Source: Sphagnum magellanicum
Taxonomy: Eukaryota > Streptophyta > Sphagnopsida > Sphagnales > Sphagnaceae
Assembly (NCBI GenBank): GCA_021904315.1
Contig: CM038910.1
Location: forward strand, 9,176,001-9,240,000
Reading direction: 5' to 3'
DNA length: 64,000 nucleotides
Below are positions 1 through 64,000 of the stretch, piece by piece; positions within the stretch are counted from its first letter, which is position 1, and each line of letters begins with the position of its first letter. A program made the translations under genes and the position numbers. The notes under the pieces are model-generated. The model ran no database searches and was not told the DNA's origin. It was given only the letters and a program-made list of their open reading frames with translations.

Positions 1-3000
1 TTATTTTCAAAAAAATTTAAATATATTTTTCATATATATGTATGTATATAAAAAAATTAATCTTTTTTTCAAATTAAAAAAATTGAGAAGGAAAAATAGA
101 GAATCTTTTAGAAATTTTAGAAGTAGTCTCTTTTTCAATATGTAATATTTCAAAACAAAATAATTAATCAATGCTGAAACCTTGAACTCGCTATGGTTAT
201 TGTTTTGTTTTCAATTTTGTGATGGGGTTTGCATCCATGATAGTTGATTGATGCATGAGACTCTCTTGGAGAGGTGGCATTTTAAGAAAATGAGAAATGG
301 GTATGGCACATTTATTGGCACATAATTAATAAATGTTTTCTTGACCTAACTTCTTGTGCAAAAAGACCCTAAACCTTTTGTTGACCCCAACAGTGTAAAT
401 TTAGTATGATCTTCTCTATCTTTGGGGTGAGGGATTTACAAGGTGGGTCATCCATTTATGTTCTTACATTGGAAGTTGGGTGGTGGATCATTTCTCCAAA
501 GCAATTACCCATTCTCCACACTTTCATGGACACAAAACCATTTGTTCTATTCAGCAACGTGCTCTTGAGCAACATGAGGGTAGTCGAACCAATGATCAAT
601 ACATGCCATTTGTTAGTTGTTACACCCACTTGTTGTAGCCAATGTTGACTACACTGATGTAATATTTACCCTCAACTCTCAACTTGTGGTTGCCAACCAG
701 TACAAGCTTGCCACAAAGGAGCCAATGCCTTGAAGCCCGTTACAACTTACAAGCGGCTTTATCTACCTTACACAATGAAACCATATTTAGAGTTGTGTGG
801 CCAAAAAACATTTGAGAAAACTTTATTCAATTTTTTCTTTTTATTATATTCCCTCATTTTTTGGGTCTTTGGAGTGGTGTATCATGTTCTTTATGTTTTT
901 AGGAGTCATGTTGTCACTTTGGCCACCACTGCAAGCAAATGGCTCATCAGTCTTGCCAGCCAGCAAGTGTGGCCTCATGGTGTGTGTGTTGGGGTGTGTG
1001 TGTGTTTCGTTTTTCCTTTGTCTTTCCCGCAAGCCATAGACTCCCATGTGACAAAACCTCTTTTTCCCCCTTTTTTGGCAAAAAGGGATGCGGGACCTTT
1101 ATATCCCAAATCACTCCAGAAAAGAGGTACCTAGTCTCCCCCCACTAAGTGATGCCCACGGGACATCATACCAATGAATGAAACATGGCTTTTCCCTGTG
1201 CTGAACTGTGGACTGGACTTCGTTGCTGGTCCAACTTATGACTTGTGAACAAATTGGTAATGAAATCATGTCAAACTTGTGCAATAAAATATAACAAAAT
1301 TTGTGGAAATTGAATTTTTTTGGACAAAACAGAACAATCTTGGATGAACCTATGTTATAGACCCTATGGAAAGACCAATTCCCATCCAAGTCCTCCCATG
1401 ACTCAATAGGGAGCTAGGTATTTTTTTCAGTTTTTTCTTGGGATCACAAAATAAACCATTTCACCTTTTGTGTGTGAATGGGGAGATCGGACATGTTCAG
1501 CATGCTTTCACCAAAGGCATGTTCAACGAGGTTGAGATGTGTCAAATTGCCAAAATTTATTAGGGATATGAACCCCTGTAAGGCTAGACAAACTTCCCAT
1601 AATTTTTTTTCACAAACCTCAAATGTCATCAAACTTGTCTAACAACTTTGACCTCGTGATGATGGTCTCTAGTCATTTACTTCTACTTAAGAAAGTGGCT
1701 CAATTTGGATAACACAACTCAAACGTAATGTCAAGACATACAACTTTTTGACTATCGTTTAAAAGCGCGGCCGCCCCTAATCCTTTGCTTATACACTGAC
1801 TTCAATTTCAATTTTAAACAATTGTTATAAAAAAGCGCTATAAAGAATCTTTCATTCTATTTTTGACTTTGATCCCATTACAAGATGAAAATATTCTTAT
1901 AACATTAAAAGCCGTAGTTTGCAAAACTACTGAATTAATAAGTACTCCACAGCCCGCAAGGAAATGCTTCAAGAACAATGTACTTAGAAGAAAGTGAAAG
2001 GAACTAGGAATAGAAACTCTGGAGATCCAATGCAATGAGCTAAGCCTAGGTGGATTTGAACCAAATGGAAAGCCAAAGCCACAGAGTCTCTTTGGGGAGT
2101 AGCCAAAGTCCAAACTTGTGATCAAAGTAACTCATCACCCCAAAAACAACCCAAATAATAATAATAATAATAATACCCTCCTTGGTGCACCCTAGAAATA
2201 ATGAATATTAAGAAATTACACTTAAAATATGTCTAATATTTTTCTTCCCTTTGTCTCTGCTTTCACTCCTCCTAATGTAAACAGTGATTTTTCCCTGACA
2301 AATTTTGTCATTGTTTCAAAAGAATAAAAATGGGAAATGTCTGAATAAATGTGCTTTTCTAGTGTAAATTTGAGTAATTTTGCTAATGTGTGGGAAAAAA
2401 TTCTCCAATTTTTATATCAAAAATTTGGAAAATAATAATAATAATAATAAAATCCAATGACCGTAAATGGCAACAATTACAACAAAATCTCATGTAAAGG
2501 GGGAATTTTTTTAATTAATTAAAACTCAATCGAACTGACGATGCAAGGCCCACTTGAGGTGCGTTAGTGCAAGTGGGACGTGGTCACAACTGTCGTCATC
2601 GTCACCGGGGCTTTGGGTTCACGGACATTGGATACCGGTCTCCCCCCCACATGCGGTCCCTCATTGTTAACAGCGTTTATAGGCTCCACTCAACAAGCCT
2701 CACCCTTTTTTTTTAATTAGGTTATTCTGCGACACGCTCATAGGTGCCACTCTGTCCAAACCTACTACTGATGGCGGCGACGGTGGCGGCGGTGGCACTC
2801 TTTTTTTTTCCCCCTTTTCTTTTGCCCTTTTCCTCCTTATTTTATTTTCGTAAGTTGGAAACATCATGCCATCTCTGCTGTTGGTTGCTTGGTCGTTTGT
2901 CCGGAAAAAAAACAGTTTTTTAAAAAATAATTATTGGAAAAAAAGATTTTTGGATCACTGCATTGACCAAGCGAATTTCCCATGTCCACTGCATGCGGTC

Positions 3001-3180
3001 AGCATTTTCGTTCTGGTTAGTGAGACTTGTAGTTGTCACCCACCCTCAAGATTTTCCTTTTTCCCCTTTCAAAACATAAAATCAAATCCCTTGCCCAAAA
3101 CTTGATGCTTATCTTTTAATCTACCATTGGATCTGGGTGTATTCCAGTGTGGGCCAGTTATTTCTTTTTTTCAATAACCA
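1..3180. other. AT-rich intergenic region, no gene recognised
   Basis: Only short reading frames occur here, none with recognisable motifs or plausible splice-linked extensions. There are AAT/ATA trinucleotide microsatellites near 2155-2175 and 2428-2450. A slightly GC-richer patch (about 2530-2800) carries short GGC-type repeats but no open frame of note. Confidence 0.6.
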
Positions 3181-3189
3181 CCGGGTAGG

Positions 3190-3565
3190 ATTTTTAATTT
3201 ATTTTTGGGGTATCACATAGGTTATCAATATCAATATCAAAAAAGTAGGTGTCAAGTAAGTTATGAAATAATCAGTTAATAACCATTAAGGTAACATGTC
3301 AATTATACATTGGTTATAGGGTTTTTATTTTTTAATCAGTTTTTAAAAAATAAATTGGAATTAGTGTTTAAAGATTCATAACCTACCTAGATGATAAATC
3401 AATTCATCCAAATAGGTTATTAGATTTTGAAAATTCAATACCCAAGCAAATATCAAATTAATCAATTATTTTTAAAATCAGGAACTAGTTGGGAGGTTTT
3501 CAATAATTGGCTTGATAACCGGGTCAAAACTCAATAACTGGCCAACTCTAGTGTGTACCAGTGTT
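3190..3565 (+). repeat. Dispersed repeat family B, copy 1
   Basis: This segment is rich in AGGTTATCA/GATAACC words and resembles 21640-22015 in the same orientation. The shared order of motifs is: GATGATAA followed by an AATAGGTTATTA-like block, then a TTCAATA block, then GGTCAAAACT and a closing TAGTNTGTAC. Divergence is high, so it is an old repeat. No coding capacity is seen and the element class is unknown. Confidence 0.5.
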
Positions 3566-4433
3566 GTGCGGTTATTTAAATCTGTCAAAATTATGGATGG
3601 AAATAATGGATAACAACCGTGGTTATATTTCAAAACTTTTTATTGGATTTTGTGAAAACCACGGTTATGAATCCTAAGAACCACCCTAATCATCATTGGG
3701 GTCTTTTCTTATAATTCATGATAACTGCCCAATATTGGTGTATACGTGCAAAGTTATACACATTATAATAAAAAAACTATTTTTTGTAATTTTCATTTCA
3801 GATAGAAAAATACACATTAATATTGTTAATATGATAATTATTTATCTTTATAATTATTTCATAAAATGTGTTTAATAATCTCAAAAATAATTTGGCATTG
3901 TTCTATATATTAAGATACGTATTTGTTTGTTTGTTTTTTTGGATGTAATCATGCGATAACTGTCCCAAACTGTGGGGCCCTGCCCTCACATTGCTTTTCG
4001 TACGAATGGAAAAGCACTTGACAAGATGGGCAATTTTTGGACCAATGGAGAAAAATTCATTGGATTTAGAGTGATTTTCCTTTTTTGAAAATTAACTAAA
4101 CTCTACATATGATTTTTTCATGAAGAACTCTCAGGTTAAGGCCACTTCTATTGGAATACTATTGAGATGGGTGACCTTATAGGAGGCTTAATATACTTTT
4201 GCAGCACAGGGCCCACTAGTTTCCATGAAAACCTTCTACCCTCCAGAGTTTGAAAATATTATTTGCTTTTGCAGGTGGGTCGCAGGCTCTATGTTCACAG
4301 TTATCTCTATGTATTTGTATCTGTATCAAAATTTCACAATGGTAGGTCACCGATTGCAAGAATATTTTCATCTACTTACTATACAATAGGCAATAAGTTA
4401 TTAATAACTAAGGGTGGGTTATAAATTGTGTTT

Positions 4434-4749
4434 TTGGCCTTGCCTATCAAGGCAAGGATACTGTGTTTAGATTCATTATAGAGTACAGGAGCTTAAGGGA
4501 TTTTGGCCCCTAAGTCGTAGGTCTATTTTCATATGAGGATTTTGAAAGATGATATTTTGGCTTGTGTTGAAACTTGAGATTAGTTATAGAGTTATGATAT
4601 CTTGGAGGATTTTGGTTTCTCTTAGAGGATTTTTTTTAAAGATTATATTTTTGCATGGTTTCAATATTTGAATTTCCATAATTCTTCTTTTGCATTAAGA
4701 TACTTTTTGATGTAATTGGCAAGGCCACAGTGTGACACACCCCTTGTTT
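4434..4749 (+). mobile_element. MITE-like dispersed repeat A, copy 1
   Basis: About 300 bp bounded by TTGGCCTTGCC at the left and GGCAAGGCCA near the right, which are inverted relative to each other like terminal inverted repeats. A closely similar copy lies in the opposite orientation at 50657-50942. The copies share long stretches around the words TTTAGATTCATTATAGAG, GCTTAAGGGATTTTGG, TTAGTTATAGAGTTAT and TTTGAATTTCCATAATTC. Similarity extends about 20 bp beyond the right inverted repeat (GTGACACACCCCTTG). No coding capacity. Reading it as a DNA-transposon-derived MITE is an inference; I could not define a target-site duplication. Confidence 0.6.
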
Positions 4750-6379
4750 TTTTGGGGATTATTATGTACGTTAACAAAATTAGGGGAAAAGCAAGGAGTA
4801 CATCAATTGTACATGACTTTTCCTCCAATTATGACACAATGATATGAAGTCACTAAGGGAATGAGAGATCCACAAAAGTGTTGATTGCTATCTATCAATC
4901 CCAAAAAAGTGGCCCAATATCATCCCTTTAAAGATTCTCATGTTACATACTAGTGAGATGCCATGAATTTACTTTTATTCATCTTCAAAATTCTATGCAC
5001 TTAGGGGCATAAAATTAGAGCATATACAACCCAACCCATTACAAGTTACAACTTGGAAGTTAATAATCACTTCTATTCTAAAAATTAATGAACATAATTT
5101 TCCACACACTTAATCACCATAATTCCCATGTTATGACATCTCATATATGTGAACTTTCCAGGTTTAATCATTTAATACCCATTCTGAACTTCACATGTCA
5201 TATCTTTAGGCTTAAATTACTCATTTGTAATTTAAATTTCAAGGTTCACTCCCCAAGTATGAAGAATTAGTGTATCTATCAGTGTTTCGTGGTTCTCTCT
5301 TTTTCAAGAAAGAACCCATCTCTAAGCACTCCAAGAGAATGTGATTTTTCTCACACAAAAGATGTCAGCTCATGACAAATGTGTGCATTGTGAGATAAAC
5401 TCTGTTATTTCACTCATTACAATGTACAATATGTGATGTTTATTGTGGCATGTATTACATTAAAATGGCAATTTGACATGAGTAGTGATTTTTATGCCAA
5501 TTTTTTTATGTAGCCCGAGTGATGATCATACAAAAGAAACAGTTAAGCAAATTTGACTGCATACCATATATGAAAGTAAATATACTTAGCTAAGTAATGG
5601 AAATTATCAATAAATCTGAGAAGCAAGGGAAAAAATTGTAATCTGGTGAATTTGGGCCATTTTTTTAATGAAAAAACCTTTGCATAGATTGAAATCGTAT
5701 TTTCCAGGTTGAAATTTGGCAAAAATTCGCAAGTCTAAAAATCACTGGACATGAGGCAATAGCACTTATTAAGTGTATGAAAATGCCACTTTCTCGTGTG
5801 ATGAACCCTAACTAAGGGTTCTCAAAACATCAAAGGACTAGTCTTGGAATCACAGTTTTATAAGAAAATGCCACATTCTTGTGTAATGAACCCTAACTAA
5901 TGGTTCTCAAAACATCAAAGGACTAGTCTTGGAATCACAGTTCTAAAAAAATCAAAGAACTAGTCAAAGAACCTTCCTAGATTGCCAGTTCATGGTTCTT
6001 TGAGGAAACTTACTAGTTTTAGCTCTTTGATATTTTTCAAAAACCAGTAATTTTTTCTAAAATTTTGAAAAAAAACCAGTAACGAGGGGTTCTTTGATTT
6101 TGATTTTTTTTTTCAAAAACCCAATACCTGAGGTCAGAACAAAATCAAAGAAGCACCCAGAACTGGTATCTAGCAAGACATTACCCCCATAAGCAAATAC
6201 AATTATAATATATCCACCACAAATTACAACATGTTTGGAAACTATATCCCATAACCTACTGTGATAAGGTTCTCAACCTTCTGATTCACCAAGTATAACC
6301 CTGTGGGCTGCCTTCCTATTTTGTGCACAATCACCTAGACAAAACATTGGATATGAGTTTCCATTCATTGGGAAGAGTA
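4750..6379. other. AT-rich intergenic region, no gene recognised
   Basis: No convincing coding frame. It contains the 85-bp tandem duplication listed separately and several poly-A/T runs. Confidence 0.55.
5779..5945 (+). repeat. Tandem duplication, 2 copies of about 85 bp
   Basis: Two adjacent near-identical units begin with GAAAATGCCAC (5779 and 5864). Both run through TGAACCCTAACTAA and CAAAGGACTAGTCTTGG to an ATCACAGTT end. Only a few substitutions separate them, so the duplication is fairly recent. Confidence 0.85.
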
Positions 6380-6463
6380 TTACATGACTTTTCATCCATA
6401 CGTAGGAGGGTTACATGACTTTTCAATGCCTATGTAGGAGGGTTACATGACTTTTCATCCAGT
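6380..6463 (+). repeat. Short tandem array, 3 copies of a 31-32 bp unit
   Basis: The unit contains TACATGACTTTTCA followed by a GTAGGAGGGT block. It starts at about 6381, 6412 and 6444. Confidence 0.75.
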
Positions 6464-6489
6464 AGGGTTATGCTGTCACTCTTGAACCT

Positions 6490-6860
6490 CTGAACGGTAG
6501 GTTATTTCCACTAACCAACCTCTGAAATGGTAGGGTATGTCTAGTAACTGGCTTAACTGGCTCAAAGGTCGTCAGTTACCAGAAATACCTTGGCTCAAAT
6601 GGTAGGTTATGTCTAGTAACTGGCTCAAGGTCGCCAGTTACCGGAGATACCGTGGACGTTATCATGCCTCAGCTATTTCCAGTAACCGAGTCCACATATG
6701 CTGGTCAGAAGCCTCGGCTATTTCCGGTACTGTTTCCGGTAATCGACAACCTTTCTCGCTGGTTGCCTAGTCCATATAAGCTTGCTAGAAGCCTCGGCTG
6801 TTTTCGGTAACCAGAAGACCTATCTCATTGGTTACCTTAGTCCATATATCTTGCCAGATC
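6490..6860 (+). repeat. Degenerate array of AGTAACTGG/CCAGTTACC-type motifs
   Basis: Repeated words include GTCTAGTAACTGGC, TCGCCAGTTACC, AGAAGCCTCGGCT and TTTCCGGTA. They recur irregularly with roughly 60-90 bp spacing, partly as inverted motifs. The array ends just before the GC-richer island at 6880. Confidence 0.6.
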
Positions 6861-6879
6861 ATGCTCCTCATGTTGTTCT

Positions 6880-7440
6880 CACAGTTCCCATGCGTCCCCC
6901 AAGGTTGGGCACAAAAAAGAACTGGTTTTACAGCGAAATCTCCAGTGCAAAAGAGTAACAAAGGGACTGCTGTGCAAATCCCAGCAGGCAGCGCTTGATC
7001 TTCGGCAACAAGCTAGTCGGTAATAGCGCAGCGAAACAGCCAGTGCCAGCGGTCCCCGATGCACCGGATTCGAGAGCAGTTCCGTTGCTTGGCATGAATA
7101 GTAAGTAGGAAGTCAGTTGCGGCACTGGAGGAAACGCGTGTGCCTCCCTTTGCCAGGCTGCCTTCCCACACCCAGTGGGTGCTTGCCTCCCGTAGGAACC
7201 GGGGTCTGGCAATCAGATCACCAGTCGGCATCTCACCAGCCTGCGTCTTCTGGTTGCATTTTTATTTTGTATTTACTTACAGAAATTGAAGAAGCGCGGT
7301 TGGGGAGGGGAGGAGTCTGGCTGGCTGGCTGGCTGCTTGCTGCAAGAGCAGATTTGGATTTCGGAAACCAGCGAGAGACTGGCAACGAAGAACTTGAGCG
7401 TGTGCTGAGAGACTAAAGAAGCAGGCTTTTCACATCTGCA
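6880..7440 (+). promoter_or_regulatory. Orphan GC-rich leader-like island
   Basis: This stretch is clearly richer in G+C than its flanks and has the look of the transcribed leaders in front of the two plus-strand genes in the window. It contains a GGCT tetranucleotide repeat near 7318-7335 and a degenerate motif array directly upstream. It has open frames up to about 99 codons, but none with recognisable protein features, and no downstream exon was recognised. It could be the promoter and first exon of a non-coding or unrecognised gene, or a relic. Confidence 0.3.
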
Positions 7441-7848
7441 AAGTCACCTTGTCTTTGGGCCCTAGTTACTCCCTGTTTCAATTTGAGTGTAGCGCTGCTG
7501 TAGAAAGTGGGCAAAACTGGGCATCAGTTCACAAGATTTGCAGGAATTTATATTGACATTCCTTGATTTAATAATGAAGAATATGAGCAGCAGCAGTGAA
7601 AGGCCAGGTAAAAGCAAACACAAAAATTGGGGTGAAACTCCTGTGAGGATCAATTTTAGGTGAGAAATCCAGTTTGTTCCTCTCTTTTTTGCCCTGTGTA
7701 CTATTTTCATCCTGACTTTTGATTTTGTCCCTAGTTTTGGCACAAGTGGGGCTCAATTCACCCAGTTGGAGTACTTCACACTTAAGTCTGGAACATAATC
7801 ATACATTCGTTTATTTTGGGTTGAAGGCCACTAAGAAAAATGGAGAAT

Positions 7849-7898
7849 TTGAAAGTTGAAAATTTCATGAATATGTTCATGAAATTTTCAACTTTCAA
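7849..7898. repeat. Near-perfect 23-bp inverted repeat (hairpin, 4-nt loop)
   Basis: The left arm at 7849-7871 and right arm at 7876-7898 are exact reverse complements, separated by TATG. Pairing stops abruptly outside the arms. It lies about 400 bp after the orphan GC-rich island. Confidence 0.9.
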
Positions 7899-7899
7899 T

Positions 7900-8476
7900 G
7901 AGCTAGATGTGTAACAGCAAAACCTCTTAGAATTTTTGTATTGTAACTGGAGGGCATGTTATAGTGCACAATTATTCCTTTGCCTTGTGAGTGGGCAATC
8001 TATTTTCACAACAAGATTTATGAAAAATGTAGAGCCATCACTCTTTGAATGTTGAATCAATTTTTCCATAGCACAAAGCTCACAAGTGAGGAGCATTACA
8101 AAAATTGTGCTCACGTTATGGTTGCCTTGCATCCTGATTTCAATCATGCCCTCACCTTCAGGCTTTACATGTAATAAACTCTGAAATGTATTTGGAGGGC
8201 ATATTATATGCATGAATGTCCCTCATACTAAAGAGGAGGGATCATATGCATATTCCTTAAGAGTGGGAAGGAAACTATTCCTACTTATAGATGTAAGTTC
8301 CCTCCACTCTTCAAGGGTAGCATGAAAACCCTCCTTCCTCCCACCCCTGCCCCATGCCTCCTGATTTACATATGTTTAGGTTCAAGATAAAGTTTGCCTT
8401 GTGTTTTAAAATGGGGAAAGCACACTAATGAGGCACATTAGGCCAGACTCGGCTACCACCTTGTCCTAGGCACCTT

Positions 8477-8514
<38 letters not shown>

Positions 8515-11500
8515 CGAGGGCTTTACCCTATACATCTAGCTCTCCTTTTGGGCAATGCCAGGCTGAACCAGTTAACTAGTCAACCACATGACATGATTCA
8601 TCTCATGTTGTCTCTAGTCCCTGCAGATTTTGATACCCTTTATTCATTCACTTGGGCACCACTATAGCCTGATCATCAAGCTAAACTCAATGATTGGTGG
8701 TTCAATGGCCATTTTGCATCCCCAACTAAAAACCCAGTGAATCATGCACAATGGGACATTGATGTGGTCTTTCAGCAGTTGAAATCAAGATTCATCCAAG
8801 AATTGAATTTGCAATGACTATTTGAGGTTTCCTAATAAGAGTGGATTGCCATTATATGCCACCCACCCACTCACCATTTGAGTGGGGACCACCCAAATGC
8901 TTAGGATTCATATGTGACTAATGGGTCCCCTGACCCACTATTCTAATGTAGTTGCCCAGTATTATGGTGGGTCGCCCACTCAATAGATTAGTGGGCAACC
9001 CACCAACCCACGGCGGAGACAAGTGCTAGTCATGGCTTTTGTTTGTTACCGGCACGTGGCTGTAAAAGAGACACAGGCTTTTGGTCAGCCATGCTCATGC
9101 CGGCTTGCCTTTAAACTAGGTACCAGGTATTCCTCTTTAGGTTGTGAAAAGTCACAAAGACATGGAAATGCTTTCCCACTATTTGCCTTGCCTCCCTGTA
9201 CCTAGCTGACTTCTTTTTCTTCTTCAATGAAACCAGTCATCACCCCTACCCCCAGTGTAAACACCACCCACACTCTACCTGAATTGCCCCGTCTGAACAG
9301 GGCAATTTAATGCATTTTCTTCCCCTCATGCAATAGTCTCTCCACCTGTGCAGGGTTTTGTTTTGTTAACTTTGTGATGTAGCTGAAGTGTTGATCATCA
9401 TTAGATGATTTAGCCAGATTGGGCAATAAGGAAATTTGAATAGTAAAAAAAATCCTAACATCCTTCTATAATTTTGGCTACTTGGTGGATCTTAGGATAG
9501 AATCAGTCAAGTTTTTTTTTTTTCAAATATATATATTTTTTAATTTGGCAACTAAAAAACTCAAAAAAAACTTGACCATTTGGCAAATTTTCTCCTTAAG
9601 AAAAAAAACTCTGCCTGGATTCCTGCTCCCTCCATGTGTCCCCCAAGCAATTCCTTGAAATAAGGCATAGCCCGTCCCACCAAGATGCAACCACTTGCAT
9701 GGAAAAGACATGTCTTTTCAATCAGCACAAGTATTGCATCCCAGTATCTATACATCTATTAGGGGGAATCCTATTTAACATTAGTGTAGTTTACACTAGT
9801 GAGTTCCCTCAAATGACAACGATGACCATGAATACACTGAAGTAGGATAATGTATCGCAATGATAAGTTCCCTAATAAAGGCCTTTCTAAGCTTATTTTC
9901 TCTTGCACTGCACAACAAGAAATCCACTCTTTATTGTTTTTAATGCTTGATAAGAAGACCACCTCCGAGAAGAAAGTAGTATGCTTGAATAAGTGTGGAG
10001 CACTACTTGTCCACACATATTTGGCATAATTCACATCCATGTTTACATTTTTTAGCTAGTCAAAGGTGACATGAATAAAAGATCCTTACAAAGACATGCT
10101 TTTTGGAGGTTGGCTTGATATGATTGTAGCACTTTTATGTTGGGAAATCATTCATACTAGTCTTAGTTTCAACCATGACATTCAACCTTGGAGTTTAGAT
10201 AGTATGTGGTTTGAAGGTGGGTTATATATGGTTGTTGCATTACTTCCTTGGAAATACATATACATCCCCATATTGTTTTCAACCACATAACATGTTTAGA
10301 TGGGATTTGGTGTGTCATCCATAACTTGGTTGCACTATTGAATGTTCCTATAGGTTTTTATTTGCATGTGACTAAACATTTTTTGCCCTTGTGGAATTCC
10401 TTCCTAGTTGTGACCCCAAAATGTTAGCTTGAATATAATGCTTGTAATTCAACTCATTCATGTGTTTTGTCACAATATCTTATTTTCCTACAATCACATA
10501 AAACATTTTAAACCTTGTGAATCAAAAAAATCATCCCAATTCTCATGATGTTGGTTTTATCTTTTCCAAGGCTATATGAATAAATTTGTATCATATTGTG
10601 AAATTTGATGTTCTTGTTTTTGTGTCCACATTTCAACTACTGTTCTACAGCGATTGTCTTTAGCATGGCTTTTTGGCTTTCTTCTCTGGAAGTAAAGACC
10701 TATGGCATGTGGAAGAGGCTCTAGGTCATACCACCTTTGATTAGTGTCAATATGAAGCTTTAGTCTTCCCAAATATCAATAATACTGAAAATTGAAACAT
10801 TCTTCTCATTTGTTTCAAATCCTTTTGAGCCAAGCTCAAATTTTCTGGTATCAAGTAAAGTGTTAATGTTTTTCCTAATGTGGGATTTCAGTTTGGTATT
10901 TTAAGGCATTTGTATATGTTAGAGGTTTTGAACAGTTTGTATAAGAGGTTTCAGTTATTTTTGCAAGCAAAGACTTCATGCAAGTGAAAGAAGTTATCAA
11001 CAAGATATTGGTTTGTCCATGTCTTAGTTACCAATTATTGATTGATTTATTGAATATGTTAGAGATTTCATTTCTAATGGTGATAATAGATTGCCTTTTA
11101 TATTCGCATTCTTGAATCCATTTTTGAGCATTTTCATGATATAAGTGCTAAGGGCTCAACCACAATTTGAATTCCAATGCTGCAAATTTGCAATGCAATA
11201 ACATGTACCTGAAATGGTAAAAATGTATGTTTCCAATTGCTTTTATCAAACCAGTAAATACTTCATAGGATAAATTTTGGGTTTGTTGATTAGGTAATCA
11301 ACTCCAGAATTTCAAAATCTTCACAGCATATTTTTGGACATTCACATTGGACTTCAATTGACCAAGTGGAGTGGATAGGTGTAGGTTTACACCACATCAA
11401 TGTTTATGGAAATGTAAAGGGCCAAATATGGTGAATCTTCAAAGAAACGTAAGTTGCAAGAGAGTGTGGAAAGTGAGTTGTGAACTACAATATGGTGTGC

Positions 11501-12299
11501 TGCCTTTTTTTTATTGGTGAAATTTCACCAAAAAGAGAGATTCAATCTTCAAAAATGAAGTGATTTTGGAGGTTTTCAATTGTGAGAAAAAAAAATAGTA
11601 AAAACCACTAAGTTTCTATATTTATTTCTCAGTCTGTAGACAAAAACATACAAAGATGGTTTGTACTTTGCATATAGCCATCTTTGTAGCAATGATCACC
11701 ACTTTTTCTACATCTTCCTGTTGATGGTCACCACTTTGGTTACAACAAAAAATTTCTAAAAGAAACACTGGTGGTGGGCTCACCTTGTCAAAACAAACTA
11801 AATGATTAAAGGTTATGACCACTGCAAAGAATCCCAATGGGAATGGATACCTCTACTACAGACCACTTACAATGCATTTTGTGGCTGTAAGAAATGATGG
11901 CTGGTTGAGAATCCAGATACAGCTTTGGAATACATAACAACACCTAACTATATTCCAAACTTTGGAACCACATAAATACAATACATGTATATCCTACCTT
12001 CAAGTTTAGCATTCAATTGCAATTGGTCCCTCCTGCTTCTAAATAGTAGGCCTAAGATTTCTCCCCTTTTCTAAGAGAGATATTCTGGGATGTAAGGTCC
12101 CCTCCAATTGCACTAGGAAATTTCTCTGGGTGCTTTACCCAGACATGAATAGAATTGCTGATAACAATGTCAATGAACTTGGCAACTTCAAGGCAATATA
12201 GAGCAATATAGAGCAACTGAAGTAAAAGCAACTGCAAGGAAACTTGAAGTCTTATGTTGCTCAACTTCAAGTAAACTTAGAGCATAGAGGAAAGAGACT
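7900..12299. other. Intergenic region, no gene recognised
   Basis: No frame longer than about 90 codons and none with family motifs. It includes a 35-G homopolymer at 8480-8514. Base composition is AT-rich throughout. Confidence 0.55.
8480..8514 (+). repeat. Poly-G tract (35 G)
   Basis: An uninterrupted run of G. Such a run can form G-quadruplexes and is also prone to sequencing-length error, so the exact length should not be trusted. Confidence 0.9.
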
Positions 12300-12872
12300 A
12301 TATCAGTTCCTGGCACTGGGTGCAGCAGGTTAAGGTCAAACATTGACTAACATACTGTATTTCTGTGACAAGACATTCACAAGACCAGCAGTAACAGGAC
12401 AACTCAGCCAAGATGCTGGTTAGATCAAGAAAAAAAAAGGAACCTACAAAAAATACTAATATAGTAAGGGAACAAGGCCAGAAAAGAAAGACCCCAATGA
12501 AAAAAGATGAAAGGAAAGAAACAGAGATGCTAGAGACAGCAAGCAGATCATCGAAAAAGAAGAAATTTGTAAATACTTTGCCATAAACAATTAAGTAGAG
12601 GTTTGATGGTCCTGGCAAGTCTACAGAATCACTGATGTTCAGAGTCTACACCCACCACCCAACCTAAAAGCCCATAGTTGACATTTGGGCTGCAGAATTT
12701 CAGGCATACGAAATGTCCACTGTCTTTCAGATCTTACAAAAAAGAAACAGGATTCTCCTGTTATTTGAACCACATCTTCAAGGTCAACCAAGACTCTTCT
12801 GACATACATGGTTGTCCATTATGACTGAAAAGCACGGAAATAAGTGTAGAACCTTACCTGACCCATGTTTAC
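12300..12872 (-). other. Likely 3' untranslated/downstream region of the M1 aminopeptidase gene
   Basis: This is the non-coding DNA immediately after the aminopeptidase stop codon on the minus strand. No competing gene is visible. No clear polyadenylation signal could be assigned. Confidence 0.4.
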
Positions 12873-15800
12873 CTATGCCACCAAACTTTTTGATGCAATT
12901 TCGTAGACATTGTCTGAAAGACCATTGGTGCTTGTTATCCGTTCAAGCTGAGCCTTGGCTGCTGCTTGTCTACCTTCATCAAACCGACGCCACCTAGAGA
13001 AAGGTGACACCATCCGTGCAGCCACCTGTGGATTGAGTTTGTCCAGCTGAAGCACTACATCCGCCACCAGTGCATACCCTGATCCATCCTTTGCATGGAA
13101 ATTGACTGCTGATGAGCAGAAAGCTCCAATTAAGGAATAGACTTTGTTAGGATTACGGATGTCAAAAGCAGGATGCTCAAGAAGTTTGCGCACTTGTTCC
13201 ACATTTCCTGGGATGTCCGACATTGCTTGCAATGCCAACCACTTATTAGTCACCAGATTATCTCCCTTGTACTGGTCATAAAAGTTTGCAAGAACATCAG
13301 ATCGTGTTTCCCCAGGGTTTTGGGAAAGGGCAGCTAGGGCAGCAACCTTATCAGTTAAGTTGGAGGCTGTTTTGTACTGATGTAGAGCAAGATCTGTGAG
13401 GGCAGGTTCATCCAAAGATACCAAGTAAGCAAGTGCTGAATTCTTCAATGACCGGGGAGCCCTGTGTTTGTGAGTAGGGTCATATGGTTCTGCACTGGGA
13501 TTAGTCTTCACTGCTTTCAGCAGCTCCTGACGCAGGTTTGATGCAATCTGTTTGATGATAAACCGACGGACTTCATGGATGGCATCAGGATCTGCTACTG
13601 GCATGAGGTCAGCCACCTCACTCTCTCCTGGCAATGTCAAAGCCTTTGCTACAAACTCCTTGTCCAGCGAGGAATCAATGAGAATGCTGCGGAGTCCTTC
13701 AATAAAAGCATCATCTACGCTCAGCTTCTCCCCTTTCTGCTGAAGTGTGACCAGGTTCAGTATAAGTTTACGGCCTAGTGTCTGCCCAGCCTCCCACCGA
13801 TTGAACTGATCTGAGTCATGGGCCAAAAGGAAGAAGAGATCTTTATCTGAAATGTCAGAAACAAGGCGCACAGGGGCACTGAAATTCCGCAGGAGTGATG
13901 CCACTGGCTTCTCTTTGACATCCAAAAATGTGAACTCTTGCTCTGCCTTATCAACTCGAAGAACAGCTGTTGTGACAGAGCTGCCATCTGGATTGGAAAA
14001 GTTATGCAGAGAGGCCCCTTCCTTCACAGACGACAGGCTCAAATCATGCCCTTTAGAGTCAAGAAGACCGACCGCCAGTGGGAGGAGCATGGGCTCTTTC
14101 TCTGGTTGCCCTGGGGTTGGTGGTACCTCCTGTCGGCACTTAATTGTGAAGGTTTGAGCTTCAGCATTGTATGACGTTGTCACAGTCAACACAGGGGTGC
14201 CAGCTTGAGAGTACCACAGTGGAAAAGTTGGGAACTTTGTTTGATTAGCATCGAACATGGCAGCCAGGAACTCTTCACAAGTCACAGCTTGCCCATCATG
14301 ACGTTTGAAATACAGATCCATGCCCTTGCGAAAGCCAGCCTTCCCTAACAACGTCTGATACATACGAACAACCTCTGCACCTTTCTCATATACTGTAACT
14401 GTGTAGAAGTTGTCCATCTTGATGTAAGAGTGTGGACGTACTGGATGTGCCATGGGGCCAGCATCCTGTGAGAACTGGGAAATACGCAGCCGGCAGACAT
14501 CAGCAATTCGCTTTACACCACGGCTACCCATATCAGAAGAAAACTCCTGATCCCTAAACACTGTGAGCCCTTCTTTCAGACTAAGCTGGAACCAGTCACG
14601 GCAAGTCACCCTATTACCAGTCCAATTGTGGAAGTACTCATGCCCAATAACACCCTCAATCGCACCAAAGTCTGCATCCGTGGCAGTCTGTGGTGATGCC
14701 AGCACCAACTTAGAGTTGAAAATATTGAGGCTTTTATTCTCCATGGCTCCCATATTGAAGTCAGGCACAGCAACGATATTGAACAGGTCCAAATCATACT
14801 CCAATCCAAACACTTCCTCATCCCATTTCATTGCTGCCTTTAGTGACTCCATTGCATATTCCGTCTTTGGAACATCTTCTGCTGGTGTCCAGATGCGGAG
14901 TAAAACTTGGCGTCCTGAACAGGTGGTGAAGGTGTCATCCCGGCTCACAAGTTGTCCAGCAACCAGTGCAAAAAGGTAGCATGGCTTTCTGAATGGGTCT
15001 TCCCACACTGCATAGTGCTTGCCATCAGTAAGTTTACCCTGATCAACTAAGTTGCCATTTGATAACAAAACAGGGTAAAGTTTTTGATCTGCCTCAATGC
15101 GTGTGGTGAACTTTGACATCACATCAGGCCGGTCCTGATAGTACGTAATCTTGCGGAAGCCCTCTGCTTCACACTGAGTGCAAAAGTTGCCACTTGACTT
15201 GTACAGGCCCTCCAGTGATGTGTTATTCTGCGGCTCAATCTCAGTAACAATCTCCAGATCAAATGGAGTTGATGGCACAGATGCCAGTGTCAGATGTCTA
15301 GCTGAAACTGTGATTTTGTCATCTCCAAGTTTCTGACCATTTATCTTCACTGAAACCAACTTAAGGTTTTCGCCATCCAGAACCAAGGGGCTTTTGCCAC
15401 CTGTAGTCTTTGGGATGACATGGATAGAGGATGTCACAACAGTATGCTCCTCTCCCAGTTGAAACTTAAGATTCAATGTCTCAAAGGCAAAGCTGGGAGC
15501 CTTGTAGTCCTTGAGAAATATCTCTTTAGGAGCCTCCTTGATCATGATGTCCTCTGCTGTTGATGATAGAGATTGTGCTGCTACACTGCAATGCACCCTC
15601 CCAGACAATGCTGGAATTATGCCTCTCAAGTCCCGCAAATCACTACCAATACACGTACGGGAAGAAAGCCCCTCAAGGCCTCTGTGGAAAGACTTTATGT
15701 CCAATGTAATGCAGGTGGCAGGTTTCCTCCTTGGGGTTTGTGAAGAAGAATTCCTCTTGAAGTGTGAAGGGTGGGACCGGCTGCAGGATTGAAGAAGAGA

Positions 15801-15959
15801 ACGCCTGAGGGAAGAACGTGGAAGATGTGCAAACACGCTCAAGTAAGCCAAAGGTAGGAAAGACAAGGAAGAAGAAGAAGAAGCTGCTGCAGCAGCAGCA
15901 GAGGTACAAATAGCAGCAGGAGTAGAGCAACACGCAGGAGACATAGCCGCCATCACCAT
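12873..15959 (-). CDS. M1 family zinc aminopeptidase (aminopeptidase N type), plastid-targeted, intronless
   Basis: Removes N-terminal amino acids from peptides; in plants this family is thought to act in chloroplast and cytosolic peptide turnover. The 1028-residue protein matches plant M1 peptidases from end to end. Residues 1-110 are rich in Ala, Ser and Arg, as in a transit peptide. The GAMEN substrate motif is at 404-408. The zinc site HEYFH is at 440-444 (ligands H440 and H444, catalytic E441), with the third ligand E463 in SLKEGLT. The C-terminal helical domain ends in KSLVA and then TAG, matching the usual C-terminus. The start MVMAAMSP is chosen because the transit-like sequence begins there; the frame stays open to an ATG at 16097, and ATGs at 15953 and 15944 are alternatives. 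The gene has no introns, unlike both other host genes here (10 and 17 exons), so it may be a retrocopy or an intron-loss allele. Nothing looks broken. Confidence 0.96.
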
Positions 15960-17740
15960 GCCCTGCACTCTGCCTGCCCCAAAATACCTATAGCCCCTGT
16001 ACATTTCACTGCCCCTTCGGTTCACTATTTTTAAGGTGAAGCATAAGACTCCCTCCCTATCTATAAAAAGCCTTAAGAGATTGCATTGCAATCTCAACTA
16101 GAGCACAAACTTGCCTTTGAGGGATTAAAAGGATTTGAGCCTTTCTTGAGCAATACTTACGTATCTGTCAAGCCTGCAAGTCTTTTCACATTCTTGATTG
16201 GTCATCAGATGACTAGGGAGAAAGCAGAACGACCCCAACTCCTGAAGCTTTATTTTTTCTTACTGTATTGTGGCTCGGGAAGATTCAGTTAAAATGCAAA
16301 GCCTTCAGAAGGAGAAACCTTAATGCACACCTGTGGAAGAAAGTCTAGAAAGCTGTGACAAAACCTTATTGCCACTCAGTGCAACGCCTCTCTCTACTTA
16401 TGACAGGAGCAAGTAAGAATATGATGAATTTGCTCAGCGCTTCAGTGCTTCATAATCTCACTTGCTGCATCCAGTTCCAGCAACATGGCCTAACAACTGA
16501 CCTAGTAGCCCAAGAGTTTGCATAGTCCTTCAACCCACCCCAACAGCAAAAAATTGCTTTCTATGTAAGCGCAAGACAAGGAAAAACAGATTAGGGTTCC
16601 TGACTGGACAACTGAAGGTGTGATCCAGTTGAACCAGGAATGAAAACCTCTGACCTGATGGCAGTCGTGACAGTTGCTCCACAACACCAGCTTTGTCTTT
16701 TCCCTTGCTCTGCTAGAATGCCAGAAAATCCTGCTACATAAGCCCAGCCAGCAAACACAGAAAATTAGCTCTGCAAACCAGTAGCTATGGATTTTCTCAT
16801 CCACATTCTTTAACTCCTCATCATTCTGGATCGAACTTGCATCATAAGCCTACAACAGACCTCATTGCTTTGCCATTACACAGCAAGAAAGACGACAACT
16901 CCAGTCAAACAACCAAGAATCCAAAAGAAAAGAAAAACTTTGTAACATCTCAAGACACTGGAGAAATCTCTCTCCACAAAAACAAATTTCAAGGTAAAAA
17001 CATGGCAATGAGTGCAGTCACAAAACCGACCTAATGAGAGTCAGCAGCAAAACTCAGAAGAAACAAAAACAAACACAAAGAACAGTTTGAATGATCGTTG
17101 CAAAACTGGAGAGAAAGAAATAGTAGCAAAAGGATTCCGCAACTACAACAACAACGCCGTACCTATCTATCGTCGGGAAGACCAGTTACAGGAGGAACAA
17201 GAAGAAAACAAAAACAGACTAAAAAATATTTGAAAAAAAAAAAAAAAACAGACAGACAAACAAAACCTTAAGAGAAAAGAAGAAAAACGATTATGGCTGG
17301 CATGTATACTACTTCCTATTCTTTTGTTTGCCGGAGTGAATGTGTGTTATGACAGACAGACAGACAGACAGACAAACCTCCTCAGAGTCCCCTAGTCTAT
17401 AACTCCTGCAAAACATTCTCGACACAGTGCAGCAGCAGGAGCAACAGAGGAACAAAAAACAAACAAACAAACAGACCTCTTTGTCCCAACGCAGATCTTG
17501 TCTTCTCGTCGGTTCTGCCTCGGGGTGCAAGGCCAGGACTATGAAATCTCCCGTCAGCTGCAACCGCAAGAGTGAGTCTGTCTTCCGCACGCTTATGAGA
17601 TCCCTGCAACGCACACAACAGGAACAAACTAATCTCTTCTTCTTCTCGTCTTCTTCGTCTCTACACTAAAGCAAGACGCAAATGCAGAGTCGTAAAGAAA
17701 AAGCGATAGGCGTACAGGAGTATCTCTTGCATGCGTTGTT
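15960..17740 (-). promoter_or_regulatory. Upstream/leader region of the M1 aminopeptidase gene
   Basis: About 1.8 kb with no gene. Near the start codon it contains in-frame open sequence. Farther upstream it is purine-rich on the plus strand, with a GACA microsatellite at about 17351-17374 and ACAA/AAAC repeats at 17440-17475. A CAG just before the ATG (TGCAGGGCATGG on the minus strand) could be a splice acceptor of a leader intron, but it lacks a good polypyrimidine tract. Confidence 0.4.
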
Positions 17741-17955
17741 CGAACCCTAACGCTGCCCACCGAATGGATCCAGTCCTCGACACTAGGCTATCTCCCACCC
17801 GATTTCTTGGAACCCTAACTCTATCCGCCGAATGGAACCCGTCCTCCACACTCTCTCCCACCCGATTTTGGGTTTCTGCCCGTCCTGACACTAGGTATCT
17901 CCCACCCAGTTTTGGCTTTTCTCCAGGACGGGTACTAGAAAGAATCGTGCCCTGA
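17741..17955. repeat. Degenerate tandem array upstream of the M1 gene
   Basis: Three imperfect units share CGAATGGA(A/T)CC, AGTCCTC/CGTCCTC, CACTAGG and TCTCCCACCCGATTT(T). Spacing is roughly 60-75 bp. The array is GC-rich relative to the AT-rich DNA beyond it and marks the outer edge of the leader zone. Confidence 0.6.
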
Positions 17956-18389
17956 AAAAAAAAAAGTCCAAAATTGCCAACAAAAAAAAATAAAAACATT
18001 TTTATTTTTTTTTACGGAATGTAAGGCATTTTCAGGAATATTGATAGATTCATTATGTCAAAAATGTCATTTAATGATTAATTTTATACAATTACAAATG
18101 GATAAGCAATTCAAAATGACATAAATGATGGGTTCGAATCAATTACAAATGACATCAATGATTAATATAATCAATAAGGACCAATCATAAAATAATATTT
18201 TTGACACAATAATTTCACTCAAGCTATTCTAGTCTTAATGTTATTAAGAAACATTTAAGTATAGGAAAAAAAGGTTAAAACTCTTTCGAATTATGAACCC
18301 TTCAACTTGGCCTATTGGCATACCAACCTTGAAACAAGGAGCTTCAATCTAGAAGGGTCTAAACCTAGACCTTTTATCTACGTAAAGAA

Positions 18390-18905
18390 ACAGTATGATT
18401 TTTATTTTTTTTGCTTTTTTTTTTCTGCTTTTAGCATTTCTTTTGCTCTAAAGTGGAGTTACTAAAACAAAAGTTGCATATGAGGAATCAAGATGACAAC
18501 AACAATGCTTTGTGAAGTTCCTCCTCCTCCTCCACTTTTTTCACTTGTCTTTTGTTTGTGTTTTTGTCTACTTTTTTTTCGTCCTCCACTTGTTCGTTTT
18601 TTTACATATGCACTGTTCCTTGTCTATTGCATCTTGGCATTTTTCTTTTGGACTTGTCTCTATGTTAACATTTTTCTTCATCTGTAGCATATTGGCATTC
18701 TTCTTCTTCTTCACTTGTCGCTCCTTCAACACTCTTCATCATCTATTCCATCTTAGCCTTCTTCTTTTCCACTTCTTTCTTCTTGTTCATTTTTTTTGGT
18801 TTTTTTGTTTTTGCTTTTTGTGCAGGTTTTTTCTTCCTTTTTTAGTTCCATTTTTTTTGCATCTCATTCAAGAGCTTTTCTCTTGTGATTCTTTTGCATT
18901 CCATT
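18390..18905 (+). repeat. Polypyrimidine (T/C-rich) tract
   Basis: About 500 bp overwhelmingly T and C on the plus strand, with CTT and TTTTT runs. Its open frames encode only Phe/Leu/His/Ser-rich strings, so they are compositional artefacts rather than genes. Confidence 0.7.
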
Positions 18906-21639
18906 GAGCATAGGATGTGTCATTGTTTTTCCACATTATGCTACAATTCAGCAAAATTGTAATGCATTAATTTTTTTTCCTTTTTTTATATTCCTTTATA
19001 TATCTAGTATAACTACATACAATGTTGATAGCTATTAACTATTATAATAATAATAATGATGATAAAATAGTTAATAATGAGCCTAGGCTACTAACTACAA
19101 TAATAATAATGATATTTTATTATTATTAATTATTAATATTATTAAGTGTTGTTGTTATTATTATTATTAGTCAATAACCATTATTACTATTATTATTTAT
19201 AATAATTAGTATAAAGCTAGTAAGTAAACTAGGCTAGTATAACATAGGTATTAGATTACAACTAGCTTGGTCATGCTTGCAATTAGAAAGTTTACCCCAT
19301 ATCTTTTATTTTACGTTTTGATTTTGTAAACTATATAAGTAAGCACACTAGAAATATTCCAAAAAAAAGTGTCATTTAAGGGATGAATCAATAAAAGTGG
19401 TTCAACCCTAAAGGTTAAACCCAAATTAAAATAGGATTATCTTAAATTTACTTAATTAGTTTAGGCCTACCTATTTAGGTGCCACATTTCAACATCCTAT
19501 CAATTTTACATTGGAAGATCTAGATATAATCAATTAATTAAAAATATTAAATACCCAAATGAGCTTAAATTGCCACATGTCAAATTATTGGCCTTCCAAA
19601 ACTGGAAATGTCATAGAAAAAAAGTTGTTATTTTACTTGCACATATAATTGCATTTCCAACTTTCTAATAAGAATTCGAATTGATGAAAATGTATAATGA
19701 TAACATATATACATGTCAAGAATAATGTGTGATATGTAAATGTATGTCTGCTACAACTTGTTTTATGCAATTAAAGAAACATTTAATTGCATGTGTCAAA
19801 TGCAATTGAGAATTAGTTATAAATGGCAATTCTAGAATTTAAGAATATTTCAACAATAAGAATAAAAGTATGAACAATTGTCTACAAGTGTCGAGATGTG
19901 ATGGTGTTTGAAAACATCTTTCAAAATTATATATCGATAATTACAAGATTCCATAAGAAATTATCTAACATGAAACCTTGAATGGTAAATAAGCATTATG
20001 GTTTTATATTAGGTTATAAAAGGAATCCCTTTAATTCAAGAATAAAACATAATCACAAATGGATGGCATTGCATCTCCAAAATGTAATGATTTAATTACA
20101 ATTCCAATGAAAGAATTGTTCGAAGAACATGTTTAAACTTAAAAAAATTGCTCACACGCTCAATTCCCACCTTAGTTTCTAGTTACTATCACCTATTTTG
20201 TCACATGGTAAAAATGAGGATTTTGTGTTACTTGTGGATATGACTTTTAATGCCATATTGGTTTCATATCCTCCATTCTAGTGCCCTTGATTTCCAAGGG
20301 TGTTTCTTTCCACCATTTATTTTTGTAATTTTGATATTTATGTCAATAGTCAAATAAATCCCAACTATGCATAAAAAAGATTTGTATTGTTGGGTCCAAA
20401 GTTTTTTAAGTGTACCAAAATCTTGTTACAACCTTTTTTTCTTTGTATTTTTAACTTAAAGTCCTTTTTACCATGTGAAGACATGTTTATGGATGATTAC
20501 AATGGAATTTAGAATTGCAATGGTTTAAAATATGATACTTATAAAATATTTGACATTTTTTAATTCATTAATTTTGATGGGGATTAAAATATAGGGGAAA
20601 TAGGACTACAATAAGGAGTAAAATAAGGATTAAATCCATTTTATCCTAGATGATACACTTTAAAGGACTTTCACCCCATTTGGCAATCATTAGATTCATA
20701 TATTCACTCCTCTACCTTAATCCTCCACCTTTTACGAAGGATATTTTGCCCAAGGTGAGGAAATGCAAAAGTTGCAATTCCTTAATTCATGTGGAAAGGC
20801 AAAAGAAATTTAATTCAAACACAATTCAATTTGTGCACAATGGTGGAATGGGAAATCGTGAGAAATAGTATGTATAAGTTATGGTGGACCAATATGGATC
20901 TAACATGGTAGGTTTTCTCTGTGAATGATAATGTTTCTCATGTCAAATGTCTTTTGAATTTTTTGAAAAGGGATTCAAATATATAATTTGATAAATGCAA
21001 TATTTTTTTTATCAAAAATTAAAATTTTACACCAAATGGGGAGCTTTTTAATGTGCTTTACCTTTTGCATATACATAAACTTGTAAATGAATTTAGGTCA
21101 TAACCATGGTTTGTAATGATGGGTCCATTTATCAATCTCCAAAACTGATAAATCTCATAAGTAATTCAAAATAAAGGTATCCCAAACCACTTCATAATGG
21201 CACAAAAGTTTGGTGCTTTTAAGAACACCATAATAAAAGGAAAATGGTGAATGTCCAATATGACATGAATTTAGTGGAATTCTAAAAACTTTGTTCACCA
21301 ACATTATATATTGGAATGTGTTAAATGGCAATTATTAGTTTCTTTTAAAAAATTCATTTTTTTAACCTCAAATATAGGCATCCAACAATGTCATGTATTT
21401 TTGTCGCCATCAAAATACAATGTTATAAAAGGTACAATATTAGGGACTTCTATTGTGTCATTTTTGGTCCACCCAAAAGAACATATTGGATGAGGGTGTT
21501 GAAGGAGGGAAAAAAGATAGGCAACAATGGGGTTTGTACTAGTGTTGGTCAATTATATTTGATTTTTTTCTTAATTGTTGGGTAGGTTATGATTATGATT
21601 ATTATGATTATTAGTATTATTTTGGGATGTTAATTAGGT

Positions 21640-22015
21640 TATCAAAACCAATCTTTAAAAAACTTGGATTTCATGTAGGTTATCAATATTTTTGGGTAAT
21701 AACCATTGGTTATGCACAAAGGTTATCACATAACCATGTGATAAGTATTGATTATCCTTCTAATTATAAAAATAATTTATTTAGGTTTTTATTTTATTTT
21801 AATGTGTCATACATGTTTTAGCATTTTAGGATTGATAACCCATTTGGATGATAACTAGGTCATTTAAGTAAGTTACCAAAATGTGAGATTTCAATATTAA
21901 GCAATTAGGTTATTAATGAACTATCAAAAAATCAATAATTAGTCAATAGGTTATCAATACGCTAGTTGATAATGAGGTCAAAACTTAGTAAGCAACCAAC
22001 ATTAGTTTGTACATG
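21640..22015 (+). repeat. Dispersed repeat family B, copy 2
   Basis: Same motif order and orientation as 3190-3565: AGGTTATCA words, then GATAACC, GATGATAA, TTCAATA, AGGTCAAAACT and a closing TAGTTTGTAC. Too diverged to class. Confidence 0.5.
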
Positions 22016-25000
22016 AATGTGTAAAAAAAAATTTGATGATCATTTGTTGCACCACATACAATAACAACACAAACACAAAAATATTGAACGTGTCACTTAG
22101 AACCATTCAAAGGACTCTCTAAATTCAAGATGATGAAAGTTGGGAATTCAACACTTGGATGAACATTAAATGAATATTTTTTGGAATAGTTGGGAAAGGA
22201 TAAGGGGCATGAAACAATAAAGATTGCATGGAAGGTAACAAGGAAATGATTATGCAAGGTGGAAATATGGAAGTGTAAGAAAGTTACACAATTTTGAAAA
22301 AGAACTTGACTAAAACATATGTTTTAAAAGATTCATTGGTTAACCACAATTTTTGACAAGAATACATTTTATTTCACTAGGTGAATTGAGTGGTAAATTC
22401 AAACAAATTCTTTTTTATACCATTTTCAAGAAAGGAATGGGGAGCTAATGGGGCACCCTTGAATCAAATAAATTTAATAAATCAATCCAAAAGTTGTAAA
22501 TATATTTACTATTTATTAACTAGGAAATTTTTTAAACTTTATTTGCTAATTTGAATATGGGGATTTGGAAGTTCCGAAATTAAACCCAACAAATTCCATG
22601 ATGTTGTTCATGATGTCTTTTTCTCTCTATTTTCTACCTAGTGATGGACTTGTTTTCTTTGAAAAATACTCATAACAATGTATGATCTTTTTTCTTTCAT
22701 CTGACCATTTTAATTTGTGCCCTTGACATGAATTCAAATTTGTTAATTTTCAAATTTTCAAAATTATTTCTCCTAAATGGGGAAGGTTTCAAGAACATTA
22801 AAATGGATGGACTTGTTTTTTCTTTAGAAAGTAATTAATAGCACAATATGTTCAATTTTTTTTGTGTCCTTGAACTAAATTTGTTTTTTAAAAAATTTGA
22901 TAAAGTGACCTCTCATATGAAGGAAACATTGCAAAGTTTTTATTACAATTTTAAGTTACTATATTAACACCCATCAAGATGAATTTTTTTTCATTACATA
23001 AGGTTTAGAGTTTATTGCACAAGTAGGTAAAGTTTTACCCAATCCATTTTTTAATTAGCTTTAGGTATTGCAACTTGCAATTTTGGGGAAAACAATTATT
23101 CAATAAAATTCCCTTGATGAGTTTTTGACCTACCTCAATCCATAAAAAGATCAAAATGTATGATGGTAAGTTATAGAAAGGGGTGGAGGACAATATGAAC
23201 TTCCAAACTAATATATACACACACAATAAATGAAAAGAAAATGTAGATTACAAAACAACACACTATCTGAGTTTGATTTGCAATTGGGTTTTTGTAAGCC
23301 CCACCTTCCCTTGAGCAAAAAAAAGGTTAAATGTCACTCATTAGTTTCTACCACTATCTTTTACATAAATGTGTGTGCATGTGCATGTGTGAGTGTGTCC
23401 AATTGCAAAAGAATTGTCATTCTCAAATGAGGGTTTGCATGTTAGAGGATGGGTTTGCATTAATGTTGGTTTGATATATGGACCTAAACAATATGGTATA
23501 TAATTAAATATTTGCATTAGTATAAAAGGACTTGAGGCAATATTGCATAGTACCAATGCCAACTTGATATGGACATGAGGTAATATAAATATCAAACTTG
23601 TATGAATTTAATACCAATTAATTCAATATTATGTATATATAACTATATACCTACCTTGTACCAAGTTCCAACTGAAAATTAGTCTAAGATCCAATAAAGA
23701 GTTGGTATGAAAGTTTTGAAATAAAGTTGGATCTAAAACAAAGGTAATACAATTTTTTTCAAAAGTACTAAGCTAATATGTTCAATACCTATTAAACCAA
23801 CACATCCTTTTTTAATTCTCACTTTTGGTTGTGCAAATAACCATGTGTTAGGTCACCACTTTTGATTTCACTTGAATTTATATTTTTATAGTTTTGCAAA
23901 TTTCATAGTTGGCAGTGTTTGAAATTTGGACCAATGTTAAGTGAGTATTTGATTTGGTTAATAATCATTAATTAGAGTTAATTAAATATAAAATAAAAAA
24001 TTAATATTAGTTTCATTTTTATGAAAATAAAAAATTCAAATCAAATAATTGCTAATATTGGTTGTTTAGATCCCCTCAAATTAGAACCATATAAATCTTT
24101 CTTGCTTTGAGAACCATGGTTTTATAGAAAGTTTTTTAGTTACAAACTTAAATGTCATTTTTTTCTTTCACAAATTCCTTTTCTTATGAAGATTGTTAAA
24201 TCTATTGGAAGATTTTTTATGTAATACTGCCACATCTAGATTGTATTTTTTTATTTGTGGAATTTTATTTTATTTTTGGCTAGTTTCTTGAAAAAAAGTC
24301 ACAAATTAATATTAAATTTATCTTGAGATATTAGTTATTTGTTGTTTTATCAAATATTTGAAAATAAAAACATGGTTATATATTAAAACATGCTTTTTAA
24401 TTTATTTGAAAACCATTGTTATGATATAAAAATATTTTCCTAAATTGTTGGTTTACTACAAATACCTAGCCAAAATTGGTTTTATCCAATTTTGTGTAAG
24501 TATAATCAAAGTAAATTTTTCCATTTCCATGTTATTTACTTACACATTGGGTATAAGGGTTTTTATCTTCAATTTGTGATGTTGGTGATTATCCACGAGA
24601 AGATTTAATCAAACTTGTTTTAAATCATATATAAAAGTAAAACATAATTGATAATATTTTTTATATTTTGGTTACCTTCTAAAACTTGATGTAGAAATTT
24701 AATGGTGTTTTAAAATAAAAGTGTAAGATTTGGCAAATTAAAACCATTCTTTCCACAAATAAATATTCTTTGTATGTGACAATATTGTATTTTTCAAATC
24801 AAGAAATGTGAAAATTCAATTGAACAAAAACACATTGTTGGGTATGGTTATATTGTCCCCACATTTCCAACTCCCCACAAATCTTTCAAAGGTGGCTTTT
24901 GTATAACTCAAGGGACACTTTCCGTATTTATATTACTTTCAATACATTTTTTCAATAATTTATTTTACCTTAAGTTAAGAGTGTGTAAAATCTACGAGTC

Positions 25001-25047
25001 TATGAATGTTTTAACAAGTTGTTAAAGGCACATAGTTGAATATTAAC

Positions 25048-25050
<3 letters not shown>

Positions 25051-25110
<60 letters not shown>
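25051..25110. repeat. (TA)n microsatellite
   Basis: About 30 uninterrupted TA units. Confidence 0.95.
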
Positions 25111-25113
<3 letters not shown>

Positions 25114-25234
25114 TTATTCTCCATAGAAATTAGGGTTCAATTACGTTAGATACACATTTTATCTATTCCAAAAAAGAAATGACTAGGTTGTTTCTATTTT
25201 TGTGGAATCTCTATATCTATGAATTGGAATCCTA

Positions 25235-25236
<2 letters not shown>

Positions 25237-25279
<43 letters not shown>
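25237..25279. repeat. (TA)n microsatellite
   Basis: About 21 TA units, 127 bp after the previous array. Confidence 0.95.
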
Positions 25280-25283
<4 letters not shown>

Positions 25284-27111
25284 AAATTTTAAACACTATT
25301 AGAAATCATGGTTTTTTAAATGATTCAAGTCGACCAATTTGTTATTTTTTTTTATTATAGACATGTATAATTTTACGAAAAGTCAAAGGTTTGAATAACA
25401 CACGTATTTTTTAATTGATTAACTTGACTATAATAATTTATTTGATTAAATACATATAATCACAAGTTGAATATTTTATCAAGATGGTTAATAATTTTTA
25501 ATCATTTAATAATCAATGATATTTAATTAAGTTGAACATTTAATCAAAATGGTCAATGATCTTTATAAATTTGGTGTTTTATGAAATTGTCCATTGCTTT
25601 ATGAAGCATGTGTTTTGAAAATGATGGTTGTTAATCAACAAATCTAATCTTCAAATACATGTTTTTTTCGTGTTTTAATGGCTTTGGTAGCAATGTCATT
25701 ATTTGCCACTTTGGTCAGCTTAAGTTTATTTGCTTTAATTAAGGCTTGCAACAAGCCTTTGTAAGTTTTTTTTTGGTTGCAATAACATTGCTTGCAAGAC
25801 CTTGACCACTTTTGACATGTCTTCTTGGACTAAGGGAGTTGAGAAGGGGTGGGAAATGGTTGTTTTTTATTTAATTTGATTGGCCTTGAGTTTGGTTTGC
25901 CTTCTAACATTTGTTTTGATTTGGGTTTTAAACTTTTTCTATGTCTCCTTATTTTTCAACTTCTCTTATTGTTGTTGGGCCATAAAATCCTTTGCAATTT
26001 CATCCTTCTCCAAGGGTTTTTGTTCTTTTTTCTTTTCCTTTTCAAACTGAATGTTTTCAAAGGACTTTTTTTGGTGTAATCTGATTCACTTGGTCCACTT
26101 GAACCACTTAAATTGAGACTATAACTTAAACTAAACAAAGAAATTTTTGGCTTGCACATTTTCATTTTGCCTTTGAGCTTGTGGAGATTCTTTTTCATGA
26201 TTAGACTTGGTTTGAGAGGTGAGCTTTACACTCCTACTGTAAACCTGTGTCTTCCTGTTCATCTCCCATCAAAGTGATGATTTTCATCAAAATGTACTTG
26301 ACCCTATTTGTCACAAATTCATTCTATGTGATGACCAACTTAGAGGCCTTATTTGCTTCAATCTTGCTGCTAGGGTTTTTTCTTTTTCACTATGACAATG
26401 TTTTCCATTGACCTGGCTGCAAATTCAAAATCCTACTTTGATACAGGTTCAGATGGCCGTTTGCTCATCCTTTGCGCATTTGCGACCTTGAGTTTTGTGC
26501 ACTTCCTAACACATAACTCCAAGCAACCTGCACATCTCACAACACATTACGTTAGCTTGAAATCTTCTAACTTCTTCGAGATTTGATTCACCATCAAAAT
26601 TAAAATTGTGAAGACTCATTGAAAATTAGTCTGCTGTGGACCAGCCTGCAAGAATCAACTCTGGAGACAACTCCAAGTTGCGCCAAGGCATTGAAAAAAA
26701 ACACTTAATGACAGTCGAAGGACAACACAACGTCATCCCCGTTGTCTTGAAAAGAAATGCACGACAAGCGTTGTCCCCAAGGCAAACCCGATTGCTCCCA
26801 AAGTATTCTAAATAAATATCCCAAAGGGTTTTGTGGGGTGACACTAGTGTTATCTCAGGACAACTTTATGTTGCCTCAAGAAACTACCTTGCATTCATCT
26901 TGCCATGTTCCCAGAACCTCACAACTTGATCCAGTGTGACATATTGTGAAGTTGAACCCAGTTCGCCATGGCTTAACCCCTCACACCATGGTGTTGCTCC
27001 ACCATAGAGAGGCACGCCTTGGGTAGGGTTTGAAATAAATAACTGGGTTGAAAACCACCAGTTAACTCAGGTAAAACCTGAGGTAGTGGCCTTCACTGGA
27101 ATAAGTACTCT

Positions 27112-27490
27112 TGTGAGGAAGGGCCAAGCACGAGCTTGACTCTGGGAAGGGCCCATGTGAGGGTGATTTTGATAAAGCTCACAACCAAGGGTTTTACTAA
27201 ATATTATAAATGTACTTGGAATTTTCTTTTTTGTAACTCCGAGTAGGTATCATGGGAGAAAGCAAAAAAAACTGAAGGACATGTCAAAAAAATTGAACAC
27301 TTGTTTTGTTTTGAAAAATGGAATCCTTGTTCTAGGATTGTGTGAGGCAAGGTCAAGTGTGAGCTTGATTCCGTTAAAGCCCTTTCCCTGGGGTTTTACT
27401 AAGCATAAAGACCTACTTAGATTTATTTTTTCTGTTCCGTGGTACCAAGAGAAAAGAGAAAAAAAAGAGTAGGATGTTTCAAAAAATGGA
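27112..27490 (+). repeat. Diverged direct repeat, two units of about 200 bp
   Basis: Unit 1 (27112-27290) and unit 2 (about 27340-27490) share AGCTTGA(C/T)TC, GGGTTTTACTAA, a T-rich block with CTGTT/TGTAA, AGAAA/GGGAGAAA, and a closing ATGT(C/T)(A/T)CAAAAAA. No coding capacity. Confidence 0.5.
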
Positions 27491-28006
27491 TGGTAGCCCA
27501 TTGTGTTTTGATATAGATCTGTCATTTTTCAAAAATGCCCTCACAAACAGTGAAGGAAAAACAACAACACTGGGTAAGGTGCTCAAATTACACAAAAAAT
27601 AAAAAATAAAAAAAATCTGAGAAGGGTCGTTACAGAAAGAATAATGGCCAATAAGTGCCGATTCTGTCTCTGAATAGGCACCCATTGCTATTTGGTTCCC
27701 CAAAATATCTTGAGCTGGTTAAACCCCACTCCCCCCAAAAAAGTAAAAATCTATTCTCAGCGAGGGTGTTACTTTGACGAGCTTGAGTAGAATCCAAGCT
27801 GATCATGAAGGGGGGCAGCAATCCAATCCAGGCCACTTTTTCTGAATTCAGGAATTGCGTGCATAATTGGACCACACAAACAGACAAACGACCACTTGCT
27901 TGCCCTGCCCATTCGCAAGTGGGTAAGGCATATAGGGTTACCATTAAGGCGAATCTGCATGTGGGCTGTGTCAAGCTGACGTCACATGAACCATCTGCTG
28001 CCCTGG

Positions 28007-28514
28007 GTGAACCAGCACCCACACTGATACCGTGGTTAAAATTCTGAATTTTTTTGAGATTGGTTTAGCCATGGTAAATATTCCATCCTAAGACTAAATC
28101 AAGGTCACTGAATGCAAATTTAAACATTTCATGGGTTGAATTATGGTCACTCAACTCAAGAGGGCGAAGGTACCAGTTTGGGTGCTGGTTCAACAATAAA
28201 CTATATTTCTCAGCAATGGTTATCACCTTCCTCATATCAAATCGTGCCTCCTCTCCTTCTCGAATGAATCTGAATGGTTTAAACTGTTAGGAGATCTTTA
28301 CCTTGGGTAAGGACCCACTGCAAATGGGGCTGTTTGGGAATTCAAAGCACCACACTTAAGCTTTTAAGTCCAACAAGCAGGGTGAACTTGGCGCCCATAC
28401 TGGTACTTTCGCTGTCTTGAGTGAGGCCTTTTAGTCGGCATATTCAACCCAGCACATGTTAAATTTGGACTTAAGAGACCATGATCTAGTCTTAGGATGG
28501 GATATTTACCATGG
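28007..28514. repeat. Foldback element (long inverted repeat)
   Basis: The arm at 28069-28191 and the reverse complement of 28384-28514 align over their whole length. Shared blocks include CCATGGTAAATAT, CCATCCTAAGACTA, TGGGTTGAAT and GTACCAGT. Roughly 190 bp separates the arms. A partial third copy of the arm tip, inverted relative to the left arm, lies at 28007-28033 (GAACCAGCACCC). No coding frame inside. Confidence 0.7.
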
Positions 28515-28589
28515 TTAGAAACACCATAACAAATTTCAGGATTTCTACTCGTGTGCCTACTACCACCGGTGTAGGTGCTTGGTGCTTTC

Positions 28590-29515
28590 ATGTATAAGCC
28601 TAGACAACAACTTATGGCTACTTTGTACCATACTATTACTATCCCAGATAACAAACTTGTGGTTAGTTAGTTTTTACGTTGTTACCATCAGGTCAAGCAA
28701 TGAAGTATTCACTGTGAAAGCCTAGATAACGCCTTGCGGTTACTTTTGACTTTATTACCACCAGGTACACTTGCACACACCCCTAAAAGTAAGTTGGGGT
28801 AAGTCTTCGGTCAACATCAGTACCCAGGAACACGCGATTTCACGGTAGAATCGTGATACTACTATTATACTAGTAAGACACTAGTAAGAATACCGAGACC
28901 CATTGGGTCCACTTGCACGACTAGAAAGTAAGATATTATTGTTATTAGCACCAGGCCCACTTGCGCTCCTTGAAAGTAACATTTTACCCACCAGGTCCAC
29001 ATGCACAATCCTTGAAAGAAAGATATTATTACCACCAGATCCCAGTGTTTCTGGTTTTGGCGAAATTTTGGTATCATGGCGACCGAAAAAAAAGAAAGGC
29101 CCTTGCAAGTTATGACTCGTACACTGGGGTTTTTTGGGGGGAAAAAATGGCACATTTTCGTCACATTATTATGAGGAGTTTTTTTGTTGAATTCGCCATA
29201 TTTAGACAATATGTTCTATCGTGTGGTCGTCGACATATAGCACAATTCTTAAACATTTCTATTTTCCTCTCTAACCTGTAGCCAAATCTGGCGAAGTCCT
29301 CTTTTGGATGATCGCCAACGCAGCTACCTCACAATTTAGAGAAAACAAAAAACACTAATTACCACGCCCAGGTAAGTCTTGAGCAGTGTGTAAAATAAGA
29401 ATTTTAGGTAAGTTTTCGGTTAATATCCGTAAAAGGAACAAGCTATTTTTCGGTAGAATTGTAGAATGCTCTGACATTAGTAAGATACTAGTAAGATCCT
29501 AGTAAGAATATTTTT
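28590..29515. repeat. Degenerate repeat cluster upstream of the CHY/RING gene
   Basis: Includes four or five imperfect units of about 60 bp (28745-29045) with TTATTACCACCAGGTCCACTTGC and CTTGAAAGTAA-like words. It also has two direct copies of a roughly 105-bp block (about 28795-28893 and 29410-29513) sharing GTAAGT(C/T)TTCGGT, CGGTAGAAT and ACTAGTAAGA. A GCCTAGA(C/T)AAC block is also repeated at its left end. Confidence 0.6.
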
Positions 29516-30569
29516 ACTACTATGGTCTCTCTCCGATTTGGTTTTTTTGCCTAAAGTTCGCTTCACGTCGCTTCGCCCCGGTTTCCGCTCCACGGCGCAA
29601 AGACTGTTTTGTTTGTTTTCCACACGCTTTTGCGCTTCGGTGCTGCCCCCCTGGTTTTCGTCTTCGCCGCACGCGAGATTGGCGAGGATCGGCGTCGTCG
29701 CGCACACACAACGCGCACACGGACAGATCGAGAGAGAGAGAGAGAGAGAGAGAGAGTTTATAGATAGACAGATAGAGAGTTCGTAGAAAGACAGATCAGG
29801 AAAAGAAGACATATAGGGGGAGAGAGAGCGAGAGAGAGAGAGAGATTTGTCTTTGTGTGTGTTGGGGGCGGCAAGGAGGAATATTTTGGATTTGTTGTTG
29901 AATATATCCTTTACCTATTTGGAAGTTTTTTCTCCTGGTTTTGTGGATTTCGCTTCTGCATTTTTGTGTTTTTGTTTGAGTTCTTCTTTTTGGCCGATAC
30001 AGGTGCTTTTTTTGAGAGGTTTCTGGTGCGCTCCCATTTGTGGATTTGCGTGTGTGGCTATTTTTCTTTTTTCTTCAGGGGAAATCTGGTTTGATGTTAT
30101 CGACTAAGATACGTTCAAGCGTTGAGTGAGTCTTCGGGTTCCTCTGTTTTTGTTTCTCTCTGTGCAAGAAGATTAGGCTTTTTTGTGGATGACGGCCTGA
30201 TTCCCTGCATTTTACAGTGCACTTCTTGCTGGGGGCAGAAGAAGTGCACGATCTGCATCTTAGTTAAGGGGGAACTGTGGTAAACCAGAGGACCGGTTTC
30301 TCTCTGCGAGGTTGTATTCGTCCGTCGACAGCAGGTTTTTCGAAATCAATCTCTTTGACGAGAGACGGTGATGCGGAAGTGATAGAACCCGCAGCACACA
30401 ATCATCCTTGTTTCCTCGTGCGGATCTGAAGCATATGTGATCGCACAAGTTTTCTAGTGCCATTGTCAGATCGGCCTCTCCAATTGGTGAGGAAGCGGAG
30501 AAAGCAGCGGAGGTTTTATATAACTTCCGATATATAGCCTAAGGGAGAGGTTTCCAAACTCACAAGCCC
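29516..30569 (+). promoter_or_regulatory. Promoter and leader of the CHY/RING gene
   Basis: A GC-richer stretch begins at about 29520, followed by (GA)n tracts at 29730-29756 and 29818-29845, typical of plant core-promoter or leader DNA. An in-frame TAA at 30540-30542 sits 27 bases before the chosen ATG. No recognisable protein is encoded before 30570. Leader introns are possible but not resolved. Confidence 0.5.
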
Positions 30570-33514
30570 ATGGCGGTACTCGTGGCAACGATGGAGGCAC
30601 TTCTTACTCCATTGTGGAGCATGGAGCAGTATCGACACTCTTATTGCAATGTTGAGACGCATCCCCATGAGCACGTAGTACAGGTAGAGATCTGCAGTCT
30701 GAGATTCATCTCCTAAGTACTTCACACCTACTGCCTGTTGTCGCTCGCGTTTCCATTGGATTCTTCAATGTTGTCGCTAGCTATTGGATCTGCTGATGGT
30801 TGATATCTACGGAGATAGTTCTCAATTGCGCATTCTTGGCTGTCTCCGGATATGGACTGATGTTGTGCTGATCACATCTGCTATCAGGGACACACGAGTT
30901 GCCTGGACTCTGATACAGAGGATGACTTCGATTTCATAGACGAGCTTGTGAGAGCGCAGCGTTTATCTCTTGGTGCGAAGAAATACGGGTCAGCAATTTC
31001 TTCATAGACTTGTTGCCCCCTTTACTACATACAGCATTTGGCCTTTTGGAGCATTGATTTTCTTGTTCTCTAGAAGAAAGTTTTGAGTAGATGATGCACT
31101 GATGATGCTCAACTGTATAAAGATGGGATCTTTATGGTGACTAGAGTGTTAAACTGCCTGAAAAGCCCAACTAAAAGATTTCTGAGAGATGGTCATGGCA
31201 TCTTGCCAGGTGTTCACACTACAGAAGGCGGTGTCGCATCCGAGCCCCCTGCTGTGATGAAGTCTTTGACTGTCGTCATTGCCACAATGAGATCAAGGTT
31301 AGCATTCATATTCATGTGTTCAATGGCCGCCCTTGGGTGCTGAATCTTGTACAGGACATTGGATCTGTGTGGGCTTTGTCTCAGATGCAGTGTTGGTAGC
31401 CTGAAACCTCTTGTGGGTGTCCATGGTGTGCAGAATGTGAATGAGCCTGTTCCTTCAAAGCGCCATGAAATGCCCAGACACCTTGTTACACGGGTATGCT
31501 AGATTTGAGTTTGGCTTAAACCCTGCAGCCCCTTGTGCTCATTGAGGGTGGCCATGTTTTTTGTAGAATGCCTGTGTTGCACTTGTTATATATCCACAGC
31601 TGAGCTTAGCAGATGCCTCTTTGTTCAGGACATTCTGCACAGCTGATATTAGATTGGTGAGCATGAATGTGCTCTAAACCCTTGCCCATATGGTGCAGGT
31701 TGTATGCTCGCTTTGCAATCATGAGCAAGATGTGCAGCAGGTGTGCGAAAACTGTGGTGTATGCATGGGTGAATACTTCTGTTCAACCTGCAAATTCTTT
31801 GATGATGAGGTTGATATCTTCTCTTTGCGAACCTTGATTTAATGTAGGATGTATGAATGATGTATGTTGTTGGCTCAATGGTGTTTCTTTGTTGGCTCTG
31901 CTGATTTCTTGCCAAGATTCTTGAGGAAATCAATAGCCTGCTTTTTACAGAATTTTGAGTGTTGCAAAATGTTATATGCTCATCTCATGTGTTTTGGCAG
32001 ACAAAGAAGCAGCAGTATCATTGTGATGCTTGTGGCATTTGCCGAATTGGAGGACGTGAAAATTTCTTCCATTGTGACCGTTGTGGTATGCTTTTTTTGT
32101 GACACTGATATTCTGGACTACTCTTATCTCATTGACATAGATTCTTAACAATCCTAATGGATAAGTGCAGAAGTTGCAACAAGTTGGACAAACTTTTGTT
32201 GTATCACATTGCCTATCGTAGACTAGCAATTGTGACAGGAATATCTGATAAATTTTATTGATTTGTGTCAGAAAATGGTTTCTCTGCATCCATTCATCTC
32301 TTCATGTGTTGGTTGCAGGCTGCTGCTATGGAAATTCCCTGCAAAATGGACACCCTTGTGTTGAGAAGTCTATGCACCAGAATTGCCCTGTGTGCTTTGA
32401 GGTGCTCTTCCTGTTCTCCTTACTGTGGAAATTGCATTTGTGATGATGAGTCATTCAGTACTTCAGGACTGAAACATCACCTCTGGATGTTTACAGACTT
32501 TCATGCCTTGCATGCTCTCTAGTAACTTTTTCCTATTGGTTTCCCAAATCCTATGGCAATCTTTTGTGAGAGATTTCAAGAGTGACCCAAATGGGATTTG
32601 TTACTTATGTGGTTTGTTTTTGCAAGTCTCAAGTAGTTTGTTGACTCACACACTCATTCACTCTGCAGTATCTGTTTGACTCGGTGAAAGACATCACGGT
32701 CTTGCCATGTGGCCACACAATGCACCTGGAGTGCTTACGTGACATGCACACTCATGCTCAGTGAGTCCCCTTACTTTAGATAGCTTGGTTCTGTTTTCCC
32801 TCCTCTTCAATACACCACTGGCTTCAGAAAGGGGAACTGACACTGTGCCCCTTAGATATTATAATACACAGCTGACCAAACCTTGATAGGAAGTTCACGC
32901 AGGTGGTGTTTTTTGTTCAGAATAGTCATGAGCTGATGGAAATCTGCAATGGTGATTTTATATCCTCATCTGCACATTGTGATTGCAGATACTGCTGCCC
33001 AATATGTTCCAAGTCTGTCTGTGACATGTCCAGTGTTTGGGAACAAATTGACCGAGAGATAGCAGCAACTCAGATGCCAGAGTCACATGTCAACAAGAAG
33101 GTGAGCAATTTCGGTAGCTCTTAATCCACTTGAGGTTTCTCACTACTCATCCCTCTATTCTATTTCTTCCAGTTGGTGGGAATATTTTCTGTATGGGTTA
33201 GAGATTTCTGTACTCCTATAGTTCTGCAGAATGCACATGTTTCAAACATATAGTACAGTAAATTTTTCATCAGTTTATTCAAGAACTATATGACTTGTGT
33301 CCTTCAGGGGATGGCACCTAAATCATGCAGAATGCAATTTAATTCTTGTTTGACATCCTTCCAGGTATGGATACTATGCAATGATTGTGGTGCCTCAAAT
33401 GAAGTTATGTACCACATTGTGGCACACAAGTGCACAAGTTGCAGCTCTTACAATACTCGACTCACAAGGGGACCACTGAACTCAGGGAGCTCATCATCAT
33501 CATCATCTGAATGA
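30570..33514 (+). CDS. CHY zinc-finger and RING finger E3 ubiquitin ligase (RCHY1/MIEL1-like)
   Basis: Predicted ubiquitin-protein ligase: the RING recruits E2 enzymes and the CHY module binds targets. Plant relatives such as MIEL1 act in the nucleus and cytoplasm on transcription factors. Exons, all GT-AG with frame kept: 30570-30683, 30888-30988, 31210-31297, 31434-31493, 31699-31809, 32001-32085, 32319-32401, 32669-32760, 32989-33100, 33365-33514. The product is 331 residues. The CHY finger starts at C73 (CSHYRRRC...APCC) and runs into the CTCHY module ([30 protein letters not shown]). RING-H2 spans about C209 to C251 ([20 protein letters not shown]). A C-terminal zinc ribbon starts with CNDCG at about 287. 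It ends in a Ser-rich tail and TGA. The first two exons, an acidic leader of about 70 residues, are less certain; the other exons are secure by homology. Confidence 0.93.
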
Positions 33515-34253
33515 GAATTCTTCTTTGATTCATCCATCTTATTCTTCCACCCCCCGCATTTGCAGCAGTTCACCAACAGGAGAATCTTTTGTGCTTGCAA
33601 CCCTCCCCATCACACTTCAACAAAAAAAACTTTGGGAAGCCAATGAGGAAGAGGTGGACACAATTTGCCTTTAGCCAGTTTGCCAGTGATTATCCGAGAC
33701 ATTTTTGATGAGAAGCTCAGAATGCAAAGCTTCTTGTAGTTTAGTTGACTGAATTTTAAGGTAGAAGTAGGTTAGAAAGAAGGTACCGGAAGAAAAATAT
33801 TTGGCTTTGGGATTTTGTAGAAATCCCCCCCTTTTTTTCCATTTGTATGGATTTAGGGTTGGGGGATTTCGGGGTTAATGTTTTGCAGGGATATGTTTGT
33901 GGATGTTCTGGTATTGCTTTTGGAGGAGACAACCCCATGGCCTTCAATTTCTTAGGATGATTTGTTTTCCTAGACAATATCACTGTGTGTGACTTTGAAT
34001 TGTTAGTCTTTTCTTGGACTTAATTCTTACAATACTTTTAATTGACATTATGATTTGTAGTGTCGATAAATTCTTCTTGTGACAACAAATTTTTTAAACC
34101 AGGCTATTATAGTAAACTGGTGAGACTTGTGCTGTTGGCCCAAGTATATGTTAAACACCAAACCTCTTGGAAGATCACCCATTCTGATATTATGGCAATC
34201 AAAGTGGTGCTTAACTTTAGAGTTCTTATGGAACCTTACTAAATTAATTTTAA
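33515..34253 (+). other. 3' flank of the CHY/RING gene up to the Helitron insertion
   Basis: Non-coding DNA after the stop codon, probably including the 3' untranslated region. It ends at the A preceding the CTAG terminus of the Helitron at 34254. Confidence 0.5.
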
Positions 34254-34283
34254 CTAGTGGTAACCCGTGCCTGCAAGGCACAG
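34254..34283 (-). other. Helitron 3' terminus of the small element
   Basis: Shares CGGGTTACCACTAG with the large element. The hairpin arms GTGCC and GGCAC flank a 5-nt loop. Confidence 0.75.
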
Positions 34284-35034
34284 ACGGTTTTCAAGTGTGG
34301 CACATTTCAAGTGGTTGTAAGGTTATTTCAAACTTGGAACACCCACTAAGTCGGAGCTAAAATAAAAGTCTGGCTAAAATATGGAGGAAGGAGGTATCCA
34401 TCCATCCATCCACTCATTCATCCATTCATCCCAAGGTTGAGGGACCCTTATAAGAGACCTTACAAACCCAAACCCTCCCTTGCTAATGTGCCTTATCTCC
34501 AATTTTTTCATCACTCCTTGAAACAAATATTTGTCGGAGAAAGAAAACCCCCAAAAGAAAAAGAAGGGTGCTCAGAGCAGCCGGAGGGCCCCATTTCTCA
34601 GTGTGAAAAAATATGTCTCCACCAAGAGACCCCTCCCCGTTCGTCCCCCCCAAAGCAACGTCCTTTAGAGTCGGACGGGCTCGGCACCGAGCACACGGCA
34701 ATATTGTTTATTCTCTGTCCAATGGTCTCTCGCCTCCTCACCCACCGGTTCCCCCTCCCCCCCAACGGTCCATCCCACCCCATGTGTAACTTCCCAGCTC
34801 ACCACTTTTACCCCAACATGATACTTACCCCTGAAAAACATCATTCCACCCATCCGATTCCCGATCCAACGCTCCTAACTCACTTTATCACATCTTTATT
34901 CCTCTCCCCCCCCAGGATAACTTAAAGTAAGTTAAAATAAGATAAAGACAGACGGTAATAACTGTCATGTTGTTGGGGAGATAAGTAAAAGACAGACTAA
35001 CACACTGACAGATGTAGTGAATTAATATATAGGA
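34254..35034 (-). mobile_element. Non-autonomous Helitron (0.78 kb)
   Basis: On the minus strand the 5' end reads TCCTATATATTAATTC (from 35034) and the 3' end reads GGGTTACCACTAG (ending 34254), preceded by a small hairpin with GTGCC/GGCAC arms. A T follows on the minus strand, as expected for insertion between A and T. The 5' subterminal GTCTGTC words resemble those of the neighbouring large element. Inside are a TCCA/TTCA tetranucleotide repeat (about 34396-34430) and a GC-richer stretch with a 162-codon plus-strand frame lacking family motifs, possibly captured host DNA. It abuts the next Helitron with no base between them. Confidence 0.8.
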
Positions 35035-35060
35035 CTAGTGGTAACCCGTGCTGGCACGGC
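35035..35060 (-). other. Helitron 3' terminus with palindromic hairpin
   Basis: The hairpin at 35047-35060 has a perfect 6-bp GC-rich stem. It is followed after 8 bases by the CTAG end, the expected termination signal for rolling-circle transfer. Confidence 0.85.
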
Positions 35061-35200
35061 ACTGATGCAATGCCTTTTGTCTCATGGAACACCCCAAGAA
35101 ATCGCCATCGCCAGGAAAGCGAATTTAGCGACGGAGCTTTTTCGTCTATGTCCATACCCTAGCTCTCTGCACTGCCAACCTGGGTTAGCTTCCGCAACTA

Positions 35201-35322
35201 AACACCGGTTTACATCGGATCACACTGGGCCAGAGTGATTCAGCACCCACCGGCGCACCATCCATCCACTGGATGCTTGAACACCGGTTTCCATCGGATC
35301 ACACTGGGCCAGAGTGATTAAG
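35201..35322. repeat. 79-bp tandem repeat in the Helitron 3' region
   Basis: The 43-bp block beginning AACACCGGTTT and continuing through ATCGGATCACACTGGGCCAG starts at 35201 and again at 35280 with one or two substitutions. Confidence 0.85.
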
Positions 35323-35327
35323 AAGAA

Positions 35328-38300
35328 TCACTGCAGCACCTCGTGGTAGACCACATTACTGGTGTAAACGCCAGCAGGGGCCCCATTCAGAGCCGCCCTG
35401 CTGCCACCCCGAACTAGCACCCGGACGCCCCGCCGTGAGCCACACCGAGAGAAAGCCACATAAAGCTACCTGTGGCAAAAAACAGGCTTGGGCAGGTACA
35501 CCCCCACTGTCTGCAGTGTCTGCCCCTGGAACTTATTGATAATCATGGCAAATGCGGGCCGCAACGGGAACTGCCGCCGGCGGAGAGTAAAAGGCATCTT
35601 CTCCATGTAAGAGGGAATGATGCTAAGGCGGGGAATGAAAACGCGCCTGCCCTTGTCCGGTCCTGTGGCAATCTCAACATCAATTATGTGCTGCATCAAC
35701 TTGACCACAATAAGCCGAGTGCCATTTGTAAGGCTGCTCGGCATATTCCGCAATAAAATCATCGGGCAGCCTTCCTGCAAGGTTAAAGTGTGGGGTGGCA
35801 CCCCTGACATGCTGAGGGAGTTTAAAAACTCGGTGGGGTAAACCCCTCTCTGTTCGCCTTGCACAATAGAATCAGCGCTATGGTACGTGCGGCGCTATGC
35901 TGGTGTGCCGTCAGGTGTGGTGAGGTTAAACCGATTCATGATGACGGTGTTGATGCTGTCAACGCCCTCGTTCAGAGGAGTTAAAATGGCCCTCTGAATG
36001 ATGTGCTCATTGCGTGACTACGAGTTTGTGAAGCGGCCAAGGTCGCCATAAACTTCAACCACAAGGCTATCAATGGTGTCACCCTTGCAGCACATGTTTT
36101 CTGGGATCAAAATAGCCTCCTCCCCAACCTCAGGAAAGACTTGCTTTGTGCCTTCCCCAATGCGTTGCAAGTAGTCTGCCCAAGCTTGTTGTAGTTAGGC
36201 ATCGGTCGCGGCATTGGTTCCGCCTTATGCCAAAAGCCTTTGAACACGCATGTTTTCATGCAATTGACACATTTTAACACGATGCCAAAGGACTACGGAC
36301 CTCTTGAGACTGGCATCCACAATCTGGCCTCTCCTGCCCCGAGGAACCACAGGCAATATTTGCCTAAAATCACCTCCCATGATAACAACCTTGCCCCCAA
36401 AAAGCATGTCCTTTAAGGCAGGGTCAACAACACCCATAACATGCTAGAGCGTGCGGTTCATAGCCTCAAACACATGCTTGTGGGCCATGGGTGCCTCATC
36501 CCACACAATGAGGCGTGCAGCTCGAATCAAGGCCGCTTGTGGATTGTTCAGGGGAACATAGCAAGCAGAGGAGCCATAAAGGCCTGCTACGGGAATTTTG
36601 AAACGTGAGTGAGCTATGCAGCCGCCCTCCAAAAGTAGGGCTACAATGCTAGAAGATGCCACCGACAACGCTATGTCACCAGTAGAGCGCACCCTGCTGA
36701 GTAAGCACTTGTAGAGGAAAGTCTTACCAGCCCCTCCCAGCCCATCAACAAAAAAGGTTTTGTCGAGCGGCCTGGGGTCATGGACCGCGTCAATGACATT
36801 GTCGTAAATGGAGCGCTGGTGCTGATTTAGCAAAGGCACATCCCGAGTAAGCTATTGAGCTTGCCACGTCACATTGTACCTGGCCCGTTCCTCGGATATA
36901 GCGGCGTCCCCCGGGGCAGCCAGTTGTGCAGGGATTGGCAGTTCAAAATCCTCTAGGGTTTTCCCCCCTTGGGCCTACAACAGCTGCTCCACTTCCCGCA
37001 AGCCTTGGTCAAGGATGGCCTGGTCCAGCTGCCGGTTGGGCGTTACCTGCGTAACGAAATCGGGGTAAGACTCAGTAAATGAAATGTGCGAAATGATGCT
37101 AAGGGATCAGCTTTCTGGTACATTGAATCCAACAATCGGCCAATCAATAGAGAAGTTTCCAGGCATTAGTTCAAAAAAGACAACAGAGCACAACTTATAC
37201 CATCACAACCCAACGAAAGGGAGGCTTACAATATACACTTCCTTTGTGGAGGCCTTTTGGCCACTCACCTGGCGTGCTTGGTGTAGGAAATCCTCTGTAA
37301 GGGCTCCCTTATGATTGTCCCATAACCGCCCAGGATTGGTGACGTTGTTGAAAATTAACAGGTTGGCAAAAAGTTGCCGTAAGCTTCTGGGCAGTTGCAC
37401 GCCAGTAGGTTTTGAAAGGCACTGGTCCCATTCATCATCATCTTGTAACAAGCCACGTGCAAGGCAAGCAACTTTAAAAGTGGGGTGCATAATTGTGGTA
37501 GGCGTGTGGGGCTGGTGGGTAGTTCTGAGGTCCTCAAAGCATGTGGCCCTTGCAATGTGGGTAAGCAAAACTCGCAAATAATAACGTTCGCCCTCCGAGG
37601 GTTGCACAAAATACATGCGCCCCACAGTTCCCAATGTGACATGATTGTTTCGGCCTGCACCCCGCCGCCCCACTACCCTTTTCCGAAGGTGCCACGCCTT
37701 TTTGGATTTGCTCCACACAGCGATTTCGGGATAATCAGGGTAGAGTGTGGTCAGCGCAGCAGGTAGTGGCGGTGCAGGGTCGTTATTGTTACGAGCCAAA
37801 ATGGATGCAGCCGCATATTCAGATTTGGCCTTTCGGTTGAAGTCACACCACCCAGTCAAAGTGGTGGAGTTGTTGCGCATCATGGCTTCCCCAACCGTGG
37901 TCCCCTCGGGAAAGTAAGTGGTCTGCTCATTAGGCAGATGAACAGCCAAGCGGTAAACATTGGGGTGCATGCCGTGCAAGTCAAAGGCAAAAAACCGATG
38001 GCAAGCTTTGCTGGCACTCACATACCGCCCATCGAGGTAATTTTGGACTTCATCCTGGGCGGCAGGCACATTGTTCCCATCGGCCCCACCTACAGCCGCC
38101 TGAGGTGCTATAGCCGGTAGAGCCCCAGCTTCTAGCTGCACCACTGCCAAAGCACGGTCATGACCCTTGTAAACATACTTGTAAAGGTATTTCACAGTCG
38201 TGATGGAGCTGCAGACCTCAACATTGATGTGCCACTGGTACTGCATGGTCAGGTAGGGGTTGTATGAGATGACCCAACAGTTGTCAAAGACAAAGCCTAA

Positions 38301-40822
38301 ACTACAAGGGGGAGGGGGCAGCAACAAAAAGTTGTTAATCACCAGGGCAGACTCAGACATAAACACTTATGGTTAGGTGCACAGGACAGCAATTCACTTG
38401 CCAAATTTCCAACAGCTGCACTTACGTGGGGTGGGTGAAGGTCCTACCGTCGTCTCGTTGCCGGTAGGTTGGGTAGTTGCCGGTGGAGTCCTTAGTTTGG
38501 GGCTGGAAAGTCTTGGGATAACCCTTGTTGCAAGCCCCATTCAACATGCAAGCACATGAGGGATGTAAGGCCCCACAGGGCCCATGCAACTTGCGAGATG
38601 TCACAATGTTGTAAAGCTTGGGGTGGGTGGATTTGTCTGGAAGTTCGGCACACACGATCCGGTCATAATCGCTGCTGTCACACGGCTTGTTATGGCTGCG
38701 TAGAATGATCAAAATGTGACCGTGCGGCAAGCCCCGCTTCTGCCATTCTACCACATGGATGTCCGCCACCGCAGTGCCCAAAACACCATTCTGCAGAAGG
38801 TCTTGGAAGAGGGCATTGAGTTTCATGTTGAACACCTTGGATGTCAAGTCAGGGCGGCCGCTGGCTTCTTCCCCAGGCTTCAGCTCATGCAAAATCTCTG
38901 GCCAATTTGGGTTGCACGTCATGGTTATGAATAGGTCAAGTTTCCCAAACTTTCTAACCAAGGCCATGGAATCTTGGTAGAGCTAGTTCCTGTGGTAGGG
39001 GCTACCAACAAAAGTGGTTGGAAGGACCACCATGCGCCCAAAGTTGGTGCTGTTAGCCCCATCTTGTTGCATGGCATCTACCATTCCTTTATATTGGTCA
39101 GCACGCAGGGTGGTCTGGTTAAGGCGCACCCACCCCAGCTACTGCCCCTTAACCTTGGAGTACTGGTCAACCACCCACTCTTGATATAGCCTCTTGCCAT
39201 AAGTGAACGTGCTATTGGTGGGAGGGTTGCGGTCATGCATGAAATAAGCCGCGTACTCCCTGGCAGTAACCTTGCGAGCAATGCGCCCTGCGGCAGCTCC
39301 TCTACCTCAGCCCCTACCCTACCCCTGCCCCTACCTCCACCACGCCCGGGGTCCACTGCCGGTTCTGCATCAAGCTGCTATTCATCTTCAGATGGCTGCT
39401 GTTGCTCGTCCTCAGAACTTAGCCCATCCATAACCGCAGGGGTAGCGCTAGTAATATTTGGGTGCTAGCTGGGCTCTCCGTGTGGGTGGAACAAGACAAA
39501 ATGCAGAGGGTCATAAGCATAGTGGGCATCACTAATCCTCCATAACCCCCCGCCCTTAGCTCTCACCCTGATGTCTCGTGGATTGCTATCACCATCGCCT
39601 GTGAACATGCACAAAAGGGAAGACAAATCAAGCACAGCCGGGACAGTTGCTTAGATGGTGGAAGGAACGTATTGTCGAGGAACATAGGAATTAGGACGGC
39701 GAGCACCATAAAAAACAACACAAAATGGGGCACCAAAAAGCAGCCATGCAACCACCCCATTCACTCACCAGGCATCAAGCCGGCCACTTCGCTGGATGTG
39801 GGGGCGTTATAGCAACGGCGGTTAACGCTGCCATCAACACGGATGATAATATCATAGTTAGCCAGGTCTTGAGGGGGCAAATCCATGGCCTGCACAAAGC
39901 GCTGAACATAGCCATTGCTCCCCAAAAACATCTGTTGCAACTCCTGTAAAGTGTGACGGTCCAAGTCTACGTTGCCTTGACCGAGAGCAGCAAAACGGGC
40001 AACAGCTTGAGCATCCGCATTGTCTATGATATACAACTAAACAAACTGATGGGGGCTCCCTTTAGGAGGTGTCAATGGCTGTAGCAAATGATGCATAACG
40101 CCCCTTATGGCAATCATACTGACCCCATCTGCGGGTGATTGGATGTTAATGCTAGAGGAGGCCATCTGCAAGGAGGAATTATATTTCCGGATGTGCTTGC
40201 GAAAAGATACGATGGCAGGGGGGAGGTGTGCACCAGGGGCAGGCTTAGAAGTGAACAGGTCTCGCAATGGTTAAAGAGGAAGAATGGGGAAGAGGGCCTC
40301 ATAGCTGCAAGATCTGCCTTTAGCACAGCAAAGGTCTGCATGTCCCCGGGAAGCCTCATCAGGCCAAATCATAGCTCGGCAATGCTGGCACTCAGCTATC
40401 CTACCCCCTATGTTAAGCACCGGAACAATGGCCTCATTAAATTCTGAAGGGGGGACGCAGGCTGCTGTGTGCAAATCTTGCTGACCTCGCGCCTGCCAGT
40501 GCTGCTCGCGGTTGCGGTTTCGCTGCTGCTGCTCCTGGTCTGTCAATCGGGCACGAGCCTCTGCCTATTGCTTGCGGTTGCGGCGTCGCTTCTGCTGCCA
40601 CTCCTGGTCTGTAAGCCGGGCACGGGCTTCCGCCTGCTGCTCGCGGTGGCGACGTCGCTCCTACTGCCACTCCTGGTCTATGAGCCGGGCACGGGCCTCT
40701 GCGTGCTGCTCGTGGTTGCGGTCTCGCTGTTGCTGTCGCTCCTGGTCTGTCAGCCGGGCACGGGCCTCTGCGTGCTGCTCGCGATCGCGGTCTCGCTGCT
40801 GCTGCCAGGTTGCGATGGACAT
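35328..40822 (-). pseudogene. Helitron RepHel (HUH replication initiator plus PIF1-like helicase), interrupted by TAG/TAA
   Basis: Four exons can be joined: 40822-39769, 39598-38426, 38301-37230 and 37046-35328, about 1,672 codons. The introns are GT-AG (170, 124 and 183 nt) and restore frame. In order: an Arg/Gln-rich repeat region; a Cys/His N-terminal finger (about 40390-40340); the Rep domain with HUH as PHGH at 38716-38727 and the two-Tyr motif YLYKYVYKG near 38163-38190; then a PIF1-type helicase with Walker A GLGGAGKT (36720-36743), Walker B VWDEAP (about 36490-36510), GGDFRQILP and a final NKFQGQTL motif. Thirteen in-frame TAG (+ strand starts 35466, 35895, 36018, 36444, 36852, 36975, 38983, 39139, 39378, 39465, 40037, 40565, 40661) and three TAA (36195, 36225, 40271) interrupt it. 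One 1-nt deletion lies near 39300-39320. It ends at TGA (35328). Read in the standard code it cannot make a full protein. Confidence 0.9.
40490..40815 (-). repeat. 69-bp tandem repeat coding a 23-residue charged unit
   Basis: Four or more units with exact 69-bp spacing (anchor CGGGCACG at about 40547, 40616, 40685, 40754). On the minus strand each encodes an Arg/Gln/Glu-rich block such as REQHAEARARLTDQE, probably a coiled coil or nucleic-acid-binding stretch at the RepHel N-terminus. Two units have TAG where the aligned sister units have CAG. Confidence 0.9.
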
Positions 40823-40982
40823 GTGGTTGAGATAGTTCTGAAATTTCTTGTGCAAAACAACAATATAAGTGAAGCTGCTACTGCTTCTTCTCTGCAAGAT
40901 CGGATTTGACTTGGATTATGAAATGCTGCTGTTGTTTTTCATAGCTTGAAAATTGACCAATTTGTTTGTTTGTTATTTGCAG

Positions 40983-41173
40983 TTCATCAAGATATGACAG
41001 AGCCAATGGCACACTACTTCATATACACAGGACATAACTCGTACCTCACTGGAAATCAACTCAACACCAAGTGTAGTGTGGAGCCTATTAAAGCAGCATT
41101 GAAGCAAGGAGTGCATGCTATTGAGATTGATTTGTGGCCAAATTCTACCAAAGATGACATCCAAGTTATTCAT
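40983..41173 (+). pseudogene. Captured exon of plant phosphoinositide-specific phospholipase C (X domain)
   Basis: A single exon with an intron-type TTTGCAG acceptor just before it encodes the start of a PI-PLC X domain: [13 protein letters not shown], then [11 protein letters not shown], and [10 protein letters not shown]. The TGHNSYL block holds the first catalytic histidine. The open frame runs on to 41257, but the residues after VIH no longer look like PLC. The rest of the X domain and the Y, EF-hand and C2 domains are absent. It lies on the strand opposite to RepHel, inside the Helitron, so it is best read as a captured gene fragment including part of its upstream intron. Confidence 0.9.
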
Positions 41174-41257
41174 GTGCAATGCCCAACAAAATTTCACTTT
41201 GTTTCAATTCACTATAAAAGAGTTTTTAGATTATTGAAAGTTTGCAATTGCAGGTAG

Positions 41258-42500
41258 GTTTTTTCTCCCACTCATACATTGTCTTACCTTCTTTCACTAA
41301 CAATAAAAGCTACTTTTGTAACTATGCTGCAAGATCTAAAAGGTTCAAAATCATTAGGAAGACCTTGGGTGCAGCAGCTCAGGAAAGAAAGTTTTTAGTT
41401 TTTAAGCAGCTGTAGTGGGTTGCACCATGCGACCTGGTAACTGAAATTTCTTTTGCCAGCCTTCAATAATCATTTCATCTGGTGAATTGGTATTTTGGAA
41501 GCTTGGCCTTGACTCCAGCAACTGCAAAAACACAAGTTTGTATTTATAACATTTAGATAACCACCAGAAACTGTTTTTTCACATCTGAAGCAAAGCCAAG
41601 AGTCTACCAATTCCACTCAATACAGATATCTTTGTGTTGACAATGTGGCAAATACCCAAAAATGATAACAATATGCAAAATTGTAATTGAACGATGAATG
41701 ACTACTTTCGAGAATATTTGTAGAGCAGGCAGCCACCTAATTCATATTTGAGCACCTTGTTCTCCAAGACCGTAATGCAAACCTCTTGGATATAGGTCTG
41801 CCTTTGAGTGTTGGGAGCAAGACAATGTCTTATTAGTATGATTCTTTCACAGGTCAAACAGAAAGGTCATTGATCTGATACTGCATTGCCCCAATACTTT
41901 CTGACTGATATCCTTCATGTCTTGTATGTTTTTTGTGATAAACCAAGATAGGACATCTGATTGATACCCTTTGTTTTTTGTATGTTTTTGTAATCAAAAT
42001 ATGTTTCATTGATCTTGATAAACCAAGATATCATACCTGATTGATATGCTCTTTTCTGAGGTTATCAATAGCTCAATCTTTATTTGTGCTGGGGATTCAT
42101 TATGGAGACCTGAAAAGATACAATTTTTCTTTAATTTTTTTTTTGTTCAAATTTTGACAGACTTTGATCCATTTTGTAGACCCAAAAAGAGACAATATTA
42201 TTCTAATGTCTTCTGTGTTTAAATTTTGAGAGTTTGATGTCATAAATGTCCTTGAATCCAAATCAAGTGTGGTTTGAGCTTATATGTCAACCAGCAATCT
42301 CATCAAGACCATGCTTCAAATGGGAATGACATCAGGACACAAAATCTACTCTACCCTAAACCCTAAACTGTCTACAGGAACTGGAAAGGGGAGTGAATTG
42401 TTATCCACTTTGAGCACAGAGCAGGCAACCACCATCTCCAGCTTCCGGCGAGCTCCAAGTCCATCGGCATTACCTACTCAGACAAAAGACCAACATCATC
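41258..42500 (+). other. Non-coding filler inside the large Helitron
   Basis: AT-rich, intron-like sequence between captured fragments. A double telo-box-like word (CCCTAAACCCTAAAC) occurs near 42355. An 85-codon frame at 42284-42541 has no recognised family. Confidence 0.4.
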
Positions 42501-42506
42501 ATCATC

Positions 42507-42868
42507 ATGTGTGTCTCCAGCAAAGCGAAGATCGAAACTAAGAATGCTTACACTTTGAGGGGGGAAAAGACTTCTGATTGGGGACTTGTAGCAATTCAAA
42601 GAGAAAGTTTCTTGAAAAATCTGTCTGCCGAATTGAACAAACCTGTTGATAGACAGATCACTCGAATCGAATATCCACTGAGCCTGGACAATGACAGCAA
42701 AGTCGAGCCAAAGAACCTGTGCAACCGCCACTAATTGAACAATGTACTACTGAGACTCTGAACATTGTTTCTTTATTGCAGATAGGAAGATCATATGTAA
42801 TTTCAAAGCTGAAGGACTATCCACAATTTCAGACAATTGACCTTGCTGTTCATAAGTCAAGTTTCAAG
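42507..42868 (+). pseudogene. Captured exon-like fragments of unidentified host gene(s)
   Basis: A 75-codon open stretch (42507-42734) is rich in ordinary protein-like composition. It is followed by a well-bounded exon at 42782-42868 (acceptor TTTATTGCAG, donor AAG|GTACCC), 29 codons in one frame, containing SKLKDYPQFQTIDLAVHKS. I do not recognise the parent gene. The two pieces may or may not come from the same gene. Confidence 0.45.
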
Positions 42869-43957
42869 GTACCCATCATCTTGCATGATCCTTTTTTTTA
42901 CTCATTAGTTGGGCAGCAAACCTGTAGACTTTGCATCAACTATATTTTTTTTCTGCTATGTAAGTTCTTTGTGTGCTCTTTCACCTCTGCTTTCCTATTT
43001 ATATGAGGAAGAGAATGCATTTGTGGCTTCTTAGTACCCTGTCATTATCACTTTGGAGGATCTCAGCAAAGAGAGAAAAAGAGAGGGAGGAAAAAAAACA
43101 CACACACACACACACTTGCTCCCCAACTTACTCACTCCTATGCAGTGCTCCCCCAGGTACCGCAAAGACGTAGCAACAGCAGCAGAAGCAGCGTCTCAAA
43201 AAACTTCACGTTCTGTTCTCGTGCTCTTCAATCCAAAATCTTTGAGAAAATAATCCAGAAAAATCCAAACAAACAGCAGCTGCTGGAGGGTTTACACTAC
43301 AAGAAGACCACCCATACATTTGGGTCTTGTTCACACTTGTTCACAGACGGACACACTGATGGACGTAGTGAATTAATATATAATTTTCAACAATGAGAAT
43401 TTTTTTTAATTCAATTACTTTTTTTCTATAGGTCTGAAAAGTGTGAACGATAAATGTGTAGATTTTTTGCACCAAAAGGGGAGTGGGGGTCTAGCCCTGC
43501 GGTCTGGGAGGATTTTGACATCTAAACAAACAAGAAAAACAAGCAAACAAACAACTAGGGTAACCAGGTTGGTCATGGTACACTTAAGAAGCGCTCAGTG
43601 CTTAACAACTTCTTCATCATGCATCCATTGTAGATGGACTACAAAGACATCATAGCTTAGCTCTTGGTGCACATGGAGCTTTTTGGATCATGCAAAGCAG
43701 AGTTGGTTTGAGTGAGATATAACCAACAAAAGGGAGGGGGTTCACAAGCTTTAAAAAAATTCAGTTGGATCAGAGAAATTGCTATGAACATTCGTTGTCA
43801 GGCCTACGACCTAAGAGCAAAAGCCTCAATGATAATCAATGACACTCTCATCAACAAACTGGATGGATGTAGAAAACACACACTTCTCCCCCCTATTTAT
43901 GTACATAAATTTTCCTGTTAGCAAACCCATTCCTTCCTCAATCTCGTGCTATGTCAA

Positions 43958-44034
43958 TCCTATATATAAAAGCAAACATGGTGTCTGTCTGTCCGTCTGT
44001 CTGTGGCGACAAAAACAAGACAAGATCCTGAAAC
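43958..44034 (+). mobile_element. 5' end of a third, related Helitron
   Basis: TCCTATATATAAAAGC preceded by A is a typical Helitron 5' terminus. It is followed by GTCTGTCTGTCCGTCTGTCTG, related to the subterminal GTCTGTC words of the two minus-strand Helitrons. It points away from them. No hairpin plus CTAG end was found downstream, so the element is either truncated or ends where I could not recognise it. Confidence 0.55.
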
Positions 44035-44240
44035 AAGCGAGGTCCTCAAAACCTTCGAGGACCTAAACCGAGGTGGCCAGAATCCTCGATAAAGGACCTG
44101 AATCGAGATTCTCAGTACCCGGTCCAGATTTCGAGACAAACCTGAAACGAGGTTCCCAAAAAGAAAACCCATCGTTGGGGACCTGAAACGAAGTCCTCAA
44201 AGAGAAAACCCGTCGTTAGGGTCTTGAAACGAGGATGCAC
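44035..44240 (+). repeat. Degenerate tandem array inside the third Helitron
   Basis: Units of about 50-55 bp contain GACCTGAAACGAGG/GACCTGAATCGAG, TCCTCAAA and AGAAAACCC(A/G)TCGTT, with four or five imperfect copies. Confidence 0.65.
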
Positions 44241-47200
44241 TTCGACTGGCAATTCTCGGTTTTGGACATATTGAAGAAGAACCGACAGCCGAACACAGGT
44301 CCGGTTCAGTGTTGGGTGGTGCTTTTGAATCTTTAAAGAACCACCGGTTCAGGTCCTTTAAATATTTTAGACCTTAAGAGCCCCATGCTTCTTGTTCTTT
44401 GAAAAAACAGGCCAGGGCAGTCGCTGCAGGGGGCCGGGCGAGGTGCCACGGGTGGCTGGAGTGGTGTAGCCATGGGTTGCCCTCACTCGTTAGCCATAAC
44501 TACCATTTGAGCTTCAGCACATAAAGGCAAATTAGGGCTGATAGATGGACTAAGCAAAAAGTCTTTGCACACAAAAAATGGTATGATATTAGGTTGAGGA
44601 CTTGGAAAAAAAACACATCTTTGTAAGAAATAAAAGCAAGGCAATCAAAATCAATAATTGAAAGGAATGCCAAAACTTCAAAAAAAGATAATCCAAACTT
44701 ACTTACAATCCAAATGTCTCTTTGGTTTCTTCTTCATTGGTGAATAAGGATCCAAACTATAAGTGGGTTTTTTATTCTATTGTAATTCATCTTCCTTCAC
44801 CGATGGAAGAAATGTCTCTCCAAACACCACAGGATCCACCTCAAGGATATGCTCACAAATATAGATAATATTATTTCTAAAAGGAATGGAGTCCTAAAGT
44901 TAGAAAGATTATGAAATTGTACAATTCAAGAATGAAGACATTAACATTGAGAAAGTTCACTTGTGGCGAAATCTAGATGGACAACAAAAGAGTTGGGGGG
45001 AAAAAATGTTTTGACCAAGGCTTGAAAAATAAGAACATAAATCTTTTTAGCTCCTTTAAATGGTGCATTAAAGGCAAAGATAGTCATTCATATCTTCAAA
45101 GTCCAATTTGAATGAACATCCTCCTTTAACACAAAAATCCCTTGAGAAGATACATTAGGAGAAGGTGAGAAAAAATGGAAATCCTTAGGAGTAAAAAGGA
45201 TAGATCCTTGCTGACAAAAATCTACATGAACAATTGAGGATAAACTAGTAACTCAGAATACAAAACGTGCTATGTTAATAACTCAGAACCCAAACGCTGA
45301 ATAATATGTCCTCATATTTGCCTTCAAGCATGATCAATAAGCTCAGGCCCAATACTGTCCAACACCACACCCATGACCAAACACAACCCCACTTTTAATG
45401 GACAAAACCATCTTAATTGTGCGTGGATACATGCCCATTATGGAACACAATTTTTTTTGTATTGGGACAAAATGTAGTAACTCAGAATACAAAAGTTTGT
45501 GATGGTGCGTTAGGCCATAGGTGGTGTTGTGTCCAGTCAACAAGGTTTGACTGAACTTTGGTAGGCTAGGTTCTGAATACAAAGGGCATCCCCTTGTAGG
45601 CTTGTGTACCATGATGGGCTTAGGGCAATTTAGACGAGGGTCAAGGTTCAGGGACCAATGAATTCAAGCAATCTTATTGGTCAAAAGCTGTAAATGGGTC
45701 GCAAGGCCTTTAGATGAGGGTCCAAGGCCAAAAAGTGGCAAATTGAGGCTAAACCTACATGGCACCTGTTTTGGAGGGAAGATCAATTGGTCTGGACCAT
45801 AAAACAGTGCTAAAAGGAAAGCTCCTGATTTGGAGAACCAAGAATCAGGCTAGGGACCAAGGTATATTCCAACTCAAGGATTCAATTTGCTTCAAACCAG
45901 TCCGAATTGGTTCCTAAGAAATCGTACCCTGGACCCTCATCTAAAGTGGGCCTTAGTTACCCTATATTGATTTATAGATTCTTTGGAAAACAACCCTTCT
46001 AGGTATGTATATGGTACGTACTGGCAAATGATGATGAAACCAGCATGATGTCAGACCATTTGGGTTTAGGACATGATGCTTGACCATTTTGCTCTTGGAG
46101 ACGGTGCTAGGTCTTTTTGCTCTTGGAGATGTTGGACCATTCATCTCAATACAACTTAATAGACTAAGTGCTGATGCCTTTTGTTCCATCAGTTATGCAT
46201 ATAAAAATGCTTACGTTTGGAACAAAACAATGTATTTGTTCAGGTTATACTAGGTTCCTTTCATACCTATCATTATCATCCAGGTTTGATATCTATTCAT
46301 CCCAAAAGACATGGTTAGGGAAAAGAAAGCTCTATACCATTACAATATTTCAAGATTTGAACTGCCGACTTGATGTAGGTTTTTAAAGGTGCCCTCCCTT
46401 CATTTTATTTCTTATTAGGGTTTTAGCCTTAGCCAAGGTCGAAGTCACTTGTAAAAAAATAACTTTGTGGAAGTACCACATCATGGAAAGCAAATTGTTC
46501 ATTGAAAGTCTTAATGTGATTCAGTGTTTTAAGTATATTCCCAAGATATTTAAGTTAAAAATTGCTTATTCAAAGTGAAAGTCATTGCCAAATCAAGATA
46601 ATAATATCGTAAAGAATGTGGACTTAAGGTTTCACTAGAAAATTATTGATGAGATCATAGTCCAAAAGTTTGGTTACATTTATTTTCTAAGGAGTGTGTC
46701 TATGTATTAATTGTTAATGAAATAAATTAGAATTTACTTCCTCAATTACCAAGTATTAAGTTTATACTTACCACCCATGTATTGGTAAGGTGAGTTGTTT
46801 AGTAAATAAGCATTCTTTATTTTCTAGGAATCAGAACAAATGATTCAAGTTTTTTGCACAAATTCGTTGATGATGATATTCATGCAATCTTTTGGCAGTC
46901 AATAAGTTCTTGTTTTAAGAAGACAATAACTTCAACTTTAGTCATACAAATGGTGTTTTATCCAATTTCAAATTTTGTCTTAGCAACCACCTTTGCCCAA
47001 ATATCTACAAGTTGTTATCAAGTTGGAATGTAGCCTATTTTTACCTATGTGGACATAACATTTTTTTGTAAGAGGTGATAATGTAATTTTACATATTTCA
47101 TAATGACATGAAACATTGGATTGTGCACAAGCTTAGTGTTGCCTTGATTGTCACATAATAATTTCATTAATTTTTGTCTTAACAAACCCAATTTCTTAAG

Positions 47201-47344
47201 GAATCATGAAAGTCAAACAATGTCTTTTACTCTTCCTGCCATTTTCTTACATTCACATTTTGTGTTGGAAACTTAGTTGTAGTTTAACTCTTGATCACTC
47301 AAATCTTAGAAACAAATGCCCTCCAATTGAAATTTGTAACACCA

Positions 47345-47570
47345 TGTTGAAAATATTTTATTGAAGGTTACAACTTTGTAATTTGAAGCTCCTTAATTAA
47401 AGCTCATATGAAGTAGTTTATGAATTTACAAAATCATGAGATTCATAACTTGAGAATTTAAAAATTCTCACTTGGGAATCCCATGGACTTAATTATTTGA
47501 TGTATCTCTCATCATCAATCATATAACATTATGAGGATGAGGGTGGTGCTTCCTCCCAAGTTCAAGTTGT
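47345..47570 (+). repeat. Diverged direct repeat C, copy 1
   Basis: Shares with 49575-49765 the words AGGTTACAACTTTG, AGATTCATAACTT and CTCCTCCCAAGT/CTTCCTCCCAAGT in the same order. Spacing between copies is about 2.2 kb. An old retroelement relic is possible but not shown. Confidence 0.45.
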
Positions 47571-49574
47571 GTGAATGTAATGAATTCAAAGCAAGTCCGT
47601 GATTCAAAGTTAATTCCTTTTGCACTAACCATGTGCATTGTCAATTCATGTACTTGTTTGTGAAATGTTCATGATTGTCACATCATTCTCCTGGGACCAT
47701 CTTAGATCTCTCACAAACCCATTTTTTCTCCAATGTGAAAAGATAAGGAGTGTGCCCTTAAGTTCTACTCTTTCTCCCTTCTTTTCATTGTTGTCACATT
47801 TGAGGTTTACTCCTAATACCTTAAAACAAACTTAAGGGTGTGTCATTTTGTTAATGACAAATTCTCAATGGGTTGCCATTTATTTGACCTAGTCACAATT
47901 TTGTCACCGAAGGTCCAATTGCATTCAAAGGAGCTATTTGCATCATTAAATCCAAGGACTACAATGATTTTTTTTGCAACTTGTTACTAAATATGTTTAG
48001 AGTTGCCATGATACATCACATGTTGTGTTTTAATAATTGTTCCATAAATATGAATTTTCAAAAGTGTGCAAATATGCAACTTCATTTTGAAAAATGATCA
48101 TAATTTAAGATCACATCAAAATATGTTAATTATTTTAGGGTATAAGTTTCTGTATTATAAGCTATAAATTTGTTTTAATATGTCATGTACATTACACCCC
48201 ATTTACATGTGGTAAAAGATTTTTGAAAATTTGAGATTTTCAAACATATTTTGAATTTTTAAAATTTAAAATTTTCATATCTTTTATAGTATCAGTGCTT
48301 TTTGAATATGGGTAATAGGTTGTCATTTCCTCAAATTTTTGACAGTCAAAATTTTTTTATTAAAAGAATCATTAACTTAATCATTTGAAAATTTATCCTT
48401 ATTTAACAAAATTATTCTCCAAGTTCAATCGTCATTTATTAAAATCAAAATCAAAATTTTAATAAAATAATTTTTACTTTTGAATTATTGAAAATTCATG
48501 TTAATCATTTAGCACAACTTCCCATGATTACCATGATTTTTACATGACAATGCATAAATTTATGTACAAAATTTGAAAATTTTTAGTGGGATTCAAAATA
48601 GGTTTTGATTCCTAACATTGTTATTGCACCCCTTGGCTAAAATAGGTAGCCTTTTGTTGGCCTATTTTTAGTTTCAATATTTTTTCCTTGTTAATTGGCA
48701 TGAACATATGCCATAGGCACCATGTTGCCACCTTTCATGTACAAGATCCAAAACAAAATGGTTTTTTTCACATATCAAAGGATATGTTTCATTGATTTCC
48801 TTTTCATTCATATTTGTTTTCAAATTCATCTTCTCCACAATAGGTGTTTGATTTGATTGTTGAAAACCAAAATTGCACATGATGTTGAAAGTTTATCCTA
48901 CATTTTATCATAATTATATCCTTTTTCACTTTTCAAAACCCCTTGCTACCTACATAACTTTATGCCTAAATTAAAGATTTGCCCCCATCAATTTTTAGTT
49001 TAACTTTAAAAATATATTTTCTAATAATTGGACATTTACCAAAAGGTAAATCTATCAAGGTCCCCATGGAATATTTATTAATTGAGTTCAATTTTTAATC
49101 CATTATTTTTTTTGAAGACTCTCACGTAATGGCGTTATGAAATCTCATATTTGACCCTATCATTTTTTGTTGTGACATTAATCTTGGATTCACAATCAAT
49201 TTTGGGCATGATAAAAGAAATGAGCCAATGCATCCCTTGATTCGAACAAGATGGCATAAATGTGAAAGAGTGTAAGGGAGCAAGTCCCAACAATTTCAAA
49301 TGGATTCCCATTGTGGGAATCATAGATCTTTGGATTGGGGTTAAAGGGACTACTTTGTCCAAATTGGGCCCTTTCGGAACCATTGAAAAGGTCTTGAAAA
49401 TTAATATATTGAAATAGGTCACAATCTCAAAATAAAAACATGAAACACAAGTTATGGTCATTTGAAAGGTCGAAAGTCAAATTGTCAAATGGTTTTTGAC
49501 CTTTAATTGTTTAATGGAAGGTTCAATTAAACTTTGATTAAAAAGTTTGATAAGTCAATGTAAAGCTCTTTTAA

Positions 49575-49765
49575 AAGGTTACAACTTTGCTTTGGAGAGA
49601 TCTCCAATAGACAAAATGAAAAAATTATGAACATAGAAAGTGACAAGATTCATAACTTAAAAGGTTTGGGAGCTTTTAAATAAAAATATCATTTCAAAAT
49701 AATTTTTGTGAGGAGTTGTAAAATATATTATTTTTAAAAGAATGGTGACTCCTCCCAAGTCTAGG
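49575..49765 (+). repeat. Diverged direct repeat C, copy 2
   Basis: Same ordered words as the copy at 47345-47570. No coding capacity. Confidence 0.45.
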
Positions 49766-50656
49766 CCATAGTTTATGAGTCCATGTTAGCGCATGGTTTG
49801 TTTATGCATCATTTTGGCTCCAAACTAAACCTTTGTTTTTTGGTTTGTGTAATTTGGCATGACCATGAGCTCAACATAAAACCTAGTTCTAATCACATTT
49901 ATTCTTTTTTGTATTCCTTTTTGTTAGGAAATAAGAATGCATTTTGGGTTTGCATTTCATCACAAAATTGAAAATGATATGAGTTTTTTCAATGTGGATA
50001 CCAATAGACAAACCTAGGAATGTGTCACTTGTAGTTTCTAAAGAAATAACATTATTCTTAAAATAATTCTATATTTTTAAACACTTTCTTGAAAAAAAGA
50101 ATTTCCTGGATTCCAGAAATTTTTACTTAGTGATTCCCTAGTTGGTTAAGGTTTAATGGGTCATCATCTTGGTGTGCTCATCTTCATGAACCATTCACAC
50201 CTTAAACTGACTCATTTTGTGAATCCTATGGGCGTGCATTTTTTCATGCATGAGACCATTGTTAATGTGCTTTTGATTTGTGGGAAATGATGGGTTCAAT
50301 GTGGTAGTTAGAACCTCCCATAAGAACATGGATGTGAAGGTTTTACCAAAAAGATACCCATGAGCTCATATTATTGATAAAATTTCTAGTCCAAAAGAAA
50401 GATATCCAAATTCCGCGCACCCATCAAACATGAACTGAACCGGATTTTGAATTCTTTTGAAGAATTGAACTAGAACCATGCCTCGATCTAGTTGCAAAAA
50501 TGGAATGGAAGGTTCTCCTGAAAGTGCAAGAACTACCCAACACAAGTATGTAGGGTATACACATGCCCATGGACACATTATACATACATACGGGCAACTC
50601 TAGGAATAAAGAAATACTCACACAAACATTGGCCATGATGCTTATATTGGTCAAAT

Positions 50657-50942
50657 AAACAAGGGGTGTGTCACAATGTGGCCTTGCCATTTACATTAAA
50701 AAGTGTCTGAAGGCAAAAGAAGAATTATGGAAATTCAAATATTTTACCATGCAAAAACCTAAAAGAAACCAGATATTATAACTCTATAACTAATTTCAAG
50801 TTTCAACCCAAGCGAACATATCATCTTTCAAAAATCCTCATATAAAAAAATAGACCTATTACCTGGGGGCCAAAATCCCTTAAGCTAATATACTCTATAA
50901 TGAATCTAAACACAATATTCCTTGGGTTTAGGGCAAGGCCAA
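50657..50942 (-). mobile_element. MITE-like dispersed repeat A, copy 2
   Basis: The reverse complement aligns along its whole length to 4434-4749, with the same GGCCTTGCC and GGCAAGGCCA ends and long shared blocks. Internal differences include a deletion after TTTCTTTTAG relative to copy 1. Confidence 0.65.
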
Positions 50943-51539
50943 TAAACAAACAAACATACTTATCACGATATTGGGAGGATATATTGTTGGGGTAGAACAC
51001 ATACTTGCACATCACTCACAGGGTTTGTTTTTTCAAATTCCTCAAGTAGGTGTACTGGCGAGGATCCTCCACATTAATTAACAATAAATGGCGACTGCCC
51101 TGGTGGACTAGTAGATCTTTTTTGGAATCCTGCCTAGCTCTGGCGACCTAATGAAACACACTGTCTAAATCTGGCGACTTCTATTTTTTTTTCCTCGAGA
51201 TATGAAATTAAAAAAAAAAAATTCTCAAAAAAAATTCTCAAAAATCCCTTTGTTGAATTTGCCAGCCCTTTTTTTTTGTTTTTTTTGTTGTCAAGTGACG
51301 AAAATTCGTCTTGAAAAAAAACCCCTGATCACTCACATGATTCCTTTTGAAAAAGAGCAAAAAAATATCATGAAAAAGTATTGTAAAAGCATGATGAACC
51401 CTTAACTTACGGCATAGCAACAAAGCATGGGAGAATATATGGCAAAGTCAATAATATCACCAATATCAAGGAAGAGAGAAAATAAAGAAATTCCAAACCA
51501 AATTTCCTTGTATGTTCGAGTGTTGTACATACTGATATC

Positions 51540-52240
51540 AACTTTTGAACATACCAGACTGGTCCTGGTATGGGGTTGATTTATTTATTTGGGCTCTGCC
51601 ATGCTTCACACTACCAGTGATGATGATTAAATTAGTTTGTGCCAACATAATATAGTAGTTTTGTTGTAATCGATTTTATAATTTTCAAAAGATAAAAATT
51701 GGGTTTATATATATATATATATTGCTTTATTTTCCATACCTGGCAGGCACTGGTATCATGAACCTACTAAAAAATTTCATACCAGTTTGGGTACTGAAAT
51801 TAGGTCAAAGGCTGATTTTTGCCTGGTCTGTGGCAGGTATGAACCGGGTATTGGGGCAGGCATAAACTTGATATAAACCTCCGGTCTCATACCCGACTGG
51901 TACTGGTATAAGGCTGGTATTGGCTCCCCTCAAATGAGACTGGTATATTCTTTAATGCCTGTACTCATGCCAGTACTATATTATACCCGAGTTGCATCCT
52001 ATATACTGGTACAACGCTGGTATATTTCCTAGTGGGCTTACATAGTGGAACACACACCATAAGGTTTAGTTAAGTACTAGAAAACTGGCCTGGTCCACCT
52101 AGGAACATGGCTCATTCCACTTATGAATGCATCCAGAATGGGGGGGGGGGCCTTTGGAGTCTAGGAATAGGAACAGTTCCGGAATGGACCCATTCCACTT
52201 AGGAATGTGTGGAGCCTAGTAGGGGGAGACCTACCTGGTG
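51540..52240. repeat. Irregular array of CTGGTAT/ATACCAG motifs upstream of the ABC transporter gene
   Basis: Many copies of ACTGGTAT, TGGTAC and the inverted ATACCAG occur between 51540 and 52030. They are followed by repeated GGAATG/CATTCCACTTA words to 52240. Spacing is irregular. A (TA)n tract sits at about 51706-51722. Confidence 0.55.
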
Positions 52241-52550
52241 TTCCCTACTATTGATTAATTCACATAACTACAAACATTCTCCGTTGTTGGTTCGTGACGG
52301 AAGTGGAACTGGAAGAACCCAAAGTGGAACCCAATAGATGGTGTACCAAGTACTGACGCTTTGGTGATAATGGCCAGCCGTGTGTTTCTTCGCTGGCGAA
52401 ATATCGCCATTTTTCGACAAAGAAATTGAGAAAAAAATGTTTAAGGGTCAAATTTAGGGTCAAATTTCGCCAATTTTTTTTATAATAACCGCCCAACGCT
52501 GGTGATGGCACTTTGATGGTACCTACCTAGTAAGTGGAGGATTCGGGTGT

Positions 52551-52552
<2 letters not shown>

Positions 52553-52582
<30 letters not shown>
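52553..52582 (+). repeat. Poly-G tract (30 G)
   Basis: An uninterrupted G run about 250 bases before the probable leader intron of the ABC transporter gene. A shorter run of 11 G is at 52140-52150. Confidence 0.9.
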
Positions 52583-52583
<1 letters not shown>

Positions 52584-53057
52584 GACTTAGGTGGTTCTGT
52601 TGGTTTGTGGGTGGGGCTTTTGGATGAAAAACATCCAGAAAGCAGGGTTCAGTTCGTGAGAAGAGAAATGCGAGGAAGGACACAGGGAAGGAAAATCGCA
52701 CACAGAGTCGGAGAAGAGAACGCCACGCAGTAGCTGCCTTGTGCCGTGTCGCTCACCCCTTCTTCGTTCCTAGGCAGCCGGGCTCGCTGGCTGTTGTGTC
52801 TTGTGTTTTCTTCAACTGCGTTGCATGAGGTAAGCAAGGAGTCCACCAAGCAAGTGCCTCGTTGAATGATTTGGTCTCGGAGACTTTTCCTATAGTTTTT
52901 GTTCCTGGTTTTGTTTGGTTGGATTCTCAAACTTTGTCATACAAAGACGGAGTACAGCAACGGCAATAGCAGCAGCAGCAGCAGCAGAAGAAGACTTAGC
53001 CTCCTACCCCCGGGCACTTCGCGCTAATTTTCATTTTTGGTGCATTGATTTGTAGCC
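52583..53057 (+). promoter_or_regulatory. Leader of the ABC transporter gene with a probable 5' UTR intron
   Basis: GC-richer DNA with a probable donor at 52829/52830 (GAG|GTAAGC) and acceptor at 53054-53055 (TTTGTAG), just two bases before the ATG. The intron would hold an AGC trinucleotide repeat (about 52968-52988). Upstream-of-start introns are common in plant housekeeping genes. Confidence 0.55.
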
Positions 53058-56000
53058 ATGGGCGCCACTGCGAAAACCCCGCTGTTGCAGGCCCAGGATC
53101 ACAATGCGCACGTAAGTTTCCGCTCTTGCTTTCTGTTGCATCCGGTACGTATGTGTATGTGTATGATTGTCTCTGTGTGTGTTTTGTTTGTCTCGTGATG
53201 TTGCTGGTCGAGAAAATACAATTGCAATGTGCTTTGTATCCGAGTTTTTTCCAAGGAATTTTGAATTAATGTGAGAGAATTTTGTTGATAGATCTGTCGA
53301 TCTTTTCTTCTGCATACCTGACTGAGCACAATTTGCCACGGGGATGAGATCCTGAAGACGTCCAGGATATCAGAAACCCTAAGAAATTTCTAGAATCTCT
53401 AGGGTTTATTGCAATTTTGTGATACCATGTTTGGACATGATTCTGGAGTTTTGGGGAGCTTGTTGAGCACAGTGGCAGTGGCATGTGGAAAATTCTCCAT
53501 CTATTTTTCAGTGAAAAGATCGATGGAAATTCACCTCACCTGCGAATAACTTGGTGGCTATGTCTTACTGTTGTAGGAAATTTTCTTTCACATAGTAGAT
53601 GCTCATCAGCCTGCATTAGGTAGGTATGATGAATCATGCAGGTATTTTAATCTCTAGAGGATGAATGAACTCCAATCAGCAACCAAGTACATCATTGTCT
53701 TCAGAGGTGGTGGAGACATTGCCAAATTGAGGAACAAACAAAACCTGTTTGAGTTTGCTGATAGAGAATTTATTTTGCTGTTGATGTTGGATCCTAAAGC
53801 ACACACACATTCAACCATTGGAATTGATTGCTGAAATGGTTGTTGGTGAAGGAATTGTGTTTGGGACACTGCTTGTTGATTGCAAAGTAGTCATCTATGG
53901 GTTTGTCTGGGCAAAATGATGTATGTTGGCTCCTGGTATGTTCTAATGTTTATTTGGCTGTTTTCTTTTGAAACTGAGCAGAATGGGAAGACAACAGCAG
54001 GGGAAGATGTTCATGCAGTGACTGATCTTGAGGCTGGTGATGCAGTCAAGGTAAAAAAACTTTGAGAGAACTTGCCTATTTGGTGCTTTAGTTTAACCTT
54101 TAGCTCTTGTGTTCTTGCTTAGGTAAATTGGGTTTATCTTGTATACCCCATTGTAAAGCTGCCACTTTCCATATGTGTGTGATCAGGCAGAGTCTGAATA
54201 GTATTTTGTTGGGTGAGGAACATTGTAGCTTTAAGTTTTGTTCAGATTTACCAAGGAAATGTGTACCAAGAAATGTGTTGAAATGCCCAAGTATATTCAT
54301 CATCACTGTTCAGTGTTTTTCTCAAGTCCTTGAGGAGTGAGGTGTATGAGCATCTGTTTTCCCTCCTGGTGTATTTAGGTTTCCTCAGTAGCACTGACAT
54401 GGTTTGTGTGCATGGTCATTTTGGCTGTAGGCAAAGAACGTTGGATTCGGCCGCATACTGGAGTTGGTAAGTCATCAGTGACCCATTGCCCAACTGCAAA
54501 ACTATGATTGGAAGCCTCTCATAATAGGTCTAGAATTGTTTGTGATTGTTGTGGTAGTTGAATCTAGCTATTATGTTCATATTCTATTGTTAGTTGTCAA
54601 CCAATTGGTGGAATTATCCTTCAACATCACTGTTAGCATTGGTCCCAGCAACTTTGATGAAAGGGATGCTGTAACTGGGCACAGTGGTCTGTCAGTTGAA
54701 AGTCATTCTGGGTTCTCTGGATGGCATATCTAAATTCATTCATGCCACACTCAAATAATTGAGTAAGAGCTGAGGAACTCTCTGTTTGAAATTCCAGAAT
54801 CATGCAATGAAGAATACATTCCTTCCAGATGAAAAGGGGAAAATATCAGAGGGCATGTGGAATTTAATTGTCTCTCTTCTCTGATGGAGTTGAATGGATT
54901 TTCGTCAAGGTTGTGTTTCCAGGCCTCATAGGACTACAGTATCAAAGCTGATGTTGTTTAATTTGTTTTGCCAGGCCAAGCCAGAAACCACTGTGCTAAT
55001 TTTTGCAACGATTGCCTTGCTGATTTCATCATTATCGAACGTGCTACTGGTCTGTGCTCAGTTTACTTTGTCATCTTTAATGTCAGGTGTAAACATTTTC
55101 CTGTTGGAGCTGTAGGCAAGGCATTTTGTTTTTTCTTCTTGCTTGGGTTGTCTTTATCTCATCTACAAGCAACGAGTTTAAATTAGGCTATCCATGTTGG
55201 CCAAACAGAATGAGAGAGTGGGTGTAAAGATCTTTGTTGATCTCTCTGCCAGTGGCAGTGACCATTTTTTTGTGATGTTGAGAGTTGGACTTACCAGTTG
55301 GGTTGGGCTGGATTGACAGCCTACGTTCGCGGGTAAAGTTATTGACATAGTGACAGCACACCCTGATACTGAGGAAGGCCGAAAAGAGGCTCTGCAGGCA
55401 GTCAACCAGACTATACTTCTTATTGTTGCAGTTGTCATTGTAGGGTATGTAGTTTGTGTACCCTGCTCCTATCATACCATGCTAGATCAGCTGATGTGAT
55501 TGAATGGTTCTCCATGTATTATTATGGGTATGGTAGAATTTAAGTCAACATGATTTGCAGTCCAATCATCAACTCTGATTGTACTGATCTCTTTTCACTT
55601 ACTGCAAGCATTGTGTGGCCCCAAAATCTACCATCCAGTTTTTGAGAGTTCCTTAAAGCTAGGCTAGCTTTCATTGATATTTTTCTCTCAGCCATTGTGG
55701 CTGTTCTTCTGAAAACTTTGATCACATCCAACAGAGGCCAGAAAGTATGCTGGATATTCATGACCAACCATATCAGTAGCACAGTCAAAATGACACTTGA
55801 AATGATTTTGATGTGCTCAGATCTATAGCGACCATGATACGGGCCTACTTATTCACAGCAGCAAGTGAGCGTGTTGTTGCTAAACTAAAGAAGGATTTAT
55901 TCAATTGCCTCATAGAGCAGGTATGCTGTTCTCTTCTGTATGTCTGTCATGTTGTTTTTTTACAGAGTTATAGCTTTGATGATATTTGGTGGCTACTATT

Positions 56001-59000
56001 GATACATTGAGGTCGTAGATTACTTGTTCTTTTTGAAAACCAGCTGCTTTGAAACTTTTATTATAATTTTAACTTGAATCCTCTTGCCTCATCTTTCGGG
56101 GTGTAGGAGATTGCATTTTTTGATGTGACAAGGACAGGAGAGCTCCTGAACCGACTTTCAGAGGACACCCAAGTGATTAAGAATGCTGCCACCACAAATT
56201 TATCAGAGGCATTGCGCAGTCTTGCAACTACACTAATTGGAATTGGATTCATGTTTCAGACCTCATGGCGCCTTACCTGTGGGTTCTGTTTCCAAACCTT
56301 TTTGGCTTTTGTTGCATTCTTGTTGAGCTGTCATGGCTATCCACGTTGTTAAAGCTGATGTTACTAGCTCCTGTCCCAAAACAAGGTTGCATTAAGGCTA
56401 AGCTTTTGTAGCAGCTGTTGCCTTGGTGCTTGCAATAATGGTAACAGGATGTAACTTTGGCCATGTGCACAATATTAGGCACATGTGACATGTGCTGTAG
56501 ACCTCAATCAGGCAACCAGTTAGTCTTCGGGGAGAACATGCAAAATGTCAAGGCAGTACTGGATCAGATCCTGATCCTGATCCTGAGCCTGAGGCTGCAA
56601 TTTGATGGGCTGTCACTGACTTAGTTATCCTCATCTGTTATTCTTTCATGTGGATGCAGTGCTTGCTCTTATTGTTGTTCCTGCAATATCATTGGGTATC
56701 CGAGCATTTGGGAAATACCTTCGTGATCTTTCACACAAAACACAAGCTGCAGCTGCCATAGCTGGCTCAATTGCTGAGGTTCTCCCTTCTGAGGTTTCTC
56801 CTACAGTTTGATGGTTGGAAAAGCAGCTCAAGAGTTATTTGAAAGGGAATACTACTAGATCTTGTGAACAGGAATGATGAAATTGGGTTGCACTTGACCA
56901 CCGCAGGAGTCTTTTGGTTCAGTTAGAACTGTGCGCTCATTTGCAAATGAGGAATATGAACGCTTGCGCTATGCTGAGAAAGTGGATGACACTCTCAAGC
57001 TGGGTCTTCAACAAGCTGTATGTCCCTTCCATACTGTGTTTGCATTGTCAAGTTGTATTTGGAGGCTTCTGGTAATGTGAGGTCTTGCTATCAAAAATAT
57101 GCACTGCTCTGCAAGTGAAGGCATAGCTCTTTGAGGCGAGAAAGTGTATTGGACCAGAAAATGGCCCTTTAGCAATCTGCCATGTCTAGATGTTCTAGGC
57201 CTTTTAAAAGTGAAGGACAAAGATTGCCCTGTATGACTTGTGTGCTGCTGTGTGACAGTTAGTGATGGGCTTATTTATGGGAGCTATATCTGCTGCAGCA
57301 ACTTTGGCTATAGTTGCAGTAGTGGTTTATGGTGCCCGCCTTACTATTGCTGGTGAAATGACTACAGGCACTCTCACTGCTTTTATTCTCTACAGTTTAA
57401 CAGGTTTGGTTCCTCACTGGTTTGTACTATGTCCATAAAGCAACTTTCATGTATGGCCCTGCACTGTGCTACATGGTGATTGATATTTGTTGAGGCATGT
57501 AATCATGTCATCTGATATAATAGATCTTGTCTGCATTTGGCAGGTGAGATTAGGATACAAGGATACATCTTTATTAGTTGGCCATTCATCAAAATATCTT
57601 CATTTGCAATCAGGGCCCATAAACATTATTCATCTGACTCTAAGTAATTCTGTTTGTCTCCGGTTCTCAGTTGGCCTGTCACTCGCCGCTCTCTCTGGTC
57701 TATATACAACAGCCATGAAGGCAGCAGGAGCCAGCAGGCGTGTCTTTCAATTGCTAGACCGGGTTTCACATTTGCCAAAGGCTGGAGACCAAATTCCACT
57801 TGGGTAAAATAAGCAGCCTTTGCCTGTAGAAAGTCCTATAATCTGTGGTATCTGGTGATCTTGATCCAGATTCTCATGTTTAGTATAATCAATGCATCCT
57901 ACTCCTTTGTTTGTGGGCATTTTGGAATGAATCTCCATAATCCATTTATCATCTTATTCAGAAGTTCTATTGGAATGAGTAGTTTCTTGCAGAGGAATAT
58001 GGCCTTTGATCTGTTCCTTTCTGGCTCCTTTCCATGTTGGAGTATAATACCCTGAGGTAGAAGGCACTAAAACCAAAATTTCGTGGTAATGAAATCCTTA
58101 ATTAGAGAACAGACAAATCTCCTTTGAGATGCATGTGTTGCTAGACTAGTCTGATAAATATTTCAGAATCATCAGTTCGTTTCAAAGCCTCCCTGTCCCC
58201 TAACACTAAAGGCTGCAGATAGACTTCCCAAGTTGATGAACCTGTACAATTGCAGGGATGGTGAGGATGGGGAGGTGAAGCTTGAGGATGTGTGGTTTGC
58301 TTATCCGTCACGTCCCAAAGATTTGGTTCTCAAGGTAAAGTTATATTTCAACATGTATCTGTCAGGGTCAAAGTTTGTTATTTTCCAAGATTGCACTACA
58401 AAGTCAGAAAATAGACTCCAACTTTTTTCTTTTGACTTTGCAGGGAGTAAACCTAACTTTAAAGCCAGGAGCAAAAGTTGCCCTCGTTGGGCCCTCTGGA
58501 GGTGGAAAGGTATGACTTGATTTACCTTGCACTGTGTAATTCTGCAGTTGATACTTTGAGCTGCTATATTGTAATCCAATGTTGTTTATGACTCACAGCA
58601 ACTGTCATGATTGCTATGTTTCTCTACATACTCTTTGCAAGATTCTATTACATTGTGCAAGCTTTAGTTCTGAATGTGCCATACCAACTGGCATGCATTT
58701 ACCGTGCACTGATGCAGTTGTCATTCATCAGATGTTGCAACCAACTATATGCTTAGTGAAAATGGCATCTGATGAGTTCACTGAGAATCAATAGCAATGC
58801 ATTTTCTTTCTTGCTTGTGGTAGACTACGATTGCAAATCTTGTCGAGCGGTTTTATGATCCTGACAAGGGATCTATCACTCTCAATGGGACACCTTTGAA
58901 GGATATCAGCCATCAACATCTTCATGAGAAGGTATGAAGCTCAAGGAACTCTTCTCTATTCGTAGTGTACCATCCCTAATGCTGACCTCCTGACAATAGG

Positions 59001-60883
59001 CCTGCTATGCAACTTCAACAGCACGTGTGTGCCCTACAACATGCTATATATCTTATTAAAAGCATGCCCAGCAGCAGCCCCCATTTGAGCCTCTATCAGT
59101 ATTTTAGCACATCCAAGGTGCAGTGTTAATTCCTCCCACATCCCCACCCATAAACCTGAAAAGTGTAATGAATAAAGTGATAAACCATTTGAATCTTACC
59201 ACCTGGGCCAAATTACAGTCAAACATGTGAGTTGAACCAAAATGTTGATTTTGAAACTTAGGACAAAGGTGCTGAAATTTCAGAGATGTGTTGGCTGAAT
59301 ATTTTTCAGATAAGCATCGTGAGCCAGGAGCCTACTTTGTTCAACTGTACCATTGCCAAGAACATTTCATATGGAATGAAAGGAACTGTGATGGCTGCTG
59401 ACATTGAACGTGTAGCCGTAAGTCCCCTCTCTTTCATGCATTCTCCTGTGTATTGTGCTCTGAATGAGCACTAAATTTCTCATCACCCTCTAGTTGGGCT
59501 GTCATTTTCTGAGGCTGCCCTGCTATTTGCACATTTGCTATAACACAGCCATGTAAAGGCATGCCTCCTGCACAAAATTAGGCATGAGGAGCTGCTAGAC
59601 TAGGTCACACTATTACTATATCATCCACCACTTTTCACTGTTTAGGTCTGGAGACCAAATGATCTTTATATCATGCTCCATGTGGATAACCATGGAATTT
59701 ATAATCGATAACCTCCTGCTCATATTGACCAATGCATGTATGTGTTTTAATTTATTTATTTTTACACTAGGTAATGTATGAGTTTTTTTTTGAAGCTTCA
59801 GATACACCTGCACCCTCCTATGCAATTGGTTGACAGAAGACCTTAGGTACAGAGGTGTGTGGTAGTGATTGTTTTACTGGGTTGAACTCTCAGGTGATGG
59901 CAAATGCACATGAGTTCATTTCAAAGTTTCCAGAGGGGTATGAAACGGATGTTGGTGAAAGAGGTGTGCGGTTATCTGGGGGCCAAAAGCAGCGAATAGC
60001 CATAGCAAGAGCTCTTTTGATGGACTCTCGAGTGCTCCTGCTGGATGAGGCTACTAGTGCCTTGGATGCTGAGAGCGAGTACTTGGTCCAGGTAAGGCTC
60101 AGTGTTATCTATATAGTGAAATGCAGCAACTACCCTGTCCACCTTTTCCCATTGCTGGTTATGCCCAACTGATATGAATCTAAAAGGCAGGCTAGTGATA
60201 TCTTTGAATCTTGACAATGCTAGCCAAAGCCCCAGAACTGGATTACCTCAATTGCTTGTGAGTTGAATGCCCATGTCAAGCTTACAATGACCTGATTGTG
60301 GGATAGCTGTTTAATCATGCCAGCTTTGATAATGCTTTGACTATTACTTAACAAAGATGAAGACAAAAGATACTTTGATTGACAGAAAATCAAAGAGACC
60401 TTACATTTTGTTAGCACTGTATTTATGGACCTTTTCTTTTGTAGAGCTTCCACATATATGCTCACACTGGTCATGCTGGTGGCCAGTTTTAGTGAACTTT
60501 GACATGTCATAATGTGTGACATTGAGCATTGAGCAATCCTGCAATTAGACCAGTTGGTCAATTGGTTGGGCAGTTGTCAAATTTGGGGCCTTGGTTGTAT
60601 GGTAAACTGGGTAGACCAGTATGTCTGAAGGCTTGTTTCTCTTTATCTGCAGGATGCAATGGACCGTTTAATGAAGGGCCGGACTGTGTTGGTGATAGCA
60701 CATCGATTGTCAACTGTTCAGAGTGCTGATACTGTAGCTGTCATAGCTGATGGCAGAGTAGCTGAGCAGGGTACCCATGCAGATCTGCTCAAGAGTAATG
60801 GCCTGTATGCAGCCCTAGTTCGTCGGCAATTGCAAAGCTCTGGAAGTACTTCTGGTGGCAATGGTCTTGATCAACTGGCATAG
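53058..60883 (+). CDS. ABC half transporter, subfamily B, TAP/ALS1 type (ABCB27-like)
   Basis: ATP-driven half transporter that works as a dimer. The Arabidopsis counterpart ABCB27/ALS1 is in the vacuolar membrane and needed for aluminium tolerance; role here inferred. Seventeen GT-AG exons: 53058-53111, 53982-54050, 54431-54466, 54975-55049, 55320-55444, 55821-55920, 56107-56278, 56660-56778, 56907-57017, 57259-57403, 57671-57803, 58256-58334, 58444-58509, 58824-58931, 59310-59417, 59894-60091, 60653-60883. The product is 642 residues, the family's usual length. A transmembrane domain spans about 54-370 (including [17 protein letters not shown]). Nucleotide-binding domain: Walker A GPSGGGKTT at 422-430 (intron between K428 and T429), Q-loop Q470, signature LSGGQ at 527-531, Walker B LLLDE ending D551-E552, H-loop H583. 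Stop TAG. All phases join in frame and nothing is broken. Confidence 0.96.
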
Positions 60884-63800
60884 GTTTGTCTAGCTTCCAG
60901 CAGTTGAATCTTAGAAAGAAGCAGGTTTCTGCCAGTGCAATGAGTCATTTTTCATGTGTCAAGGTTAACCTGAAACTGCAGCACCATAAGAGCATGTATT
61001 ATGCATTAGGGTGGAACATGAGCAAATTTCTAACTGAACAAGAGAGGTCCTGGATTTAGGCCATATATGCTTATACTTCAACTTGGTTGCTGTTCCCAAT
61101 GTAGCCAAATGAGGAGCAGATAGGATTTCAAGGCTAGTTCCTGAAATTCAGCTGACACAGCAAGGTACTTACTAGGATTTTGAAGACTGAAACTTCAATT
61201 GATATCAATATATTTTTAGCTTTCTAACCCACTTGCAATGGCAAATACAAAATTTCAATTTTGCAGGAATTTTGGACATGCAAAGCACAACTCAGCAGCT
61301 TGTGTAGTCTGTTTAAGAACACCCATGTGAGAGCTGTGCAGTGGCTTTCTGGTGAGAAATTCAAATTCATGATTCATCATTTGTTTACAAAAATGAGTTT
61401 AGAATTTGCCTTCCAAAAATATGGCATGCTCTTTCACTCAGAGATTTCATTGGGCTTGATGGGTTGCCTGAATCTTTTGGACACAGGCTAACTAATCACT
61501 AAATACTTTTGTTGCATTTTGTGCACTCTGATGATAGCAATTAATAATGTGTGAATTATCAGTGATGCATTATTTTCAAAGTTTTAGCAATTGCTCTCCG
61601 CCCTTCATAAATGGTGGTCCTTTCCATTCACACGTTGCAAGAAACTTGAGGAAAATATATAGATGAACTAACATAACAGACATTAGAGTGTCAATATCTG
61701 TACATAATTCTTTCACAAAGAAATGAAGCATGTCAAGTGTAATTAGTGCTTGATTTTTCATGTTTTAGTTTTAAAAATTGTATTAATATTATAATTTTTT
61801 AAAACATGATTAAATAATAAAATAAATTCAATTTCTTAAAATGACATAATTAAAAAAAATATTTTTATGTGATAGTATAATGCAAAATATTTTTGAATAA
61901 AAAATATTTTAATTTTAATTTTTGCAACTTATAAATAAAATATTCTTAGCATATTTCCAAAAAATTTCAAAATAAACATTCCTTAAGTCTTTACTTAGGG
62001 TGCACCTTCAACTCATTATTTTTTAAATACAACTTAAAAAATAATTTGGACGGAGTCAACAAAAACATATTAAGGTGAATTAAAATGAAAAATGAAAAAT
62101 GTATTTTGAGTGTCCATATCCAATATTTTGAGATTAATAAAATTAAGTTTCAAATTTAAAAAGCATGCAAGTGATGTTGAAGTAAATTTTTTTCTATATC
62201 CAAGTTTAAACTTCTTAAAACACATTTATTAAACTAGGGCTCCACATTGTTCACCACAATCATTTACACATTTTATGTTGAAAGGAGAAAGTGACAAGCT
62301 TTTGCCAATTATATGTCATTTAATTTCAGGGCCCCAACATTTAGATATGAAAATTTGATGTCAAACATTGACACTCTTGACCACTTGAACCATTTGGCCC
62401 AATTGCTCTATTCCAAGGTCATTTTCAACCACCATTAATCCCATTTATAGGTCGGACTCTAAATCTCAACCAAGAAATTTAGGAATATTGAATTCAAAGT
62501 TTAAAATATGGTCCATTTGATGTGTACTCTCATTTTTGTAAGACCCAATACCTCATATATATATATACAACACATATATTAAATATTGATTTAAAAAAAA
62601 TTAATTTAGATATCTAAATGAACTTTACAAAATTTTGATGATTATCAAATTTTTATTTTAAATTTAAAAAAAGAGAAAGAACCCCTCTTATTTGATTTTT
62701 TCATTTTAACTGTCATAATATTTCAAAGTGTGTTTGTCCAAAGTTATAAGCATGTTTTTTAACTTCATTCAAAACAAAAAAGTTCATATTAATTTTTTTT
62801 TGAATTGTATCATATAAGTTACAAAGTGCATCTTAAATTGAATACTGAAATTTATAATATAATTTTTTCAAAGTTATATGGGCTAATACAATTTTTATTT
62901 TTTAATTTAATTTTTGTTAAATTTCTCAAATGCATTTGACTCATATACAACAAGACTTGACTGCAAAAAAAATCCTATTGTTATGACTTGCACCAAAATG
63001 CAGTGCAATGCGCTTTCACCCGAATATGGTAATTAACAAAATAATAACCTACCCTTGGAAAACCCAAGATCAGCACATCAGTTAAATACCACATTGAAAC
63101 CCTTTCAAAACTTGGAAATGAAAGAGATCGATCTTGAGCTTCCGTCATTGATCAATTCTCATATTTTCTGAAGATCCCATATTCTCCATAGGATCCATAA
63201 CACTCTCCATCCAATTTCCTTTAGTGATATTTTCCCACTCAACCTTCTCTTCTTAATTTCAGAAGAGAAGTGGACCTGCATTGCTGCTTGTCATGTACCT
63301 AGTTTTGCAGTCTGAAGCCAAAATTGGTGACTGATTTGTTAACAAGTGCTATTTAGCAAGCTCAGTTGGAAATGAATAACTTGGGAGCTTTCAGGCTGCC
63401 GCATAGAAAGCTCAGGAATCCCAATCTTTGTAGGAGGGGTTCAAGCTGATTTGAGGCAAACAGCTCGATGATCCTGCACCCAAATCTCAACGCAAATTTT
63501 CACTGCAATCCTTCAAGCTACTTAAGAGATTAAGTTCAATATTCAAATGGGGAAAACACTCCAAAGAAGACAATTTATATACACTGGATTTGGCAATCAA
63601 TGTTCACGTTGAAGCAGAATATCTGCCTCCAAACTCAGAACATATTTACCACCCACCATGAAAGCAAACGACAAACTTGATTCGGGCAAACATTTTCATG
63701 TCAATGACAACAAACGCTGGAAAACCACTTGCATTAACCGCAGCTGCAGTGTTGTAGAGCTCAGTGCTAGATCACTAAGTTGCAGTGAATCGAAAGAATG

Positions 63801-64000
63801 AGTGAAGCATGCAGTAAGAGGTCAGCGTATGCATAATTAGGAACACAAAGGAAAATATAAATGAGGGAATGTTTTTATGATCATTCAAGCTGGGAACCGC
63901 TGCGCGGCATCGTCACTAGATTCAATCTAGGTGTGTTCATGTGGCCCACACTATACAATGGTCACCATTAAGTCCACCGGTCAGTAGTGTCGATGGTGCT
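60884..64000. other. 3' flank of the ABC gene and AT-rich intergenic DNA
   Basis: The first few hundred bases are probably 3' untranslated region. From about 61750 to 63000 the DNA is very AT-rich with no frames. 63100-64000 is somewhat GC-richer, but I recognised no exon or RNA gene. It could be the edge of another gene on either strand. Confidence 0.5.

Follow-up and report, generated by a model that had tools for sequence, protein, structure and literature searches.

The Helitron Helraiser (PDB 7lcc) comprises an HUH Rep domain, a Tyr region, a Pif1-type helicase with a 2B domain and a C-terminal region with the LYVA motif. The same architecture is found in a RepHel gene located in a 64,000-nucleotide window of the Sphagnum magellanicum genome (contig CM038910.1), which differs from Helraiser in having 17 premature stops, a frameshift, 69-bp (23-amino-acid) repeats near the N-terminus and three introns. 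Methylcytosine-driven decay of plant transposons has been described in, for example, Welwitschia, where they show high CG and CHG methylation with long-term deamination to T (PMC8275611). The window copy resembles them in that its CG and CHG sites are affected above CHH sites. However, that account also stresses CHH methylation (PMC8275611), and the pattern described here is derived from protein conservation and internal repeats within one copy. A third system, the Helitron L038, likewise encodes a RepHel with in-frame TAR (TAA or TAG) codons, but its frame is open, whereas the window copy is a pseudogene. L038 has 66 TAR codons and no TGA in 1,186 codons, with TAA preferred over TAG, and its TAR codons are best read as Glu, as in NCBI table 30.

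The pseudogene frame occupies positions 35328..40822 on the minus strand and, when joined from 40822 to 35328 across three introns and one 1-nt frameshift, contains 1,668 codons including the final TGA. It links a Rep (HUH) nuclease to a Pif1-family helicase: separate pieces match PF14214, PF05970 and PF21530, and the joined protein matches Helraiser (E 1.2e-237) in three stretches (query 31–395, 458–900 and 968–1667). Exon 1 (39769..40822), starting at an ATG taken as the candidate start, carries the repeat array and ends at the donor GTGAGTG. It is followed by intron 1 (39599..39768), exon 2 with the HUH region HVVEWQKRGLPHGHI (38426..39598; PF14214, E 2.5e-34 on 38425–38982), intron 2 (38302..38425), exon 3 with the tyrosine region KYLYKYVYKGHD (37269..38301), intron 3 (37071..37268; its acceptor possibly lies slightly further in) and exon 4 with the Pif1 helicase (35328..37070), which closes at TGA 35330–35328. 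All features lie on the minus strand and all three introns are GT-AG; the coordinates, strand, introns and terminal TGA given in the initial annotation were all correct. The frame is short of one base near 39318, where an N was placed solely to keep the frame. The locus is probably an autonomous-type Helitron whose RepHel gene has since become a pseudogene.

The premature stops consist of 13 TAG, 3 TAA and 1 TGA. These TAG, TAA and frameshift counts agree with the initial annotation, while its estimate of about 1,672 codons is reduced to 1,668 and its statement that no TGA is secure gives way to one at 39309–39307, which adjoins the frameshift within a Gly-Arg run (39307..39318, minus strand). 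The stops had also been described as falling at glutamine positions, which holds in part: three of the 17, all TAG, align with Gln in each relative that covers the column (5/5, 7/7 and 5/5), and Gln is the top-scoring residue when averaged across the TAR columns to which at least one relative aligns (15 of 16; score 0.45). On the other hand, the stop at codon 505 corresponds to Arg in four of seven relatives, 12 stops lie in variable or unaligned columns, and the TAG at codon 396 (39465..39467, minus strand) is aligned with W, W, W, F and Y in the relatives. By eye, this codon has a CTGG context with a CHG site on the opposite strand, and it is most simply read as a change from Trp to stop. 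The sense codons include 64 CAG, 37 CAA, 16 CGA and 21 TGG. Two features keep TGA rare: CGA codons are scarce (17 CGA or TGA in total), and the third G of TGG lies in the slow CHH context in all 21 codons. At 10–19% per site, 1.7–3.2 TGA are expected, and the probability of one or fewer is 0.48–0.14. The scarcity of TGA, previously held to be at odds with ordinary decay, is therefore expected. Plain random decay without methylation, in which the TAG excess arose by chance, would agree with the codon-specific rates, as CAG-to-TAG changes (13/77) do not significantly exceed CAA-to-TAA (3/40, p 0.26) or CGA-to-TGA changes (1/17, p 0.45). It would not account for the biases described below for invariant columns, where changes favor one direction and certain sequence contexts, and is considered very unlikely.

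Direction and context were read from 169 columns that are invariant in at least four of seven distant RepHel proteins; columns with fewer than four relatives were left out of this strictest test. Source codons are deduced from distant relatives (24–35% identity over the main matches; 43% over 871 columns for Helraiser). The query differs in 28 of the 169 columns, although among the motifs earlier called intact HUH, the Tyr region and both Walker motifs (A and B) remain legible by eye. Fifteen of the differences are single C-to-T or G-to-A changes and none is T-to-C or A-to-G, with 133 and 137 opportunities, respectively, in the retained columns (Fisher p 5e-5). The bias persists when the three stops are left out (12 versus 0, p 4e-4), these 12 being missense, and both C-to-T and G-to-A occur, which places changes on both strands. 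By context, 6 of 32 CG, 8 of 26 CHG and 3 of 92 CHH opportunities are changed. CG sites are thus not spared, as had been proposed; the difference between CHG and CG is not significant (p 0.36), and CG and CHG together, without stops, exceed CHH (11/55 versus 3/92, p 0.002), a contrast that, like the 15-to-0 direction bias, argues against random decay. Five relatives treated in the same way served as controls, with L043 (in pieces) and Helraiser (no DNA) omitted as focal sequences. They showed 9 C-to-T or G-to-A and 2 reverse changes in 99 differing columns, against 15 of 28 columns with C-to-T or G-to-A changes in the query (9/99 versus 15/28, p 1.4e-6). Query transversions (9) were level with those of the controls (6–11). 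At looser cut-offs the controls also lean toward C-to-T and G-to-A: at 80% conservation the query has 21 versus 2 in 58 differing columns and the five controls 34 versus 13 in 272, and at 75% the values are 25 versus 6 in 97 and 47 versus 23 in 394. The control L032 alone has 6 of 47 CG sites changed at the 80% cut-off.

The tandem array of about 4.5 copies of the 69-bp repeat (40500..40807, minus strand) provided internal sister copies; the partial fifth copy and the 7 of 69 columns lacking a three-of-four majority were left out. The repeats contain 15 C-to-T or G-to-A changes and a single A-to-G, and 8 of the 15 are silent by eye. The changes affect 8 of 68 CHG, 2 of 48 CG, 1 of 36 CHH and 4 of 28 sites of undetermined context, and within the repeats alone neither CHG versus CG (p 0.19) nor CHG versus CHH (p 0.16) is significant. 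At the two repeat TAGs, the sister repeats read CAG, CAA and CAG at one site and CAC, CAC and CAG at the other. The initial annotation had named CAG in sister copies together with silent CHG transitions as evidence that would speak against recoding, and this was found in part, inside the repeat array of one copy.

Recoding would mean that the gene evolved in a lineage in which TAA and TAG specify Gln, as in some ulvophytes and ciliates, and entered a standard-code host by horizontal transfer, its in-frame TARs being sense codons. The three TAGs in all-Gln columns, the preference for Gln over TAR columns and the apparent existence of Helitrons in recoded genomes, exemplified by L038, are compatible with it. 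However, the same C-to-T and G-to-A process has produced 12 missense changes at invariant residues and altered silent sites of the repeats, the frame contains a premature TGA and a frameshift, and the aromatic column at codon 396, together with the damaged invariant residues, does not fit TARs confined to Gln-compatible positions of a protein otherwise under selection. Moreover, TAR makes up just 16 of 117 TAR and CAR codons, in contrast to the abundant, TAA-biased TARs of L038, and the query stands apart from L038 in a weak tree of seven RepHel proteins (one of four inner branches well supported; L019 left out; no ulvophyte Helitron included). The host M1 aminopeptidase gene (12873–16004, minus strand) ends in TAG and has 41 CAR codons and no internal TAR. 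Recoding was rejected on the invariant-column and repeat tests and is regarded as extremely improbable. The same slight probability is given to a mixed history, in which a Helitron from a TAR=Gln lineage later decayed here by methylcytosine deamination, some TARs being original sense codons and others scars. A tempting but misleading hint that the gene was transferred horizontally out of a recoded genome is thereby removed. In a single copy, recoding can be told from methylation decay simply by counting which way, and in which sequence context, invariant codons other than stops have changed.

The decay of this Helitron is very probably due to deamination of methylcytosine in CG and CHG contexts, and its stops at glutamine positions most likely reflect methylation-type C-to-T wear instead of a different genetic code. 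C-to-T and G-to-A changes exceed the reverse in both conserved columns and repeats, and CG and CHG exceed CHH in the columns, which supports the C-to-T explanation offered at the outset, without its exemption of CG. After insertion, the copy would have been silenced by plant-type cytosine methylation at CG and CHG, and deamination of 5-methylcytosine to thymine would have converted CAG to TAG, CG-containing codons to missense codons and CTGG to CTAG. TAG predominates because CAG, besides being used often, forms a CHG site; TGA requires the scarce CGA or a TGG in slow CHH context. Similar TAG-rich transposon genes may be expected in methylating plants wherever CAG is the common Gln codon. The single frameshift counts against this reading, being few for neutral decay beside roughly 310 implied transitions. 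A RIP-like process at CpA, as in fungi, was also considered but does not match the changes, many of which by eye lie at CG and CTG-type sites. An active gene whose stops are repaired by U-to-C RNA editing or read through would be consistent with most stops lying at sites derivable from CAR, but missense at invariant residues, the frameshift and the aromatic-column TAG would require other repairs. Such editing occurs in organelles of some land plants, and nuclear mRNA editing of this kind is not known to occur; this explanation has the least, almost negligible, probability.

The base-composition profile neither favors nor weakens the decay reading: at 36001–40000 the observed/expected ratio is 0.53 for CpG and 0.90 for CHG, with 0.10–0.65 and 0.10–1.36, respectively, in the other 4-kb blocks. 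Two related-locus scans of viral contigs found no relative. A tblastn search of 54 pattern-scan loci (4 from viral and 50 from genome contigs) identified RepHel in six, all from genome contigs, with only weak matches (E 0.03 to 9) in five further loci and none in the others. Helitrons begin with TC and end in CTRR behind a short hairpin, and they insert between A and T. For the 5' end of this Helitron, several candidate TC termini are present, with none standing out in the sequence of one copy. The probable 3' terminus, CTAGTGGTAACCCGTGC (35035..35059, minus strand), consists of the palindrome CCGTGC-N2-GCACGG followed by CTAG, with T as the next base; its single-strand fold has a z-score of -0.22, so that this hairpin does not stand out. 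A second copy has CTAG at 34254, also followed by T, and the likeness of the two copies stops right at that border.

The Helitron RepHel gene (minus strand, 40822..35328), which encodes a Rep HUH nuclease and a Pif1-type helicase, consists of four exons with GT-AG introns. Pfam places Helitron_like_N, PIF1 and Pif1_2B_dom on separate pieces of the gene, and three long segments of the joined protein align with Helraiser (7lcc; E = 1.2e-237). Its 1,668 codons include 13 TAG, 3 TAA and 1 TGA premature stops, and a missing base near 39318 shifts the frame; the stop-broken frame is as described in the initial annotation, except that one premature TGA, set aside there, is counted here. The TAA and TAG (TAR) codons most probably reflect C-to-T decay at methylated CG and CHG sites rather than horizontal transfer from a lineage in which TAR encodes Gln. 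The host code itself is standard, as had been proposed, because the aminopeptidase gene in the window (Pfam Peptidase_M1) terminates at TAG and has no internal TAR beside 17 CAA and 24 CAG codons. The CHG-type changes, together with features of the genes, suggest a land plant as host.

Relatives for alignment were Helraiser and six loci (L011, L019, L023, L032, L038 and L043) among the 50 that a pattern scan returned from contigs of prokaryote genomes, all six encoding RepHel proteins (E = 1e-50 or better) and probably representing contamination, that is, foreign eukaryotic contigs in bacterial bins. The RepHel of L011 is a single uninterrupted frame of 1,636 codons. Invariant columns separate the two explanations, since a recoded functional gene should keep invariant residues. 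The window gene differs in 28 of the 169 columns invariant across at least four relatives, and a recoded but functional gene was rejected on this ground. Fifteen of the 28 changes are a single C>T/G>A step and none is a single T>C/A>G step, while the 141 retained columns offer equal opportunities (133 versus 137; Fisher p = 5e-5, or 4e-4 without the three stops); the other 13 comprise nine transversions, one double C>T/G>A and three multiple changes. When five relatives were put through the same procedure, nine of their 99 differing columns were C>T/G>A and two were T>C/A>G. By context, changes in the window gene fall at CG in 6/32, CHG in 8/26 and CHH in 3/92 (CG plus CHG 11/55 versus CHH 3/92 with stops left out, p = 0.002). 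At looser cut-offs the contrast is weaker and the controls lean in the same direction: at 80% conservation (287 columns) the counts are 21 versus 2 (CG 8/50, CHG 10/37, CHH 5/155), with 34 versus 13 in the pooled controls (272 differing columns), and at 75% with at least three relatives (368 columns) they are 25 versus 6 (CG 9/53, CHG 10/42, CHH 8/187), with 47 versus 23 in the controls (394 differing columns).

The claim that stops fall at Gln positions holds in part. Every relative present has Gln at stop codons 262 (5/5), 557 (7/7) and 1622 (5/5), and Gln is the favoured residue at the 15 alignable TAR columns, but its mean BLOSUM score there (0.45) is below that of 98 alignable CAA/CAG codons (0.87). 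Codon 505 faces Arg in 4/7 relatives, codon 396 faces W, W, W, F and Y, and the remaining 12 premature stops lie in variable or unaligned columns. The adjoining codon 395 is Ser in the window gene versus Gly in 5/5 relatives; if derived from Gly and Trp, codons 395 and 396 are both G>A changes, the former at a CG site and the latter, judged by eye, at an opposite-strand CHG site. A natural positive control, and an example of real recoding, is L038 (DYPS01000124.1, 1068-4625, minus strand), filed under a Desulfosporosinus MAG and probably ciliate DNA within it. Its 1,186-codon RepHel frame, with the start lost at the contig end, carries 50 TAA and 16 TAG (66 TAR) and 0 TGA, is open under NCBI table 30 and has strong Pfam matches. 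Glu is the best residue at its TAA (0.58) and TAG (0.62) columns, and the three TARs in 75%-conserved columns are all on Glu. The window gene differs from it in TAR number, TAA:TAG balance and damage elsewhere. Loxodes repeats classified as helitrons are called likely spurious in one report (PMC11441545).

Four full units of the 69-bp repeat array in exon 1 (array 40500..40807), used as sister copies and scored against a 3-of-4 majority, show 15 C>T/G>A departures (8 silent, by eye) and one A>G. Contexts are CHG 8/68, CG 2/48, CHH 1/36 and undetermined 4/28, and within this small set neither CHG versus CG (p = 0.19) nor CHG versus CHH (p = 0.16) is significant. The rarity of TGA, advanced in the initial annotation against ordinary decay, largely loses its oddity once targets are counted: at 10-19% per CG site (16 CGA plus 1 TGA), 1.7-3.2 TGA are expected, and the probability of at most one is 0.48-0.14. 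The third G of TGG is CHH in 21/21 codons, and the middle G is CHG in only 2/21. A rough estimate implies ~310 transitions, against one observed frameshift, and the low indel count is a mild puzzle that fast methylcytosine sites and a young copy may explain. The kind of process proposed here is described for Welwitschia, for which PMC8275611 gives ~78% CG and ~76% CHG methylation and transposons reflecting long-term deamination.

Immediately beyond the RepHel start, the plus strand carries a piece of a PI-PLC-X exon. The 5' end of the Helitron was not found in the window; its probable 3' terminus, a palindrome followed by CTAG and then T, is at 35035, where the hairpin did not stand out in single-strand folding. 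Another Helitron-like 3' terminus (34253-34284, CTAG at 34254), 781 bp from the first, shares 28/32 bases with it up to their common border, the outer flanks differing, and is perhaps a non-autonomous relative. The interval from the RepHel stop to the probable 3' terminus contains a 43-nt direct repeat (35201-35243 and 35280-35322, 95% alike). The flank just outside that terminus (34992-35031) is 87.5% alike to a 40-nt stretch at ~43343-43382 (E = 3e-7), possibly another repeat beside the element.
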